Assembly (NCBI RefSeq): GCF_016125955.1
Contig: NZ_JADEVE010000415.1
Location: forward strand, 62,001 to 126,000
Source of the DNA: Acetomicrobium sp. S15 = DSM 107314
Lineage (GTDB): Bacteria > Synergistota > Synergistia > Synergistales > Thermosynergistaceae
DNA: 64,000 bases
Direction of reading: 5' to 3'
The translations under genes were made by a program, and so were the position numbers. Under the pieces are notes generated by a model. That model made no database searches and was not told the DNA's origin. It was given only the letters and a program-made list of their open reading frames with translations. The first letter of the stretch is position 1; each line of letters begins with the position of its first letter. Shown piece by piece: positions 1 to 64,000 of this stretch.

Positions 1-549
1 GGGACCAGTAGTAGCGCTAGCTGAATCCGTTGCTATTGATACAAATTCTTCTGGTGCAAAAAGGGTTAATATGAGGATTAATAAAAGTAAAAATGTGACA
101 ATTTTTATGTAAGATGTACTATTTAAGATTTTATATATGCCTATGCCCATTCCAGCGCCGAATCCGATAGCTACGGAGTGAATTAAAGTCATGTGCGGTA
201 TAGCTCCAATGGTTATCTCTTCTACTTCTAAAGCCAATGTCTTTAAGGCTGGTTCAACTAAAGTTCCAAAGTATCCTATGGCGAATGCTGCTGCTATTAT
301 CAACCATTTGTTATTTAAAATAATTATACTTCCACCTACAGAATCTCCAAGCGGGTGAAGGCTCATTAAGACACCTTTTAAGAAGAAATGTAGACCAAAT
401 ATGCATAATAAAATTCCAAAAATGAATTCCTTAACATTTTTGATTGGTTTTTTCAGTATAACCACCTGAAAAAAGACAAGTATTATAGCCAATGGAAGCA
501 CGCTTCTTGTGGTTTCCCATAAATCTTTTAAATTCATCAAAACTCTCAT
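1..549 (-). CDS. DUF1538 family membrane protein (5' part only)
   Basis: Reading the minus strand from the ATG at 549 gives 183 codons that stay open to the window edge, so the protein is cut off. It is strongly hydrophobic, with about five membrane segments (for example LPLAIILVFFQVVIL near residue 20). The stretches GYFGTLVEPALKTLA and APEEFVSIATDSASATTGP match what I know of the DUF1538 family, integral membrane proteins of unknown function. An AGGAGGT ribosome site lies at 561-567, about 11 bases before the ATG. The gene is much more AT-rich than the genes next to it, which suggests a different origin. The family assignment is from memory of its motifs. Confidence 0.8.
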   Translation of the reverse strand, partial: MRVLMNLKDLWETTRSVLPLAIILVFFQVVILKKPIKNVKEFIFGILLCIFGLHFFLKGVLMSLHPLGDSVGGSIIILNNKWLIIAAAFAIGYFGTLVEPALKTLALEVEEITIGAIPHMTLIHSVAIGFGAGMGIGIYKILNSTSYIKIVTFLLLLILILTLFAPEEFVSIATDSASATTGP

Positions 550-578
550 ATAATATGATAACCTCCTGTTGCTTGTGC

Positions 579-602
579 GGTTGATATACTATACGATCAA
601 CC
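579..602. repeat. Inverted repeat before the DUF1538 gene
   Basis: GGTTGAT at 579-585 pairs with ATCAACC at 596-602 around a 10-base loop. It lies between otsB and the start of the DUF1538 gene and overlaps a TATAGT-like sequence on the minus strand. It has no following T run, so it is more like an operator or leader hairpin than a terminator. Its role is not known. Confidence 0.35.
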
Positions 603-648
603 CATATTGCTTACGCGGCACAGACCAGAAGACGGAGGCAAGAAGCCG

Positions 649-1386
649 TTATCTGGATGCCGCAATCCATCGGTCTAAGAAAGAAAGCAGCTCCTCTGGG
701 GGGATTATCCACACGTCGGCAATTGTGGGGCGCCATTCTCCTCGCACGAGGGCCGATAATCCCTTCCCCTTTATGGCGGAGAAAGCGTCCTCATCGGTGA
801 GGTCGTCGCCGAGATAAGCCATGGCAGCATCTCCTTCTTCTGCAATTATGGTCTCTATGGCCATCGCTTTGGTGCAGGAAAGAATTCTCAATTCAAGCCC
901 GCCGTCGAAGGGCATGAGCCCGAGCCCGCAATCACACAGAGTATCGAGCAATTCTTTAAGCTGATAGCCTATATCATAGCTGAGGCCGCGCAGATGAAAT
1001 GCCACAGAGAGCGGTTTTTTCTCCACGCGCCTTTCCGGAAGGAGGGCGAGTGCAATCTCACTCGCCCTCTCCAACGCTGCCCTCTGCGCAGATGTTAAAG
1101 GAAGGGTGTGGAGTTCACCCGAAGGCAGGAACCTCTCTCCGCCGTGGCATCCCCAGACCTCGAGCGGCGGATCTGTCGGCAAAAATCGCAGGATCTCCCT
1201 TGCGCTTCTGCCCGTAACGATGACGACGCGCGTATCGCTCTGTCTTATTGCGCTCAGGCGCTCTATTACGCCGGGATATGGGAAAGCCTCGTCGCGGTCC
1301 TCGACAAAGGGAGCGAGCGTTCCGTCGTAATCGGAGAGCAGCGCACGCCTTTTGGCCTCAGAGAGCTTCTTCCAAAAATCCTCCAT
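649..1386 (-). CDS. otsB: Trehalose-phosphatase-like HAD hydrolase
   Basis: This 245-residue protein has the haloacid dehalogenase motifs in the expected order: LLSDYDGTLAPF near residue 20 (the nucleophile aspartate and DxDGT), VIVTGRS near residue 57, and YLGDDLTDEDAF near residue 190, which is typical of trehalose-6-phosphate phosphatases (OtsB). The expected reaction is trehalose 6-phosphate to trehalose plus phosphate in the cytoplasm. It begins 9 bases after the TreT-like gene, so the two are probably one transcript. TreT normally makes free trehalose, so the phosphatase may act on a phosphorylated product or another sugar phosphate. Confidence 0.82.
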   Translation of the reverse strand: MEDFWKKLSEAKRRALLSDYDGTLAPFVEDRDEAFPYPGVIERLSAIRQSDTRVVIVTGRSAREILRFLPTDPPLEVWGCHGGERFLPSGELHTLPLTSAQRAALERASEIALALLPERRVEKKPLSVAFHLRGLSYDIGYQLKELLDTLCDCGLGLMPFDGGLELRILSCTKAMAIETIIAEEGDAAMAYLGDDLTDEDAFSAIKGKGLSALVRGEWRPTIADVWIIPPEELLSFLDRWIAASR

Positions 1387-1395
1387 CGGTTTCAG

Positions 1396-2640
1396 CTAAA
1401 CCACCACCTCAAGCCTGGAAACCTCCCCTTCTTTAAGGCTCATCATGAGCGCTAGGTAGTTCCGCACCTGTTGTGTGATCAAGAAATTGTCCTTCACAAA
1501 ATTGTGGGCATTTTGCCCCATGCGCCTGGCTTTTTCATGGTGGTGGAGGAGATAGCGTATTCGCAGCGCGGCGCCCTCAGGCGTGCGCACGCGGAAGCCG
1601 TTGAAGCGGTCTATCACCTGGAGGCGTATCCCGCCTATGTCTCCTCCGACGACCGGTTTGTATTTCCACAGGGCCTCGGTCACCGTTAGACCAAACCCCT
1701 CGCGCAGTGACTTTTGAAGCACGACCTCTGCCGCTCGCTGGAGGGCGTTTATCGTGCGGTTGGCAGTGGGGGGCAGTTCCAGTATGTGTATGTCAGGGTC
1801 ATCCTTGGCTGCCTCGAGCACTTCGCCCAAGACTACCCCTCCCTCAGGGTCATCGGAGGCGCCGCCGCCCGCCAATACCAACTGCACGCTCTCCTGAAAA
1901 CTTTTTACGATTTTATAGGCCTCTATTACGCCCAAGGGGTCTTTGAAGCGATCGAAGCGCGAGACCTGCAAAATGAGTGGTTTTTTGCGATCTAAATTGA
2001 AACGATCAAAAACGGCCTCAATCTCTTCTTTAGGGAGATCTATATTTTTTTCGCTCAGAGGATCGATACTGGGTGTGATTAAGTACTGCGGGTGGGGTAA
2101 CGCTTGGGCGAACTGAGCCAACGAAAAGATGCTGGCATCATATCTTGAGACAGTCCTCTCAAGGCGCCGCCATACCGACGGTTGGGGGATGCTTACGTCT
2201 ATATGGCAACGCCAGATCCACTTTGCGCTCCTCTGTGGAAAGTGGTTTATGAGTGCCGCCGGCTGAGGGTCATGGATGAATACAAAGTCGGCATCCTTGA
2301 GTTTATTTTCCAGCATTTCGGCATTGGCGCGATTCGTCTCTTCATAGACTTTCCACATAGGCTCCGAAAGGGTAACGGGTGCGCCCTGAAGGGCGTTATG
2401 GATATTTTTGGTAGTTACGAAGAAATCGGATTTTCCTTCTATTATTTCCCATTCCACATCGAGCCCCAATTCCCTCTGTAACGGCACGATGCGATTGAGC
2501 AGCTCAGCTACGCCTCCTCCGCTTCTGGTGGAATTGACGTGCACGACACGCGCCCCGTGCAACCCCTTGGCCAGCGCCCGCATGTGTCTTATCTCTTGCT
2601 CTCCAACGACCCCGGCGTATTGCGAAAGTAGATCGCTCAA
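1396..2640 (-). CDS. treT: Trehalose synthase of the TreT type (GT4 family)
   Basis: The 414-residue length matches archaeal and bacterial TreT, which joins glucose from a nucleotide-glucose donor to glucose to give trehalose. Diagnostic stretches are VHVNSTRSGGGVAELLNR near residue 35, FIHDPQPAALI near residue 120, LQVSRFDRFKDP (donor-domain start) and SLREGFGLTVTEALWK (the E-x7-E type donor-binding motif) near residue 315. It starts with TTG, overlapping the stop of the upstream DUF5752 gene in a TTGA junction, with AAGGAGGGAG as ribosome site. TreT with DUF5752 and an OtsB homologue suggests one osmolyte or reserve-sugar pathway. Other retaining GT4 activities remain possible. Confidence 0.82.
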   Translation of the reverse strand: MSDLLSQYAGVVGEQEIRHMRALAKGLHGARVVHVNSTRSGGGVAELLNRIVPLQRELGLDVEWEIIEGKSDFFVTTKNIHNALQGAPVTLSEPMWKVYEETNRANAEMLENKLKDADFVFIHDPQPAALINHFPQRSAKWIWRCHIDVSIPQPSVWRRLERTVSRYDASIFSLAQFAQALPHPQYLITPSIDPLSEKNIDLPKEEIEAVFDRFNLDRKKPLILQVSRFDRFKDPLGVIEAYKIVKSFQESVQLVLAGGGASDDPEGGVVLGEVLEAAKDDPDIHILELPPTANRTINALQRAAEVVLQKSLREGFGLTVTEALWKYKPVVGGDIGGIRLQVIDRFNGFRVRTPEGAALRIRYLLHHHEKARRMGQNAHNFVKDNFLITQQVRNYLALMMSLKEGEVSRLEVVV

Positions 2641-3311
2641 AATGCGCTCCCTCCTTGTGTCATGCTTTCGTTCAAGGCCTTTACGATCAAGTCGCGCAAT
2701 TCGGATAGTGAAAACAAGTAGGGATCTATCATGGAGATCTTCTTGCGCGCCTCGGCCGTTTCGTCGCCAAATTGCTCAAGCCAGTAGCTGAAGTCGTCGC
2801 AGCAGATCGGACTTCTTCTCTGTGCGTCAATGAAATGATAGAATATGCTGCCGGTGGGTGCTTGAGCGACGGCAGGCGCGAGGTCTTTGGGCTGCATAAT
2901 GCGAATCCCTGAGTTAAATATGATCATCTGTGCCTTCAAAAATACGAATTCCGTCTCCCCCTTGGCCCAGGTGAGGAAGTCTCCCTGGACCAGGCGCTCG
3001 TCTAAGATGTCCAGGAGCCTGTTTTTTAGCGCATTCAGGTCTTCGTAATGGGATGGGTTTATTACGCTAAGCCGTTCGGCCAATGCTTGGTCACGCAAGC
3101 TCCTGTCCACCCATGTGGCGAAGTCGTTGTCGTACTCGGATTCGCTCAAGTAAGGGCGCAGCATCCATCCCCAAAAATGATACAAAAGGCTTCCGTCGGG
3201 CGCCTCTTTGAGAGCGTCTCTGAGCTCCCTCATAGTCTGCGCCCTCAAACCCGTGCTTACCATTACTATCTCGCAGTCCTTAAGTTCAAAAGGCTCTATA
3301 GAAGAAATCAT
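2637..3311 (-). CDS. DUF5752 family protein, internally duplicated
   Basis: This is a 224-residue soluble protein of unknown function. I start it at the ATG at 3311 (MISSIEPFELKD), because the longer reading to 3410 would overlap the end of mnmE and has a low-complexity, charged N-terminus unlike the rest. Residues about 10-110 and 120-215 are two copies of one unit: GSLLYHFWGW versus GSIFYHFIDA, and a following helical part with INPSHYEDLNALKNRLLDI versus IDPYLFSLSELRDLIVKA. DUF5752 proteins are, as far as I recall, often beside TreT genes, which fits here. No catalytic motif is evident; a regulatory or accessory role in trehalose synthesis is inference. Confidence 0.72.
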   Translation of the reverse strand: MISSIEPFELKDCEIVMVSTGLRAQTMRELRDALKEAPDGSLLYHFWGWMLRPYLSESEYDNDFATWVDRSLRDQALAERLSVINPSHYEDLNALKNRLLDILDERLVQGDFLTWAKGETEFVFLKAQMIIFNSGIRIMQPKDLAPAVAQAPTGSIFYHFIDAQRRSPICCDDFSYWLEQFGDETAEARKKISMIDPYLFSLSELRDLIVKALNESMTQGGSAF

Positions 3312-3372
3312 TTGAAAGTTGCCCCTGCCTTTCGGCTGAGGCTGCCCCCTTTCTGTTTTATGCTGAGTTGCG

Positions 3373-4734
3373 TTATTTCCCCACACAAAAGCGGGAGAAT
3401 ATAGCCTCAAGTAGCGCGTCGTCGTAAGATTTGCCCAAAAGCCGCTGGAGGCAAGCTCCAGCGGCGGCCAGCGCGCTCGCTGCGAGGTCTTGACCTAAAC
3501 CGGCCTTGATCGCTTCTTGCGCTTCGACAATAGCCCGCGCAGCGCATTGTAACTCAAAGAGTTCCCTCGCACTTGCGTTGAGCCCGGCTTCGAAGGAGTT
3601 ATCTTTGAATGCTATGTTAAATATCGCGTCTTTGAGCCCGTCTATCCCCAAGCCCAGCAGGGCGGAGGTGCGACATATAGGGCTATTTTGAAAGAGGGCG
3701 CACACGTCGCTCTCGGCAACGGCCAGGGGCAGATCCACCTTGTTGAGGGCTATTATGCGAGGCGCATTTTCTGTGTTAGCTGCGATCTCTCTATCATCGT
3801 CTGCGAGGGGTGCGCTTGCGTCTAAGACGACAACCAATATGTCAGCTCTATCTATGGTCGCTTTGGCCCTATCTACGCCAATGGCCTCGAGTTCGTCCTG
3901 GGGTTTTCGCAGGCCGGCCATGTCTGCCAGACGAATGGGAAGTCCTTTGTGCACGATCACTTCCTCTATGATGTCGCGCGTGGTGCCCGGTATAGGGGTG
4001 ACGATTGCCCGCTCTTGCGAGGATAGCGCGTTTAACAGCGACGATTTGCCCACGTTCGGGCGCCCCGCGATTGCCACCCTTACGCCCTCGCGCAGCGCAA
4101 AACCGACCCGGCATCGTGATATCAAGCCTTCGAGCTTTGAAGCTATTGAAGCGATATCTTGCAGTATTTCAAGGTCAGTCTTCGGCGGGACGTCTTCCTC
4201 CGGAAAATCGAGCGCCACCTCGACTTCGGCTGAAAGGGCGATGAGTGCGTCGTAGACGCTTTCTGCATTTCTGGAAATCTCTCCCGACAGCGACCTCGCT
4301 GCGGCACGAAGAGCCTCATCGCTTTTGGCCTTGATTATTCCTAACACCGCCTCAGCTTGCGATAAATCTATTCGGCCGCTCAAGAATGCCCGCTTCGTGA
4401 ACTCTCCCGGCTCGGCCAAGCGTGCTCCCCTGTCGAACAGGAGTTCTAAACACTTCTTGGCCGCGAGGCTTCCGCCGTGGCATTGTATCTCAGCTGCTTC
4501 CTCTCCGGTGTAGCTGTAAGGAGGGCAAAACCACACGGCCAATACCTCGTCAAGTCTCTCTTCGCTTTCGTCCACAATATAGCCGTGCTTCATGACTCTC
4601 GGAGGGCTTTCTGCCAGTTGGGCTTTTCCTTGAAAGATCGAGTCTGCGAGTTCTCTGGCGCGCGGGCCAGAGAGGCGAACGATGGCTATCCCCGATTCTC
4701 CCCAGGCCGTAGATATGGCTGCTATCGTGTCCAG
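3373..4734 (-). CDS. mnmE: tRNA modification GTPase MnmE
   Basis: MnmE works with MnmG to put carboxymethylaminomethyl groups on U34 of certain tRNAs. The N-terminal formyl-THF-binding domain starts DTIAAISTAWGESGIAIVR, the GTPase domain has GRPNVGKSSLLNAL, TPIPGTTRD, DMAGLR and NKVD, and the protein ends in FCVGK, the essential C-x-G-K motif. The open frame runs up to an ATG at 4815, but the extra residues lie inside the upstream aminotransferase gene. Conservation places the start at Leu-Asp-Thr-Ile, a CTG at 4734, with AAGGGAG about 10 bases before it. No ATG, GTG or TTG exists at that place in frame, so a CTG start is the best reading (453 residues). Confidence 0.93.
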   Translation of the reverse strand: MDTIAAISTAWGESGIAIVRLSGPRARELADSIFQGKAQLAESPPRVMKHGYIVDESEERLDEVLAVWFCPPYSYTGEEAAEIQCHGGSLAAKKCLELLFDRGARLAEPGEFTKRAFLSGRIDLSQAEAVLGIIKAKSDEALRAAARSLSGEISRNAESVYDALIALSAEVEVALDFPEEDVPPKTDLEILQDIASIASKLEGLISRCRVGFALREGVRVAIAGRPNVGKSSLLNALSSQERAIVTPIPGTTRDIIEEVIVHKGLPIRLADMAGLRKPQDELEAIGVDRAKATIDRADILVVVLDASAPLADDDREIAANTENAPRIIALNKVDLPLAVAESDVCALFQNSPICRTSALLGLGIDGLKDAIFNIAFKDNSFEAGLNASARELFELQCAARAIVEAQEAIKAGLGQDLAASALAAAGACLQRLLGKSYDDALLEAIFSRFCVGK

Positions 4735-4736
4735 GC

Positions 4737-5945
4737 CTACATCAGCTCCCTTATAGCCTCCCCAAGGCGCTTTATGCCCTCGTCTGTGTCCTCGGACGTA
4801 GCAAAGGTGAAGCACATGCGGAAGGCGCGCTCTCCGCCTTTACCGCTGGCGTAAAAAGGCTCTCCCGGCACGAAGGCTACCTTCTTTTCTATGGCTTTGT
4901 CGAAGAGGTCTTTTGTGAGGACGTTTTTCATCTCTATCCAATAGAAAAACCCGCCCTGCGGCTTCACCCAAGAGACTTCCCCAAGAGGAAGATGACGCTT
5001 CAGAGCCTCTTCCATATCGTCGCGCTTCTTTCTGTAGTGGTTTACGATTTTCGGCAAGAATGAGTCGAGGTGCCCCCGGCGGCAATATTCGTATACGAGC
5101 CCTTGGGCCACTACGCTGGTGCACAGATCGGTGCCCTGTTTGAAGACGGCCATCTTGCGGATGATGTCTGCGTCTCCCACGCACCAAGCGACGCGCGTCC
5201 CAGGCGCCAAAATCTTTGAGAATGTTCCCGAGTGGATGACGTTCGTCCCGCCGTCGAGCGAAAATATGGAAGCTACGTCTTTTCCTTCGAACCTCAGATA
5301 TCCGTAAGGGTCATCTTCGAGGATCGGTACACCGAGGGAGTGCGAAATTTCGACGAGCTTCTTCCTTCTATCGAGGGATAACGTGCACCCTAAGGGGTTG
5401 TGAAAGTTCGGTATCGTGTAGATGAAGGCTACCTTCTTCCTTTCTTTCTTGGCTTTTTCTATCAATCCCGGCAAAAGGTCTACTTTCATGCCCTCGCTGT
5501 CGCAGGGGACCGTCAGAAACTGCGCCCCGTGGTTATACATGGGTATCGTAAAGCCGAAGAAGGTGGGTTCCTCGACGATAATGTAGTCTCCGGGGTCTAC
5601 GAGTGCCCAAGATATGAGATCGGCCACCTGTGTAGAGCCGGATACGATAAGGATTTCCTTGGTGGGATCCGCTTTTCTGCCGAGTCTCGGAGCAAGCCAC
5701 TCCGATAGGAATTCTTTCAGCGGCTGATATCCCTCAGTGGTGCCGTACTGTAGAATATCTTTTCCCTCTCTCTTTAAAATCTCCGCGCAGTCGCAAAATA
5801 GATCTACGGGAAAGATCTGGGGATCCGGCATGCCTCCGGCGAACGATATCATACCGGGCCTGCGGATCACGTGCATCAACTCTCTCGTCGGCGAAGGTTT
5901 AAGCCCCCGCGCCGCCTTACTGTAAAGCCCTTCCCACGCACTCAT
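4737..5945 (-). CDS. PLP-dependent aminotransferase, class I/II (MocR/LysN/AraT-like)
   Basis: The 402-residue protein has the N-terminal ISFAGGMPDPQIFP stretch, typical of 2-aminoadipate or aromatic/branched aminotransferases, IYTIPNFHNPLG near residue 175, the Asp of ILEDDPYGYLRF and the PLP-binding lysine in SGTFSKILAPGTRVAW near residue 245. The family moves amino groups between 2-oxo acids and amino acids and often has broad aromatic or 2-aminoadipate specificity; the exact substrate cannot be read. The ATG at 5945 has AAAGGGGGGG as ribosome site. It heads a minus-strand group with mnmE, 2 bases away. Confidence 0.88.
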   Translation of the reverse strand: MSAWEGLYSKAARGLKPSPTRELMHVIRRPGMISFAGGMPDPQIFPVDLFCDCAEILKREGKDILQYGTTEGYQPLKEFLSEWLAPRLGRKADPTKEILIVSGSTQVADLISWALVDPGDYIIVEEPTFFGFTIPMYNHGAQFLTVPCDSEGMKVDLLPGLIEKAKKERKKVAFIYTIPNFHNPLGCTLSLDRRKKLVEISHSLGVPILEDDPYGYLRFEGKDVASIFSLDGGTNVIHSGTFSKILAPGTRVAWCVGDADIIRKMAVFKQGTDLCTSVVAQGLVYEYCRRGHLDSFLPKIVNHYRKKRDDMEEALKRHLPLGEVSWVKPQGGFFYWIEMKNVLTKDLFDKAIEKKVAFVPGEPFYASGKGGERAFRMCFTFATSEDTDEGIKRLGEAIRELM

Positions 5946-6392
5946 GCTGTCCCCCCCTTTAGGAAATGTATCTCATTTATGGCGTAATCTACCTTCAAAT
6001 AATAACATAACTATTGCCCGTCGTTGTTCAGACTGGGGCAGATTCTGCATCTTGCCCCCTTTACAGGATGTGCTACTATTAGTCCACTAAACGGTCAAAC
6101 ATTAATGAACACGTGTGAAGTGTCGCTAACACTCGTTTGGGCTAAGATGTAAATTAGCTTAAAAGTGAGCAAATGGATAAGGGGGTGGGGGTCTTAGGGA
6201 AACCAACGCCAAGAGCATCGAAGACAGTAAAATGTAGTAGGTTATTGATCTTTGGAGGAGAATGGGGATTTAGATAGCTTAATAAGTTCAAAGCTTAGAT
6301 ATATTTTGTCGATTGTTGCGCAAGAACACATATGGTTACTTGCAAAAAGATCCTTGAAAATCATTGTCTTTTAAATCTTTTTTGAGAGAGCG
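5946..6392. other. 447-base intergenic region between divergent genes
   Basis: No convincing gene is seen here. The region separates the divergent aminotransferase and protease-like genes and must hold both promoters, though no strong -35/-10 pair stands out. GGGGCA at 6035-6040 and TGCCCC at 6053-6058 form an inverted repeat that could be an operator or a minus-strand leader hairpin. The right half is AT-rich. Confidence 0.5.
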
Positions 6393-7883
6393 GTGAAGGC
6401 AATGTTGTGGAAGGCAAGCAAGTTATCGGCGCTATTGGTTTTTAGTCTGTTTTGTGCAGCGTTCACGGGATATAGTCCGGCTGGGGCAGAGGTGGACACC
6501 GCTGCCATTTCGAAAGCGATGCAATCCGTTGCCGTTTTGACCGTAGAAACGGAAGGAGGCCAAAAGCTACAGGGCCTAGCGTTTATTGCGTTAGGCGAAA
6601 ATAGGGCTGTTACAGCGGCTCGCCTTATCAGAAACGCTAATAAAGTCACCCTAAGGTTCCAGGACGGCGTTGAGGTTGATGCGCTTGGCCTGGTAGCCGT
6701 CGACGAAAAGAGGGGAGTAGCACTCATCGATATTCCCTCCTCCGGAAGGGGAGTGCTTAACCTCACCCAGGCAAGCATTACTCCTGGAATGGTCATTAAC
6801 AGTGGAGCTGTGAAAGACAACACCTACGGTTTCGTCCAGTTGGCCGTTGCGGAGGTACACCAGGGAGCTAGCGGTATAGAAAGATGCATGCTCTCCGGAG
6901 AGGCCCCGAGCGGCAACAGCGGAGCACCGGCCCTGGACTCTAAGGGCAACGTGGTCGGAATAGTTATAGAAGCTCAAGACGGACGGGTGTTTGTGCCGTC
7001 AGCATTCATCGCAGCCCTTAACGCGTCGCTTCCTACCAGGTCTTGGGGGGCGCAGAAACAGACGGTGGAAGCGACTGGAGGTGTTGGAACTGTTGTTCAA
7101 ACCACAGGCTCTAGCCCCATGGATGACATAGATCTTATGTTGTTGAGCTTTTTTACTACATTTTACGACCATTATGCAGTCTACGTGTGGATTATCAATA
7201 TTATAGACTACTACTCGCATTTTGAGAGTAAAGAAGTGCCTCAGCTCGTATATGACTATCAGGCGAAACTCGAGCGTGAGCTTAAGAGAATAGCTGGCAT
7301 AAGGACCGACGACTCGTTGAGGAAAGAAATCCTACAAACTGCCTTGGAAGCCGGGGCTAACCAATTTAATGCGGTAAATTATTTGATGCAGGCTATGGTC
7401 ATTGCACAGCAAACCAAAGCATGGGGAGCTCAATCTGATGACCTAAGGAAGCGCGCCATAGCTTCCTTTAAGATGGCCTGGGAGGTTCTTACCCCAAAAA
7501 CATCGGCTTTAATGCAACTTTATAAAGAATCTATGATTTTTAGGAAAAACGCTCCTCGAGATCTTGTGTATATGATGGGGTTAGAGAAGCGGCCGTCTGT
7601 CTTCAAAATCGGAGCTACGACCATGGTTACAGATCCCTTCTATTTGCTTGTCCTTAATAATAAGAGCATGGGAGAAGCTCTTGGCCTTAGAGCGGGAGAC
7701 AGAATTATTTCGACTGCGGGTCAGAAATTCGACAAAAATAGTTCCATCGAGGATTTTAAGGTGATAATACAAAATAACCTCGGGAAAACGATTAAGGTTG
7801 TAGTGCAAAGATATGGCGAAGAGACAACTCTTGAAATGGAGATTCCAAAGGAGATACCCAAAGAGTATCTTTACGAAAAATAA
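6393..7883 (+). CDS. Exported trypsin-fold/PDZ protein with a degraded catalytic triad
   Basis: A 496-residue protein with a signal peptide (LSALLVFSLFCAAFTGYSPAGA, cleavage near 32), a chymotrypsin-like domain to about residue 210, a helical middle part and a C-terminal PDZ domain (LGLRAGDRIISTAG, near residue 430). It resembles DegP/HtrA S1C proteases: VTAAR matches the usual VTxAH, but Arg-77 replaces the catalytic His; DEKRGVALIDI matches DxxxDxALIxI, but Gly-108 replaces the catalytic Asp. The serine is kept in PSGNSGAP (Ser-176). It is therefore probably a non-proteolytic binding or chaperone protein outside the cytoplasmic membrane. GTG at 6393 or ATG at 6402 could start it. It stands alone and is more AT-rich than its neighbours. 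Confidence 0.75.
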   Translation: MKAMLWKASKLSALLVFSLFCAAFTGYSPAGAEVDTAAISKAMQSVAVLTVETEGGQKLQGLAFIALGENRAVTAARLIRNANKVTLRFQDGVEVDALGLVAVDEKRGVALIDIPSSGRGVLNLTQASITPGMVINSGAVKDNTYGFVQLAVAEVHQGASGIERCMLSGEAPSGNSGAPALDSKGNVVGIVIEAQDGRVFVPSAFIAALNASLPTRSWGAQKQTVEATGGVGTVVQTTGSSPMDDIDLMLLSFFTTFYDHYAVYVWIINIIDYYSHFESKEVPQLVYDYQAKLERELKRIAGIRTDDSLRKEILQTALEAGANQFNAVNYLMQAMVIAQQTKAWGAQSDDLRKRAIASFKMAWEVLTPKTSALMQLYKESMIFRKNAPRDLVYMMGLEKRPSVFKIGATTMVTDPFYLLVLNNKSMGEALGLRAGDRIISTAGQKFDKNSSIEDFKVIIQNNLGKTIKVVVQRYGEETTLEMEIPKEIPKEYLYEK

Positions 7884-8102
7884 TGCAAATAAGCATAGGT
7901 TGACAGGCGATGAAAGATGTGATAAAAGCAGACAAACGTCTGATATGGTGCAAATAGCGATGGCGAAATGGTCAGCTTTAACTTTTACGGGGTGCGGTAG
8001 CTGCTCATCAGACTCCTCTTCGTCTTGGAGAGGGGAAAGGAATCTTGTGCGCTTCCGCACCGTTTGTGTATAGACTTTATAGTAAGCAGATTTAGACGCA
8101 CA
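7884..8102. other. Intergenic region without a recognised gene
   Basis: The stretch after the protease-like gene contains only short frames without homology that I can recognise. It ends in the strong hairpin at 8103-8134. Confidence 0.4.
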
Positions 8103-8134
8103 AAAGGGCCGGAGGCAAGCTCCTCCGGCCCTTT
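8103..8134 (+). terminator. 13-bp perfect hairpin, terminator or leader attenuator
   Basis: AAAGGGCCGGAGG (8103-8115) pairs perfectly with CCTCCGGCCCTTT (8122-8134) around a 6-base loop, followed by TTTAAATTT. The A-rich left side and T-rich right side make it bidirectional in shape. It lies only 11 bases before the ribosome site of the serine operon, so besides ending transcripts from 7883 it could attenuate or protect the operon's mRNA. Confidence 0.75.
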
Positions 8135-8157
8135 AAATTTCAGTGGAGGTGGTAAAG

Positions 8158-9303
8158 ATGAAGCACCTGTTCACGCCTGGCCCGGTGCCGCTGCCACACG
8201 AGGTGGCAAGCTCTGGCGCCCGCCCCATGATCGGCCACAGGAGCGAGGAGTTTTCTGCCCTCCTGCTGCGCCTCCAGAATCGCCTTAGGGATTTGTTAAA
8301 AAGCAGCGGACCCGTGGTGTTGCTCCCATCTTCCGGTACAGGGGCGCTCGAGTCTATGGTGGAAAACCTATTGAGGCCGGACGATGTTGTAATCTCGGTA
8401 TCTTGCGGTCAGTTCGGTCTCCGTTTCAGGGAGATGGCGAGCAGGATGGACTGTCAAATTGTCTCGGTAGATGTGCCGTGGGGGGAGGCGGTTGCCCCCG
8501 AAGCTATAGCGGAGGCGGTTAGGGTTCATCCCGAGGCGAGGGCGATCCTTTTAACGCACAATGAAACTTCAACCGGCGTCATAAACCCGATTCACTCCAT
8601 AGCGTCTGTCCTTCCCAAGGAGAGGCCGCTACTTTTGGTGGATGTCGTGAGCTCTCTCGGCGTTACGCCTTGTCTGCCTGAGGTCTGGGGGGTGGATGCG
8701 CTTGCCGGCGCTTCTCAAAAGGGGTTGCTTTGTCCTCCCGGCGTTGGGGTAGTTTGGCTTTCGCCCCGCGCTTGGGAAGCCTTGGAGAGTCTCGGGCACC
8801 CTAAGAGCTTCTACTTCGATCTGTTGGGATACAGGGATTCCATGGAACACCTTCAGAGCCCTTACACACCTCCTATTTCTCTGTTTTATTCGTTAGATGC
8901 CGCGCTAGCCCTGCTGGCTGAGCATGGATATGCCAAATGGTGGAAGGAGCGCCGCCGCTTCGCTGCTGCCTTTGCGGCAGGAGCCGAGGCTATGGGGCTC
9001 GATTTACTCGTCCGCCAAAAGCGCCATCGCTCGCCAGGGGTGACGGCCATAAAGACGCCCGAGGCTAAAAGGCTCAAAGACGCCCTTTACGGAATGGGCG
9101 TCGAAGTAGCCGGAGGCTTGGGAGCGCTCAAGGGACAGATCGTGCGCGTGGCTCATTACACAGACATGGGTTGGCCTGAAATGTGCCTGATCTTAGGAAG
9201 CATCTATGGAGCTGCCAAGAGCGCGGGCCTTTCCGTGAACGCCGGCTTCTTGGATGTCGCGCAGCGGGTATGGGAGGAGGACGCCCCATGTGGAAAGTGT
9301 TAG
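8158..9303 (+). CDS. Class V aminotransferase, probable phosphoserine aminotransferase role
   Basis: This 381-residue PLP enzyme is of the alanine/serine-glyoxylate aminotransferase type: MKHLFTPGPVPLPHEV at the start, VLLPSSGTGALESM near residue 60, LLTHNETSTGVINP near 125, LVDVVSSLG near 155 and the PLP lysine in GASQKGLLCPPG near 185. I chose the ATG at 8158, as GGAGGTGG lies at 8145-8152. It overlaps serA by 16 bases. Similar enzymes replace SerC in some archaea and bacteria, turning 3-phosphohydroxypyruvate and glutamate into phosphoserine; the context argues for that here. Serine or alanine-glyoxylate transamination is the alternative. Confidence 0.85.
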   Translation: MKHLFTPGPVPLPHEVASSGARPMIGHRSEEFSALLLRLQNRLRDLLKSSGPVVLLPSSGTGALESMVENLLRPDDVVISVSCGQFGLRFREMASRMDCQIVSVDVPWGEAVAPEAIAEAVRVHPEARAILLTHNETSTGVINPIHSIASVLPKERPLLLVDVVSSLGVTPCLPEVWGVDALAGASQKGLLCPPGVGVVWLSPRAWEALESLGHPKSFYFDLLGYRDSMEHLQSPYTPPISLFYSLDAALALLAEHGYAKWWKERRRFAAAFAAGAEAMGLDLLVRQKRHRSPGVTAIKTPEAKRLKDALYGMGVEVAGGLGALKGQIVRVAHYTDMGWPEMCLILGSIYGAAKSAGLSVNAGFLDVAQRVWEEDAPCGKC

Positions 9304-10925
9304 TCACGGAGGAAATACACGAGGACGGCCTAAGGGTCTTGCAGGAGGCAGAGGATGTAGAGCTGATAAATCGCCCTGGCATAGCCGGGGAGGAGCTCCT
9401 AAAAGCTGTATCCGATGCAGATGCGCTTCTTACGAGGAGCGGAACCGCTGTAGGAGAGGAGCTGCTCGAACGTGCGCCCGAGTTGAAGGCCGTGGCGCGG
9501 GCTGGCGTTGGGGTTGACAACATCGACCTCGTCGCGGCGAGTAAGAGAGGGGTCGTGGTCATAAATGCCCCCACCGGCAACACCCTTTCTGCGGCCGAGC
9601 ACACGATGGCGATGATGCTTTCTCTCGTGCGCAAGGTGCCTCAGGCATATTATTCCGTTTCTTGCGGCCGGTGGGAGAGGAAGCGCTTTATGGGGTGCCA
9701 GCTTCACGGGAAAAAGCTGCTCATAATCGGACTCGGTAGGATCGGTTCTCAGGTTGCGTCTCGAGCGAGATCTTTCGGCATGGATGTTTTTTCTTACGAT
9801 CCTTACGTTCAGGCGAGCAAAGCCGAAAGGCTTGGGGTTACGTTGGTGCCTGATTTGAACATCGCTCTCGCCGAGGCCGATATCGTAACACTTCATCTGC
9901 CTTTGACTGCGGAGACCAGAGGCATGATAGGCGAGGAGCTTTTGGGTCGTTTTAAGCGTGGCTCCTATCTCGTAAATTGCGCAAGAGGCGGACTCGTCGA
10001 CGAGAAGGCGGTCGCCGAGGCTCTAAAGAAGGGGCACCTCGCCGGCGCAGCCTTCGATGTTTTCTCCAAAGAACCCCCTTCTTTAGATCATCCGCTCCTT
10101 TCGCCTGACCTCGCAGATAGAGTTGTGCTTTCGCCCCACATCGGCGCCAACACCTACGAAGCCCAATCCGCGGTGTCCGTCATCGCCGCTAAAAACCTCT
10201 TAGCATCGCTCAGAGGAGAACCGTGCGAACACGCCGTAAACCTCCCCTTCGCCGAACAATTAATGGACGTCTCTAAGCGCAAATATTTAACCCTTGCGAG
10301 GAAGGTGGGACAACTCGCTGCGAGCCTTTTCGGCGTTCCTCAAAAGTTCCGCTTTGCCATGCTCGGCTCCCTTTTCAGCGAGGAATCGTACGGGGCCTTC
10401 GAGTTGCCATACCGATATGCCCCTTATACGGTAGCGGCCCTTAAGGGCTTTCTGGAGGTGCGCCACGGTAGCGGCGTGAGTTACATGTATGCCCCGCTTT
10501 TGGCCTCCGATGTCGGGCTGTCCGTGGAAGAGGTCAAAGGGGAAGCCTTTACGTACAAAAACCTCATAGGGCTCACGCTCGAGGAGAAAAACGAGAGATT
10601 GGAAGTCTTGGCTACTGTCACCGAGGAAGGAAGGCAGCGGGTGGTCTGCATCGATGGTTTCTGGATAGACTTCGTGCCGGAGGGGCGGGTTTTGCTCTTT
10701 TCAAACTATGACCGACCTGGCGTTATAGGCAAAGTCGGGACGCTCTTGGGGAAGAACGGCATAAACATCGCAAATTTCGCCCTCGGCAGAAAGAACGGGA
10801 GCGGTCAGGCCGTAGGCGCTCTCCAGGTTGACAACGCTGTACCTCAGGGGCTCGTCCAGAAGCTAGCTCAGGATGCCGACCTGCTTTGGGCGAAGGTCGT
10901 CGATTTTGAGGAGGACTTGCAATGA
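9288..10925 (+). CDS. serA: D-3-phosphoglycerate dehydrogenase
   Basis: SerA oxidises 3-phosphoglycerate to 3-phosphohydroxypyruvate with NAD, the first step of serine synthesis. The 545 residues match the long type: split substrate-binding domain (starts MWKVLVTEEIHEDGL), Rossmann domain with GLGRIGSQVASRARSFG near residue 150, catalytic Arg/Glu/His in NCARGGLVDEKAV and LSPHIGANT, an intervening allosteric domain, and a C-terminal ACT domain (NYDRPGVIGKVGTLLGKNGI near 475), which suggests feedback control by serine. The ATG at 9288 has GGGAGGAGG at 9272-9280; it lies within the end of the aminotransferase gene. Confidence 0.96.
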   Translation: MWKVLVTEEIHEDGLRVLQEAEDVELINRPGIAGEELLKAVSDADALLTRSGTAVGEELLERAPELKAVARAGVGVDNIDLVAASKRGVVVINAPTGNTLSAAEHTMAMMLSLVRKVPQAYYSVSCGRWERKRFMGCQLHGKKLLIIGLGRIGSQVASRARSFGMDVFSYDPYVQASKAERLGVTLVPDLNIALAEADIVTLHLPLTAETRGMIGEELLGRFKRGSYLVNCARGGLVDEKAVAEALKKGHLAGAAFDVFSKEPPSLDHPLLSPDLADRVVLSPHIGANTYEAQSAVSVIAAKNLLASLRGEPCEHAVNLPFAEQLMDVSKRKYLTLARKVGQLAASLFGVPQKFRFAMLGSLFSEESYGAFELPYRYAPYTVAALKGFLEVRHGSGVSYMYAPLLASDVGLSVEEVKGEAFTYKNLIGLTLEEKNERLEVLATVTEEGRQRVVCIDGFWIDFVPEGRVLLFSNYDRPGVIGKVGTLLGKNGINIANFALGRKNGSGQAVGALQVDNAVPQGLVQKLAQDADLLWAKVVDFEEDLQ

Positions 10926-11560
10926 AGGCGCGATTCTACCTCGTGCGTCATGGAGAGACGGCCTGGAACTGCGAAGGGCGCTTTCAGGGGCAACGGGATG
11001 TCCCGCTGAACGAAAGAGGCATAGAGCAGGCCGAGGCCCTGGCACGGGCTCTCAAGGGTTGCGACGCTAAATTCATCTGGAGCAGCCCGCTTTCGAGGGC
11101 AAAAATGACGGCGGATAAGATAGGCCAGGCCATAAGGCTTCCCGTCTACGTCGATGACGATTTGAAGGAGATAAATCACGGTCTCTGGGAAGGGCACACG
11201 ATGGAAGAGGTTAAAAAGACGTGGCCCGCGTTGTTGGAGGCGTGGCACTCGCAGCCTCATATGGTTAAGATGCCGGATGGCGAGGATCTCGCACGCCTCC
11301 AGGCGAGGGCCTTTGCGGCCTATTGCCGCATCAGCGAGCACGGTGAAGGACCGCACATTGTCGTGACGCACGACGCCGTGATGAAGGCGATGCTGTGTCT
11401 TTTTTTGGAGATGCCGCTTTCCGGGTTTTGGCGTTTTCAGTTGGGAAACGCCAGCGTCTCCATCGTGGAGAGGACGGAGAGGGGGATGCGGGCGACGCTC
11501 TTAGGGGATACGTGTCATTTGGGAGATCCCTACTTCCGCGCGGAGCAAAAAGGGTTATGA
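10922..11560 (+). CDS. Histidine phosphatase family protein, candidate metal-independent phosphoserine phosphatase
   Basis: A 212-residue member of the phosphoglycerate-mutase-like histidine phosphatases. LVRHGETAWN at residue 7 holds the phosphorylated His; IWSSPLSRAKMTA and EINHGLWEG follow, and VTHDAVMKAML has the second His. Its start overlaps the serA stop as ATGA, so it is translationally coupled to serA. Members of this fold act as cofactor-independent phosphoserine phosphatases in Hydrogenobacter and others, and no HAD-type SerB is seen here. The last step of serine synthesis is therefore the likely job (inference). Alpha-ribazole phosphatase (CobC) or a general sugar phosphatase are alternatives. 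Confidence 0.8.
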   Translation: MKARFYLVRHGETAWNCEGRFQGQRDVPLNERGIEQAEALARALKGCDAKFIWSSPLSRAKMTADKIGQAIRLPVYVDDDLKEINHGLWEGHTMEEVKKTWPALLEAWHSQPHMVKMPDGEDLARLQARAFAAYCRISEHGEGPHIVVTHDAVMKAMLCLFLEMPLSGFWRFQLGNASVSIVERTERGMRATLLGDTCHLGDPYFRAEQKGL

Positions 11561-11599
11561 TGAACCTGAGCGTACAATTTATCCTTGGAGGTGATCGCC

Positions 11600-12808
11600 G
11601 TGTCCGGTCGGATGGAGTTGATCAGTGGATTGACCGTAGAGGGAAAGGGCAAGATGCTCCTTTTGGTCTTGGATGGCTTGGGTGGGCTCCCAGGGGGGAG
11701 CGGAGGTACAGAGCTTGAGTCAGCGCACAAGCCGAACCTCGACGCTTTGGCCGCTAAAGGGGAGCTCGGAATGCTTGAGATCGTCGATGTCGGCGTCACG
11801 CCGGGAAGTGGTCCTGGACATCTCTCCCTCTTCGGTTACGACCCGCTCGAGTTTGAAATAGGGAGGGGAATATTGGAGGCGCTGGGCCTCGGGATCGACG
11901 TTGGGCCCGGGGATGTCTGCGCCAGAGGGAATTTCGCTACTTGGGGAGAAGGCGATGTCGTAGTCGACAGGAGAGCAGGCAGGATACCGACGGAGAAAAA
12001 CCGCTCCCTCATAGAGAAGCTGAGGCAAGAGATAAGCGAAGTGGAAGGTGCACGAGTGTGCCTTTATCCCGGAGAGGAACACCGCTTCGTCGTGGTATTT
12101 TCCGGTGAAGGCTTGAAGGATGCGGTTTACGATGCTGACCCGCAGGTTGCAGGCCCGATGAAATGGGCCACCCCAACAGATCCTGCCGGCGAGAGGATGG
12201 CGCATGTGGCAAATGCCTTTATCCGTAAGGTTAGGGAAGTCTTGAGGGATGAAAGACCTGCCAACGGTTGTCTGCTCCGGGGGTTTTCTTCCGCGCCTCA
12301 CATCCCATCGTTGAGGGAGCTTTACAAGATAAGGCCGGCCGCAGCAGCGACATATCCCATGTATAAAGGGCTTGCGAGGCTGGTGGGGATGGAGATCCTG
12401 GAGACCGGCAAGGAACTTGAGGGTGTATTCGACGCCGTCGTGAACAATTGGAACGACTTCGATTATTTTTACGTCCACGTGAAATACACCGACAGCCGCG
12501 GCGAAGACGGGGACTTCGACGCGAAAAGGCGCGTAGTCGAAGAGGTGGATTCGCTCCTTCCGCGTTTGACCAACCTTCGCCCCGACGTGATCGTCATTAC
12601 GGGTGACCATAGCACCCCTGCAAGGTTGAAAGCTCACTCGTGGCACCCGGTCCCGTTCATGCTCGTAAGCCCCTATGTGCGCCCATGCGGTGCAAAATCT
12701 TTCGGTGAACGAGAGTGCGCCAGGGGGTCGTTTGGGATCATGCCGGCCCATAAGCTAATGGGGTTGATGCTGGCGCACGCTCTGCGCCTGGTCAAGTTTG
12801 GCGCTTGA
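11600..12808 (+). CDS. apgM: 2,3-bisphosphoglycerate-independent phosphoglycerate mutase, archaeal type
   Basis: The 402-residue protein belongs to the alkaline-phosphatase superfamily. LLLVLDGLGGLPGG near the start gives the first metal-binding Asp, VTPGSGPGHLSLFGYDP is the ApgM signature with catalytic Ser/Thr, and KYTDSRGEDGDFDAKRR, TGDHSTPARLKAHSWHPVPF near the C-terminus carry the other metal ligands. It interconverts 2- and 3-phosphoglycerate. I start it at GTG 11600, 5 bases after GGAGGTGA at 11587-11594. Its place at the end of the serine operon suggests that it feeds 3-phosphoglycerate to SerA; it may also serve glycolysis. Confidence 0.92.
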   Translation: MSGRMELISGLTVEGKGKMLLLVLDGLGGLPGGSGGTELESAHKPNLDALAAKGELGMLEIVDVGVTPGSGPGHLSLFGYDPLEFEIGRGILEALGLGIDVGPGDVCARGNFATWGEGDVVVDRRAGRIPTEKNRSLIEKLRQEISEVEGARVCLYPGEEHRFVVVFSGEGLKDAVYDADPQVAGPMKWATPTDPAGERMAHVANAFIRKVREVLRDERPANGCLLRGFSSAPHIPSLRELYKIRPAAAATYPMYKGLARLVGMEILETGKELEGVFDAVVNNWNDFDYFYVHVKYTDSRGEDGDFDAKRRVVEEVDSLLPRLTNLRPDVIVITGDHSTPARLKAHSWHPVPFMLVSPYVRPCGAKSFGERECARGSFGIMPAHKLMGLMLAHALRLVKFGA

Positions 12809-12834
12809 GCTCGCTTCCCGACCCGCGGTATAAT
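12805..12834 (+). promoter_or_regulatory. Putative promoter of the PEP-synthase-like pair
   Basis: TTGAGC at 12805-12810 and TATAAT at 12829-12834 are 18 bases apart. The -35 overlaps the apgM stop codon, and the -10 lies 41 bases before the first paralogue's GTG. Confidence 0.6.
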
Positions 12835-12875
12835 TGTCTATTACGAAAAGCGATTTTTAGAGGTGTGGTTGAATA

Positions 12876-14576
12876 GTGTTTCCTCGATATGTCGATTACG
12901 ATGGAAAGCCATTTTATGCCGAACGCGGTTGGCTCATAGGAGATGGCCAGATAGGGGGCAAGGCGAAGGGGATCGCCTTTGCCCAATCGGCCGTGGCCGA
13001 AGCCGAAATGAGCTGCGAAGTGAGCTTCCCTCATACTACTTTTGTCATCACTACGGAAGTTTTCGACGAATTTATGCGACGCAATGTCCTGGAACCGATA
13101 GTGCGGGGTAGCGAGGATTTTTCGCAGATAGAGAAAGCCTTTGAAGAAGCGCCGCTTCCGGAAAACGTAAGGAGCGCCCTCGCCGGCATCCTTCAGCGCA
13201 TAGACAGCCCAGTAGCCGTGAGGTCTTCGTCGATCTTAGAAGACGACATAGCCTTGGCTTTCGCCGGCAAATACGAGACGCGCTTTTTCGGGAATCGAGG
13301 GAACTTGGAGTACCGGTTGCGCCGTCTGGAGCGCGCCGTAAAGCTCGTATATGCCTCTACGTTCAACCCTACGGCCAAGGCCTATAGGCGTAAGCATGGG
13401 ATCAAGCTTGCGAGCGAAAAGATGGCGGTGATAATTCAGCCCGTAGTGGGTCGTTGCCGCGGCAATCTCTATTACCCGGAACTTGCGGGTGCTGCTTTTT
13501 CCAAGGTATTTCGCAGGCCAACACCGAGGGTGCGCAAAGAAGACGGCGTGTTGAGGCTCTGCTTTGGCTTGGGCACTCGCGTGGTGGGTCGCTCCTTCGC
13601 TCGCACCTTTTTCTTGTCGCACCCCGGGATTCGCCCTGAAGGAAATAGCATGGCTGACATACTTTCTCACGCCCAAGACGAATTCGATTACGTCGATCTG
13701 GAGCACGGTTTCTTGTTGGGGATGGATGCGAATAAAGCAATAAGCCACATCATGAAACATCACAAAAACGCAGCCTCGTTTTTGGAGCTCGCCTATGACG
13801 ATTCCTTCCATTGGATTCTCTCCGAGGTGCGGCACTTAGCTTATGCTAAGGCGGTCTTCACTTTTAGCGACTTCCATCGCCGCTTCCCGTGCTTCTTCGA
13901 TCAGCTTCGAAGGGTGCTTTCGCTGTTCGAGGAGACTATGAGGTTGCCCGTAGATATAGAGTTGACCTATGAGACCGAGGGCGAACAGATGAATATAGTG
14001 CAACTGCGCCCGCTCGCCACATATGAAGAGTTCGGGCGGGTGGAGATCCCGAGGGACATTCCTCGTGAGCGAATACTCCTGAGAGGGAGCGGCATGGTCT
14101 CGAACGGCGTATTGGAGAGGGTATCTCATATCGTATGTGTGGACCCATCGGCGTATCTGCGTTCAGACCCTCATCTCGTGGCCAGAGCCGTTGGAGCAGC
14201 CAATGAAGCGCTGAAAGGCGGTTATATCCTCGTCGGGCCCGGTCGTTGGGGAAGCGTCAACCCGGCCTTGGGCGTGCCGGTCCGTTACGGTGAGATATCG
14301 AACTGCAATTGTCTGGTAGAAGTAGGCTTCTCCAATTCGGGCATGGCCCCCGAACTCTCATATGGTACGCATTTCTTCTTGGATTTGGATGCTGACGGCG
14401 TGCTCTACCTTCCGGTCTTAGAGGGCAAAGAGGCGAACGTCTACAACAGGGAGTGGTTTTCTGAAAGTCCTTACGAGGAGGGGCAACATCCGGCTGTGCG
14501 CATATATCACGGCAACTTCTCCGTCTTGCTGGATGGGGAAAACGATGTAGGGGTAGTAATCGTCAATGAACCGTGA
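12876..14576 (+). CDS. PEP/pyruvate-binding (PPDK N-terminal) domain protein, copy A
   Basis: A 566-residue protein with the ATP-grasp nucleotide-binding domain of PEP synthase and pyruvate phosphate dikinase: LIGDGQIGGKAKG near residue 20, VRSSSILEDDIALAFAGKYE near 110, MAVIIQPVVG near 185 and a closing ELTYETEGEQMNIVQLRPL near 365. It lacks the swivelling domain with the phosphorylated His and the C-terminal PEP/pyruvate barrel. Instead it has a domain of about 170 residues with GPGRWGSVNPALGVPVRYGE and ELSYGTHFFLDLDADGVLY. I recall this tail from uncharacterised PEP/pyruvate-binding proteins. It starts at GTG 12876 with a weak ribosome site. Function unknown; it presumably binds ATP and may phosphorylate or ligate a substrate. 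Confidence 0.8.
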   Translation: MFPRYVDYDGKPFYAERGWLIGDGQIGGKAKGIAFAQSAVAEAEMSCEVSFPHTTFVITTEVFDEFMRRNVLEPIVRGSEDFSQIEKAFEEAPLPENVRSALAGILQRIDSPVAVRSSSILEDDIALAFAGKYETRFFGNRGNLEYRLRRLERAVKLVYASTFNPTAKAYRRKHGIKLASEKMAVIIQPVVGRCRGNLYYPELAGAAFSKVFRRPTPRVRKEDGVLRLCFGLGTRVVGRSFARTFFLSHPGIRPEGNSMADILSHAQDEFDYVDLEHGFLLGMDANKAISHIMKHHKNAASFLELAYDDSFHWILSEVRHLAYAKAVFTFSDFHRRFPCFFDQLRRVLSLFEETMRLPVDIELTYETEGEQMNIVQLRPLATYEEFGRVEIPRDIPRERILLRGSGMVSNGVLERVSHIVCVDPSAYLRSDPHLVARAVGAANEALKGGYILVGPGRWGSVNPALGVPVRYGEISNCNCLVEVGFSNSGMAPELSYGTHFFLDLDADGVLYLPVLEGKEANVYNREWFSESPYEEGQHPAVRIYHGNFSVLLDGENDVGVVIVNEP

Positions 14577-14607
14577 CTATTTGCGCGCTTATGAGAGGTA
14601 GAGAGTT

Positions 14608-16329
14608 ATGAATGACGCACGCAGGGCATATTTTTTGTGGGATCCCGCCGGGGACAGCGAACTCTCGTCGCTCATCGTAGGCGACGGGCACGTCGGGGGA
14701 AAGGGGCGCTCCCTCCTTTTCGCCATGAAGGTTTTGAGGGATAGAGGCCCGGAGGCGGTGCGCGTTTCTTTTCCTCCCTCTATTTTTATAGGCGTTGGGG
14801 TATTCCGGGACTTTCTTTCGAGTTTAAAGGGTTTCGACTTGAGAGGGATGCCCTTTGAAGCCGTTCAGGGGCTATTTCTGTCGCGTCCGCTTCCAGAATA
14901 TGTGTATAAGAGATTGGAGTCCTTCCTGTCTGACGTGAGCGCTCCGCTGGTAGTGCGAAGCAGCAGTCTTCTCGAAGATTCAACGGAACGTTCCTTCGTG
15001 GGCAAATATCTAACTACGTTTCTGACCGAAGGCGGATCGATGACCTCGCGCCTGTGGAAGTTGGAGCGAGCCATAAAGCTCGTCTACGCCAGCACCTTCT
15101 CTCAGGCCGCGGAGAGCTACAGATCGAGGCATGGGTTAGGGGACGACGCCATGGGTGTGGTGGTCATGCGCATGGCCGGGAAGTGGCGCGGGCGCTATTA
15201 TTACCCCACCACGGCGGGCGTGGCTTATTCGAGGAACTACAGACGCTGGTCGCCTCGCATTAAGGTCGAAGATGGGATGGTGCGCCTCTGTTTCGGCTTG
15301 GGGACGATCAGCACGAGGAGGGGGTATGCCAGGACTTTCTCGCTTACTAATCCGTATCTGAGGCCAGAAGGGCATGATCCGTTCAAGATAATGCGCCAGG
15401 CCCAAGAACGCTTTCAGGCTTTGGACGGCATGACAAAGGGAATCGTGACCCTCGACATCAAGAGGATGTGGCGCGACCTGATGAAGTATCATGACGACCT
15501 TGGGGTATTGGCGCAAGTTTACCGCCCGGGCTCCGAAGGCGGATATTTCGATTTTTTGGGGAGCCTCCTTTTAGATCCTCCTTCTCCTGGCACCAAGCCG
15601 TGTTTCACCTTTGAGGATTTTCCGAGGCGCTACCGACACTTCTTCGAGCGGATGAAGGGGCTACTTTCGTTTCTCGAAGAGGCCATGGGCATGGCCGCGT
15701 ATGTCGAATTCGCCTACGAGACGGAAGACGACAACCTTGAACTCTTGGAGGCGCGCCCTCTATGGGAGAATAAACCGATGGGCGGCAAAAAGATCCCCGA
15801 CCTGTCGGGCAAACGCGTGATACTCAAAGCTAACCGCATGGTCACCGACGGCTTTGTCGAAGGATGCCCATGCCTAGTGTATGTGGATTATCGCAGTTAT
15901 GCGGCGGATAAGGATTACGCTGGGGTAGTCAAGGCCCTCGGTGAGTTGAACAAGCTCCTTGGGGGCGAGCGTTATATCCTGGTTGCGCCTGGGAGGGTGG
16001 GGTCGAGCAATCCAGAGCTCGGCGTCCCCGTGCAATATCACGAGCTCACCAACTGTCGTTGCATTGTTGAGGTCGGCTTGCCAAAGTTGGGCTTCATGCC
16101 CGAGCTCTCTTACGGCACCCACTTCTTCGCCGATCTCGAGGAGGAAAACGTCCTTTACATGCCGGTGTTCGAGGGAGAAGCTGACAACGTCTTCGATCAG
16201 GGTTGGTTTGAAAAGACCCCACACGAAGCCACACTTCACCCCACAGTGCGGCTCTATCGAGGGAGTTTTTCTGTCTATATGGACGGCGAGCGCAACGTCG
16301 GCGTGGTTATAGACGACCTTGCCGGGTGA
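14608..16329 (+). CDS. PEP/pyruvate-binding (PPDK N-terminal) domain protein, copy B
   Basis: A 573-residue paralogue of the preceding gene, 31 bases downstream. The same landmarks are present in order: IVGDGHVGGKGRSLLFA, VRSSSLLEDSTERSFVGKYL, MGVVVMRMAG, EFAYETEDDNLELLEARPL and the tail with GRVGSSNPELGVPVQYHE and ELSYGTHFFADLEEENVLY. The Trp of GRWGS is Val here, and the closing part of the ATP domain differs more than the tail. Like copy A it has no phosphohistidine or barrel domain. Tandem retention of two diverged copies suggests a heteromeric complex or separate substrates (inference). Confidence 0.8.
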   Translation: MNDARRAYFLWDPAGDSELSSLIVGDGHVGGKGRSLLFAMKVLRDRGPEAVRVSFPPSIFIGVGVFRDFLSSLKGFDLRGMPFEAVQGLFLSRPLPEYVYKRLESFLSDVSAPLVVRSSSLLEDSTERSFVGKYLTTFLTEGGSMTSRLWKLERAIKLVYASTFSQAAESYRSRHGLGDDAMGVVVMRMAGKWRGRYYYPTTAGVAYSRNYRRWSPRIKVEDGMVRLCFGLGTISTRRGYARTFSLTNPYLRPEGHDPFKIMRQAQERFQALDGMTKGIVTLDIKRMWRDLMKYHDDLGVLAQVYRPGSEGGYFDFLGSLLLDPPSPGTKPCFTFEDFPRRYRHFFERMKGLLSFLEEAMGMAAYVEFAYETEDDNLELLEARPLWENKPMGGKKIPDLSGKRVILKANRMVTDGFVEGCPCLVYVDYRSYAADKDYAGVVKALGELNKLLGGERYILVAPGRVGSSNPELGVPVQYHELTNCRCIVEVGLPKLGFMPELSYGTHFFADLEEENVLYMPVFEGEADNVFDQGWFEKTPHEATLHPTVRLYRGSFSVYMDGERNVGVVIDDLAG

Positions 16330-16335
16330 GAGAGT

Positions 16336-17244
16336 TTGTACGAATTCAAGGTTTCGCGGCATGACGATGGGCGGAGGCTGGATAAGGTCTTGAGGGGTCT
16401 TTGGCCGGCGGTGCCTTTGAGTGCCATCATGCGCTCCATCCGCAAAGGTAACGTCAGGGTCTGCGGTCGAAAGGCTCACCCTTCCTCTCGTCTGCGCGAA
16501 GGAGAAAGGGTGAGCGTTCCCTGGGAAGCGCCTTCAACGAGGGGAACGCGCCCCATGCCTGGCCCGGTCGATGTGGTTTACATCGACGAGCATATGCTCG
16601 TGGCCAACAAACCCGCAGGCCTGCTGAGCCAACCGTCGAGTCGCACTTCAGACAGCCTTTTGGGGCGCATCGTGGCCATGTACGGGCGAGAAGGCGGCTT
16701 TCCTCCCACGCTGGTTCATCGTCTCGATAGAAATACTTCCGGTCTGGTCATGGCGGCGCTGGATGGGCTCTCTCTGCGCTCTCTCTCCGTTGCCATGCGG
16801 GAAGGGAAGATTTTTAAGCGTTACTGGGTCGTCGTGATCGGCGACCTCCCCGATAGGGGGGAGATCGATCTGCCGCTCGAAAAGGATACCGAGAGCAATA
16901 TCACCTTTGTGTCGCAAAGGGGCTCGCGCGCCCTGACACGATATCGCGCCATTTTGCGATGGAAAGACTTCACTCTCGCCGAAATGGAGCTCGTTACCGG
17001 AAGGCCTCATCAGATAAGAGCCCACCTTGCTGCCATAGGCTATCCTATAGTGGGAGACGTAAAATATGGTGGCCTTGTAGCGAGGCGTTGGGAAAATGCC
17101 TTGCGCCCCCTGCTTCATGCGCGCGAACTCTCTTTTGGCGATATGCCCGACGCGCTCTCTGTCCTTTCTAATATGAGGCTCATCGCCCCTTTGCCGCCCG
17201 ACTTCGAGAGGCTTCTCCCTCCTCAGACGGCACTCCTCGGGTAA
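16336..17244 (+). CDS. RluA-family pseudouridine synthase
   Basis: The 302-residue protein has an N-terminal S4 RNA-binding domain (GRRLDKVLRGLWP to GNVRVCGRKAH) and the RluA catalytic domain. The signature LVHRLDRNTSGLVMAA near residue 130 contains the catalytic Asp; GRPHQIRAHLAAIGYPIVGD follows near 220. It isomerises uridine to pseudouridine in rRNA (RluC/RluD type) or tRNA; which target cannot be read. It starts with TTG at 16336, 6 bases after the stop of the previous gene, with GAGAGAG-type ribosome binding sequence. Confidence 0.92.
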   Translation: MYEFKVSRHDDGRRLDKVLRGLWPAVPLSAIMRSIRKGNVRVCGRKAHPSSRLREGERVSVPWEAPSTRGTRPMPGPVDVVYIDEHMLVANKPAGLLSQPSSRTSDSLLGRIVAMYGREGGFPPTLVHRLDRNTSGLVMAALDGLSLRSLSVAMREGKIFKRYWVVVIGDLPDRGEIDLPLEKDTESNITFVSQRGSRALTRYRAILRWKDFTLAEMELVTGRPHQIRAHLAAIGYPIVGDVKYGGLVARRWENALRPLLHARELSFGDMPDALSVLSNMRLIAPLPPDFERLLPPQTALLG

Positions 17245-17255
17245 GGCGCGGCGGC

Positions 17256-17284
17256 TTTTCAATATTGCCCCCATGGGGTATAAT
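17256..17284 (+). promoter_or_regulatory. Promoter of the selenoprotein-rlmN unit
   Basis: TTTTCA at 17256-17261 and a perfect TATAAT at 17279-17284 are exactly 17 bases apart. The -10 lies 31 bases before the GTG of the HesB-like gene. Confidence 0.7.
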
Positions 17285-17315
17285 CGACCTACCAGAGCAA
17301 ATGGGAGGGGATATT

Positions 17316-17624
17316 GTGGCAGATCTAAGGCTTGAAATTACAGAAGAAGCGAAAGACAAGCTTCGCAGGATGGGAACGAGCGAGGTCACCGTAGCTTTGG
17401 GAAAGGTCGGATTTGGCTGAAGCGCGTTCCTTTCTGCCCTCGTGAAGGGCGGCTCTCCGAGCGATAGGGAAAAGTTCCTCTCTCTCGCGGAGGACGGCTT
17501 TACCGTGTGGGTGCCAAAGGACATGCAGTTTCGCGATAACGTGGTCCGCTTGGACGTGAAGAGGGAGTTCCTGCGCAGCACGCTCGCGATTGACACGGCC
17601 GTTTTGGACTTCGGAAGTTGCTGA
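17316..17624 (+). CDS. HesB/IscA-like selenoprotein with in-frame UGA (Sec-35)
   Basis: From GTG 17316 the frame gives 102 residues if the TGA at 17418-17420 is read as selenocysteine. Before it stands ITEEAKDKLRRM and VTVALGKVGFG, then Sec-Ser-Ala-Phe, and the frame continues as coherent protein (FTVWVPKDMQFRDNVVRLDV) to a C-terminal FGSC and stop at 17622. This matches known HesB-like selenoproteins, where Sec lies in a G-G-U-S stretch after the second strand, equivalent to the first Cys of A-type Fe-S carriers. A hairpin 13 bases after the TGA fits a bacterial SECIS. Ribosome site GGGAGGGG lies at 17303-17310. Role likely in Fe-S or redox metabolism; not established. Confidence 0.82.
17434..17452 (+). 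promoter_or_regulatory. Putative bacterial SECIS hairpin
   Basis: CTGCCCT (17434-17440) pairs with AGGGCGG (17446-17452), with one U-G pair, around the 5-base loop CGTGA. The apical loop begins 21 bases after the TGA and has an unpaired G, as expected for SelB-binding elements located within the coding region. Confidence 0.62.
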
Positions 17625-17646
17625 TTTGGAGGTAGAGCTTGAAAGC

Positions 17647-18675
17647 TTGAAGAAAAGAGAAGCTCTCGATCTAAAGTGCGAAGAATGGGAGGCCTTGTTC
17701 GAGGGATGGAAGGAGCCGAGATATAGGGCCTCCCAGGTTTGCGACTGGATTTACAAAAAGCGGGTTCTTGGCTTCGACGACATGACCAATCTGTCTTTGC
17801 CCCTGCGCTCGCGCTTAAAAGAAGCGCTTGATCTTTCTCTGCCGGTTTTGATTGAGCGAAGGCAGTCCAGCCGTGGCGATGCCATAAAGTATCTGTGGAA
17901 GTTGCACGACGGGGAAAGCGTAGAGTCTGTAGTAATGCGCTACGAAGGGCGCGATACGGCGTGCCTTTCGACACAGGTGGGTTGTCCTTTGGGATGCTCT
18001 TTTTGCGCTACCGGTAAGAGCGGCTTCGTGCGAAACCTCACCTCCGGCGAAATTGTCGGGCAATTCCTGGCCATGGAAGCCGACATCGGCGACTCCATAG
18101 AAAACGCAGTGTATATGGGTATGGGAGAGCCGTTCCTGAATCTGGATGCGGTTTTCGATAGTGTCCGCAACCTGAACCATCCCAAGATGCGCGCTCTCGG
18201 CATCCGCCACATTGCCATCTCGACCGTAGGCATCGTGTCCGGCATAAGGGCCCTGGCGCATTCCGGCTTGAAGGTACGCCTCGCCGTTTCGCTTCATGCC
18301 CCCAACGATGACCTACGGACGCAGCTTATGCCGGTCAACGTCTCAAATCCTCTGAGTTCGCTGTATAAAGCCCTTAAGAGTTTTCAGGAGATTACCGGAG
18401 AGCGCATCTCCATAGAATACATGCTCATAAGCGACATCAATGACGAGCTGAGCCTGGCCGACGAGCTTGCCGATTACCTCAAAGGCCTCCATGTTTACAT
18501 CAACCTGATACCTTATAATCCCACTGATGGGTCTTTCAAGCGGCCTCCTCGCGGAAGGGTGGAGGCGTTCAGGAAAAGGCTCGAAGAATTGGGATACGAG
18601 GTGGCCCTGCGCAAAGGGTTGGGTGTCGACATAGAGGCAGCTTGCGGTCAGTTGCGACGCCGCACATTGATATAA
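17647..18675 (+). CDS. rlmN: Dual-specificity RNA methyltransferase RlmN
   Basis: A radical-SAM enzyme that methylates C2 of adenosine 2503 in 23S rRNA and A37 of some tRNAs. The 4Fe-4S motif C-x3-C-x2-C is seen in CPLGCSFCATG, followed by YMGMGEPFLN, and the C-terminal methyl-carrying Cys in IEAACGQLRR. The start is uncertain: TTG 17647 gives 342 residues and has GGAGGTAG at 17628-17635; TTG 17626 is also possible. It lies 22 bases after the selenoprotein gene and probably shares its transcript. Confidence 0.95.
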   Translation: MKKREALDLKCEEWEALFEGWKEPRYRASQVCDWIYKKRVLGFDDMTNLSLPLRSRLKEALDLSLPVLIERRQSSRGDAIKYLWKLHDGESVESVVMRYEGRDTACLSTQVGCPLGCSFCATGKSGFVRNLTSGEIVGQFLAMEADIGDSIENAVYMGMGEPFLNLDAVFDSVRNLNHPKMRALGIRHIAISTVGIVSGIRALAHSGLKVRLAVSLHAPNDDLRTQLMPVNVSNPLSSLYKALKSFQEITGERISIEYMLISDINDELSLADELADYLKGLHVYINLIPYNPTDGSFKRPPRGRVEAFRKRLEELGYEVALRKGLGVDIEAACGQLRRRTLI

Positions 18676-18723
18676 TTCCTTTGTCTTCGATGGGGGTTGA
18701 CTCAACGAGGGAAGTGGAAGCCG

Positions 18724-19725
18724 ATGGCAAGACATAAGAAGGCTACTTTATGGTTGGCAGTGTTGGGCGGCGTGTTGTTTACAGGGGCCATCGGACTTAG
18801 AGTTACTACCGATTTATCTTGGTATGATGCGTTGTTTTACACAGTGATCACCCTCACCACAGTAGGTTACGAAGCTCCACCTAATTTGACACCCCAGGCA
18901 AAACTCTTTTTGATAGCGTTCGTAGTGAGCGGATTTGGCATTGCAGGGATAGCGCTGACGCAATTGGCCCAGCATTTTTTCGTCGAAAGGATTTCTGAGG
19001 CCCTTGCCATGAGGAGGGATCGCAGGATGCACGACGCGCATGATCATTGGATCATATGCGGCCTTGGCAAAGTTGGTAGTCAGGTAGCCGAGCAAATGCT
19101 GAATAAACGTATAGATTTCATCGCAATCGATAGCGACGAAAAGAAGGTCTCGGAAGCCAAAGATAAGGGATGCATTGCCATCGTGGGAGACGCTACGCAG
19201 GAATATACATTGTCGGAAGCTGGCATAGAAAGGGCGAAGGGGATGGTCGTAGCTCTTTCCTCGGACGCTCAAAGCGTTTACGCAGTTTTGACGGCAAGAG
19301 CGCTGAACAAGAAACTGCGGATTGTCGCTAGGGCCAACGAGAGACAAGGAATAAGCCTATTGTATCGAGCTGGCGCTGATAAGGTAGTCAACCCAGCTCG
19401 AACTGGCGCCATTGCGATGTATCGCGCTGCGACGTCGCCGGCAGTTGCGGATTTTTTAGAGTTGATAGAGCTGTCCAAAGACATGGATTTGAGTTTTGAT
19501 TCTCTCAAACTGGCAGACGATAGTTCCTTGGTGGGTTTGACTTTGGCAGAATCTCCGCTGAGGCGCGAATATAATTTAATGGTAATTGCCGTCCGGCGCC
19601 CATCCGGAGTTGTGGAATACAACCCGTCCGGGGATTTTCGATTAGAGTCTGGAGATGAGATAATAGTACTGGGTCCTCCGAAAAATATCGATGCTTTGAG
19701 AAAAGCAGGTTCGCAAGTCGGGTAA
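18724..19725 (+). CDS. Two-TM potassium channel with RCK domain (TrkA-N/TrkA-C)
   Basis: The 333-residue protein has a first membrane helix (LWLAVLGGVLFTGAIGL), a pore helix and selectivity filter TLTTVGYEA, a second helix (FLIAFVVSGFGIAGIALTQL), then a cytoplasmic Rossmann domain (WIICGLGKVGSQVAEQML near residue 105) and a C-terminal RCK_C part with GDEIIVLGPP. This is the MthK-like layout of ligand-gated K+ channels. The filter ends in Glu after TVGY rather than Gly, as in some channels of this group. ATG 18724 has a GGAAG ribosome site. The gene stands alone. Confidence 0.88.
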   Translation: MARHKKATLWLAVLGGVLFTGAIGLRVTTDLSWYDALFYTVITLTTVGYEAPPNLTPQAKLFLIAFVVSGFGIAGIALTQLAQHFFVERISEALAMRRDRRMHDAHDHWIICGLGKVGSQVAEQMLNKRIDFIAIDSDEKKVSEAKDKGCIAIVGDATQEYTLSEAGIERAKGMVVALSSDAQSVYAVLTARALNKKLRIVARANERQGISLLYRAGADKVVNPARTGAIAMYRAATSPAVADFLELIELSKDMDLSFDSLKLADDSSLVGLTLAESPLRREYNLMVIAVRRPSGVVEYNPSGDFRLESGDEIIVLGPPKNIDALRKAGSQVG

Positions 19726-19899
19726 GAAGGACAAAAAGTACCTAAAAATGCCTTTACTCTTCAGAAGCTTCGCTGTAGGAAATTAAGATGTCGACTTCAA
19801 TCGGTACATGTATCACCAATCAGGAGCATTTTCAGGTTGGCAAACACGCCTTTGCCGTATCTTTCCTCAAAATTAAATCTCTCTGAAATGTATTTCTGT
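19726..19899. other. Intergenic region, no gene seen
   Basis: AT-rich sequence between the K+ channel gene and the transposase relic. No hairpin or gene was recognised. Confidence 0.4.
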
Positions 19900-20286
19900 T
19901 TAGGCATCGTTAAGCCTCTTAGAGTTTTTCTCAGAGGCACGAGACGGTTTTTCAGATGCCTGTTCTATCTGCTCTGAGAGCTTGATTATGTCTGTGGCGT
20001 TTCTGGACTTAGTGAGATTTTCTTTTGTATCTGCGTCGGCCGTCGGACCCTTTAAGGCCCTATTTAGCGGTATATCCATATCGTAGGTCTTGTGTACTTT
20101 CCCGTCCTCCTTTTGTCTCGATACGAGCCTCATATGTGGCATAAATATATTGTGCCTTATCGTTATGAGCCTGAGCAAAAGCCAGAGCGCTTCAAGCTTC
20201 TCATCGGTATCATATCTCCTTCGCCAGGTATATGTCCTCACCATAGGCCAGTTCTCGCTCTCTGTGCAGGGTGAGTTGTTTTTCAT
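19900..20286 (-). pseudogene. Remnant of an integrase-core transposase (C-terminal part)
   Basis: The minus-strand frame contains WRRRYDTDEKLEALWLLLRL, NIFMPHMRLVSRQ and GKVHKTYDMDIPLNRAL. This order matches the C-terminal region of DDE integrase-core transposases of the kind that end RYDT...N-F-x-P-x-M-K-L-V-S-K...KVKKxYD...P-Y-x-R-L-L. The DDE catalytic part is missing and no terminal inverted repeats are seen, so it is a relic of an old insertion. No start codon with a good ribosome site precedes it. The exact IS family is not certain. Confidence 0.6.
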
Positions 20287-20316
20287 GTACTGCCGTGCCG
20301 AGGAAAAACCGAGTTG

Positions 20317-20346
20317 TTGTTATGTGCGCGGCATACGTGTTAAAAT
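20317..20346 (+). promoter_or_regulatory. Putative rpsO promoter
   Basis: TTGTTA at 20317-20322 and TAAAAT at 20341-20346, preceded by TG, are 18 bases apart. They lie about 75 bases before the rpsO start. Confidence 0.45.
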
Positions 20347-20418
20347 AAATACACCCTTGCTCAGAGCGGGCCTTGCCCTCCCTTGGCAATGGGATTTCGT
20401 GTTTATGAGGTGAGACGG

Positions 20419-20682
20419 GTGGACAAAGAAACAAAAGGGCACATCATTGACGAGTTCCGTATTCACGCTGCGGATACAGGATCTCCAGAGGTGCAGGTGG
20501 CGATCTTGACGCATCGTATAAATCAATTAACCGAGCACTTGAAGGTTCACGGCAAAGATCACCACTCTCGAAGAGGGCTTCTCAAAATGGTGGGCAAACG
20601 GCGCAAGTTGTTGAACTATCTGAGAGAGAAAGATTTCGGTCGATACAGAGATCTCATTCAGCGCCTCGGTTTGAGGCATTGA
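20419..20682 (+). CDS. rpsO: 30S ribosomal protein S15
   Basis: The 87-residue protein has the S15 signature across its length: [35 protein letters not shown], and [13 protein letters not shown]. It binds 16S rRNA helices 20-22 and helps to assemble the platform of the small subunit. The GTG at 20419 is chosen, as AGGTGA lies 5 bases before it and the protein then has normal length. rpsO next to pnp is the usual bacterial arrangement. Confidence 0.97.
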
Positions 20683-20902
20683 GGATCTTCTATACAGGGC
20701 AGTTTATGTGCGAGAGAGGCGGGGGCGGTGCTCTTGCCTCTGTTTTTCCTGTTTGCGGATTGTGCATGTCGGTTAAAATGTCGTGCCACACCGAGCGCGA
20801 CGATATGGGAACGCTAAGGATAGGCATCGAAACTCCAAAGAGGAGCCTACGACATGCTTTTGCTAACCATAAGAAGGCGAAAGAGGAGGAAGAGATAGAA
20901 GG
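20683..20902. other. rpsO-pnp spacer with a possible short leader ORF
   Basis: The 220-base spacer holds a 33-codon frame at 20805-20906 whose TGA overlaps the pnp ATG (ATGA). It begins MGTLRIGIETPKRS and lacks a good ribosome site. A TAAAAT at 20774-20779 may be a -10 for pnp. In other bacteria this spacer is processed by RNase III and bound by PNPase. Whether the short frame is translated is unknown. Confidence 0.35.
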
Positions 20903-23152
20903 ATGACGGATGTTTTTCGGATTGCCGTGGGTGATCGCGATATTATCTTTGAGTATGGCCACTTAGCCAAACAGGCCAATGCGGCCGTCAAGGTTTCATG
21001 CGGCGATACAGTGCTTTTGGTTACGACCTGTATGTCAGAAGAACCGCGGGAGGGGTTGGACTTTTTCCCCTTATTAGTTGATTACGAAGAGCGTTTTTAC
21101 GCGGCCGGCAAAATCCCCGGCGGGTTTATCAAGAGGGAGGGGCGCCCGTCTGAGGGAGCGATACTCAATGCCCGCCTCATCGACCGCTCGATCCGCTCGC
21201 TTTTCCCTGAGGATTTGCGCAACGATGTCCATGTGGTGGCCATGGTGCTCTCCGTGGACCAGCAGAATGCCCCCAGCGTACCCGCAATAAACGGCGCATC
21301 TGCTGCTTTGACCATTTCCGATGTTCCGTGGAATGGGCCGGTAGGGGCTGTGCGCATCGGTCGCATCGATGGGCATTTTATCGTGAACCCTACAGAGGAA
21401 GAGATGGCCCACAGCGAGTTGGATCTAGTCGTGGCTGGTCATGCCGACGGCATCACGATGGTAGAGGCCGGCGCCAATGAGATACCGGAGGATTTGATGA
21501 TAGAGGCCTTGGATCTGGCGCAGGCGGAAATAAGAAAGATAACGGCGGAGCTGGTAAAGATTCGCGAACGTCTCGGCAAACCGAAAGCGGAAGTCCCTCC
21601 GCTTCAGTCGATACCCGAAATCGACGAGTGGATAGCTGAAGAATGCCTTGAAGGCATACGTAGAGCAGTTCGGATCAATGAGAAGAAAGAGCGCAATACG
21701 GCCATAAGCGACGTTATCAAACGAGCCGTGGAGCGCTTCCAAAGCTCCTATCCCGACTCTGCGGCATATGTAGTCTCGACAGTGGAAGGCCACGTGAAAA
21801 GGGAGCTGCGGGCCATGATCCTCGAGGAGAAGAGGCGTCCGGACGGACGAGCCATGAATGAACTTCGCCCGATAAGCTGCGAGGTTGGGGTTTTGCCGCG
21901 CACCCACGGCTCTGCGCTCTTCACGCGCGGCCAAACGCAAGCTCTCGTGGTTACGACCCTCGGCATGGTAGGCGAGGACGAGCAGATACTCGACAGCTTG
22001 AAGTTGGATGAACCGCCCAAGCATTTCATGCTTCACTATAACTTCCCTCCTTTCTCGGTCGGAGAGGTACGCCCAATGAGAGGCCCTGGGCGCAGAGAGA
22101 TAGGCCATGGCGCGCTTGCAGAGAGAGCCATAGCGCCCCTCGTCCCCAAAGAGGGCGATTTCCCATACATAGTGCGCGTGGTATCTGACATCTTGGAATC
22201 CAACGGTTCAAGCTCCATGGCCAGCGTCTGCGGGGCCAGCATGAGTCTGATGGACGCCGGTGTTCCGGTAAAAAAGGCATGTGCCGGTGTCGCTATGGGC
22301 CTGATAAAAGAGGGGGACAAGGTGGAAATCCTCACGGACATTCAAGGGCTGGAGGACCACTACGGTGACATGGATTTCAAGGTGGCAGGGACCCGCGACG
22401 GCATAACCGCCCTGCAGATGGACAACAAAGCGGGCGGTATAGATAGAGGGATACTCGAGCGGGCCCTCTCTCAGGCTAAAGAGGCACGACTGGCGATACT
22501 CGATATCATGGAGAGCGCCATTCCGTCTCCGCGCGAGTCGCTTTCCTCCAACGCTCCGCGTATCTTCACCATGACCGTGCCTCAGGAGAAGATCAGGGAG
22601 ATCATCGGTCCGGGCGGCAAGACGATACGCGATATCGTCCAGAGGACAGGAGTGAAGATCAACGTGGAGGATGACGGTCGCGTTTACGTGGCCGCCTCTT
22701 CGGAAGATGCCGCTCACGCTGCGATCAAAGAAATCTCCGGCATAACGAAAGATGTGCGTGCCGGCGAGGTGTATGCGGGCACTGTGACGCGCATAATGAA
22801 CTTCGGCGCCTTTGTGGAAGTCTTGCCAGGCAAAGAAGGCCTCCTCCACGTCAGCGAGATCAGCGATCGTCGAGTGCCCAAGGTTGAGGACTTTTTAAAG
22901 GTCGGCGACAAAGTGCTGGTCATGGTAAAAGAGATAGACGATCTGGGCAGGATCAATCTCACGCGCAAGCGCCTTTTGGAGAAGGCCGACGAACTCGAGT
23001 TGGACGAGGAGTGTAGGGCCATGTTGGCTGTAGAAAAGGAGCATGAGGAGAGCTTTGCCGCATCGCATCCGGCGTCTCGACCTTCTCACGGTCGCAGTGA
23101 GGGGGGGGACCGCCGATCCCATGGATACAGAAGAAGGGATGATAACCGTTAA
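20903..23152 (+). CDS. pnp: Polyribonucleotide nucleotidyltransferase (PNPase)
   Basis: PNPase degrades RNA from the 3' end with phosphate and works in mRNA turnover. The 749 residues show the usual order: first RNase PH domain with [22 protein letters not shown], an all-helical linker, second RNase PH domain with [14 protein letters not shown] and [18 protein letters not shown], a KH domain with [15 protein letters not shown] near residue 560 and an S1 domain with [24 protein letters not shown] near 630. GAGGAGGAAGAG before the ATG is the ribosome site. It is followed and overlapped by dut. Confidence 0.98.
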
Positions 23153-23576
23153 AGTAGCACGGAAGCGTGAAGCGCTGTCGTGCAAGCTTCCCTCTTACGT
23201 GACGCTCGGCGCTTCCGGTATGGACCTGCCGGCGGCGGAAGAAGTGACGATAAATCCTGGAGAGTGGGTCTCCGTGGGAACTGGCTTATGCATTGAACTT
23301 CCATCGGGTTACGAAGGGCAAGTCCGTCCCCGCAGTGGGCTCGCTTTGAAGTGGGGAGTTACGGTCTTAAACGCTCCCGGTACCGTGGATTCCGACTACA
23401 GGGGCGAGGTGAGGGTGATCCTCATAAATCACGGCAAGGACCCTTTCCATATCGAAGTCGGCGACAGGATCGCCCAATTAGTCATTGCTCCCGTGGCGCG
23501 GGGGGAGCTGCAGGTAGTAGACGAGCTTTCATACACGGAGAGGGGAAAGGGCGGTTTCGGTAGCACGGGGTTGTAG
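23121..23576 (+). CDS. dut: Deoxyuridine 5'-triphosphate nucleotidohydrolase
   Basis: dUTPase cleaves dUTP to dUMP and pyrophosphate, keeping uracil out of DNA. The trimeric-type motifs are present: ASGMDLPA (motif 1), RPRSGLA (2), [19 protein letters not shown] (3), GDRIAQLVI (4) and the C-terminal [10 protein letters not shown] (5). Two ATGs, at 23121 and 23139, could start it; with the first (151 residues) the gene overlaps the pnp end by 32 bases and follows a G-rich ribosome site. Confidence 0.95.
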
Positions 23577-23587
23577 TTGACGGCAAT

Positions 23588-23613
23588 GGGCAGCGTAGCG
23601 ATCTATGCTGCCC
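23588..23613 (+). terminator. 11-bp hairpin between dut and the Liv operon
   Basis: GGGCAGCGTAG (23588-23598) pairs with CTATGCTGCCC (23603-23613), with one G-T pair, around a 4-base loop. It follows the dut stop by 12 bases. No T run follows, so termination may be factor-assisted or partial, or it may act as an mRNA 3' barrier. Confidence 0.5.
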
Positions 23614-23655
23614 GCTGTAAATTGCTACGATAAAGCGAAAGGAGGAACGAGAAGG

Positions 23656-24807
23656 ATGAAGAGGTTTTCGATGGCATTTTTAGCGGTTTTCGTTTTTTTT
23701 GCGATGTCGAGCGCGGCAGGCGCTGCGGAGGCGGTGAAGATAGGCCTTCAGGCTCCGATCACGGGTCAGTGGGCTTATGAAGGACAAATGGCGAGGCAGT
23801 CCGTCGAGGTGGCTCTTCAGATGATCGCCGAGGAGGGCGGCATCCTGGGCGGCAAAGAGATCGAGCTTGTCGTAGCTGATGATGCGTCAAACCCCAAGGA
23901 TAGCGCGCTGGCAGCCCAAAGGCTCGTGTCTCAGAAGGTGGCGGCAGTCATAGGTACCTATGGCTCATCGGTCAACGAGCCCGCCGCCGACATCTACGAG
24001 CAAAACAAGATGGTGGACATTGCCTACGGTAGCACGGCGGTCAAGCTCACCATGGCCAAAGAGCGCAAGTATTTCTTCCGCACCTGTGGTCGCGACGATG
24101 CCCAAGGGCAGTTTTTCGCCCAGTATGCAGTTGAAGTCATGGGGGCCAAGCGGATAGCGATCATGCACGACAATACCACCTTTGCGAAGGGCGTGGCCGA
24201 GGAGGCGAAGAACGCCTTAAAGCCCTATATCGAGGTAGGTAAGGCAGAGCTCGTATACTACGACGCCATAGCGCCGGGCGAGAAGGATTTCTCACCCTCG
24301 ATCACGAAACTCAGGGAAGCGAAGCCCGATGTGTGGTATTTCACCGGGTATTATCCTGAGGCGGGGCTTTTGGTGCGCCAGGGGCGCGATGCCGGCGTGA
24401 CCTGTCCCTTCGTCGGCGGTAATGCGGCCATCAACAGCGACTTCGTGAAGATTGCCGGCCTTGAGTACGCCAAAGGCTCCTTGCTCACTCAAGAGCCGAT
24501 GCCCAGCGACTTGGATACGCCGAAGTCCAAGCGTTTCCTCGAGCTTTATCGTTCCAAACACGGCGATATTCCTTCGAGCCCCTGGCCGGTATACGCCGCC
24601 GATGCGGCCTTTGCGCTTGCATGGGCCATCGATAAAGCGGGTCCCGCCGATTCCGATGCGATCGCATCTGTCTTGCGCAACCAGATGGAAGGGTGCACCG
24701 GTGTGACCGGAGCGATAGCTTTCACCGAGCGAGGCGACAGGAAGGGAGTTCCCTATAAGATGTATGTCGTCGACGGCGAAGGCAATATAGTGCTTTACAA
24801 GCCTTAG
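23656..24807 (+). CDS. livK: Branched-chain amino acid ABC transporter, substrate-binding protein (system 1)
   Basis: The 383-residue exported protein has a signal peptide (FSMAFLAVFVFFAMSSAAGAA) and a type I periplasmic-binding fold of the LivJ/LivK family: VKIGLQAPITGQWAYEGQ at the start, VVADDASNPKDSALAAQRLV near residue 75, and VIGTYGSSVNEPAADIY near 100. It catches amino acids outside the membrane and delivers them to the LivH/LivM permease. ATG 23656 has GGAGG and GAAGG upstream. It heads an operon of four genes. The specific amino acid is not readable. Confidence 0.92.
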   Translation: MKRFSMAFLAVFVFFAMSSAAGAAEAVKIGLQAPITGQWAYEGQMARQSVEVALQMIAEEGGILGGKEIELVVADDASNPKDSALAAQRLVSQKVAAVIGTYGSSVNEPAADIYEQNKMVDIAYGSTAVKLTMAKERKYFFRTCGRDDAQGQFFAQYAVEVMGAKRIAIMHDNTTFAKGVAEEAKNALKPYIEVGKAELVYYDAIAPGEKDFSPSITKLREAKPDVWYFTGYYPEAGLLVRQGRDAGVTCPFVGGNAAINSDFVKIAGLEYAKGSLLTQEPMPSDLDTPKSKRFLELYRSKHGDIPSSPWPVYAADAAFALAWAIDKAGPADSDAIASVLRNQMEGCTGVTGAIAFTERGDRKGVPYKMYVVDGEGNIVLYKP

Positions 24808-24843
24808 AAGAGATTATTGAGGATAAGCGAAGGATAGGTCCCC

Positions 24844-25755
24844 GTGGGCGTATTTTTAGAACAGCTCGTTAACGGGCTTACTATCGGTTCGTTTTATGCC
24901 CTTGTAGCCTTGGGGTATTCGATGGTCTACGGCGTGATGAAACTCATAAATTTTGCCCACGGGGATCTCTTTGCCTTGGGTAGTTATGTTGGTTATGCTA
25001 TTCTCGTCTACGGTTCGTGCATCATAACGCGCACCTTCGGCGTTTGGGCCGGCATGGCCATCGCCATGGCGTGCGCGTTTCTTTTGGTGGGGGCTGCCGG
25101 CTTGGCCATGGAGAGGATCGCGTACAGGCCTGTCACGGCAGCCGGGCGGCTTCCTCTCGTGGTCTCCGCGCTCGGCGTTTCCATATTCCTTGAGAACGCC
25201 ATCATGGCCATATGGGGGCCTCGTTACCAAGCTTACCCTGCGACCGTCGTGCCCTCTGTGTCGTGGAATATAGCGGGATTGCGCATCACGGCCATGCAAT
25301 CTTTCATTTTGCTATTTTCTCTTTTTCTCATGGCGATGTTATATTACATCGTGCAGAAGACCAGATTCGGGGCTGCAATTCGCGCGACGGCCTTGGATCG
25401 AGAGATGGCCACGATGCTCGGAGTGGATGTCGACGCGGTGATTCGGTTCATATTTTTCCTGGGGCCGGCTTTGGGAGGCATGGCGGGAATTATGAACGGC
25501 ATGTACTATCGCCAGATCTCCTTTGCCATGGGTTGGAATTACGGGCTCAAAGCCTTTACCGCCACCATCTTGGGCGGCATAGGAAATATCCCTGCCGCCA
25601 TGGTGGGCGGCCTGCTTTTGGGCATCCTGGAGATGCTGGGGGCCGCTTACATCTCAAGCGCGTGGAAAGATGTCTTTACCTTTCTCGTCCTGATCCTGGT
25701 CCTCATCGTCCGTCCGACCGGACTTGTGGGCGAGCGGATTGCCGAGAAGGTGTAG
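24844..25755 (+). CDS. livH: Branched-chain amino acid ABC transporter permease LivH (system 1)
   Basis: The 303-residue membrane protein has about eight helices and the LivH pattern: FLEQLVNGLTIGSFYALVALGYSMVYG, then LINFAHGDLFALGSY, and the coupling-loop region RATALDREMATMLGVDVDAV near residue 185, followed by AFTATILGGIGNIPAAMVGG. It forms the membrane channel with the LivM half of the next protein. It starts with GTG at 24844; AGGATAGG is the ribosome site. Confidence 0.93.
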   Translation: MGVFLEQLVNGLTIGSFYALVALGYSMVYGVMKLINFAHGDLFALGSYVGYAILVYGSCIITRTFGVWAGMAIAMACAFLLVGAAGLAMERIAYRPVTAAGRLPLVVSALGVSIFLENAIMAIWGPRYQAYPATVVPSVSWNIAGLRITAMQSFILLFSLFLMAMLYYIVQKTRFGAAIRATALDREMATMLGVDVDAVIRFIFFLGPALGGMAGIMNGMYYRQISFAMGWNYGLKAFTATILGGIGNIPAAMVGGLLLGILEMLGAAYISSAWKDVFTFLVLILVLIVRPTGLVGERIAEKV

Positions 25756-27546
25756 TTGCCGATGAAGAAATTCCTCCTTGCGGCTGCTGTGGCATTTTTT
25801 CTGCTCTATCCTTTCCTTGTGAGCGCCTATTTGATAGATGTGGCATTTTTCTTCGGTATTTATGCGCTGCTGGGCTTGAGTCTCAATATAGTCTTGGGCG
25901 AAGTGGGGCTATTTGACTTGGGACATGCCGCGTTTTACGCTGTTGGCGCTTATGCGACGGCGATTTTGAACGTTCGCTTCGGCGTTCCCGTGATGTACCT
26001 TATCCCGGTGAGCGCATTGGTTTCCGCAACTTTTGCCTATCTTGTAGTCTCGCCTATCATCCACCTGCGCGGCGATTATCTTTGTGTCGTGACGATTGGC
26101 ATAGGGGAGATCGTCAGGTTGGCCTTGATCAATAACCCCTTCGAAATAACGGGCGGCCCAAACGGTATTACGGGCGTGAGCATGCCGGCTTTGGGCCCTT
26201 TCGTCATCAGTTCGCCAAGGGGTTATTACTTCTACGTCTGGATCATCATAGCTATCTCCATTGCGGCGCTCGTTCGTCTTCAGCGTTCGCGCTTGGGCAG
26301 GGCGTGGAACTGCGTAAGGGAGGACGAGATCGCTGCCGAAAGCTCAGGAATAGACGTGCGCCACTATAAACTCTTGGCTTTTGTCCTCGGCGCGGCCCTT
26401 GCCGGTGTAGCCGGAAACATCTACGCCAGCAAGATCATGGTGGTCTCTCCCGAAAGCTTTACGTTTATGGAGTCGTCTTTGTTGTTTTGTATAGTTCTGT
26501 TAGGCGGATTGGGGTCCATCCCCGGCACGATAGCAGGTGCCGGCATCGTGAGCGTATTCCCGGAGATATTTAGGGCGGTGGCCAATTTCCGAATGCTCTT
26601 TTTCGGCGGCGCCCTGGTAGCCATGATGATCCTTCGTCCGGGCGGCATATGGCCCAGGAAGAGGGAAGGCGCGGCGTTTGGCTCTTTTTTGGATATAGGC
26701 GCAGCGGCCGTGGACGCCGGGGGAAGTGGGCCCTCGCTGGAGCTTAAACCGCGTTGGGATGAACGCAACCTGGCAGAGGGCGACGAGGTTCTTCGGGTTG
26801 AAAATCTTACGATGCGCTTCGGTGGCCTGGTAGCGGTTCGCGATTTTCACATGGTCGTAAGGAGGAAAGAGGCGACCAGCCTCATAGGTCCGAATGGGGC
26901 GGGCAAAACGACCGTGTTCAATGTGGTGACCGGCATCCATAAACCCGCAAAAGGGAGGATCCTCTTCTTTGGGAAAGATGTCACCGGCCTCAAGCCGCAT
27001 TCCATAACGAGCCTCGGCATGGCTCGAACGTTTCAAAATATTCGCCTATTCCCAAATCTTACGTGCATGGAAAACGTCATGGCCGGCTCCCACTGCTGTG
27101 GGAGGAGCGGAGTATGGTCTTCCCTATGGCGCACCCCCGAAGAGCGCCGGGAGGAGGCGGAGTTGCTGAAAAAAGCTGCCTATCGCCTGAATCAGGTGGG
27201 GCTTTGGCCCCATCGCGACGATCTGGCCAGAAGCCTTCCCTATGGCAAGCAGAAATGGCTCGAGATAGCGCGAGCGTTGGCATCCGATCCGCTGCTTTTG
27301 ATACTCGATGAGCCATCATCCGGACTCAACGATAAAGAAACTGAGGAACTGATGGATTTCCTAAAGAAGCTGACAAAAGACGAAGGGTTGACCCTTTTAT
27401 TGATAGAACACGATATGAACGTGGTGATGGGCATTTCTGACAAGGTAGTGGTGATGGACATGGGAGTGAAGATCGCCGAAGGACTGCCGCGGGAGATATA
27501 CAATAATCCCCGGGTAATAGAAGCTTATTTGGGCAAGGATGAATAA
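25756..27546 (+). CDS. Fused LivM permease-LivG ATPase (system 1)
   Basis: One 596-residue chain carries two usually separate subunits. Residues 1 to about 305 are the LivM permease (LSLNIVLGEVGLFDLGHAAFY, GGPNGITGV, REDEIAAESSGIDVRHYK). A linker of about 35 residues leads to a LivG-type ATPase from about 345: Walker A in GPNGAGKTTVF, the LivG-specific ARTFQNIRLFPNLT, signature region LPYGKQKWLEIARAL and Walker B LLILDEPSSGL. The canonical LSGG signature is reduced to LPYG, as usual in LivG. Start is TTG 25756 or ATG 25762. The second Liv system in this window has the two as separate genes. Confidence 0.92.
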   Translation: MPMKKFLLAAAVAFFLLYPFLVSAYLIDVAFFFGIYALLGLSLNIVLGEVGLFDLGHAAFYAVGAYATAILNVRFGVPVMYLIPVSALVSATFAYLVVSPIIHLRGDYLCVVTIGIGEIVRLALINNPFEITGGPNGITGVSMPALGPFVISSPRGYYFYVWIIIAISIAALVRLQRSRLGRAWNCVREDEIAAESSGIDVRHYKLLAFVLGAALAGVAGNIYASKIMVVSPESFTFMESSLLFCIVLLGGLGSIPGTIAGAGIVSVFPEIFRAVANFRMLFFGGALVAMMILRPGGIWPRKREGAAFGSFLDIGAAAVDAGGSGPSLELKPRWDERNLAEGDEVLRVENLTMRFGGLVAVRDFHMVVRRKEATSLIGPNGAGKTTVFNVVTGIHKPAKGRILFFGKDVTGLKPHSITSLGMARTFQNIRLFPNLTCMENVMAGSHCCGRSGVWSSLWRTPEERREEAELLKKAAYRLNQVGLWPHRDDLARSLPYGKQKWLEIARALASDPLLLILDEPSSGLNDKETEELMDFLKKLTKDEGLTLLLIEHDMNVVMGISDKVVVMDMGVKIAEGLPREIYNNPRVIEAYLGKDE

Positions 27547-28286
27547 TGCCGCCGATATTAGTTGCTGAAGGCGTGCGAGTTCGTTACGGAGCTGTAGAGG
27601 CTTTAAAGGGCATCTCCCTCTCGTTGGGAGAGGGAGATATAGTAACTGTTTTGGGGGCGAATGGGGCGGGCAAAACGACCCTCCTAAAGGCCATATCTCG
27701 TATTTTGCCCTTGACAGGCGGCATCATTAAGTTCAAAGGCGAAGACATGAGGAAATACCCTCCGTTTCGACTTCCATCCTTGGGATTGGCCCATGTGCCG
27801 GAGGGCAGGAGGATTTTCTCCACGCTTACGGTGGAGGAAAATTTGCAGTTGGGGAACTATGGCGTCAGGGACAAGATGACCCCTCAAGACGCCGAGCGAG
27901 AGATGCGCCGGGTATATGAACTTTTCCCGATACTCGAGGAAAGAAAAAGGCAGCTCGCAGGTACCCTATCCGGAGGAGAACAACAGATGCTGGCCATCGG
28001 TCGTGCCCTCGTATCTCGTCCGCAAGTTATGCTCTTAGACGAACCGTCTTTGGGGTTGGCACCGCTTTTGGTACAGGAAATCTTTAGAGTGATCGAGCAA
28101 ATTCACCGAGAAAGAGGGGTTTCCATACTACTGGTGGAGCAGAACGCCAGAAAAAGCTTGAGCGTGGCGAGTTATGGCTATATCCTAGAAACCGGCAAAG
28201 TGCATGCTGAGGGCAAGGCGAAAGAGCTCGCGGGCGACCCGCGCCTCAGGGCTGCCTATTTAGGCGGTGCTGCCATCAGGCGATAG
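27546..28286 (+). CDS. livF: Branched-chain amino acid ABC transporter ATPase LivF (system 1)
   Basis: The 246-residue ATPase has VRYGAVEALKGISLSL, Walker A GANGAGKTTLL, the LivF-type PEGRRIFSTLTVEENL, signature LSGGEQQMLAIGRAL, Walker B VMLLDEPSLGL and switch His region replaced by LLVEQN as in LivF. Its ATG overlaps the stop of the fused gene by one base (TAATG), so translation is coupled. It pairs with the LivG half to drive transport. Confidence 0.94.
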   Translation: MPPILVAEGVRVRYGAVEALKGISLSLGEGDIVTVLGANGAGKTTLLKAISRILPLTGGIIKFKGEDMRKYPPFRLPSLGLAHVPEGRRIFSTLTVEENLQLGNYGVRDKMTPQDAEREMRRVYELFPILEERKRQLAGTLSGGEQQMLAIGRALVSRPQVMLLDEPSLGLAPLLVQEIFRVIEQIHRERGVSILLVEQNARKSLSVASYGYILETGKVHAEGKAKELAGDPRLRAAYLGGAAIRR

Positions 28287-28290
28287 TTTT

Positions 28291-28320
28291 TTAGAGCGTG
28301 CTCTTGACATACGTTATAAT
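28291..28320 (+). promoter_or_regulatory. Putative thrS promoter
   Basis: TATAAT at 28315-28320 has TTAGAG at 28291-28296 as a -35 at 18 bases. A TTGACA at 28304-28309 is too close to serve as its -35. The -10 lies 42 bases before the thrS ATG. No T-box structure was seen in this short leader. Confidence 0.5.
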
Positions 28321-28361
28321 GAAATTGAACTGGTTTTAGTTTTTTGCGAGGAGGAGATGAA

Positions 28362-30254
28362 ATGCCCGTCTATAGAAAATCTTCTGGTGAAACTGCCGAA
28401 GCAAAAGCCGTAAGAGTGCAAGATGTGCTTCGTCTTTGTGGCGAAGAGGAGGGCGCCATAGCGGCCAAGGTGAACGGCATACCCGTAGACTTAAACGCTT
28501 TTGTTCCGGATGACGCCGTCGTGGAGCCTATACTCGCCTCGACTGAAGAAGGCCTCGACATATTGCGTCACTCGGCATCTCACTTGATGGCTCAAGCCAT
28601 AAAGCGGCTTTACCCGGGGACAAAGCTCGGCATAGGTCCGGCCGTGGAAGACGGCTTCTATTACGATGTGGATCCGCCCCAGAGTCTGACGGAGGATGAC
28701 CTGCAAAAGATAGAGGAAGAGATGGGGCGCATCGTCAAAGAAGCGCTTCCCGTCGAGAGGATTGAACTGCCCAGGGATGAAGTTATCTCGATTTTCAAAG
28801 AGAGAGAGGAAACTTACAAACTCGAACTGATCGAGGAGATAGAAGACCCATTGATTTCCCTTTACAGGCAGGGAGAGTTTATAGACCTCTGCAGAGGGCC
28901 CCATGTGCCCAACACGTCGTATATCCGTTATTTCAAATTGCTCTCGCTGGCAGGGGCATACTGGCGGGGGGACGAGCGCAACCCGATGCTCGTCCGCGTC
29001 TATGGCACTGCCTTTTCCACGGCCGAATCGCTCAGAAGCTACCTTGATAGGCTCGAAGAGGCCAAAAGACGTGACCACAGGAAGTTGGGGAGAGATCTGG
29101 ACCTGTTCAGCATTCAACCGGAAGGTCCTGGTTTCCCGTTCTTCCATCCGAAGGGCATGACGATCGTAAACGTGCTGCTCGATTTTTGGCGAAAAGAACA
29201 CGTCAAGCGCGGGTATATGGAGGTGCGCACCCCGCTGATACTGGAACAGAGCCTATGGATCCGTTCGGGCCATTGGGACCACTACAGGGAGAACATGTAT
29301 TTTACCGAGATCGATGGTCGTCCTTTCGCCATAAAGCCGATGAATTGCCCCGGGAGCATCCTCATTTACAAGAGCCAACTGAGGAGCTACCGCGATCTGC
29401 CTTTGAGGATGGCGGAGCTCGGCACGGTTCATCGTCATGAGCGCTCCGGCGTCTTGCACGGTCTCATGCGCGTACGCTGCTTTACCCAGGACGATGCGCA
29501 CCTTTACGTGACTGAGGATCAGATCAAAAGTGAGATATTGGGGATAATGGATCTGATGCACCATATATACGGCGACGTCTTCGGGTTTCCGTATCGCGTC
29601 GAGCTCTCCACGCGGCCGGAAAACGCGATGGGCGAATTGTCGCAGTGGGAGATGGCCGAATCGGCCCTCAAAGAGGCCCTTGACGAATCGGACACGCCGT
29701 ATAAGCTGAATCCCGGCGACGGTGCCTTTTACGGGCCAAAGATAGACTTTCACCTTGAGGATTGCATAGGGCGGAGCTGGCAGTGCGGCACGATTCAGCT
29801 CGACTTTCAGATGCCCGAGAAGTTCGATGTAACCTATGTGGCGGCGGACGGAAGCCATCGTCGCCCTGTTATGCTGCATCGCACCGTCTTGGGCAGCATC
29901 GAGCGCTTTTTGGGCATCCTCATAGAACACTACGCAGGAGCCTTCCCCTACTGGCTTGCCCCCGTGCAGATTCGCATCCTCCCGGTGAAGGACGACTTTT
30001 TGTCTTACGCGCGAGAAGTGGAAACTGCCTTGAGGAATTGGGGTGTGCGAACGGAGGTGGACCTGAGGGAAGAAAAGCTCTCGAGGAAGATCCGCGATGC
30101 CCAACTTCAGAAGGTGCCATATATGCTGGTGGTAGGTGCGAAAGAGGCGGAAGGCCGTAAGGTTTCGGTGAGGGAACGCACCAAGGGAGATCTCGGCGAG
30201 ATGGGCCTTGAAGGGCTAAAGGGCCTGTTGAATCAGGAGTTCAACCCGTTTTAG
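28362..30254 (+). CDS. thrS: Threonyl-tRNA synthetase
   Basis: The 630-residue class II synthetase charges tRNA-Thr. It has an N-terminal TGS domain (to about residue 60), the editing domain with DILRHSASHLMAQAIKRLYP and DLCRGPHVPNTSYI, the catalytic core with MNCPGSILIYKS (zinc Cys), HRHERSGVLHGLMRVRCFTQDDAH (motif 2) and HRTVLGSIERFLGILIEHYAG (motif 3), and the C-terminal anticodon-binding domain. ATG 28362 follows GAGGAGGAGATG. thrS before infC is a common order. Confidence 0.98.
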   Translation: MPVYRKSSGETAEAKAVRVQDVLRLCGEEEGAIAAKVNGIPVDLNAFVPDDAVVEPILASTEEGLDILRHSASHLMAQAIKRLYPGTKLGIGPAVEDGFYYDVDPPQSLTEDDLQKIEEEMGRIVKEALPVERIELPRDEVISIFKEREETYKLELIEEIEDPLISLYRQGEFIDLCRGPHVPNTSYIRYFKLLSLAGAYWRGDERNPMLVRVYGTAFSTAESLRSYLDRLEEAKRRDHRKLGRDLDLFSIQPEGPGFPFFHPKGMTIVNVLLDFWRKEHVKRGYMEVRTPLILEQSLWIRSGHWDHYRENMYFTEIDGRPFAIKPMNCPGSILIYKSQLRSYRDLPLRMAELGTVHRHERSGVLHGLMRVRCFTQDDAHLYVTEDQIKSEILGIMDLMHHIYGDVFGFPYRVELSTRPENAMGELSQWEMAESALKEALDESDTPYKLNPGDGAFYGPKIDFHLEDCIGRSWQCGTIQLDFQMPEKFDVTYVAADGSHRRPVMLHRTVLGSIERFLGILIEHYAGAFPYWLAPVQIRILPVKDDFLSYAREVETALRNWGVRTEVDLREEKLSRKIRDAQLQKVPYMLVVGAKEAEGRKVSVRERTKGDLGEMGLEGLKGLLNQEFNPF

Positions 30255-30297
30255 CGTCTTTTGTCCTCATTTATCGTCAACTCATTGTTGTCTGGGG

Positions 30298-30326
30298 TTG
30301 CAAAGACGCCGTGCATGCTTTATAGT
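30298..30326 (+). promoter_or_regulatory. infC promoter
   Basis: TTGCAA at 30298-30303 and TATAGT at 30321-30326 are exactly 17 bases apart, giving an mRNA start near 30333 and a leader of about 80 bases before infC. Confidence 0.65.
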
Positions 30327-30332
30327 TTTAGT

Positions 30333-30412
30333 CGTTTTGAGAGTGGCCTCAAGCGGCGAGAGAGCTGCCGGGGCTAAAGGCAGTTTGTGATTATATATGG
30401 AGGTGAGCATCT
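30333..30412 (+). promoter_or_regulatory. infC leader, possible autoregulatory mRNA structure
   Basis: The leader between the promoter and infC holds CTGCC (30365-30369) pairing with GGCAG (30379-30383) and an upstream GGCCTC/GAGAG-rich part. Leaders of infC-rpmI-rplT operons are often controlled by L20 or IF3; the structure here is only suggestive. Confidence 0.35.
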
Positions 30413-30988
30413 ATAACTACAAGTACGGAGGAGCCCCGCGTCAACAGGGAGATATGGGCCGCTCAGGTTTTGGTCATAGACGATGAGGGCAAAAAGCTGG
30501 GCGTAATGACCGCCCCGGAGGCGCTTCGCATTGCAGAAGAAAGAGGGCTTGATTTGGTCGAGGTGGCCCCGCTTGCCGATCCACCCGTCTGCCGCATCAT
30601 GGACTATGGCAAGTATAAATATAAGCTCCAGAAGAGGGACAAAGAGGCCCGCAAGAAGCAGAAGGTTCAAAGTCTGAAAGAGATGAAGATGCGCCCCAAG
30701 ATCGACGAGCACGACTACAATTTCAAAACTCGCAAGATAAGGGAATTCTTGGTCGATGGCCATCGTGTCAGGGTTTCGGTCTTTTTCAGGGGCAGAGAGA
30801 TGTCTTTCCTGGACAAGGGCAGAGAACTATTGGAGCGCGTGGCGCGCGATTGTAGCGACATCGGGCGCATGGACGCCGGGCCCATCATGGAAGGGCGCTA
30901 TATGCGGATGACTTTAATGCCTCTTCCGCAAAAGGGCAAGGAAAAAAGAGAAGAGGCCCCAAAAGCTAAAGAAGAGGCTTTGGAATGA
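30413..30988 (+). CDS. infC: Translation initiation factor IF-3, probable AUA start
   Basis: IF3 binds the 30S subunit and checks start codon and initiator tRNA. The frame from ATA 30413 reads I-T-T-S-T-E-E-P-R-V-N-R-E-I, with RVNREI matching the N-terminal consensus of IF3, then DLVEVAPLADPPVCRIMDYGKYKY and a C-domain with EMKMRPKIDEHDYNFKTRKI and DRFL-like helices. GGAGGTGA at 30399-30406 is 6 bases before the ATA. No ATG, GTG or TTG occurs in frame between the upstream TGA at 30404 and TTG 30470, which would delete the conserved N-terminus. A non-standard start is the classic basis of infC autoregulation, since IF3 rejects such codons. Length 191 residues. Confidence 0.93.
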   Translation: MTTSTEEPRVNREIWAAQVLVIDDEGKKLGVMTAPEALRIAEERGLDLVEVAPLADPPVCRIMDYGKYKYKLQKRDKEARKKQKVQSLKEMKMRPKIDEHDYNFKTRKIREFLVDGHRVRVSVFFRGREMSFLDKGRELLERVARDCSDIGRMDAGPIMEGRYMRMTLMPLPQKGKEKREEAPKAKEEALE

Positions 30989-31014
30989 CGTTGCACATCT
31001 TAGGAGGATGACAA

Positions 31015-31212
31015 ATGCCGAAGCTTAAAACTCATTCGGGAGCAAAAAAACGGTTTAGGGTTACGGCCACCGGCAAAGTGGTCTATAAAAAAAGCGGCCG
31101 CAGTCACTTGTTGAGCGGCAAGCCGCAGACTCGCATACGTCGCCTAAGGAAAAAGGGGTGTCTAAACCCAACAATGGGCAAACGCGTCAAGAGTCTGTTG
31201 CCCTATGCTTAG
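31015..31212 (+). CDS. rpmI: 50S ribosomal protein L35
   Basis: The 65-residue basic protein begins [20 protein letters not shown] and continues [18 protein letters not shown], the L35 signature. GGAGGATG precedes the ATG. It lies between infC and rplT in the usual operon order. Confidence 0.97.
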
Positions 31213-31241
31213 CAATTTACAATATGAAGAGGTGAAGTTCG

Positions 31242-31601
31242 ATGCCGCGGGTTAAAGGCGGAAGCGCCAGCGACAGCAAGCGAAAGAAACTGTTTAATAT
31301 AACGAAAGGCTATTATGGCCGCAAAAAGAACGTGTATAGGAGAGCGAAAGAGGCATACCTGCGCTCTCTGACTAACGCATATCGGGATCGCAAGGCCAAA
31401 AAGCGAGAATTCCGCAGGCTCTGGATAACGCGGATAAACGCGGCGGCTCGGATAAACGGAATCAGCTACAGTAGCCTCATAAACGGTCTTAGGAAAGCAA
31501 ACGTGGCGGTGAACCGCAAAATGCTGGCAGAATTGGCTGTGAACGACATGCGGGCGTTCGCCAGACTCGTAGATACAGCCAAGGAGGCGCTGCGTCAATA
31601 G
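31242..31601 (+). CDS. rplT: 50S ribosomal protein L20
   Basis: The 119-residue protein shows the L20 pattern: MPRVKGG, AKGYYGRKKNVYRRAKEA-like stretch KGYYGRKKNVYRRAKEAYL, RDRKAKKREFRRLWITRIN and NVAVNRKMLAELAV. It binds 23S rRNA early in 50S assembly and often represses its own operon. GAGGTGAAG lies before the ATG. Its stop overlaps the probable start of trkH. Confidence 0.97.
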   Translation: MPRVKGGSASDSKRKKLFNITKGYYGRKKNVYRRAKEAYLRSLTNAYRDRKAKKREFRRLWITRINAAARINGISYSSLINGLRKANVAVNRKMLAELAVNDMRAFARLVDTAKEALRQ

Positions 31602-32920
31602 CTGTCAAGCTGTATAGCTCTCACAAGCCGGAGAGGACGATAGTCGGAGGGTTCCTCGCGCTCATAGCGTCGGGAGCCCTTTGCATATGGGCGGCTAACG
31701 CGAGTTTTAAGCCGTTGTCGTTCATCGACGCCTTGTTCACCGCCACCTCGGCCACGTGCGTTACCGGCCTAATCGTCGTCGATACCGGGCGTGACTTGTC
31801 TTTCGTATCGCAGTGGATCGTCCTTCTTCTGATACAATTGGGTGGAATCGGCGTGATGACGTTCACCACTGCGTTGCCATTGCTCGCCGGACAGCGCATA
31901 GGATTGCGCCAGAGGATGTTGATGAAGGGTGGGCTTGGCATGGAGACTCCTTCTGGGGCCGTGCGCCTGCTCATGCAAGTCTTAAGGCTGACCGTTTTTT
32001 CGGAAGCGCTCGGTGCGCTTTTTCTCTTCTTTGCCTTTTTGCAAGGCAATTGCCCTTTGCGGGCTACGCAGCTTGCCGTGTTCCACACTGTAAGCGCTTT
32101 CTGCAATGCCGGTTTTTCACTCTTTTCGGATAGCCTAGAGTCCTTTGCTGCCACATGGGCGGTTCCCGGCATCGTTATGACCTTGATCGTAGCTGGCGGT
32201 TTGGGATTTCCCTTTTATGCGGAAGCGGCCTCGAGTTTGCGCACCAGGCGAAAACTCTCCCCTTATTCGAAATTGGTAATGCTGGTCACGCTCGTCCTCA
32301 TTGCCTCGGGCGCCCTTTTATTTTCCGTTACGGAGTGGAATAATGCTTTTAAAGGCTTAAGCCCTGGCCTTAAAGTGTGGAATGCCTTGTTTTGCGCGAT
32401 CACTCCGAGGACCGCCGGTTTTGATACTATAAGCGTAAATGCCCTTTCATCGGCGAGTGTCCTTTTGACGGTCTTATTGATGATCATGGGGGCTTCGTCC
32501 GGTTCCACCGGAGGCGGCATGAAGGTCACAACGATAGGCGTGTTGTTCGCGACGATGTGGAGCCATTTGAGGGGAAGGGAAGACGCTATTCTGTGGGGGC
32601 GGGCTATACCTCATACGGTGCTAATTCGCTCCATTTCCGTGGTGCTCATATATCTGCTTACCCTCTTTTTTGGTTCTTTCATCCTCCTTTTGATCGAACC
32701 GTTTCCATTTCGTTGCCTTGTCTTTGAGGTGGTTTCTGCGCTCGGCACCGTAGGGTTGTCTACGGGGATAACCGGAGACCTCTCGTCGGCGGGAAAGCTG
32801 GTCCTGATCGCGCTCATGTTTTGGGGAAGGGTGGGTTTGCTGACGTTTATGTATAGCTTGCTTAAAAAAGATCACAAAGGCAGCGTATCTTATCCTGAAG
32901 CCACTTTCATAGTGGGTTAA
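31598..32920 (+). CDS. ktrB: Potassium uptake membrane subunit TrkH/KtrB
   Basis: The translocating subunit of a K+ uptake system with four pore-loop repeats: FTATSATCVTGLIVVDTG, FHTVSAFCNAGFSLF, FCAITPRTAGFDTISV and FEVVSALGTVGLSTGITG. The best-scoring standard start (TTG 31715) lies after the first helix, so the true start is upstream. The frame is open further, with the first helix (GGFLALIASGALCIWAA) beginning near residue 17. The only sensible codon at the correct distance from AAGGAGG (31581-31587) is ATA 31598, which overlaps the rplT stop as ATAG; CTG 31610 is the alternative. Length 440 residues from ATA. Confidence 0.9.
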   Translation: MAVKLYSSHKPERTIVGGFLALIASGALCIWAANASFKPLSFIDALFTATSATCVTGLIVVDTGRDLSFVSQWIVLLLIQLGGIGVMTFTTALPLLAGQRIGLRQRMLMKGGLGMETPSGAVRLLMQVLRLTVFSEALGALFLFFAFLQGNCPLRATQLAVFHTVSAFCNAGFSLFSDSLESFAATWAVPGIVMTLIVAGGLGFPFYAEAASSLRTRRKLSPYSKLVMLVTLVLIASGALLFSVTEWNNAFKGLSPGLKVWNALFCAITPRTAGFDTISVNALSSASVLLTVLLMIMGASSGSTGGGMKVTTIGVLFATMWSHLRGREDAILWGRAIPHTVLIRSISVVLIYLLTLFFGSFILLLIEPFPFRCLVFEVVSALGTVGLSTGITGDLSSAGKLVLIALMFWGRVGLLTFMYSLLKKDHKGSVSYPEATFIVG

Positions 32921-32948
32921 AGCTGGTTCATAAAAGGGAGGGTCGCTC

Positions 32949-33629
32949 TTGAATGGTGTTAAATCCATCATAGTTATAGGGCTTGGAAGATTTGGGAGCG
33001 CCCTGTGCGAGAGGCTCAAGGCCCACAAAATGACGGTCATAGTGGCAGATAGAGATAAAGAGAAAGTCGAGGCGATGGCCGATGTGGCAGATCTCGCCGC
33101 TCAGTTGGACTCTACGGACAAGGAGGCACTCACAAAAATCGGCACCAAGGAGATGGACGTCGCAGTTGTGGCCATCGGGGAGGATGTGGAATCGAGCATA
33201 TTGACCACCGCGATTTTGAAGGAGTTTGACATTCCGCAGATCATATCGAGGGCGCAAAACCCCCTTCATGCCAGGATATTAGCCAGAGTTGGCGCCCATA
33301 AGGTCATTTTCCCAGAGAGGGATATGGGGTGGCATGTGGCGGATCTCATTGCGAATCCTTGGCTTCAAGGCTTCTCGCAGTTGCCGAGGAGCGACATCTT
33401 GATAGGTGAAATAAAACCCACAGAAGAGATGATAGGTAAAAGCCTGGCGGGTCTTCAATTTAGCGACAGATACGGCGCTGTAGTGGTATTGGCAGAGAGG
33501 GGCGGAGAGAAGTTTCTGCCGAAGGCCAACTATATCATAGAAAGAGAAGATAGGCTTACAATTGCTGGGAGTCGTGATGATATAAAGAAGCTAATGGAAA
33601 GATATGAAAAGGAGAAGGAGGACTCATGA
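32949..33629 (+). CDS. ktrA: Potassium uptake regulatory subunit KtrA/TrkA
   Basis: The 226-residue soluble RCK protein starts IIVIGLGRFGSALCERLK (NAD/ATP-binding Rossmann fold, GxGxxG), has DSTDKEALTKIG and a C-terminal RCK_C domain with GKSLAGLQFSDRYGAVVV. It forms the ring that gates the KtrB/TrkH channel. TTG 32949 follows GGGAGG at 32937-32942. It is 28 bases after the membrane subunit. Confidence 0.93.
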   Translation: MNGVKSIIVIGLGRFGSALCERLKAHKMTVIVADRDKEKVEAMADVADLAAQLDSTDKEALTKIGTKEMDVAVVAIGEDVESSILTTAILKEFDIPQIISRAQNPLHARILARVGAHKVIFPERDMGWHVADLIANPWLQGFSQLPRSDILIGEIKPTEEMIGKSLAGLQFSDRYGAVVVLAERGGEKFLPKANYIIEREDRLTIAGSRDDIKKLMERYEKEKEDS

Positions 33630-34667
33630 TTGGCCGATCTTGTCGAAGAAACGAAAAGGCTGCGGGAAGAATTTTATTTTAAGCTGAACGCAACCTCCAG
33701 CAGTGAGGATCTGCGCGATTTGCAAATTTTTTATTTGGGGCGCAAGGGCGCCTTGACCGGTTTGCTTAAAACGGTCGGCTCTCTCCCTCCGCAGGAGAGA
33801 CCGGAAGCGGGACGAGCCGTTAACGCCCTGCGAGAAGAACTTGAGGAGGCCATAAAGAGTCGCAGGGATGAGATCCTTTCCCTCGAAGAAGAGGAACTGG
33901 AGGAGAAACAGTGGGTCGACGTGACGCTGCCGGGTCGTGGGAGGCCTTGGGGGCGCTTTCATCCCGTGATCCAAGTTATGCATGACGTGATAGAGATATT
34001 TTTGGGCATGGGCTTTTCGGTGGCGTTGGGGCCGGAGGTCGAGGACGATTTTCACAACTTCGAGGCCCTTAACATCCCTCCACATCACCCGGCCAGGGAT
34101 ATGCAGGATACGTTCTACGTCGATGGCGGATTGCTCCTTCGCACCCACACGTCTCCCGTTCAGGTCAGGTCCATGCTGCGCTACGGTGCGCCGTTGCGCG
34201 TGGTCTGCCCTGGAAGGGTATACAGGCGAGACAGCGATCCGACGCATTCTCCCATGTTTCATCAGTTGGAGGGGCTTTTGGTGGACGAAGGGGTCTCCGT
34301 GGCGGATTTGAAGGGGTGCCTGGAGCAGTTCGCCAAATTGGTCTTCGGGAGGCCCGTAAAGACGCGGTTCCGCGCCAGCTACTTTCCTTTCACCGAGCCG
34401 TCTATGGAGACCGATGTGGAGTGTATAGTTTGCTCCGGCAAGGATCCCAGCTGCCGTGTTTGCAAGGGCACGGGGTGGCTCGAGATTGCCGGAGAGGGAA
34501 TGGTTCATCCGAACGTATTGCGCGCCGGCAATATAGATCCTGAGCGCTACAATGGTTTTGCCTGGGGAATAGGACTTGATCGGATCGCCATGCTCAAATA
34601 TGGCTTAAATGATTTGCGCGTCCTCTTTACGGGAGATTTGGCTTTTTTGCAGGGAGGGTGGCTTTAG
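33630..34667 (+). CDS. pheS: Phenylalanyl-tRNA synthetase alpha subunit
   Basis: The 345-residue catalytic subunit has an N-terminal coiled coil, HPVIQVMHDVIEIFLGMGF (motif 1), LRTHTSPVQVRSM, CPGRVYRRDSDPTHSPMFHQLEGL (motif 2) and GFAWGIGLDRIAMLKYGLNDLR (motif 3), plus the usual Cys-rich GTGWLEI stretch. It starts at TTG 33630, directly after the ktrA stop, with GAAGGAGG at 33613-33620. Confidence 0.97.
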   Translation: MADLVEETKRLREEFYFKLNATSSSEDLRDLQIFYLGRKGALTGLLKTVGSLPPQERPEAGRAVNALREELEEAIKSRRDEILSLEEEELEEKQWVDVTLPGRGRPWGRFHPVIQVMHDVIEIFLGMGFSVALGPEVEDDFHNFEALNIPPHHPARDMQDTFYVDGGLLLRTHTSPVQVRSMLRYGAPLRVVCPGRVYRRDSDPTHSPMFHQLEGLLVDEGVSVADLKGCLEQFAKLVFGRPVKTRFRASYFPFTEPSMETDVECIVCSGKDPSCRVCKGTGWLEIAGEGMVHPNVLRAGNIDPERYNGFAWGIGLDRIAMLKYGLNDLRVLFTGDLAFLQGGWL

Positions 34668-37058
34668 TTGAAGTTATCGTGGAAATGGCTTCAGGAGATA
34701 GCATTTTTGCCCGTTGATGCATTTACCTTGGCTGAAAAGTTGACCGCCGCCGGGACCGAGGTGGAATCGATCGAAGAAGTGGCTCCCAACCTGGCTGGGG
34801 CTGTTATAGCTTCTGTCAGGGAAATTGTTCCTCACCCAGGGGCGCCGCACTTGAAGGTCGCTGAGGTGGAGTGGGGGGAAGGAAGTGCGCGGTGCATAAC
34901 TGCCGCTACAAACGTCAAAAAGGGCGATAGGGTGCCCTATGGGCCGCCTGGAGCCGTTTTGGCCGACGGCACAATTTTGGGCGTGCGCGACTTCGATGGA
35001 GCGAGCAGCGAGGGTATGATGCTCTCTGCCGAGGAGATCGGCCTGCCTTCCATCCAGGAGGAAGAAGGTATACTGATCCTGCCGCCCGATGCCCCTATAG
35101 GAGAGGACGTCCGTTCCTGGCTAGGCCTCGATGATGTCGTAATGGAGCTTTCGATAACTCCAAACAGGGGTGATTTGTTGAGCGTCCTCGGTGTAGCGAG
35201 AGAGTGCTGCGCCATCATCCCTGAGGCCAGATTAAAGGGGCTTAAAATCCAACGCTTGGACGATGAGGGAGAATGGCCCCTTCCTTTCGAAGGGATAAAG
35301 CTACTGCACGACGGATGCTTGCTGTATCTTTTGGGCCTGGTCACGGATGTGAACATCGCACCTTCGCCTATAAATGTGAAGGTTAAATTGGCTCTGTCGG
35401 GCATGCGCCCCATAAACAACGTCGTGGATGCTACTAACCTGGTGATGCTCCTTTTGGGGCAGCCCCTTCACGCCTTTGATTACGATCGTTTGCCGTCTCC
35501 TGAAATCACAGTGCGGACCGCCAAAGACGGAGAGCGATTTATAACGCTCGACAACAAGGAGCGCATCTTAACGCCCTCCGACCTCCTCATAACGAGCGGC
35601 GGCGTAGCCGTCGGTATAGCCGGCGTTATGGGCGGCGCCAATACGGAGGTTACCGAGAACACGCGGAGGATCGTGGTGGAGTCGGCAATATTCGATCCTA
35701 TAATGATCAGCGCCACATCCAGGCGGCTTGGGATAGCGAGCGAGGCCGCCTACCGCTTTGCGAGGGGTGTGGATCCGGCAGGCGCCAGGACTGCGCTGGA
35801 ATGCGTATTGCAGCTTTTGAGAGAATGGGGTGCCGCTGTGCCGCATCCGATCGTCAAATCGGAGGCGCGCGGCTCGCGAGGCTCTCGGATCGTTTCGCTC
35901 CGCGGGACATCTCTGGAAAAATATCTCTTATCGGGCGACATGGATGAAGCCTCTAAAATCTTGACCCGCCTCGGGTTTGAAGAGGTGGTGAGGGAGAAAG
36001 ACAGGACGGCGTTTCTCGTGCCGACATATCGTCTCGATGTCTCCATCGAAGAAGACTTGATCGAAGAGGTGGCGAGGATAAAGGGATATGACTCGATCCC
36101 GTCGCGACTGCCGCCATTCCTTCACAAACCTGGCGAAAAAGGCATAGAGATGAAAGTCCAGGGGCGCCTCAGAGAGATAGGCATGGCGCGCGGTTACGCG
36201 GAAGTCGTAACTTACAGTTTTATATCGCCTGATTTTGTGCCACTGCTTCGCTTTAAGCCAAACGACCCGAGGTCTTCGGCCGTGTCTTTGCTAAATCCAT
36301 TGAGCAAGGATCAGGCAGTATTGCGGACCAGCTTATTGCCGGGGCTTCTGGAAGCGGTGTGCAGTAACGTGAGGAACGGATGGCGTGCACCTGTCAGGAT
36401 CTTCGAAATGGGGCGCGTATTTTGCGCTAAAGAAAACGGCGTCCTCGAGGAGGACCACATAGGTGGCGTCGCTTTCACCGGAAAGGAGGCGCGCGTCCTT
36501 TATCCCGAGCTTTTAGACGACCTCCTCTCGGTGAAGGCCGATGTGGAGGCATTTGCTGCGGCAAGTGGCCTCGAACTCTCTTTCGTCTCGGGCGAAGAAG
36601 CCTTCGCTCACAAGGGGCAGTCCGCCCACATCTTATGCGAAGGAAAGAGAATAGGCTATCTGGCGCGCATAAAGCCGTCCATAGAGAGGAAACTCGAGCT
36701 GGGAGCGAGCGTTTACGCCTTTGAGTTCGACTTGTCCCCGTTGACGCGAGAGTTCTTCCCGCACTACGCTTTGAGCGATCGCTTCCCCCCCGTGATGCGA
36801 GATGTAGCCATCATCGTTCCGAAAGGAAAGAGCGCCGATTCTGTGCTCGATGACATCAAGAGGCTTGCCTCTTCGCTCGTGTGTTCCATTCGCCTCTTTG
36901 ACGTATACGAGGGCCAGGGGATACCCCAAGGACACAGAAGCCTGGCTTTCTCGTTGGAATACAGGAGCCCAGAGCGGACGCTCAGCGATGAGGAGGTTGA
37001 GGAGCACCATAGAAGTCTCAGGGCAGCTCTGTCAAGGGAAGGCTATGTTTTAAGATAG
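34668..37058 (+). CDS. pheT: Phenylalanyl-tRNA synthetase beta subunit
   Basis: The 796-residue subunit has the EMAP/tRNA-binding domain (HPGAPHLKVAEVEWG), B3/B4 editing domain, B5 domain and the C-terminal anticodon-binding FDX-ACB domain (LSDRFPPVMRDVAIIV). It pairs with PheS to make the heterotetramer that charges tRNA-Phe. TTG 34668 follows the pheS stop directly; GGGAGGGTGG lies inside the end of pheS. Confidence 0.97.
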   Translation: MKLSWKWLQEIAFLPVDAFTLAEKLTAAGTEVESIEEVAPNLAGAVIASVREIVPHPGAPHLKVAEVEWGEGSARCITAATNVKKGDRVPYGPPGAVLADGTILGVRDFDGASSEGMMLSAEEIGLPSIQEEEGILILPPDAPIGEDVRSWLGLDDVVMELSITPNRGDLLSVLGVARECCAIIPEARLKGLKIQRLDDEGEWPLPFEGIKLLHDGCLLYLLGLVTDVNIAPSPINVKVKLALSGMRPINNVVDATNLVMLLLGQPLHAFDYDRLPSPEITVRTAKDGERFITLDNKERILTPSDLLITSGGVAVGIAGVMGGANTEVTENTRRIVVESAIFDPIMISATSRRLGIASEAAYRFARGVDPAGARTALECVLQLLREWGAAVPHPIVKSEARGSRGSRIVSLRGTSLEKYLLSGDMDEASKILTRLGFEEVVREKDRTAFLVPTYRLDVSIEEDLIEEVARIKGYDSIPSRLPPFLHKPGEKGIEMKVQGRLREIGMARGYAEVVTYSFISPDFVPLLRFKPNDPRSSAVSLLNPLSKDQAVLRTSLLPGLLEAVCSNVRNGWRAPVRIFEMGRVFCAKENGVLEEDHIGGVAFTGKEARVLYPELLDDLLSVKADVEAFAAASGLELSFVSGEEAFAHKGQSAHILCEGKRIGYLARIKPSIERKLELGASVYAFEFDLSPLTREFFPHYALSDRFPPVMRDVAIIVPKGKSADSVLDDIKRLASSLVCSIRLFDVYEGQGIPQGHRSLAFSLEYRSPERTLSDEEVEEHHRSLRAALSREGYVLR

Positions 37059-37083
37059 CTTTTAAGAAGGGGAGGGTGAGCAG

Positions 37084-37392
37084 ATGAACGAGGCCTTGGA
37101 ACGGATCGAACGTATAGTTACGACGACAGTGGAGAAATACCGTCTTCTTCAGAGGGAAAAAGAGGAATGTCAAAAGGAGGCGGAGAGGCTCAGGGCCCAG
37201 CTTCAGGAGAAGGAAGCCGAAGTCATGCGCTTGAGGAGAGAGCGCCAGCAGGCTGCAGAGGACTTGGAGCGCGAGGTGGCGGCATTGAGGGAGGAGCGCT
37301 CCCAGATGAATCAAAAATTGAGCGAACTCCTGAACAAGCTCACCTCTCTTTCCTTCTCCGAGACGGACGTTGATGCGGACTCCGATCGCTGA
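37084..37392 (+). CDS. Small coiled-coil protein upstream of zapA
   Basis: A 102-residue, highly charged protein that is nearly all heptad coiled coil (REKEECQKEAERLRAQLQEK). No domain name is recognised. It lies between pheT and zapA and is out of frame with zapA. By position and shape it may be a ZapB-like or septal-ring accessory protein working with ZapA; this is inference. ATG 37084 has GGGGAGGGTGAG upstream. Confidence 0.7.
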   Translation: MNEALERIERIVTTTVEKYRLLQREKEECQKEAERLRAQLQEKEAEVMRLRRERQQAAEDLEREVAALREERSQMNQKLSELLNKLTSLSFSETDVDADSDR

Positions 37393-37405
37393 TTCAGACG
37401 GGGCG

Positions 37406-37654
37406 ATGCTTGCGGTGGAAAAGCGGAGCGTGAGGATAAAGTTAGGAAAGCGCTCTTATAATGTGCGCACCGCCCTCGAGCCCGAGCAGCTCGACCGTGT
37501 CGTAGCGCTGTTGCACCGCGTCATAGAAGAGAGCGGCGACAATCGCGATCAGGAGGAGTTGTTGGTTTTAACCAGCCTCCGTCTGGCCTTCTTCTTGGAT
37601 GACATCGCCTCGAAGCTGGAAAGCCTTCTTGGGGAGGGCCGAAAGAGGATTTGA
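37406..37654 (+). CDS. zapA: Cell division protein ZapA
   Basis: The 82-residue protein matches ZapA, which crosslinks FtsZ filaments: KLGKRSYNVRTALEPEQL, then a long helix with DQEELLVLTSLRLAFFLDDIASKLE. ATG 37406 is preferred; ATG 37373 would overlap the coiled-coil gene. zapA-cvpA-mutS2 after pheT is a conserved order in Firmicutes and relatives. Confidence 0.82.
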   Translation: MLAVEKRSVRIKLGKRSYNVRTALEPEQLDRVVALLHRVIEESGDNRDQEELLVLTSLRLAFFLDDIASKLESLLGEGRKRI

Positions 37655-38202
37655 GCGTTCCGTCGATCATCGACATAGCCGCACTGTTTCTACTGCTTGT
37701 TTTCGTGATAAAGGGGATTTTGAGAGGTTTCGTCATCGAAGTGCTCACGCTCTTCGGGCATATCGGGGGCTTCGTTTTGGCGTGGCGTTATGCACCCGCT
37801 CTGGGGAAAGAGCTCTCTCGCTTCTTCGCATGGAGTGAGGGAGTAAGGTTTGTCGTATCGTTGGTGGCGATATTCGTGGCCATCAACCTCCTCGTGGCGT
37901 TGGCTGCCAGAGTTATAAGGGGTTTTTTGAGGCTCGCCAAACTCTCTGGCCTGGACTACGTCCTTGGCGCTGCAGTCGGCGTGGGCAAGACCTTTTTATT
38001 GTGCCTCGTCTTTTACGCCGTGGCAGCATCGCTCGCCCCCGTCGTGCCGCCGAGCTGGTTGCACGATAGCCGCTCCATGGTCATAACTGCTAAAGCCTGG
38101 CCTTATGTGAGCACTTGGCTCGTCGAAAACGGTATCGTAAAAATCGACCAGATGCTTGCAATCCCTGGAGGAAGAGACCTCTTCCGCGACGGAGATATAT
38201 AA
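37651..38202 (+). CDS. cvpA: CvpA family membrane protein
   Basis: A 183-residue protein with four predicted membrane helices; SIIDIAALFLLLVFVIKGILRGFVIEVL at the start and LDYVLGAAVGVGKTFLLCLVFY are CvpA family hallmarks. Its role in most bacteria is unclear (envelope homeostasis, colicin V export in E. coli). It starts with TTG overlapping the zapA stop (TTGA). Confidence 0.87.
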   Translation: MSVPSIIDIAALFLLLVFVIKGILRGFVIEVLTLFGHIGGFVLAWRYAPALGKELSRFFAWSEGVRFVVSLVAIFVAINLLVALAARVIRGFLRLAKLSGLDYVLGAAVGVGKTFLLCLVFYAVAASLAPVVPPSWLHDSRSMVITAKAWPYVSTWLVENGIVKIDQMLAIPGGRDLFRDGDI

Positions 38203-40551
38203 ATGATCATCTCGTCCAGGGCCAAGAATTGCTTGGAGGTTGAAAAAGTCCTTTCGCTCATCTGGAGAAATTGCAGGAGCGAACTGGGCGTGACCGCGTT
38301 TAGGAGGCTCGAGCCGGCGTCGAACCTCAAAGAGCTTTCCTATCGTCAGGCCGTCCTGTTGCAATACAAACGCTACACGCAAATCTACGGCGATCTTCCC
38401 TGGTCCGATGGGATATCCAGCATAAGGCCTCTCATCGAAGGAGCGAAAGCGACGGGGATCCTCTCCGGGGAGGAGCTCCTCCTCTTCAAGAAAATCATAA
38501 GACTGGCGTCGGCTATGCGCGAAATAGTGCCCATCCTCAGAGAAGAAGGATATGCCGAGCTGGCCAATTTACTTAAGGGCGCCAGGGACTTCAGCGCGGA
38601 GGCCAAGTCGCTATCCGTCCTCTCTGACGACGGCAGGCTCTACGATCACGCCTCGCCGAGGCTCAAGGATATACGCCTTAAGCTCGCCCATGCGAAGGAG
38701 CGCGCCAGAGCCGCAGGGCAAAAACTCGTTAATGACCGCAGATTCGGTGGTTTTTTAAGAGAACCGATACTTTATTTGAAGGACGAACGCTTCGTCGTCC
38801 TGGTCAAACGAGAAAGCGTCTCCATGTTTCCTGGAGTTGCATTGGAGCTATCTGGCTCGGGCAACTCCGTGTATATGGAACCCCACTCCCTGGTTCGCCT
38901 GAATAACGAAATTGCTGTGCTCGTCAGGGATGAAAGAGAGGAAGAGCGTCGCATTCTAAGGGAACTTACGGAGATGTTGCTCCGCCGCGAGCGCCATCTT
39001 CTGGAGGGCGAAGACCTTTTGGGAATGGTCGATTTGCTATACGCTACTACGGTACATATGGAAAAGGGACGCTGGACCTTGCCAGAGACATCCCGAAAGA
39101 GCTCCTTCAGCTTCCACTCCTTGCTACATCCGCTCTTGGGGGAAGGCGCGGTTCCTATAGACATCCGCTGTGGTGAGCATTTTCGGATCCTCGTTATAAC
39201 GGGGCCCAACACCGGAGGCAAGACCGTGGCATTGAAGAGCACTGGTCTGGCTGTGGCTTTAGCTTGGCTGGGCTTGCCAATCCCGGCGAGCGCCGGCTCC
39301 TGGGTGGGGGATATCGATCATCTCGATGTGGACATAGGGGACGAGCAGAGCATAGAGCAGAACCTTTCTACCTTCAGTTCTCACCTGAAAAATATTGTAG
39401 AGATGCTAAAGGAAGCCACCGATAGGTCTCTCTTTCTGCTCGACGAGCTCGGTGCCGGCACCGACCCCCAGGAAGGCGCAGCCTTGGGTGTGGCCATATT
39501 GGAGGCTTTTTTGAAGATAGGGTCCATGGTTTTAGCTACCACTCATCATAACCTCATCAAGCGTTATGCCTTGACCACACCGGGAATAGAGACGGCGAGC
39601 GTCGAGTTTGACAGCGAAAAACTCACCCCCACCTATAGGTTGCTCTTCGGCGTCCCAGGCCGCAGCAACGCCCTCCTCATAGCGGAGAGGCTCGGCCTTC
39701 CGAAAGACGTCGTCCTTCGGGCTCGCGAGGAATTAGGCCCTCACGAGGTCTCCGTAGAGGAGATGATAGGGCAACTCCAGGAAAAACAGGCTCGCCTGAA
39801 TGCCCTCGAGGAGCGGCTGCTCGCAGAGAAAGAAGAGGTCAACATTATTAAGAGAGAGCTTGAGGAGCGCCTCTTTCGCCTGGAAGCTGAGAAAGAAAAG
39901 GCCTTGGCCGCTGCTGACAGGAAGGCTCAAAGGATAATACGCGAGGCGGAAGAAGCTGCGCGCGCGTATATCAAAAAGATTGAAAGGGCATCCAAAGATG
40001 CAGCCCTACGCGAAGCGAGCCGCCACCAAAAAAAACTTAAGGAAATCACAAGGTCCAGCGAAAAGAGAGAGGAGAGAAGGATCGAAAAACTCTTTTCCGT
40101 CGAAGGGAATGCGCCCAAGGTTGGCGACGCTGTCTCTATTGCGGGCATGGCTGTCAAGGGCATCGTCGAATCGATAGAGGGAGACAAGGCTGTCGTGCGC
40201 TCCGGTGCCGTCAGGCTTGAGGTCCCCGTTAAGCGGATAGCGACGGCAAAAAGCGCTCCGGAGGAAGAAACACTGAAGGTGCGCGTGGAGAAGCCCGTTC
40301 AGGCCCCGGGGCCTTCCATAATGGTCAGGGGTCTAACAATCGACGAAGCCATCCCTATGGTCGAACGCTACTTGGATCAAGCTTTCAGGGCAGGCTATGG
40401 CGAAGTCGCGGTAATCCACGGCCGTGGTGAAGGTATATTGCGCCGTGCTGTGCAGGAGCTGTTGCGGACGCTGCCATACGTGGAAGATTTCAGGCTCGGT
40501 GGCCCGGGAGAGGGAGGAGAAGGGGTCACGATTGTTCGCTTTAGGCGGTGA
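38203..40551 (+). CDS. mutS2: Endonuclease MutS2
   Basis: The 782-residue protein has the MutS lever/clamp region, the ATPase with ITGPNTGGKTVALKSTGL (Walker A), LFLLDELGAGTDPQEGAALG (Walker B) and TTHHNLIKRYA, a long coiled coil and a C-terminal Smr nuclease domain with VAVIHGRGEGILRRAV. MutS2 proteins suppress recombination and, as later found, rescue collided ribosomes. ATG 38203 directly follows the cvpA stop. Confidence 0.96.
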   Translation: MIISSRAKNCLEVEKVLSLIWRNCRSELGVTAFRRLEPASNLKELSYRQAVLLQYKRYTQIYGDLPWSDGISSIRPLIEGAKATGILSGEELLLFKKIIRLASAMREIVPILREEGYAELANLLKGARDFSAEAKSLSVLSDDGRLYDHASPRLKDIRLKLAHAKERARAAGQKLVNDRRFGGFLREPILYLKDERFVVLVKRESVSMFPGVALELSGSGNSVYMEPHSLVRLNNEIAVLVRDEREEERRILRELTEMLLRRERHLLEGEDLLGMVDLLYATTVHMEKGRWTLPETSRKSSFSFHSLLHPLLGEGAVPIDIRCGEHFRILVITGPNTGGKTVALKSTGLAVALAWLGLPIPASAGSWVGDIDHLDVDIGDEQSIEQNLSTFSSHLKNIVEMLKEATDRSLFLLDELGAGTDPQEGAALGVAILEAFLKIGSMVLATTHHNLIKRYALTTPGIETASVEFDSEKLTPTYRLLFGVPGRSNALLIAERLGLPKDVVLRAREELGPHEVSVEEMIGQLQEKQARLNALEERLLAEKEEVNIIKRELEERLFRLEAEKEKALAAADRKAQRIIREAEEAARAYIKKIERASKDAALREASRHQKKLKEITRSSEKREERRIEKLFSVEGNAPKVGDAVSIAGMAVKGIVESIEGDKAVVRSGAVRLEVPVKRIATAKSAPEEETLKVRVEKPVQAPGPSIMVRGLTIDEAIPMVERYLDQAFRAGYGEVAVIHGRGEGILRRAVQELLRTLPYVEDFRLGGPGEGGEGVTIVRFRR

Positions 40552-40626
40552 TCCCTTCCGGATTGTGCGCTCCGACGAAGCACCATCATGAAGTGGCTCA
40601 ACATGACGTGAGACATAATTACTGCT

Positions 40627-41544
40627 TTACTTGTCATTTTTAGGGTGAACCAAAGAAGACAGGTCGAAAGATTCTTTTTTGACAGTCCATCCGGCATAGG
40701 TGTTCCCTTCGGACCAAACGTCCTCAAGACGATATAGTATTTCTTGGGAATTCGGCTGTATCTTCGCCGCTACGCTCACGATCAGCGCGTTTAGCAAGCT
40801 CATGGCCGTGGTGTAGGAAACTACGAAAGATATTGCGTTGCACGGGACGGTTATCGTCAGGTCAGAATGCTGCGCCGTGCTGGAGGTGAGGCTGTTGGAG
40901 ATTAAAGCGGTCTTGATCCCTAAGGACTTGGCGAATTTCAACGTTTCGTATGTGCCCTTCGCGTACCTGTGAAAGCTTATGCCTAAAACCAGCGGCTTTT
41001 TGTGATGACAGGAAGACTTGACCAACTGCTCCCTCACGAAGTCTCCCACCAGTAATCCCAAGTTTGGCAGAAACCAGGAGAGGTAAAAATGCAGATAATA
41101 TGCCAAAGAGAAGGCGCTCCTGAAGCCCGAGATGTATACAAAGTCGGATTCCACAATCATATTGACGAGCTGGTCTAATCTTTCTTGTTCTAATTTGCTG
41201 ACTGCGATAGTCAGCGCTTCTAAATCCTCTCCCATAACCCGCTTCCCCAAGCTTTCGCCCTTACCTGCCGCTTCCAAATATTTCCTGTATTCGTATTCCG
41301 GAGAAAACTGTTCTACCATAACTTCTTGGATGGCTTGCCTCATCTCCGGATAACCGTCATAACCTATGGCGCTGGCGAACCTCACCACGGTGGACTCGCT
41401 CACCCCCACCTTGTCTGCCAGCTCGCCAGCGGTCATAAAAGCCGCCTCCGGCATCCTCTCGAGCAAAAAATGGGCCACCGCGAGCTGTCCCGACGAAAGC
41501 TCCGGCAACTTTCGCATGATCCTTTCCTTTATCCCTTCATACAT
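40627..41544 (-). CDS. MurR/RpiR family transcriptional regulator
   Basis: The 305-residue protein has an N-terminal HTH_6 domain (MTAGELADKVGVSESTVVRFASAIGYDGY) and a C-terminal SIS sugar-phosphate-binding domain (VYISGFRSAFSLAYYL, ISFHRYAKGTYETLKFAKSLG). Such regulators answer to phosphosugars. It lies downstream of, and in the same direction as, the fatty acid uptake genes, but a terminator separates them. Its target is not evident. ATG 41544. Confidence 0.88.
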   Translation of the reverse strand: MYEGIKERIMRKLPELSSGQLAVAHFLLERMPEAAFMTAGELADKVGVSESTVVRFASAIGYDGYPEMRQAIQEVMVEQFSPEYEYRKYLEAAGKGESLGKRVMGEDLEALTIAVSKLEQERLDQLVNMIVESDFVYISGFRSAFSLAYYLHFYLSWFLPNLGLLVGDFVREQLVKSSCHHKKPLVLGISFHRYAKGTYETLKFAKSLGIKTALISNSLTSSTAQHSDLTITVPCNAISFVVSYTTAMSLLNALIVSVAAKIQPNSQEILYRLEDVWSEGNTYAGWTVKKESFDLSSLVHPKNDK

Positions 41545-41732
41545 ATTTATTACGTCCTCTCTGTTATGTACGGTAAACCTTGACTGGAATTATTATACGC
41601 CATCCCCTTTAAAATGCTTACGAACTGGTGGCGGATATTAAAATAAATACTAGTTTCATCACATTGCTAGCTTCTATAGTATTGCTCTTCCAACAAGCTT
41701 TCTTATAAAGTTATGGTAATATGCACAAAAAT
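41545..41732. promoter_or_regulatory. Promoter region of the MurR/RpiR gene
   Basis: On the minus strand TATAAT is found at 41597-41592, about 50 bases before the ATG, without a clear -35. The rest is AT-rich with no gene. Confidence 0.4.
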
Positions 41733-41763
41733 AGGCAGCCTAAACAAAAACAGTAGGCTGCCT
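41733..41763 (-). terminator. Rho-independent terminator of the atoE unit
   Basis: AGGCAGCCTA (41733-41742) pairs with TAGGCTGCCT (41754-41763), a 10-bp stem with an 11-base loop. On the minus strand it is followed by ATTTTTG, so it ends transcripts coming from the AtoE side. Confidence 0.8.
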
Positions 41764-41799
41764 TGAGAATTTAGAAAGTATACGTTAAATAGATAATTG

Positions 41800-42063
41800 T
41801 TACTTATTAATATTTGCCAACACTATTATTATTGCTATATACCAAAGTAAGATAGTTAATAAGGGGAAAAGTAAACTTTGCCCGTTGAACCCTGTCCAGC
41901 TTCCCAGCCCTCCGGCGATAGGAGGAATACTATATAGAATATAACCCCGGCTTTTGCTGTCTGGGAAAACTTTTTGCAAAACCCAAAGAAAACAAATGCC
42001 AATACTACCCCATGGCAGCGAACAACCAATAGAATAAACCATCATATCACTAAAATTTATCAT
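41800..42063 (-). CDS. Small AT-rich membrane protein next to AtoE
   Basis: An 87-residue protein with about three hydrophobic segments (SLPWGSIGICFLWVLQKVF, YSIPPIAGGLGSW, LLFPLLTILLWYIAIIIVLA). AAAGGA lies 7-8 bases before the ATG. It sits 87 bases after atoE and before the terminator, so it is probably co-transcribed and might be an accessory subunit. No family is recognised. Confidence 0.6.
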   Translation of the reverse strand: MINFSDMMVYSIGCSLPWGSIGICFLWVLQKVFPDSKSRGYILYSIPPIAGGLGSWTGFNGQSLLFPLLTILLWYIAIIIVLANINK

Positions 42064-42150
42064 TTAAATATCCTTTCATTGTAAAAAATGAAGAAAAAGC
42101 ATTATCTTCCTTTTGATTATGCTAATTTATCAACAATTTCGTAAGTGTAG

Positions 42151-43476
42151 TTAGAGGATAATTAACCCTATCGAGACAATAATACCTACGAGAATGGCAT
42201 TCATGAGGCAGTAGCCCATTATATCCCGAATACCAAGATTAGCGATAGCCAGAAGGGGTAATGCCCAGAAGGGCTGTATTTGGTTCGTCCACGAATCTCC
42301 CCACGCAAGGGCCATGGCGACTTTTGCACTCGATGCTCCAATCTCATGAGCAGCCTGCATCATAATGGGTCCTTGAACAGCCCATTGACCACCTCCTGAT
42401 GGAATGAATATGTTTAATATTCCCGCACTCCAGAATGTAAAAAGTGGAAGGGTGTTCGCTGTTGAAAAACTTACAAAAAGGTCCGAAAGCCACTTTGCCA
42501 GCCCAGAGCTCCCCATCATACCCATCATCCCTGCATAGAAGGGAAACTGGAGGATGATGCCGCCACTTGTCTTAACAGCGTTATTAATAGCATTAGCATA
42601 ACCAGCTAGTGTTTTATGAGCGATGATTCCAAAGACCATAAAGATCATAATCAGAATATCAAGGTTAAGATTAAATGAGGGTTGCTTGGAAAAATAATCA
42701 TAGAGCATCCAGCCACCAGCGAAAGCAACAAGGATTGTTAAGATAATGCTGTTATCCATCTTTTGTGCCGGAGTATCGATAGTCTCTTTTTTCCTCTCTA
42801 TGTGCTCTTCGGCAAGCAGCTTTGGGTCTATCTCCACGACTAATTCGTTCTTCTTTGGATACATTAAGTAGAAGATTGTAGGTATAGTTATAACTAGTAC
42901 GATTGTAATAATAAGATTCCAAGAACTATAGAGTGTTTCGGTAACCGGGACGACCCCCATGAGCTTCTCAAGGAAATGACCAGGAGTGGCAATAACAAGA
43001 GGTATGCTGGAAGAGGGGCCGCGAATTACATTTCCTCCGTATGCTGCTGCCACAAGAAGGGGATAATGTAATCCTTTCCCTAAGTTGTTTTTTGCAAGCT
43101 CTCTTGCGACCAAAGCGCCAGCAATCAATCCAAAAGCCCAGTTAAGATAGCTAGTAAGGCAGCCCACAAAAGCCATAAAAAGCACTGCTCGCCTCGGGCT
43201 TTTTGGAATGCTTGCCAAAGCCTTCAGCAACCGTTGTATGACGGGGGCACTTGCCAGTGCGTGCCCTGTGACAAGGACAAGTACCATCTGCATAGTAAAG
43301 CCATATAGACTGAAGAATCCTTTCCCCCAATACTGATTCATTTCATGGGCACTTTTCTTCATTATTAGCATACCCATAATATAAACTATTACGCTAAGTA
43401 TAACTGCAAGTGTGAAGGGTTGTGGAAGATATTTTCTGACAAGTCGTACGAAAAAATTAGTCATTGCATGAAGCAT
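42151..43476 (-). CDS. atoE: Short-chain fatty acid transporter AtoE family
   Basis: The 441-residue transporter has about twelve hydrophobic helices; landmarks are LVTGHALASAPVIQRLL, NWAFGLIAGALVARELAK, and NIFIPSGGGQWAVQGPIMM. The family takes up short-chain fatty acids such as butyrate or acetoacetate. I start at ATG 43476, 5 bases after GGAGGTGA. The gene is more AT-rich than the CoA-transferase genes before it. With CtfAB and thiolase it allows uptake, CoA activation and cleavage of acetoacetate. Confidence 0.9.
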   Translation of the reverse strand: MLHAMTNFFVRLVRKYLPQPFTLAVILSVIVYIMGMLIMKKSAHEMNQYWGKGFFSLYGFTMQMVLVLVTGHALASAPVIQRLLKALASIPKSPRRAVLFMAFVGCLTSYLNWAFGLIAGALVARELAKNNLGKGLHYPLLVAAAYGGNVIRGPSSSIPLVIATPGHFLEKLMGVVPVTETLYSSWNLIITIVLVITIPTIFYLMYPKKNELVVEIDPKLLAEEHIERKKETIDTPAQKMDNSIILTILVAFAGGWMLYDYFSKQPSFNLNLDILIMIFMVFGIIAHKTLAGYANAINNAVKTSGGIILQFPFYAGMMGMMGSSGLAKWLSDLFVSFSTANTLPLFTFWSAGILNIFIPSGGGQWAVQGPIMMQAAHEIGASSAKVAMALAWGDSWTNQIQPFWALPLLAIANLGIRDIMGYCLMNAILVGIIVSIGLIIL

Positions 43477-43615
43477 TACTGTCACCTCCAAGAAAAATTG
43501 ATTTTGAATCTGATAAGAATAAAATGAGCCATTGCTTCTAATAGCTTACTAAGATTCTTAAGTCGCCTCCTTTCTTTAGGAAGAGAGTAGAGATGTAAAC
43601 TTTTGTTAGCGCAAT

Positions 43616-43621
43616 ATTATA
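43616..43621 (-). promoter_or_regulatory. Possible -10 element for atoE
   Basis: TATAAT on the minus strand in the 179-base gap between the CoA-transferase operon and atoE; the matching -35 is weak. It suggests that atoE may be transcribed separately. Confidence 0.3.
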
Positions 43622-43655
43622 TTGAACTATATTGATTTGATCTTTTACTTAAGCC

Positions 43656-44333
43656 TCAGTCCTTCATCACCTTGAGGTCGTTGGCTACATGAAAGCGCGC
43701 GTCCGTGAGCTGGCGCAGCTCATCCAGGGTGATTTCTGGAGCTATTTCCTCCAGGACGAGTTTTCCTTCAATGAACCTCATAACCGCCAGTTCGGTCACG
43801 AGTAAATCCAGCGCGCCGTAGCCGGTTATTGGAAGAGTGCAACGTGAAAGTATCTTGGACTTCCCGTCGCCCGTAGTATGGGTCATAGCGACGATTACAG
43901 ACTTGGCACCTGTGACTAAGTCCATGGCTCCACCTACGCCCAACTGCTTGCCATTGGGTATTATCCAGTTGGCGATATTGCCTTCTTGGTCGACCTCCAA
44001 AGCGCCTATCACGGTGACATCGATGTGGCCTCCGCGGATCATCCCGAATGAAGTGGCACTGTCAAAATAAGAACATCCCTTCCTTTCGGTTATAGGACGT
44101 CGCCCTGCGTCGATGAGGTTGCGGTCCTCTTTGCCGGGTGCGGCAGGTGGGCCCACGCCGAGAATTCCGTTTTCCGCCTGAATATAAACTTCTTCGCTCT
44201 TGATGTATTCAGGGACCATGGTAGGTATTCCGACGCCGAGGTTGGCGAAGAGAGGTTTCGGCATCTCCTCAAGCTCTTGGGCTATCCTTTTAGCTATCCT
44301 TATTCTTGCTGCTTCCTTTTCTACGATGGTCAC
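43656..44333 (-). CDS. 3-oxoacid CoA-transferase, subunit B
   Basis: The 225-residue beta subunit has NLGVGIPTMVPEYI, the catalytic Glu in AENGILGVGPPA and GGHIDVTVIGALEVDQEGNIANW. With subunit A it moves CoA between acyl-CoA and acetoacetate or another short-chain acid. I prefer GTG 44333, as GGAGGTGA precedes it by 5 bases; a GTG at 44342 lies within that ribosome site. Confidence 0.92.
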   Translation of the reverse strand: MTIVEKEAARIRIAKRIAQELEEMPKPLFANLGVGIPTMVPEYIKSEEVYIQAENGILGVGPPAAPGKEDRNLIDAGRRPITERKGCSYFDSATSFGMIRGGHIDVTVIGALEVDQEGNIANWIIPNGKQLGVGGAMDLVTGAKSVIVAMTHTTGDGKSKILSRCTLPITGYGALDLLVTELAVMRFIEGKLVLEEIAPEITLDELRQLTDARFHVANDLKVMKD

Positions 44334-44338
44334 TAAAT

Positions 44339-45001
44339 TCACCTCCCCAGACACAGGATGTCGACAAAAATGTGCGGCGTAACTATGCACTCCGGGTCCA
44401 ATGACCCCGTCGGGACTATTTCGTCTACTTCTGCGATAGTAACAACGGCGCCCATAGCCATGAGAGGGTTAAAGTTCCTGGCCGTCTTGTAATAAACGAG
44501 GTTGCCCAGCTCGTCCGATTTGTGGGCCTTTATCAGGGAAAAATCGGCTCCTATGGCTTCTTGTAGCACGCATTCTTTGCCGTTAAAGGTTTTGGTTTCT
44601 TTGCCTTTGGCCAACTCTGTCCCTACGCCTGTGGGGGTGTAAAAAGCGGGTATCCCAACTCCTGCGGCGCGGATGGCCTCGGCCATGGTTCCTTGAGGGA
44701 TGAGAGTGACCTCAATTTCGCCGTTGTTAAAGGCTTCCGCCACTTCCGGGTTCCAGTTGAAGTAAGACCCGATGACGCCTTTGACCTGTTTATTCCTGAG
44801 CAGCTTGCCCAACCCTATGCCGGGGGAACCCAAGTCGTTGCTTATTATCGTTAAATCTCTCGCGCCGCTTTCCGTGAGGGCTTCGATCAACATGTTTGGA
44901 ACCCCTGCATTCCCGAACCCTCCGACCATAATGCGAGCGCCCGGTTTTATGAGTGAAATCGCTTCCTTTATCGATTTCAGTTTTTTGCAATCAATCGGCA
45001 C
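44339..45001 (-). CDS. 3-oxoacid CoA-transferase, subunit A
   Basis: The 220-residue alpha subunit begins with a helix and IMVGGFGNAGVPNMLIEAL, then LTIISNDLGSPGIGLGKLL and GSYFNWNPEVAEAFNNGEIEV, typical of AtoD/CtfA/ScoA. It starts with GTG 45001 behind GAGGAGGCGG and ends 5 bases before subunit B. The specificity (acetate, butyrate, succinyl) cannot be told. Confidence 0.92.
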   Translation of the reverse strand: MPIDCKKLKSIKEAISLIKPGARIMVGGFGNAGVPNMLIEALTESGARDLTIISNDLGSPGIGLGKLLRNKQVKGVIGSYFNWNPEVAEAFNNGEIEVTLIPQGTMAEAIRAAGVGIPAFYTPTGVGTELAKGKETKTFNGKECVLQEAIGADFSLIKAHKSDELGNLVYYKTARNFNPLMAMGAVVTIAEVDEIVPTGSLDPECIVTPHIFVDILCLGR

Positions 45002-45032
45002 AGCTTACCGCCTCCTCTTGCGCGTTTTTATG

Positions 45033-46244
45033 CTAAAGCATCAGATTTTCGTATATAGTGGCCATCCCTTGTCCGCCGGCAATGCAGATAGCGGCAAGAC
45101 CGAGTTTGGCTTTTCTTTTGACCATCTCGTGGAGGAGTGTCGCCGTGATCCTGGCGCCAGAGCAACCGAGGGGATGCCCCAAGGCGATAGCCCCGCCGTT
45201 TACGTTTACGATCTCCGGATCGAAGGGCAACTCTCTGAGCACAGCCAAGCTTTGGGCGGCGAAGGCCTCGTTTAACTCTACGATGTCAATGTCATCCAGA
45301 CGCAACCCTGCTCGCTTCAAGGCGTCTTTCGTTGCGGGGACGGGCCCAATCCCCATGATGCGAGGGTCAACCGCCGCTATGCCTATGGAAACTAATCGAG
45401 CTATGGGCTTCAGGCCAAACTCTTTCGCTTTCCTTTCGGAAGTGAGTAGAAGTGCGGCAGCACCGTCGTTGCGGCTTGAGCTGTTTCCCGCCGTCACCGT
45501 GCCGTCTTTCTTAAAGGCCGGTTTGAGAGCAGTGAGCTTTTCGAGGTTTGTGTCGCGCCTCGGCCCCTCGTCTACGTCGACTGTGATGGGTGCCCCCTTG
45601 CTTTTAGCGATGGTTATTTGGACGATTTCCTCTGCGAATCTTCCGGCGTCAATAGCCCTGATCGCCCTCATGTGGCTCCTGTAGGCGAACTCGTCTTGTT
45701 CCTTTCGCGAGATCGCATACATCTCTGCCAGGTTTTCAGCGGTCTCTCCCATAGTGAAGCGCCCATAGGTTTCTTCCGGTTGGGATTTAGGCTGGCTTTC
45801 CGTGTTGGGGTCGACGAGCTCTCCGTTGCCTGCCACATAACCGAACCTGCATTTGCGAAGGTAATAAGGGGCTGTACTCATGCTTTCAACGCCGCCCGCA
45901 ATGATGACGTCTGTGTATTCGGCTTGGATCTGCCAGGCAGCGCTTGCTATGGCCTGCATTCCGGAGCCGCATTGTCTGTGGACCGAATAGGCCGGAAGGT
46001 TTTCTGGCAAGCCGGCTTTGAGTGACGCTACGCGGGCTATGTTGGGAGCGTCGGTGGTGGGCTTGGCCTGGCCTATGATGACCTCGTCAATTGTTTCTTC
46101 GTTCAATCCGGTAGAAGACGCGACTTCCCTGATTACGGGCACCAACAAATCTTCCGGCAAAACGTCTTTGAAACACCCACCCATTTTCCCTACGGGAGTG
46201 CGTTTAGCTGCTATTACCACGACTTGCTCCAATCCTTTACCCAC
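45033..46244 (-). CDS. Acetyl-CoA acetyltransferase (thiolase)
   Basis: The 403-residue thiolase has the acyl-accepting Cys in VHRQCGSGMQAIASA near residue 90, the Asn/His region GGAIALGHPLGCSGAR near 350 and CIAGGQGMATIYE at the C-terminus. It condenses or cleaves acetyl-CoA and acetoacetyl-CoA. GTG 46244 is used; TTG 46232 is also possible. It leads the minus-strand operon with CoA-transferase A and B. Confidence 0.94.
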   Translation of the reverse strand: MGKGLEQVVVIAAKRTPVGKMGGCFKDVLPEDLLVPVIREVASSTGLNEETIDEVIIGQAKPTTDAPNIARVASLKAGLPENLPAYSVHRQCGSGMQAIASAAWQIQAEYTDVIIAGGVESMSTAPYYLRKCRFGYVAGNGELVDPNTESQPKSQPEETYGRFTMGETAENLAEMYAISRKEQDEFAYRSHMRAIRAIDAGRFAEEIVQITIAKSKGAPITVDVDEGPRRDTNLEKLTALKPAFKKDGTVTAGNSSSRNDGAAALLLTSERKAKEFGLKPIARLVSIGIAAVDPRIMGIGPVPATKDALKRAGLRLDDIDIVELNEAFAAQSLAVLRELPFDPEIVNVNGGAIALGHPLGCSGARITATLLHEMVKRKAKLGLAAICIAGGQGMATIYENLML

Positions 46245-46276
46245 CCTTCTGTCTTGTGATGCAATTTACGCGTCAA

Positions 46277-46305
46277 AATATATCACGATGCAAAAATTGT
46301 GTCAA
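46277..46305 (-). promoter_or_regulatory. Strong promoter of the thiolase operon
   Basis: On the minus strand a perfect TTGACA (46305-46300) is 17 bases from TATATT (46282-46277). It starts transcription about 25 bases before the thiolase gene. Confidence 0.78.
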
Positions 46306-46315
46306 TAGGGTTGGC

Positions 46316-46344
46316 TTGACATGGTTGAGATCATGCGTCATGAT
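46316..46344 (+). promoter_or_regulatory. Putative divergent promoter of the response-regulator unit
   Basis: TTGACA at 46316-46321 and CATGAT at 46339-46344, 17 bases apart. Its -35 lies only 11 bases from the -35 of the thiolase promoter on the other strand, so the two could be regulated by a shared protein. Confidence 0.55.
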
Positions 46345-46400
46345 GCTGTAAGCGTTCTTCTGATAAAAACTGGGCTGGTATGCTGGAGGAGGGGAGAGCC

Positions 46401-46763
46401 TTGGCGCGCATCCTGATCGCCGACGATGCGCCGATAGCCAGGGCGATGCTCAGGAGGCTCTTGGAGCAGATGGGGCATTGCGTGGTGGGGGAAGCCGAAA
46501 ACGGCAAAAAAGCCGTGGAGCGGTATATGGCGTTACATCCGGACTTGGTGGTCTTAGATATAACAATGCCCGTGATGAACGGCATCGATGCCCTCCGTGC
46601 GATACGCCGCTTCGACCCGAAGGCCAAGGCCATAGTAGTTAGCGCCTTAGGGCACAGCAGGAGCATAAAAGAGGCGATAGATGCTGGGGTCATCGAGTTC
46701 GTCTTGAAACCCTACGAGCCGGATCGGGTGACCCGGGCGGTCAATCGAGCGCTCGCATCTTGA
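46401..46763 (+). CDS. Single-domain response regulator (CheY-like)
   Basis: The 120-residue receiver domain has the acidic pair in ILIADDAPIARAMLRRLLEQ, the phosphorylated Asp in VVLDITMPVMNG, the Ser/Thr position in AIVVSALG and Lys in FVLKPYEPDRV. It has no output domain. TTG 46401 follows GGAGGAGGGGAG. No histidine kinase gene is near. A role in chemotaxis or in another phosphorelay is possible. Confidence 0.88.
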   Translation: MARILIADDAPIARAMLRRLLEQMGHCVVGEAENGKKAVERYMALHPDLVVLDITMPVMNGIDALRAIRRFDPKAKAIVVSALGHSRSIKEAIDAGVIEFVLKPYEPDRVTRAVNRALAS

Positions 46764-46825
46764 CAAAAGCCTTCAGTTAAGATCTGACGCGGATATCTCC
46801 TTGAAGTCGTGACGGAGGTGGTTTT

Positions 46826-48379
46826 GTGTCCTCGTGGCAGTGCGCACTTCTGCTATTGGGAGGGCTTGGGGTCTTCCTTCACGGTATGGAATACTCTGCA
46901 TCTTCCTTCCGAGAAAGCCTCGGCGACAGGACGAGGCGCCTTTTGGCTTCATTGGGAGAGAGGAAATCCTTGTCGTTTCTATTCGGCATCCTCTTGTCGA
47001 TCTTATCTCAGAGCAGCACTGTGGCCATCTCGTTTGCCGTCGGGCTCGTCGATTCGGGCCTGCTATCGCTTTCGGGTGCTTTGGTGGCGATGATGGGTTC
47101 AAGCGTGGGGAATGCCTTTATCGTACTGTTCTTGAGCCTGGGGATCGTGAAGTATGCGCCTGCTCTTTTGGTCGCATCTGTGTTGGCCGCCCGATCTGGC
47201 AATCGTGAAGTTCAAAGGTGGAGCAGGCCTCTCGGGGGCATCGCGCTGGTACTGACCGGCATGTTCCTCATAAGGCTTGGGGTGCATCCGCTGATATCGG
47301 AACCATCGGCGCGGGGACTTTTGCTCTTCTTTTCAAGTCAACCGATCCTCATGGGAGCCGCTGTCTTTATCCTTACAGCGATACTTCAGAGTAGCACTGC
47401 CGTAATGGCCATGGGTGTAGCGCTTGCGGCGTCCGGCCTTTTGCCTCTGAAGGCGGCGTTTCCGTTGGTGCTCGGGGCATACCTCGGGTCGTCGATCACG
47501 GTGATGCTCGTCGGGATGGGGAAGAGGAGGCGTGCGCGCAGTGTCGCTTGGGGCACGTTCATTTACAGGCTTTTGGGCGTGGTTATAGCTTTGCCGTTGG
47601 GAAAGCTTTATCTGGGCTTGGCGCAACGGCTTTCCCCTTTCATACTATACGAGATGGTATATGTTCAGATGGCCGTGGCTTTGGTGAACGCGGCGTTGCT
47701 TTTGCCGTTCGCGAACCTTTTGAGCTCTCTTTGTCTCGGCCTGGTCCCGGTGAAAGAAGAGCCGGGCGAGCCGATTTACCTCGACGAGAGCCTGCTGTCT
47801 TTTTCGGACGTTGCCCTCGCCTTGCTTTCGCGGGAGACCGTTCGAGCAGCCAATTACCTCGAGGAGTTATTGCAGGCTCTCCTGTGCGGCGGCGAATCGG
47901 ATCGCGCTAATAGGATTCGGGAATCCTTAGGGGATCTGTTGGAGGCATGCCTGCGTTATCTTTCCTCGATGACGGTACCTTTAGAAGATGAGCGCCTGCG
48001 GAGGGAATATATGAGCGTATCTTATTCCCTGGCCGTGCTCAAGGAGATGGCAGATATCATTACGAGCAGGCTGTGGCCGGTGGCCCATGCGCTTCAGGGG
48101 TGCGATCGCTTGGTGGCGGCGTTATTAGAGACGCTGCGCGATGCGTTAGGTGCTTTTGCCTTGGGCGAAGAGGATTTCGTCCGTAAGGCGAAAGCCTCCT
48201 ACGAACGGTATATGGAAGAGGAACGCACGCTGCGTTCGACGCTCGTCGGTGCGGCCAATGGCGCACACGGGATGAAGAGGTTGAGCGCGATCATGACCTT
48301 GAGCGGCATAGCCAGAATGGCGTCTGAGCTCGCCGGCGGCGTGATTATGGTAGAAGGCCGAGAACGGGCGAGCGAGTGA
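46826..48379 (+). CDS. Na+/Pi cotransporter family protein with C-terminal PhoU-like domain
   Basis: The 517-residue protein has the duplicated NptA core, each half with a QSSTV-type motif (LSILSQSSTVAIS near residue 60 and TAILQSSTAVMAMGVAL near 190), then a soluble C-terminal helical part from about residue 325 resembling PhoU. It likely takes up phosphate with sodium. GTG 46826 has GGAGGTGG at 46812-46819. phoU follows 12 bases later. Confidence 0.9.
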   Translation: MSSWQCALLLLGGLGVFLHGMEYSASSFRESLGDRTRRLLASLGERKSLSFLFGILLSILSQSSTVAISFAVGLVDSGLLSLSGALVAMMGSSVGNAFIVLFLSLGIVKYAPALLVASVLAARSGNREVQRWSRPLGGIALVLTGMFLIRLGVHPLISEPSARGLLLFFSSQPILMGAAVFILTAILQSSTAVMAMGVALAASGLLPLKAAFPLVLGAYLGSSITVMLVGMGKRRRARSVAWGTFIYRLLGVVIALPLGKLYLGLAQRLSPFILYEMVYVQMAVALVNAALLLPFANLLSSLCLGLVPVKEEPGEPIYLDESLLSFSDVALALLSRETVRAANYLEELLQALLCGGESDRANRIRESLGDLLEACLRYLSSMTVPLEDERLRREYMSVSYSLAVLKEMADIITSRLWPVAHALQGCDRLVAALLETLRDALGAFALGEEDFVRKAKASYERYMEEERTLRSTLVGAANGAHGMKRLSAIMTLSGIARMASELAGGVIMVEGRERASE

Positions 48380-48391
48380 GGAGGAGGAAGG

Positions 48392-49108
48392 ATGTTTCGA
48401 AGAGAAAAAGCGCAACAAGCGAGACTTTTTAAGGAGGATCGAGACCGCCTGTTCAAGCTCCTTTCGGAAATGGTCGAAGTCGCCCAGAGGGCGCTCGATA
48501 AAGCCATGCGGGCTCTTCTTGAGCATAGCGACGACTTGGCGTTGGAGGTCATTAGGGTGGATGAGGAAAAGGTGGATCTGCTAGAGATTGAAATAGAGCG
48601 GGAATGCCTTCGCCTCATAGCCATGCGCCAACCTGTGCGGGAGGAGCTGCGCTTCGTCTTCTCCGTCCTCAAGATAATAACGGACCTCGAGCGCATAGGC
48701 GACCAGGCTGTGAATATCGCCCAGAGGACGCTCGATTTGAATAGAGAAGGGCTTTTGAAACCGTTGGTGGACATCCCCAAGATGGCCGAGATCTGTCAGG
48801 AGATGATTTCGGGGGCGATCCGGTCCATGGTCGAAATGGATGCAGAGCTGGCAAAGGCCGTCTCCTTGAAAGATGAAAAGGTGGATGCCTTAAACCATGC
48901 TATATTGGCCGAGCTCGTGGAGATCGCTGGACGCACTCACATCAGTGATCCGCTTTCGATAAAGAAGGCCACGGACCTCATGTTGGTGGCCCGTCATCTC
49001 GAAAGGGTCGGAGACCACGCGTCAAACATCGCGGAGCGCTCCTTCTTTTTCATAACCGGCAAACGCATAAAAGAAGAACTCGCTGCAGGAAAAGGGCAGA
49101 GCTCTTGA
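48392..49108 (+). CDS. phoU: PhoU family phosphate regulator
   Basis: The 238-residue protein consists of two PhoU three-helix repeats; VIRVDEEKVDLLEIEIERECLRL and ITDLERIGDQAVNIAQRT in the first, SLKDEKVDALNHAILAELVE and VARHLERVGDHASNIAERS in the second, with the metal-binding E-R-x-G-D motifs. It probably controls the adjacent phosphate transporter. ATG 48392 with GAGGAGGAAGG. It converges with livF of system 2, with 6 bases between. Confidence 0.92.
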   Translation: MFRREKAQQARLFKEDRDRLFKLLSEMVEVAQRALDKAMRALLEHSDDLALEVIRVDEEKVDLLEIEIERECLRLIAMRQPVREELRFVFSVLKIITDLERIGDQAVNIAQRTLDLNREGLLKPLVDIPKMAEICQEMISGAIRSMVEMDAELAKAVSLKDEKVDALNHAILAELVEIAGRTHISDPLSIKKATDLMLVARHLERVGDHASNIAERSFFFITGKRIKEELAAGKGQSS

Positions 49109-49114
49109 TGTGCT

Positions 49115-49861
49115 TTATCTTTGTTCTACGCCGGCACCGAGGTATATCGCCCTCACTTGGTCGCTCTTCAATAGCTCGCTTGAAGGTCCTGAAAGTACGA
49201 TCTCGCCCGTTTCCAGCACGTAGGCCTTGTGGGAGGCCTTGAGCGCCATGCGAGCGTTTTGTTCAACTACCATGATCGAGGTGCCTTGGGCATTTATCAT
49301 CTTTATTATATTGAAAACCTCTTTTACCAAATACGGGGCAAGGCCCAGCGATGGCTCGTCCAAGAGTAAAAGTTTGGGCCGAGCCATCAACCCCCGGCCC
49401 ACTGCGAGCATCTGCTGCTCGCCGCCGCTCAAGCTCCACCCTAACTGATTTTTCCTCTCCTTCAATCTGGGAAATAGGGAAAAGACCCTTTCTATATCTT
49501 CTTCTATTTCCTTCAATACCTCCTTTTTAGGTTTGCCTGAGTTGAACCTGCTTACGGCTCCTATCCTGAGGTTGTCCAAAACGCTGAAGGCCGGAAAGAT
49601 CATCCTGCCTTCCGGAACGTGAGCTATCCCCAGGCTTACGATATTTTCTGGAGGGAGGCCGTCGATCCTACGCCCCATGAAGGATATGCTCCCGGAAGCT
49701 GGCTTGAGGAGTCCGGATATGGTCTTCAAGAGCGTGCTCTTTCCTGCGCCGTTTGACCCTATGAGCGATGTGATCTCTCCTTCGTTTACCTCAAGAGAAA
49801 CGCCTTTGAGCGCCTGGACGGATCCATAATATACATCTATCGAGTTAACCTGCAATAACAT
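49115..49861 (-). CDS. livF: Branched-chain amino acid ABC transporter ATPase LivF (system 2)
   Basis: The 248-residue ATPase has IDVYYGSVQALKGVSLEV, Walker A GSNGAGKSTLLK, PEGRMIFPAFSVLDNL, signature LSGGEQQMLAVGRGL and Walker B LLLLDEPSLGL. It ends the second Liv operon and overlaps livG by 17 bases. It is a different copy from the system 1 LivF. Confidence 0.94.
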   Translation of the reverse strand: MLLQVNSIDVYYGSVQALKGVSLEVNEGEITSLIGSNGAGKSTLLKTISGLLKPASGSISFMGRRIDGLPPENIVSLGIAHVPEGRMIFPAFSVLDNLRIGAVSRFNSGKPKKEVLKEIEEDIERVFSLFPRLKERKNQLGWSLSGGEQQMLAVGRGLMARPKLLLLDEPSLGLAPYLVKEVFNIIKMINAQGTSIMVVEQNARMALKASHKAYVLETGEIVLSGPSSELLKSDQVRAIYLGAGVEQR

Positions 49862-50630
49862 CCTCCGGCTCCTCCTCCCCCAGATAAGCCTCTATCACCT
49901 CTGGGTTGGTCTGGATTTCCTGCGGATTTCCTTCGGCTATCTTCCTGCCAAAATTTAAAACCGTGATCCTGTCGCACACTTCCATCACAACTCGCATGTT
50001 GTGCTCTATGAGGATAACCGTGATGCCAGTGTCGCGAATTTTCCGCGTGAGTTCGATCATCCACTCTTTCTCTGCGGGGTTCATGCCGGTAGCCGGCTCG
50101 TCCAAGAGGATGATTTGGGGTTCGAGCGCTAGCCCCCTCGCGATCTCCAACAGCCTCCGCTCGCCGTGAGGGAGGGCTCCGGCTGCAAAATCTGCCCCTC
50201 GCTTTAGCCCTACGAACTTCATTATCTCGAGGGCCTTCTTGCGGCAGCTCTCTTCTTCGAGTTTGGTCATCTTGTGTCTGAACAGGGTATGGTGTAGCTC
50301 GGATTTTGTCCTCGCGTGCATGCCTACCATTATGTTGTCCAGGATCGAAAGGCGCGGGAATAGTCTATTATTTTGAAAGGTTCTGGCTATCCCCCTTTCT
50401 GCCCTCTCATGGGGGGGAAGTTTAGATACTGATTCGCCGTTTAGAAGGATATCTCCGCCGTCGAGCGGATAAACGCCGCTTATGAGGTTTAAGAGCGTGC
50501 TCTTGCCGCTCCCGTTGGGGCCTATGAGGCCGCGAATCTCCCCCCTGTTCACCTGTAGGTCCACGCTATCGACGGCTACGAGTCCACCGAAGCGTTTCGT
50601 TATCGCCTTAGTCTCCAATATGTGCGTCAA
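49845..50630 (-). CDS. livG: Branched-chain amino acid ABC transporter ATPase LivG (system 2)
   Basis: The 261-residue ATPase has KRFGGLVAVDSVDLQV, Walker A GPNGSGKSTLLN, ARTFQNNRLFPRLS, signature-region LPHGERRLLEIARGL and Walker B IILLDEPATGMNP, then ILIEHNMRVVMEVCDRI. TTG 50630 has AGGAGGAAG before it. Here LivG is a separate gene, unlike system 1. Confidence 0.94.
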   Translation of the reverse strand: MTHILETKAITKRFGGLVAVDSVDLQVNRGEIRGLIGPNGSGKSTLLNLISGVYPLDGGDILLNGESVSKLPPHERAERGIARTFQNNRLFPRLSILDNIMVGMHARTKSELHHTLFRHKMTKLEEESCRKKALEIMKFVGLKRGADFAAGALPHGERRLLEIARGLALEPQIILLDEPATGMNPAEKEWMIELTRKIRDTGITVILIEHNMRVVMEVCDRITVLNFGRKIAEGNPQEIQTNPEVIEAYLGEEEPEDVIAG

Positions 50631-50645
50631 CGTCGCTTCCTCCTT

Positions 50646-51629
50646 TCAGCCCGTGCTGCCGTTTTTCTTGGCGGAGGAAAACAGCGCAGCCAGCCTGCGC
50701 CAGTACGGCTGCGTCAAGCCTACCAGGCCGGTGGGCATGTAAACTGCCATGACCACCACGGCGGCGCCGTAGATGATGGCGTTGTATTCCTGCATGAAGC
50801 GCAGCCATTCCGGTATGACCGTGAGCAATGTGGCCCCCACCACGGGGCCCGCGATTAAACCTGAACCGCCGATCATGAGCATGCACAACACGGTGACCGC
50901 TTCCTCGAAGGTAAATATGTCCGGGCTTATGTATCCCACCAGGTGGGCGTAAAGGGCCCCTCCCAAGCCGCCGTAGAAGGCGCTGATCGTGAAGGCCAGG
51001 ACTTTATACTTGAATACGTTCACTCCCATGACCTCTGCCGCCAGGTCGTCTTCCCTTATGGCTTGCATGGCTCTTCCAACCCTCGAGTTTTTGATGACTG
51101 CCGTGAGCCAGATCAACAGAAAACATGATATTAAAGTTATGTAATAAAATTTATGCATCGTGTCGAAGCGAAGCGGACCTATCGTCGGTTTAGGTATTCC
51201 GGGTAAGCCGTCCGCTCCGCGGGTGAGGCTCGTCCAATTCTCCAAGATCAGCCTGGTTATGTGGACAAAGCCTATGGTGGTTACGGCGAGGTAGAATTTC
51301 TTGAGCTTCCTCAGGCTCGGCAAACCCAAGAGGAACCCCACGGCTGCCGTTAAAAGGGCCGCTGCCGGAACGGTGAGGAGGAAGGGGAAACCGTGCTCTA
51401 CGGCCAACAAGCCGGCCGTGTAAGACCCTATGCCCCAAAATGCTGCCTGCGTGAACGACATGAGCCCTGTAAAACCGAGGATCACGTTAAGTCCGGCGGC
51501 CAGGATCATGTATATGCCGCCCAAGTTTATGACCGTCATTTGATAGTTCGACGGTATGAACTTGGGGAGGAAAAGCAGGATCACCCCCGCCACTACCAGT
51601 GTAATGGTTTTGGCATTTTTAGGCGCCAT
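50646..51629 (-). CDS. livM: Branched-chain amino acid ABC transporter permease LivM (system 2)
   Basis: The 327-residue permease has about nine helices: INLGGIYMILAAGLNVILGFTGLMSFTQAAFW near the N-terminus, GADGLPGIP, and RAMQAIREDDLAAEVMGVNVFKYK. ATG 51629 is chosen, since the open frame before it lies in the livH gene; AGAAGGTG is the ribosome site. Confidence 0.93.
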   Translation of the reverse strand: MAPKNAKTITLVVAGVILLFLPKFIPSNYQMTVINLGGIYMILAAGLNVILGFTGLMSFTQAAFWGIGSYTAGLLAVEHGFPFLLTVPAAALLTAAVGFLLGLPSLRKLKKFYLAVTTIGFVHITRLILENWTSLTRGADGLPGIPKPTIGPLRFDTMHKFYYITLISCFLLIWLTAVIKNSRVGRAMQAIREDDLAAEVMGVNVFKYKVLAFTISAFYGGLGGALYAHLVGYISPDIFTFEEAVTVLCMLMIGGSGLIAGPVVGATLLTVIPEWLRFMQEYNAIIYGAAVVVMAVYMPTGLVGLTQPYWRRLAALFSSAKKNGSTG

Positions 51630-51634
51630 GAGCC

Positions 51635-52507
51635 TTACACCTTCTCCGATATGGGTTCGCCGAAGATGCCTTGTGGCCTGAAGAGGAGAAAGAGGATGAG
51701 TAGGCCGAAGGCCCATGCATCCCTATAAGCCGACGAGATGAAGTAAGCTCCGAAGGTCTCCACCAACCCCACAAATATGCCGCCGACCACAGCGCCAGGG
51801 ACGCTGCCGAAACCGCCGACTACGGAAGCGGCGAAGGCTTTGGAGAGTATCTGAGCTATACCGGGCGACACGAAGAATATAGGCCCGGCGAATATGCCGG
51901 CTATCGCCGCCAATGCGGTGCTGTACATAAACGTGAATGTGATCATGCGGCTAACCTTTATCCCCATGAGGGCGGCAGTGTCTTGGTGTTGCGCCACGGC
52001 CTGCATCTTCTTGCCGAGCCACGTCTTGTTGAAGAAGTACGCCTGGAAGAACAGCAGGGCCACGGCCATCAGCGCTATGGCTATATTTTGGAGTGGTATG
52101 GAAGTCCCGAGTATCGTAATTGTGCCGCTTCCGGCGATGGGCGGCAGAAATTTGGGATATGTCCCCCATATGACATAGACGCCGTTGTTCAGGAAGACGC
52201 TCACGCCTATGGTGCTTATCACGACCGGGATGATCCCGGCATATCGCAGCGGGTAGTATGCCACCCGCTGAAAGATGGCCCCCACTCCGGCCATTATGAT
52301 AACGGCGGCGATGATGGCCCCTATCATGGGAAGCTTCAACGTCTCGAGGCAGCTCGTGGCGACGTAGGCCCCGAGCATGACCAGCGAGCCCTGAGCGAAG
52401 TTTACCACCCCAGCCGCCCTGTATATGAGGACGATCCCCATGGCAGATAAGGCATAGACGAAACCCATCGCCACGCCACCCGTCGCTAACTGCAATATCG
52501 TGATCAT
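51635..52507 (-). CDS. livH: Branched-chain amino acid ABC transporter permease LivH (system 2)
   Basis: The 290-residue permease has LATGGVAMGFVYALSAMGIVLIYRAAGVVNFAQGSLVML, and QHQDTAALMGIKVSRMI, the coupling helix, then AFAASVVGGFGSVPGAVVGG. ATG 52507 is likely; GTG 52519 is also possible. It is 15 bases after the LDH2-family gene. Confidence 0.93.
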   Translation of the reverse strand: MITILQLATGGVAMGFVYALSAMGIVLIYRAAGVVNFAQGSLVMLGAYVATSCLETLKLPMIGAIIAAVIIMAGVGAIFQRVAYYPLRYAGIIPVVISTIGVSVFLNNGVYVIWGTYPKFLPPIAGSGTITILGTSIPLQNIAIALMAVALLFFQAYFFNKTWLGKKMQAVAQHQDTAALMGIKVSRMITFTFMYSTALAAIAGIFAGPIFFVSPGIAQILSKAFAASVVGGFGSVPGAVVGGIFVGLVETFGAYFISSAYRDAWAFGLLILFLLFRPQGIFGEPISEKV

Positions 52508-52521
52508 CTCTGTGCGCACCC

Positions 52522-53586
52522 TTATGTCGTCAGTGGTTTTACGCCGAACCTTCGGCCAAGCTCTTCCAATTCCGAAAAGAGCGATTCGGGGAGCGGTATT
52601 CCCTCCTCGAGCCGCTTGGCCTCTTCCCTGAACTCCGGTTCGCCAGGCAGGAGGATTTCTTCGAAATTCGCCGCGGGTTTTGACGACTTGAGCCCTCCGA
52701 TAAATTCGGCCATCCTGGATTTAAACTCGCCGATGGGCATGAACTTTTCGACGTTTAGAGCGCCTATAAAGTGACCCGAGCGCGTCGGCGACTCCGGATT
52801 TTCGTACATGCTCTTCACTCTTTGAGTGAAGCCTGAGCCGGTGAGGATGCCCGACAGGACCTCTATGGCGATGGCTATGGCCGAACCTTTGTGCCCTCCG
52901 AATGGAAGGATAACGCCGCCCGGCCTGGCCTTGTTCGGGTCCGTCACAGGGTGGCCGTCCTTCAATACCCAGCCCTCAGGGATGGATTCACCCTTAGCCG
53001 CGGCCATAAAGACCTTGCCCCAGGCTACAACGCTGGTGGCCATGTCGGCCACTATCGGAAATTCTCCGCTCGATGGTATGGCTATTGCGAAAGGGTTATT
53101 GCCTATGACCGGCTCCGAACCTCCCCATATGGCCATCGTAGGCGTGGTGTTGCTCATCGAGATGCCGATCATGTCATGCCTCGCAGCCTTGAGGGCCCAA
53201 TAGGCCGCTGCACCGAAGTGCCCGCTGTTTCTCACCCCCACAAAACCTGCGCCGGTCTTTTTCGCTTTATCTATAGCAAGTTCAGCCGCTTCATTGGAAG
53301 GTATTTGCCCAAGGGCATTGTCCCCGTCCAGCACCGCTACGGAATCTGCATCGCACACGACCTTCACGTCGGGTTGCGCCTTGGCTCCGCCCATGACTAT
53401 CTGCTTCACATACGGAGAAAGCCTGATTACTCCGTGGGAATCCACGCCTCGTAGGTTGGCCGAAACCAGCGATTCGCTCACCACCGACGCGTCTTTCGGC
53501 CTTAATCCTACCTTTACTAAAACTTCCTCGCAAAAAGATTTTAGAGCTGCTGCCTTTACGGTGACAGCCTTTGCACCTTCGGTCAA
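52522..53586 (-). CDS. Malate/L-lactate/ureidoglycolate dehydrogenase (LDH2 family)
   Basis: A 354-residue NAD(P)-dependent oxidoreductase of the type found in AllD, YbiC and ComC: SLVSANLRGVDSHGVIRLSPYV near residue 40, GFVGVRNSGHFGAAAYWALKAA near 120, GNNPFAIAIPS and GGHKGSAIAIAIEVLSGILTG. It reduces 2-oxo acids or oxidises 2-hydroxy acids. Its gene sits inside a Liv operon, which suggests that the imported substrate could be a hydroxy or oxo acid, or a reduced amino acid such as proline-type imino compounds. TTG 53586 with TAGGAGGCGAAGG. Confidence 0.88.
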   Translation of the reverse strand: MTEGAKAVTVKAAALKSFCEEVLVKVGLRPKDASVVSESLVSANLRGVDSHGVIRLSPYVKQIVMGGAKAQPDVKVVCDADSVAVLDGDNALGQIPSNEAAELAIDKAKKTGAGFVGVRNSGHFGAAAYWALKAARHDMIGISMSNTTPTMAIWGGSEPVIGNNPFAIAIPSSGEFPIVADMATSVVAWGKVFMAAAKGESIPEGWVLKDGHPVTDPNKARPGGVILPFGGHKGSAIAIAIEVLSGILTGSGFTQRVKSMYENPESPTRSGHFIGALNVEKFMPIGEFKSRMAEFIGGLKSSKPAANFEEILLPGEPEFREEAKRLEEGIPLPESLFSELEELGRRFGVKPLTT

Positions 53587-53611
53587 CGCCTTCGCCTCCT
53601 ATGGTCTATAG

Positions 53612-53639
53612 GAGGGCTGGCTGCGATAAGCCAGCCCTC
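53612..53639 (-). terminator. 11-bp intercistronic hairpin after livK (system 2)
   Basis: GAGGGCTGGCT (53612-53622) pairs perfectly with AGCCAGCCCTC (53629-53639) around 6 bases. It lies between livK and the dehydrogenase gene without a T run, so it probably protects the livK message or reduces readthrough, giving more binding protein than permease. Confidence 0.7.
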
Positions 53640-53673
53640 TGCTTTGCTATAAGTTTTGATTTGGTCTGTGCGG

Positions 53674-54888
53674 TTATTCCAGCTCCGGCTCCACGCTCAC
53701 GACCTTTATGAGTTTGTCCTTCCTGTCGACTATTTGGATGATCGGCATCTCGTGAAGCATGTTGTTCCACTTGTCGCAGGTGTAAGAACCCATGGGGGTT
53801 TTGAAATCGCGGACGCCTTTGAGTGCCTGGCGAATCGCCTCTCGCGCCTCTTTTATCGGGAGCATCATAGGCTTGCCGTCGACTACCCGGATGACATTCG
53901 CTTTCCTCAAGGCATCCGCCAGCATCAACGTGGAAGAATACGTCCAGGCTGAGTTCTCGTCCGGCAGCTCGCCATACTTGGCCTGAAATTCTTTTACATA
54001 TTCTTGGACGAGCGGGTCCTCGTTAGCGACGGTGAAGCCGGCGGCGCTGTATATCCCGTTTACGCTGTCCCCTGCTATGTCGCGAATGGGCGTTGAAGAA
54101 TACGATGCAGAGCCCACAAAATCTACTTCTAACCCAAGCTGGGCTTTCTGTCGCAGTATTATCGCATCATCCTCAAGCCTTGTGCCCCAGGCGAAAACGC
54201 AGGTAGCGCCGCTGTTTTTGATGGCCAGGAGCTGAGCGGTATAGTCTTTCGTGCCGGTGGTGTATTTCTGTTCTGTCAACACGTCTATGCCATACATTTC
54301 CTTCAGGGCTTTAGCTGTCTCTACGAACCCTCCGGTGCCGAAGGCATCCGAATCGTGCAGGCCCGCTATCTTTTTATGTCCGAGGTCCTCGACCATGAAC
54401 TTGGCCATTATCTGAGCCACGGTCCTGTCGTCGGTCCTTACGCGGAACATCCACGGGATCTCGAGCTCCGACAGAGACCAGGCGCTCCCGCCGAATATGG
54501 CCGGGATCTCGTTTTCCTTGATGATGGGGGCCAGTGCGTGGACCATTGTGCTTCGCACGGTAGCGAAGCTCATTATCACATTATGAGAGAAAAGCAGCTT
54601 GTTGAAGGCGCTGATTGCTCCCGGGTTGGTTCCCTTCGTATCTTCGTAAATGAAGCGCAGCGGCACGCCGTTGATGCCGCCTTCGGCGTTGATCTTCTCC
54701 AGCGCCATTTCCGTCCCCTTGCGCTGCAGGTCTCCGGTTATGGCTGCGTCTCCAGACATCTCAACGGGAAAGCCGACGTCGAACGTCTTTGGCGCCGGAG
54801 CGAGTTCCTGGGCTGCCCCGGGGACCGCCGCCAGTGCAATACAAAGCAATGCAACCGCCAAACTCGATGCCACAAATCTCCTTGTCAT
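53674..54888 (-). CDS. livK: Branched-chain amino acid ABC transporter, substrate-binding protein (system 2)
   Basis: The 404-residue exported protein has a signal peptide (ASSLAVALLCIALAAVPGAAQ) and the type I binding fold: FDVGFPVEMSGDAAITGDL, RFIYEDTKGTNPGAISAFNKLL and VRTDDRTVAQIMAKFMVEDLG. ATG 54888 is used; ATG 54897 is only one base from its G-run ribosome site. It leads the second Liv operon. Confidence 0.9.
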   Translation of the reverse strand: MTRRFVASSLAVALLCIALAAVPGAAQELAPAPKTFDVGFPVEMSGDAAITGDLQRKGTEMALEKINAEGGINGVPLRFIYEDTKGTNPGAISAFNKLLFSHNVIMSFATVRSTMVHALAPIIKENEIPAIFGGSAWSLSELEIPWMFRVRTDDRTVAQIMAKFMVEDLGHKKIAGLHDSDAFGTGGFVETAKALKEMYGIDVLTEQKYTTGTKDYTAQLLAIKNSGATCVFAWGTRLEDDAIILRQKAQLGLEVDFVGSASYSSTPIRDIAGDSVNGIYSAAGFTVANEDPLVQEYVKEFQAKYGELPDENSAWTYSSTLMLADALRKANVIRVVDGKPMMLPIKEAREAIRQALKGVRDFKTPMGSYTCDKWNNMLHEMPIIQIVDRKDKLIKVVSVEPELE

Positions 54889-55198
54889 CACCCACATACC
54901 CCCTCTTTTTCGGTCTGCAAACTCCTTTTGCTTGCAAAAAACGCACCTTGCCCTTTCGCGGTGCCGCCCTGATGTTTTATTTTATGAAACATCGCCCCCT
55001 TTCCGTGCAGCGCTCAATTTTTATTATACCTTGAGTGTCTTGAGGATCTATCGAAAAATCAATTTGCTTCGGCGAATGTAGTTGTATGCATGTCTTCACC
55101 CCTCATCATCTCTGTTTTTTCATATGAACTACGACGGAGTTTCAGCGGCGGCAAAGCGCTATTTAGCTTCGAGTGAGGTTTGGCTTTTCTCTGTAAAG
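54889..55198. other. Intergenic region holding the system 2 Liv promoter
   Basis: A minus-strand TATAAT lies at 55028-55023, 135 bases before livK, without a clear -35. No gene was recognised in the rest. Its T-rich part at 55015-55028 precedes the end of rbsK. Confidence 0.4.
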
Positions 55199-56110
55199 TT
55201 AGCGGGCGGACGAACTCGAAAGCATTCGCAACACGGCGGACCTTTGGGGAAGGGAGCTTCGAGCCCCCAACGCCGTGCAGGTTAACGCCCCCGCAGCGGC
55301 ACCGAACTTAACGGCCTCTTCGAGCACCTTTCCCTCCGCCAGGGCTACGGCGAGCCCTGCGCGAAAGGCGTCTCCCGCCCCTGTGGTATCCACAACTTCC
55401 ACAGGGAAGGCTGGCACAGAGAAGGTGCGATCTCGCGTTACAGCCAGCGCGCCTTTGCTCCCGAGGCTTACCACTACGCAGCCGGCCCCTTTTTCCAAAA
55501 GCCTTAGGGCAGCCTGAGCCGGTTCGTCAGATCCGCCCAAATCTGCCGCTTCTATCTCGTTAGGGGCCGCCACGTCTACGAGGGGCCAAATCTCGTCAGG
55601 CAGAGGTGCTGCTGGGGCTGGATCGAGCACGGTAAGGCAGCCGGCCTCTTTGGCTTTTTTGAGACCCACTATCACGGTGGCGATGGGTATTTCCAGTTGA
55701 AATAACGCCACCTGCGCCTCTTTCATGGCGGTTGCGGCTCTTTCTACGTCCTCGCCACAGGCCAGTGCATTTGCGCCAGGGGAGAGTATGATGGCATTTT
55801 CTCCCTCTTTGGTGACGGCGATGAGGGCCACTCCCGTGTTTACGCCGGGACAAACCCTCACCGGCGCGCAGTCCATGCCCTCAGAGACGAGGTCTGAGAG
55901 GAGCCTCTTTCCGAAGTCGTCGTCTCCGACGCACCCTGCCATGGTCACGCGGGCACCGAGCCGCGCGCAGGCGACAGCCTGGTTTGCCCCTTTGCCGCCT
56001 CCGCCCATGGAAAAGCCCTCTCCGCTCATCGTCTCCCCAAGGCGGGGTAGTCTGGAGACACGCACGATCAAGTCCATGTTTATAGACCCCACTACGACTA
56101 CCTTGACCAA
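55199..56110 (-). CDS. rbsK: Ribokinase (PfkB family)
   Basis: The 303-residue sugar kinase has VVVVGSINMDLIVRVSRLP, GGGGKGANQAVACARLGARV, GDDDFGKRL, and the catalytic DTTGAGDAFRAGLAVAL near residue 245. It phosphorylates ribose or a related sugar or nucleoside. TTG 56110 follows GAGGGGGGAAGG; it overlaps the upstream kinase-like gene by 13 bases. Confidence 0.9.
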   Translation of the reverse strand: MVKVVVVGSINMDLIVRVSRLPRLGETMSGEGFSMGGGGKGANQAVACARLGARVTMAGCVGDDDFGKRLLSDLVSEGMDCAPVRVCPGVNTGVALIAVTKEGENAIILSPGANALACGEDVERAATAMKEAQVALFQLEIPIATVIVGLKKAKEAGCLTVLDPAPAAPLPDEIWPLVDVAAPNEIEAADLGGSDEPAQAALRLLEKGAGCVVVSLGSKGALAVTRDRTFSVPAFPVEVVDTTGAGDAFRAGLAVALAEGKVLEEAVKFGAAAGALTCTALGARSSLPQRSAVLRMLSSSSAR

Positions 56111-57135
56111 GGCCTTCCCCCCTCGGCAGTTTGTGCTCTCTTATGAATGTGAAGAATTGTGGCATCATAAAGGGATTTGTGAAATAGTATGCCTTCTTTC
56201 GAGGTTCGCTTTCTCCTCAAAGAAATGACCTCTTGTAGTGTCTTTTTATAGCTTTCCGCATCTTTACCTCCCTTTTCTTCCGTTTCAAAGAGAAATCTAT
56301 CTATGTAAAAGAGTAGATTCCAGAAGTCCCATCCCTTTAAAACGGCGTTGTGCGGTATATAACAAGCGCATTCGGCCAAATAGGGTGGTATATGCCATGG
56401 GGTTTTTCTAAAAGTGAAATAGGCAGATTTAAAGATGTCATATTCAAACCCCATTCCGTTATGCAGGTTTTCATTATCGATAGAATAGATATAACCATCT
56501 TTGTTTCTAACTAAGTTATATGTGCGGATATCAGGGTGGCGAATGCCCTTTGAAAGCGAAGTGGGAGCTTCTTCTTGTAGTATGGAGCACAGACTGTCTA
56601 CTTCTGCTGTATTCATATCTGAAAGCAAGACAGTTTTCTTCTTTTGGAACAGGTGGATGATTTTTTGAAGATATTGCGAGCTGTCTGCGGGAAAATCGAC
56701 ACGGGCCCCGTGGATATGAGCTTGGTAGCGAGCCATAGTTTTTGCATATCTAAAGGGAAGTTCTTTGCGCAGAGGATGGCCTTCTATCCATTGAGTAAGG
56801 AGATACGGCCCGATTTGTTTATAAACCTTAGGGATGGGGACCTCCTTTGTCTCAAGGAGGGATGTTATTTCTGCGATGCTCTGGGCCGATTCTGGGGTCC
56901 TAACCCAGTAGAGTTTCATTTTTTCTCCCCTTTTACTGTCAACTATCAAAAGGGGTTTGGAGCTGCACCCTTGCCGTAAACGTATAATGCGTTCTGGAAT
57001 GTATCCCAGTGCATCGTATAAAATTTCATAGCAAGACTCTCCGCCAGGAAGGCAATATGCCCGAGCGTCTATAATGTATCCTCGCTCAGAGTGGCGCGCA
57101 AAAATGTTATCCAAAAAACGAGCTGCTATAGCCAT
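56098..57135 (-). CDS. Kinase-fold phosphotransferase (APH/LPS-kinase-like)
   Basis: A 345-residue soluble protein with a protein-kinase-like C-lobe: KGIRHPDIRTYNLVRN near residue 210, followed by IYSIDNENLH, matches the catalytic H-x-D-x4-N and downstream D-x-E motifs of aminoglycoside phosphotransferases and Kdo/LPS core kinases. VPIPKVYKQIGPYLLTQWIEGHPLRKELP is the hinge-like region. ATG 57135 has AAGGAG upstream. It precedes rbsK and lies beside polysaccharide genes, so a sugar is a likely acceptor (inference). Confidence 0.65.
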   Translation of the reverse strand: MAIAARFLDNIFARHSERGYIIDARAYCLPGGESCYEILYDALGYIPERIIRLRQGCSSKPLLIVDSKRGEKMKLYWVRTPESAQSIAEITSLLETKEVPIPKVYKQIGPYLLTQWIEGHPLRKELPFRYAKTMARYQAHIHGARVDFPADSSQYLQKIIHLFQKKKTVLLSDMNTAEVDSLCSILQEEAPTSLSKGIRHPDIRTYNLVRNKDGYIYSIDNENLHNGMGFEYDIFKSAYFTFRKTPWHIPPYLAECACYIPHNAVLKGWDFWNLLFYIDRFLFETEEKGGKDAESYKKTLQEVISLRRKRTSKEGILFHKSLYDATILHIHKRAQTAEGGRPWSR

Positions 57136-57553
57136 AAGATAAACTCCTTCCGCCTCTCTGTGCAAGCTGTAAAGCAATTTCAGCCCTTAATTGACTTGTC
57201 TCTATCTTTCTTTGTTAAGCAAATCCGGTCACTCCGCGTCGCGTTTGGAAGTCTGCCAGCGATGAAATCAGAAACTGCGTAGTTGCAGCCTTCCTTGACA
57301 GAGAGTTGCTCCATTCGTGTATGATGGTCCAATTATAACATCGGGAGGTAAATGACGAGGTCATCGTATTACCCGAGGAATGGTTTTATTATCGTCCGAC
57401 GCGACGGGTCGCTCAAAGCCGCACTCGCGTATAATTAAAAACCGACGGCGTGAGCGAAAGCCGCGTCGTTCGGGTTGCGAAATTAGCAGGGATAGAGCAT
57501 GGCCAAATCGCCTCGGAACAGATAACTGTGAAGGACAAAAAGGAGCGGTTCAG
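57136..57553. promoter_or_regulatory. Intergenic region with promoter-like elements before the GT2 gene
   Basis: TTGACA at 57295-57300 with TATGAT at 57320-57325 (19-base spacing) and a second TATAAT at 57430-57435 could drive the glycosyltransferase. A GGGAGGT at 57343-57349 sits 2 bases before a 28-codon frame (57352-57438), too close for a normal ribosome site. GC-rich inverted segments at 57395-57475 may fold. Confidence 0.4.
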
Positions 57554-58582
57554 TTGTCGAATGTGCAGGAGAACAAAAACACAAAAAGTAAGGACCCGAC
57601 CTCAGGATTACTTTCTTTGGTTGTGCCTGTATACAACGCCTCTTCATTTCTGCAAAAGACGTTGCACTCTTTGGAGGATCAAGATTATGCGCCCATAGAG
57701 CTAATTCTCGTAGATGACGGCTCTCAAGATGAGAGCTTGGATATCATGCGCGAATTTGCTAAACAAAGCAAGTGTATTGTAAAAGTGCTTTCCCAGAAAA
57801 ACATGGGAGTTAGCGTAGCCAGGAATAGGGGGCTTTTAATGGCAGAGGGCGAATACGTTGCTTTTTGCGACAATGATGATCTTTTCGCTCGAGATTGTTT
57901 CTCTAAACTCGTTTCCGCGCTCGAAGAATTCAATGCCGATATGGCATTCTGTGGACATGATCTAATAGACGTCAACGACAAAACCGTTAGGAAATATGAC
58001 GAAAAGTTCGTTTATCCCAAGAAAAATCCGGAAAGCGGGGAAGAGGTATTAACTCAGTATCCGTTAGGAAAAATTAGCATATGGGGAGGAGCTGTTCTTT
58101 ACCGCAGAGCATATCTTCTTGAAAATGGCATATTTTATACTCAAAATTGCTATTGTGCCGAGGATAACGAGGTCTTTGTAAAAGCCCTTGGCTTGGCCCG
58201 AAGGGTTGCCTGCGTGCGGCAGAGCCTTTCTTTTTGGCGAAGACACCCTTTTTCTGCCAGTTATTCGTCCGAACTGTTTAAAACTTACAGCAACCTCCAT
58301 GAGCTGGCTGCTTATTTGCGCTGCAGGGCTTTTTTAGAGAATAACGGAAAGCAAAATACAAGGGCGTATAAAATACTTTCGTCGCTGATTATACCTGCCG
58401 CCTACGCAGGCTATTTACAGAAACTCCTCCTTGCAAAAGGCGACGATTATTTTAAGAAACTGATTCGCAAAGAAAGTTTAAAGAGACAATTGAGGAAAGG
58501 TAATAACATCACTCTTTTATCGAGGAGGCCCGATCAATATTTCAAACTGCTTTTGGCGATGCATTTCCCTGCAGTCTGCTAA
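57554..58582 (+). CDS. Glycosyltransferase family 2
   Basis: The 342-residue protein has LLSLVVPVYNASSFLQKTL, ELILVDDGSQDESL, KNMGVSVARNRGL and the metal-binding AFCDNDDLFARD of GT-A inverting enzymes, followed by a helical C-terminus. It adds a sugar to a polysaccharide or lipid carrier. The open frame begins at 57380, but the basic stretch before TTG 57554 looks non-coding, and AAAAAGGAGCGG stands before this TTG. Confidence 0.85.
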   Translation: MSNVQENKNTKSKDPTSGLLSLVVPVYNASSFLQKTLHSLEDQDYAPIELILVDDGSQDESLDIMREFAKQSKCIVKVLSQKNMGVSVARNRGLLMAEGEYVAFCDNDDLFARDCFSKLVSALEEFNADMAFCGHDLIDVNDKTVRKYDEKFVYPKKNPESGEEVLTQYPLGKISIWGGAVLYRRAYLLENGIFYTQNCYCAEDNEVFVKALGLARRVACVRQSLSFWRRHPFSASYSSELFKTYSNLHELAAYLRCRAFLENNGKQNTRAYKILSSLIIPAAYAGYLQKLLLAKGDDYFKKLIRKESLKRQLRKGNNITLLSRRPDQYFKLLLAMHFPAVC

Positions 58583-58878
58583 GTATGGGTCAAAATCACC
58601 TGTAGGAGTATAGCGTATAAAAACAAGCATACAAAACGAGCCTGCTGAAAAAACTACATTATAGCTACACTATTAACAATATAACTTGCAAAATAGATAG
58701 GAGCCATCTTGATTCTTCTTTGCTATTTAGACAAGCTAAGGACAAATGGAAGCAAATTGAGCGTCTTTTTCAGCTGTCTTAAAACATAGCAACACTGCAC
58801 TATTGGTAACTAAACTCTAATCGCAAAGCTACTAAAGCACAACACAGTGATGGAGGCCTGCCTCTTTAGTGTTTAGTG
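58583..58878. other. AT-rich region between convergent genes
   Basis: No gene is recognised. One plus-strand frame (about 58682-58780) reads RSHLDSSLLFRQAKDKWKQI and ends LFQLS; it might be a relic of a mobile gene, but I cannot place it. Confidence 0.3.
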
Positions 58879-60969
58879 CTACTTTTGCCCTTCCATTTCT
58901 TTTACAAGCCTTTGCCCCTGCTCCAGCTCCTCATATAAGTTGTAAAGCAGACGGTCCGGGTTAAGCTGCCCCCATAGCAAGTCAGGGTCCTTCCAATGCC
59001 ACGGTTGTCTACCTGTATAGTAAGGCCAGCCGCCGGTCATAATAATGTCTTGGTTCCATATATGGTTGCTCTCGCCTCCCCAGAATATGTTCATCGGTAT
59101 CTCGAGCTCTACGCCTACGAACGAGTAGTCTTCTCCTGCTCGAGTAGTGCCAGCACGGGTGACGTAAAAGCCGATGCCCACATCATCCCAATGCCTCATC
59201 GCCGAAAGTTTTATGCCACTGTCGGAGTCCACAAAGACGCCGGCTTCCGCCGTGAGGTCCAGATCATAGCGTGGTTCGTGATAACCGGCTTGAAGCCAGC
59301 CTGCGCCCATCCAACCTTCATTGTCATGGTCTCTGCTTCCGCAGCCGTCATGGTAGAGACAAATGAATTCATCAGCCAGATTTGCGAAACTCTCTGGGTC
59401 ACGCTCATGAACTAAACCAAGCCTTATACCCATGAAGTAACGGCCGTTGTTGAAATAGGTTCGCCTCCAGTAATTACCACCGAACCATGCGGCATCAAGC
59501 CAGCCTACCTCGTATAGTTGAAAAGTATTAGTATCTATACGTTCCATGTTGCTGTATACGGCCTGCCAAATACGGACCTTTTCGTTGGTCCAGGGTTCAT
59601 AAGCGAAATCTTCCTCCTTGCCGTGCCTATGAATGGGGATGCGAACATCGAAGACCCCAGCCTTTCCCTCTGTGGAATTCCATTCATATACGGCGTCTAT
59701 GCTCCATCGGGCATCATAGTCTTCATAATCAGACCTTAAGATGCGAGGCTCGTAAGCAATGTAAGCTTTATATAAGTGTTCGCCCTTTTCTTCTTCCGAT
59801 GGTCCCTCTTCTAAGGCCCACTGTCCACTCTCTCGTTCCTTAAGATTAGGGTCTGTCCAATAGGCGGTGGCTTCTTGAGCGTATTCCTTGCGTAGTTCGT
59901 TCAGTCGCAGCAAAGCACAGTGTTCGCCTGGGATGTTTACGCGCATGATAGCGGTACCTCGGACTTGTGCCTCTAAGATAACAGCTTCCGTATCCCAGGG
60001 GATGAGGTGTGAAACCAAATAGAGCACTCTGGCCATAGCTTCTGCTTCAGAGCTATAGCCTATGTTTTCATAGCTGATCAGAAGGTTTCTTTCCTTGGGG
60101 TTGATTCTGACCTTCACATTGCGCACGCCGATGCGCTTGGGTATAACCGAGGTAAGCTCGATTATTAGGTTTGATGGGTCCGTTTCAGACCAGGAAAGCA
60201 ATGTATTGATTTGGGCACCTTTCATAGAGCGTTTCTTGCCGCCGAAGATGGGAAGATCTCGCAGGTCAAAAGGGCGAAACGCCGCTATGGACAGTTCGTC
60301 TCCCCGCTGATAGCTCACGCTTATGTCAGCCCATGAGGTTTTGATCACAGCTCCGTAGTTATAGTCCGATTTAACATCGGTAGCCTTAATAGGATGTTGT
60401 CCGCTAAAAATATCGTTTGAATAGTCCATGGAGCCATACTCACCTTTTAGTTCAAGCCAATCATAAGGTTGCCACGATACTCCTCCAAAAGCTCCACCGA
60501 GTCGATCCGAACCCCATCCAGCGGTGAATGTCCAGTCGCCTATTGCCAACGTCCCGACGATATACTCAGATCTAAAATGCTCGGTAGTGCTTAGATCCAA
60601 GATGCCTACTGCAATAGCAGGCCTCAAACCCTCTTGGGGTAAAATTTGATACTTAGCGTCGAACTCGTGGTCTTTATAACTACCGAAACGTGGGTATTTC
60701 CCCCGGTCGAGAGGAACATTAGTGACATGGGTGATTCGGAAATTGAGCTCAAATTTGGGTAGGTACCCCAGCGCAAGATAATATGTTATATAAGGATTTG
60801 CGTCGGTATACCCAAACCAACCCTTGCCGTCTTCCAAAACTTCAGCAGTAGGATATTCCCACAGTCCCGTATAGCCACCATTTGCGGGAGACCCTCCCCA
60901 AGCTGGTGCTGATAATAAATGGAACATCAAAAATAACTGGAGCAAAAGAATTTCTCTTTTTATGCACAA
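58879..60969 (-). CDS. YjbH-like outer membrane exopolysaccharide protein
   Basis: A 696-residue exported protein (signal peptide ILLLQLFLMFHLLSAPAWG). PANGGYTGLWEYPTAEVLEDG near residue 30 and ITYYLALGYLPKFELNFRIT match the YjbH family, which are beta-barrel lipoprotein-like proteins of exopolysaccharide secretion; no lipobox Cys is seen at the signal peptide end. The second half has alternating strands rich in Trp and Tyr, as in a barrel. The start is TTG 60969 with GGAGGGA very close; ATG 60927 is an alternative. Confidence 0.78.
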   Translation of the reverse strand: MCIKREILLLQLFLMFHLLSAPAWGGSPANGGYTGLWEYPTAEVLEDGKGWFGYTDANPYITYYLALGYLPKFELNFRITHVTNVPLDRGKYPRFGSYKDHEFDAKYQILPQEGLRPAIAVGILDLSTTEHFRSEYIVGTLAIGDWTFTAGWGSDRLGGAFGGVSWQPYDWLELKGEYGSMDYSNDIFSGQHPIKATDVKSDYNYGAVIKTSWADISVSYQRGDELSIAAFRPFDLRDLPIFGGKKRSMKGAQINTLLSWSETDPSNLIIELTSVIPKRIGVRNVKVRINPKERNLLISYENIGYSSEAEAMARVLYLVSHLIPWDTEAVILEAQVRGTAIMRVNIPGEHCALLRLNELRKEYAQEATAYWTDPNLKERESGQWALEEGPSEEEKGEHLYKAYIAYEPRILRSDYEDYDARWSIDAVYEWNSTEGKAGVFDVRIPIHRHGKEEDFAYEPWTNEKVRIWQAVYSNMERIDTNTFQLYEVGWLDAAWFGGNYWRRTYFNNGRYFMGIRLGLVHERDPESFANLADEFICLYHDGCGSRDHDNEGWMGAGWLQAGYHEPRYDLDLTAEAGVFVDSDSGIKLSAMRHWDDVGIGFYVTRAGTTRAGEDYSFVGVELEIPMNIFWGGESNHIWNQDIIMTGGWPYYTGRQPWHWKDPDLLWGQLNPDRLLYNLYEELEQGQRLVKEMEGQK

Positions 60970-61264
60970 TCCCTCCAGCCCAGCAAGAACAGTATAGCTT
61001 TCACGAGGAATGATAGATATAGATATATTATCATGGGTTGTCGTATATCGTATAGGCTAAATTTGAGGTGGACTGCAAGGTTGCAACAGAAAGTTCTAAA
61101 GAGGCCGACAACGTAGACACCACCAAGAGATTGAAATGGGTTGCCAAATATTGCTCTTGTCTGGCGAAAATTGATCCACTTCGCTTGAAGAAACAGCTTG
61201 ATTTATTTATATTTTTTGTAGGGTTTATTGAGATCCGGATGAAATACGAGGTGTATGCTTGTTG
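60970..61264. other. Intergenic region with a possible 65-codon frame
   Basis: A plus-strand frame at 61068-61265 reads VDTTKRLKWVAKYCSCLAKI and a hydrophobic segment near its end. It has no recognised homologue and no good ribosome site. A minus-strand promoter for the YjbH gene must lie here but is not clear. Confidence 0.3.
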
Positions 61265-62422
61265 ATGAAGATTGCTTTTGAGTGCTCTCCCTTGGTTAAA
61301 CAAAAAACCGGCGTAGGATGGTATTGCTATAATCTTTTAGAGCAGTTCCTAAACTTTGCGGAAGAAGAGTTTGTACTCTTTTCCTTCAGCTTGAAATTGC
61401 GTAAGCCCGACCTCCCCGAGGAGTGGTTTACTCGACCGATGACTCGCTATCGTTTTTACGCTCCGTTATCGCGGCTGTCGGTTATGTTTATGTCAAAGTT
61501 CTTGGGCGAGAAGGTTTCTCGATTACTGCTACCTGCCGCAGATGTTGCTCACTTTCCAAATTTTATCGGCTTCCCTATTAAAGGAGCCAAGATTGTGTTG
61601 ACTGTTCATGATCTTGGCTTTGTGCGCTATCCTGAGACTATTGAAAGGCGGAATTTGTTTCTTCTTCGCTCTCTTTTTAAAAGATCCCTCGACATTGCCA
61701 CTGTCGTTATTACCCACTCAATCTCCACAAAAGAGGACCTCATGTCCTTCTTCGATTACCCTCAAGAAAAAATAGTTGTAGTGCCTCTTGGTGTGGACCA
61801 TAGCACCTATAGACCTATGTTTAATATGTGCGCGCTGGAGTCTTTTAAGCAAAGGCATTCTCTTGGACAGTATATTTTGTTCTTAGGGACTCTCGAGCCT
61901 CGAAAAAACCCGGCGGGCTTGCTTAAGGCTTATGTTGTCCTATGCCAAGAGATAGGCTTGGATTGTGTCCCGGATTTGGTGTTTGGGGGGGGCAGGGGAT
62001 GGGTAAATGACTCATTTAATATGCTGTATTCTCAGCTTGACGAAGATATCAAAAAGAAGATTCATTTCTTAGGATATCTGTCTAAGGAAGAGCTGCCTTT
62101 TTTATACTCTGGTGCCCAGGCCTTCATCTTTCCCTCTCTGTGGGAAGGCTTTGGACTTCCTCTCCTTGAGGCAATGGCCTGTGGCGTTCCTGTGGTAACT
62201 TCTACTGCCTCATCGCTTCCTGAGGTTGCAGGTGATGCCGCTTTATTAGTAGATCCATACTCGCCGGAGCAGATAGCCGAAGCTGTCTATAGAATTTTAA
62301 CTGACAAATCTTTGGCGTCGAGATTAAAGAGTGCTGGCATACGGCAAGCTGCCAAGTTTACATGGGAAAAGACAGCCTTGCAGACTTTTGAGGTTTATAA
62401 AATAGCTGCTAAGGAGCGATAA
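61265..62422 (+). CDS. Glycosyltransferase family 4
   Basis: The 385-residue GT-B enzyme has SPLVKQKTGVGWYCYNLLE (acceptor domain), VHDLGFVRYPET, LFLGTLEPRKNPAGLLKAY and the donor-binding FPSLWEGFGLPLLEAMACG with the E-x7-E pair. It is the mannosyl/rhamnosyl-type retaining transferase used in polysaccharide synthesis. ATG 61265 is used; two TTGs precede it. Its stop is 1 base from the stop of the convergent FkbM gene. Confidence 0.88.
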   Translation: MKIAFECSPLVKQKTGVGWYCYNLLEQFLNFAEEEFVLFSFSLKLRKPDLPEEWFTRPMTRYRFYAPLSRLSVMFMSKFLGEKVSRLLLPAADVAHFPNFIGFPIKGAKIVLTVHDLGFVRYPETIERRNLFLLRSLFKRSLDIATVVITHSISTKEDLMSFFDYPQEKIVVVPLGVDHSTYRPMFNMCALESFKQRHSLGQYILFLGTLEPRKNPAGLLKAYVVLCQEIGLDCVPDLVFGGGRGWVNDSFNMLYSQLDEDIKKKIHFLGYLSKEELPFLYSGAQAFIFPSLWEGFGLPLLEAMACGVPVVTSTASSLPEVAGDAALLVDPYSPEQIAEAVYRILTDKSLASRLKSAGIRQAAKFTWEKTALQTFEVYKIAAKER

Positions 62423-62423
62423 A

Positions 62424-63542
62424 CTAGGGCACCGCATATAATATGGTGTCTACCCAGGAGTTCGAGCGATGACGCAAATAGAACCTGTAGCTTGGTTCGA
62501 TGGATTTTATCAATTCTGGAATTGTTACGATATCGGAGCCATTATGGTAAACTGATATCGCCAAGCGCGGTAGAAATTTCTTTATTGTATTAGTGGCCCC
62601 CTCAAGAGCTGGGACTTCCGCTCCCTCGATATCCATCTTTATGAAGTCTATACGTGGACAACCATGTAATTGCGTAAATTCATCTATCGTCAACGCTTTT
62701 ATGGCGACCGTCTCGTTTTCGACCAACGAGGCCCCCTGGCCCCTACCTATCATAGCAAAAGCCCCCACCTTATTGTAAAGTGCCTGTTGAATTAGGATAA
62801 CGTTCTTTATATCATTCCTGCAAATATTTTCCATGAGGACTTCATAATTTTCATGAAACGGTTCAAAAGCGTAAACTTTTCCTTCAGGGCCAATGTGGTT
62901 TGAAAACCATAACGTTGTATCACCTTGAAATGCACCTCCATCGATGATCAAATCCCCTTTCCTTGGCTCGCATATATCCTTCAGTCTATAAGCCTCTTCT
63001 GACCATGAGCTTAATAATGCAATGGGGTCAGCACAACGAATCACATATGAGCCAACTTTGTATAAGTCCTTTTCTACCTTAGCAGCCTCTATATCTTTTA
63101 AATACCTCTCCCAGAGGGAGAAATCTATCGGAGGAGGATAAAGCATGCTTGCTCTATTGCCTATACAAACATAAGCCACCCTATATTTTATGAACCACTT
63201 GAAAGTATCTTTGGACTCGTCGTCTTGTAAAAGGTTGTAAATTGTTTCGAATCGCTCAGGTGATCTAATGAGTTCTTTGAGCAATTGAGATGACGAAGCC
63301 AAAGCGTATGGATCTCGGCTAAAGTATCGTTGCAAATCGTAGAATCCTTTAGAAGACATGATATGAAGTCCCATCTTTTCGAGCGCTTGGTTTATGTGTT
63401 TTCTCAGCTTCCAGTAGCACCAGGCTTTTCGGGTATGTGGCATGTTTATGGCATTTTCATTTTTTTCCTTAACAAGCAGCGACTCGATTTCTTCAAAGGT
63501 TTTCAGTAATGTTTCTATCACAGTCCCTTTTTCTGTTGGCAT
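62424..63542 (-). CDS. FkbM family methyltransferase
   Basis: A 372-residue SAM-dependent enzyme. The C-terminal half has LIIDGGAFQGDTTLWFSNHI (SAM loop), KVYAFEPFHENYEVL and FIKMDIEGAEVPALEGA, the FkbM signature. The N-terminal half (about 170 residues) is not recognised. It may O-methylate a sugar of the surface polysaccharide. ATG 63542 has GAGGAGAG at the right distance; the frame to 63641 lacks one. Confidence 0.87.
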   Translation of the reverse strand: MPTEKGTVIETLLKTFEEIESLLVKEKNENAINMPHTRKAWCYWKLRKHINQALEKMGLHIMSSKGFYDLQRYFSRDPYALASSSQLLKELIRSPERFETIYNLLQDDESKDTFKWFIKYRVAYVCIGNRASMLYPPPIDFSLWERYLKDIEAAKVEKDLYKVGSYVIRCADPIALLSSWSEEAYRLKDICEPRKGDLIIDGGAFQGDTTLWFSNHIGPEGKVYAFEPFHENYEVLMENICRNDIKNVILIQQALYNKVGAFAMIGRGQGASLVENETVAIKALTIDEFTQLHGCPRIDFIKMDIEGAEVPALEGATNTIKKFLPRLAISVYHNGSDIVTIPELIKSIEPSYRFYLRHRSNSWVDTILYAVP

Positions 63543-63696
63543 AGAACTGATCTCTCCTCTGTCAGAAAAGCAAAGCTTCTGGAAGTTATTATTACATAAC
63601 ATAGCAGGTTTTGGGGCCATGGTTAGGGCAGTTCTATCCACTCAATGGTGTTCTGTTAAAATACAGTTAGTTATGGCATTTTTAGGGGGAAGAAAT

Positions 63697-64000
63697 TTGT
63701 TTAAGGCCTTTTTGATGCTTTCTTCTGGTAGTGTGGTGGGTAAGGTAATTGGTTTTTTAAGAGAGGTGCTCATGGCAGCTTTGTTTGGCACCAGCGTTTG
63801 TGTAGGAGCTTATCGTGTAGCGCAGACTGCGATGCTTATGCCGGTGGAGTTATTCCTGACAAATAGCATAGAGGCAGGTTTTGTTCCCCTTTATGCTAGG
63901 TATATAAAAGATGACTCAAAAAAAGCAGAGCTATTTTTAAGTAGCATTGTGATGCTTTTTTTATTACTTGCAGCAGTCGTCTTTCTGTTTCTTTATTTGG
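63697..64000 (+). CDS. MurJ/MviN-type flippase (5' part, cut by the window edge)
   Basis: The frame reads LFKAFLMLSSGSVVGKVIGF, then LREVLMAALFGTS, PVELFLTNSIEAGFVPLYAR and a hydrophobic helix, as at the N-terminus of the MVF-superfamily lipid II flippase MurJ and related polysaccharide flippases. I start at TTG 63697, which has AGGGGGAAG before it; ATG 63673 in the same frame lacks a ribosome site. Its neighbours suggest a lipid-linked sugar of the surface polysaccharide as cargo, but peptidoglycan precursor is equally possible. 101 codons are visible. Confidence 0.82.
   Translation, partial: MFKAFLMLSSGSVVGKVIGFLREVLMAALFGTSVCVGAYRVAQTAMLMPVELFLTNSIEAGFVPLYARYIKDDSKKAELFLSSIVMLFLLLAAVVFLFLYL

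Follow-up and report, generated by a model that had tools for sequence, protein, structure and literature searches.

Does the in-frame TGA at position 17418 of this stretch of DNA end a short reading frame, or is it the selenocysteine (Sec) codon of a gene that is missed when the ordinary genetic code is applied? In the window, that is the whole stretch of 64,000 nucleotides analysed here, the ordinary code gives only open reading frames of 51 and 60 aa at this locus, and a simple gene map is blank from 17245 to 17589. When TGA is read as Sec, a single frame runs from a GTG start at 17316 through 34 codons to the TGA (17418-17420), and then through 67 sense codons to a stop TGA (17622-17624). 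The translated product is VADLRLEITEEAKDKLRRMGTSEVTVALGKVGFG-U-SAFLSALVKGGSPSDREKFLSLAEDGFTVWVPKDMQFRDNVVRLDVKREFLRSTLAIDTAVLDFGSC, with the C-terminal end ...DFGSC. The following features describe the locus:

17256..17284, + strand: promoter-like site TTTTCA-17-TATAAT, a consensus match only (10/12 matches; 0.2 expected in shuffles)
17303..17310, + strand: strong ribosome-binding site GGGAGGGG, 5 nt upstream of the GTG, from sequence reading
17316..17624, + strand: predicted selenoprotein gene of 102 residues with Sec35, IscA/SufA fold and NF041239 type (ORF with TGA read as Sec, homologues, NF041239 match of 33.3 bits, structural model and fold match)
17418..17420, + strand: in-frame UGA, putative Sec codon for residue 35 (78 TGA, 9 Cys and 4 other among 91 aligned copies)

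An earlier note on this DNA had proposed this frame with its FGSC end, a promoter and a ribosome site before the GTG, and a gene that is invisible to ordinary gene calling, and all of this could be recovered from the sequence. Taking our observations together, we consider it almost certain that this is a genuine selenoprotein gene, in which UGA 17418 would be decoded as Sec by means of a hairpin to give a product with an IscA/SufA fold.

First, we looked for relatives in 188 Synergistota genomes and found them in 66 genomes with the protein itself and in 48 with the NF041239 model. In roughly two out of three genomes no copy could be detected, and therefore the family is not essential. After retrieving the homologue loci in Synergistota, we aligned 91 distinct copies. 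At the Sec codon column, 78 of them carry TGA, nine carry TGC or TGT, and TCC, TGG, CGC and CGG occur once each, while TAA or TAG was never found among these 91 copies. The earlier note had expected that relatives would show no unrelated sense codon at this position; this holds for the 87 of 91 copies with Sec or Cys but fails for the four others (Ser, Trp, Arg and Arg), which, given this large majority, are best read as putative secondary losses. The region after the UGA is conserved as protein through to its end among the homologues, and thus, as expected for a bacterial selenoprotein, the in-frame UGA occupies a codon equivalent to Cys and is followed by conserved coding sequence. In a genome of the same genus (G177), the TGA and the frame are kept with 95% protein identity and indels start only past the final stop. 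After the UGA, seven codons differ, four changes being synonymous in the coding frame and one or two in the other frames, small numbers that may serve as supporting evidence only. Also, of the 56 genomes in which a copy has TGA, 52 were found to have selB (Fisher p = 9e-7, uncorrected for relatedness), the four others being incomplete (56-86% complete).

Several copies deserve a separate mention. One genome (G114; L018/L075, G114:C1:2136710-2137463) carries a Sec copy next to a Cys copy, and the hairpin of the Cys copy is weaker (-4.3 vs -11.2 kcal/mol), making the pair a natural control. In two others (G182 and G183; L082, L084, L087, L088, L091, L108 and others), as many as four divergent paralogues with a UGA occur per genome, and these do not lie beside the RluA neighbour described below. 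An apparent second TGA in G008 and G010 was discarded, as it seems to be the regular terminator with unrelated sequence behind it. A plasmid search returned no relative.

Second, we examined the RNA downstream of the UGA, where the following element is found:

17434..17452, + strand: SECIS-type hairpin CUGCCCU-CGUGA-AGGGCGG with a stem of 7 bp (fit to the published bSECIS model; pairing selected across UGA copies)

The bSECIS model asks for a loop of 3-9 nt, a stem of at least 4 bp, a G in the first two loop positions, a distance of 16-37 nt from the UGA and an energy of at most -7.5 kcal/mol (PMC13188914). Here, the loop begins 20 nt after the UGA, the G is at the second loop position and the energy is -10.1 kcal/mol, so that spacing, stem, loop G and energy all fit the model, with nothing unusual. 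The 7-bp hairpin with a G in its loop, which according to the earlier note starts 13 bases past the UGA, is thus present within the coding sequence and passes the bacterial SECIS check suggested there.

For this gene taken alone, generic folding of 17418-17480 gave no signal (z = -0.02) and the hairpin was not significant against synonymous recoding (p = 0.08). An Rfam search found nothing relevant. The bSECIS model is fitted at 3.4% of random window positions and at 7.4% of other positions in the same genes. The conserved peptide A-L-V-[EK]-[SG]-G could by itself create a hairpin, and we therefore compared each copy with 400 synonymous recodings that followed local codon usage. A model-conforming hairpin was found in 43 of the 77 UGA copies compared to 9.1 expected (mean z -1.8), and several stem positions were paired far beyond the recoding expectation in these 77 copies (z up to 8.8), although such z-scores overstate certainty since related copies are not independent. 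The other 34 UGA copies miss the strict -7.5 kcal threshold, many of them with the same shorter hairpin. In contrast, no Cys copy out of nine had a model-conforming hairpin (0.3 expected; mean z +0.2), in a set that is small and mostly made of one distant subfamily. Moreover, the third base of the Ala codon and the facing first base of the Ser/Gly codon form C-G in 39, U-A in 30 and a mismatch in 6 of the 77 copies. No other single observation speaks as strongly for selection at the RNA level as this compensation. Together these data, strongly significant across the family, argue for selection on the hairpin in UGA copies only, and a SECIS hairpin downstream of the UGA, another hallmark of bacterial selenoprotein genes, is in place.

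Third, we searched the source genome (2.44 Mb in 438 contigs, phylum Synergistota) for the Sec machinery. It contains a tRNA-Sec (77.6 bits) whose anticodon reads UGA, a selA gene (569 bits) adjoining selB (369 bits), and a selD gene (346 bits) that itself contains one in-frame TGA. Hence SelA, SelB, SelC and SelD, whose existence the earlier note had predicted from the locus, are all encoded, as a bacterial selenoprotein requires. The phylum, as Synergistetes, has been published as rich in selenoproteins (PMC5029168). For the selD product (L013, G000:C388:121688-125617), too, we predict a selenoprotein (...SSAAG-U-AAKIG...), and UAGGUCC-GGC-GGACCUA 3' of its UGA may form a hairpin. Sequence comparison thus supports the gene, the column of Sec or Cys, selection on the hairpin, the Sec machinery and the predicted fold. 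As for decoding in vivo, we infer that it is SelB-dependent: UGA 17418 would be read by SelB together with Sec-tRNA(Sec), and the hairpin at 17434-17452 would guide the insertion of Sec from inside the coding sequence.

What kind of protein would result? An AlphaFold2 model built with window and locus sequences reached a pLDDT of 88.5 and a pTM of 0.76, and no fewer than nine of the ten best matches in the PDB have the IscA/SufA fold. The best one is E. coli SufA (E = 4.2e-4, probability 1.00, TM 0.57), and IscA, AQ_1857, HI1723 and DsrR are others; TM-scores to IscA/SufA are moderate (0.47-0.57). In profile-profile alignments with E. coli IscA, SufA and ErpA (89-94% probability, compared to at most 0.5% for unrelated window proteins used as controls), Sec35 falls on Cys35 of IscA and the final Cys falls in the Cys-Gly-Cys region. 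The match to PF01521 remains below threshold (17.4 against a gathering score of 26.3, E = 0.005; 2e-5 for the best relative). Fold similarity and a homologous profile place the protein in the IscA/SufA/HesB fold. Sequence searches of the PDB gave no convincing relative with the single sequence and none with the profile, and a search of PHROGs gave nothing convincing. These results support a small protein with a predicted IscA/SufA/HesB fold, with Sec in place of the first conserved Cys (Cys35 of IscA) and usually one or a few Cys near the C-terminus.

The likeness to IscA, SufA and ErpA (PF01521) therefore concerns the predicted fold, the first ligand position and, usually, a Cys near the C-terminus. 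However, the A-type proteins have Cys35 where the selenoprotein has Sec35, and they have a Cys-Gly-Cys motif where the family often has a single C-terminal Cys and some members have none. Instead of the three Cys ligands of IscA (C35, C99 and C101), we find here Sec35 and a single C-terminal Cys. The absence of the C-terminal Cys in some members speaks against a strict cluster site of the IscA kind, so that such a site cannot be taken for granted. Sec35 and the C-terminal Cys may bind a metal or an Fe-S cluster, or may carry out selenol redox chemistry. Metal or Fe-S binding, or redox chemistry with the C-terminal Cys, would be the most likely activity, and it is the least certain step of our proposal. 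That Sec35 serves selenol redox chemistry or scavenging to the exclusion of metal or Fe-S binding is a tentative alternative within the same selenoprotein reading, to which we give somewhat less than an even chance. In the several members without a C-terminal Cys, Sec would be the sole invariant thiol or selenol, and most selenoproteins are regarded as redox proteins (PMC13188914), but A-type Fe-S proteins have this same fold and most members retain a C-terminal Cys or a Cys-rich tail.

The selenoprotein reading also raises the question of the family. The protein matches NF041239 over nearly its full length, Sec included, with 33.3 bits (E = 3.8e-8), short of the 40 bits set as the curated cut-off; each of the 15 relatives tested matches this model, the best above the cut-off, and the members compared all come from Synergistota. 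NF041239, "CC/Se motif family (seleno)protein" (Moor_selen_rel), is a hypothetical family predicted in Moorella thermoacetica and listed among selenoprotein families, with a CxxU motif (PMC13188914; Moorella members are known to us by this description only) that differs from the GxGU found here. The alignment of these 15 sequences has no stretch conserved enough to serve as a search query; a contig search with an alignment of close relatives recovered Synergistota only. The earlier note had called the product a HesB/IscA-like selenoprotein, and the IscA part stands, with an IscA/SufA fold and Sec35 at Cys35 of IscA, but the protein falls outside the curated HesB-like family TIGR01911. Membership in that classical family is very improbable. 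It would agree with the common fold and the equivalent position of Sec, and the first Cys of CCGP in two TIGR01911-like sequences (L135/L136) aligns to the same column, but the TIGR01911 profile does not match the selenoprotein even at E = 10, it scores above its cut-off in none of the 188 Synergistota genomes, the motif is GxGU[SAG] and not UxGP (PMC13188914), and NF041239 is matched instead. We rejected it on these grounds, and the label that fits the predicted product is that of an NF041239-type selenoprotein with an IscA fold rather than of a HesB-like one in the curated sense.

It is still less probable that translation simply ends at the TGA, as a normal stop or as a damaging mutation, so that the locus is a pseudogene or encodes a product of 34 aa with a separate ORF of 60 aa behind it. 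Standard gene calling does show fragments only and the fold of the single gene is unremarkable (z = -0.02), but we rejected this reading given that 78 of 91 copies from across the phylum have TGA at this codon and most of the remainder have Cys, that the protein is conserved to its end after the UGA, also in G177, and that the genome has the Sec machinery. Also, the TGA is common to independent assemblies and is therefore not a sequencing error. Finally, UGA reassignment occurs in some bacteria, but we reject as barely credible that UGA encodes a different amino acid, for example Trp, through a genome-wide code change or unspecific readthrough, because the gene itself and many homologues terminate with TGA, the column holds nine Cys and a single Trp in a copy otherwise devoid of the motif, and there are a dedicated Sec pathway and a selected hairpin.

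The selenoprotein reading being retained, we turned to the neighbours of the gene:

16336..17244, + strand: RluA-type RNA pseudouridine synthase, conserved upstream neighbour (PF00849, E = 1.2e-27; upstream on the same strand in 52/92 homologue loci)
17647..18675, + strand: rlmN-type radical SAM rRNA methyltransferase with an inferred start codon, next gene downstream within this genus (PF21016 and PF04055)

The RluA-type gene lies directly upstream in nearly all loci of the core family, and in 52 of 92 loci overall, while more distant paralogues are located elsewhere. The same position is kept by the copy in which Sec is replaced by Cys (G115) and by copies that have lost Sec (G120 and G121), which are therefore probably orthologues. 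The rlmN-type gene is also downstream in G177 but not in the other homologue loci examined. Further upstream of the RluA-type gene, 12876-16329 encodes two related proteins in tandem, of about 570 aa and with a PPDK_N domain (PF01326), and similar sequence is also found upstream in the genomes of family f3. The placement suggests that the selenoprotein would be co-expressed with the upstream RluA-type pseudouridine synthase.

Searching for canonical A-type carriers, we found PF01521 above its cut-off in none of the 188 Synergistota genomes compared to 9 of 14 control genomes. The divergent selenoprotein family is therefore the main predicted IscA-fold protein detectable in Synergistota. In the literature searched, we found no mention of the RluA placement or of Synergistota without PF01521 carriers. 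That the phylum lacks canonical A-type Fe-S carriers and that the Sec family is a derived A-type protein, with Sec as a key metal or Fe-S ligand and a functional coupling to the RluA-type synthase, is a broader idea that we regard as doubtful.

The existence of the selenoprotein family was known; what is added here is the correction of the family, the codon-level SECIS evidence, the fold with the position of Sec, and the RluA linkage. As the NF041239 score of 33.3 bits is below the cut-off of 40, model-based annotation would probably overlook the gene. It is a clear example of a locus unseen by standard annotation with strong comparative evidence for UGA recoding. For a family so far listed as hypothetical, IscA/SufA is now the likely fold, and its Sec can be assigned to a ligand position. 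The Sec and Cys pair of G114, the Cys-only and lost forms and the conserved RluA neighbour would together form a natural test set for asking why selenium is used here.
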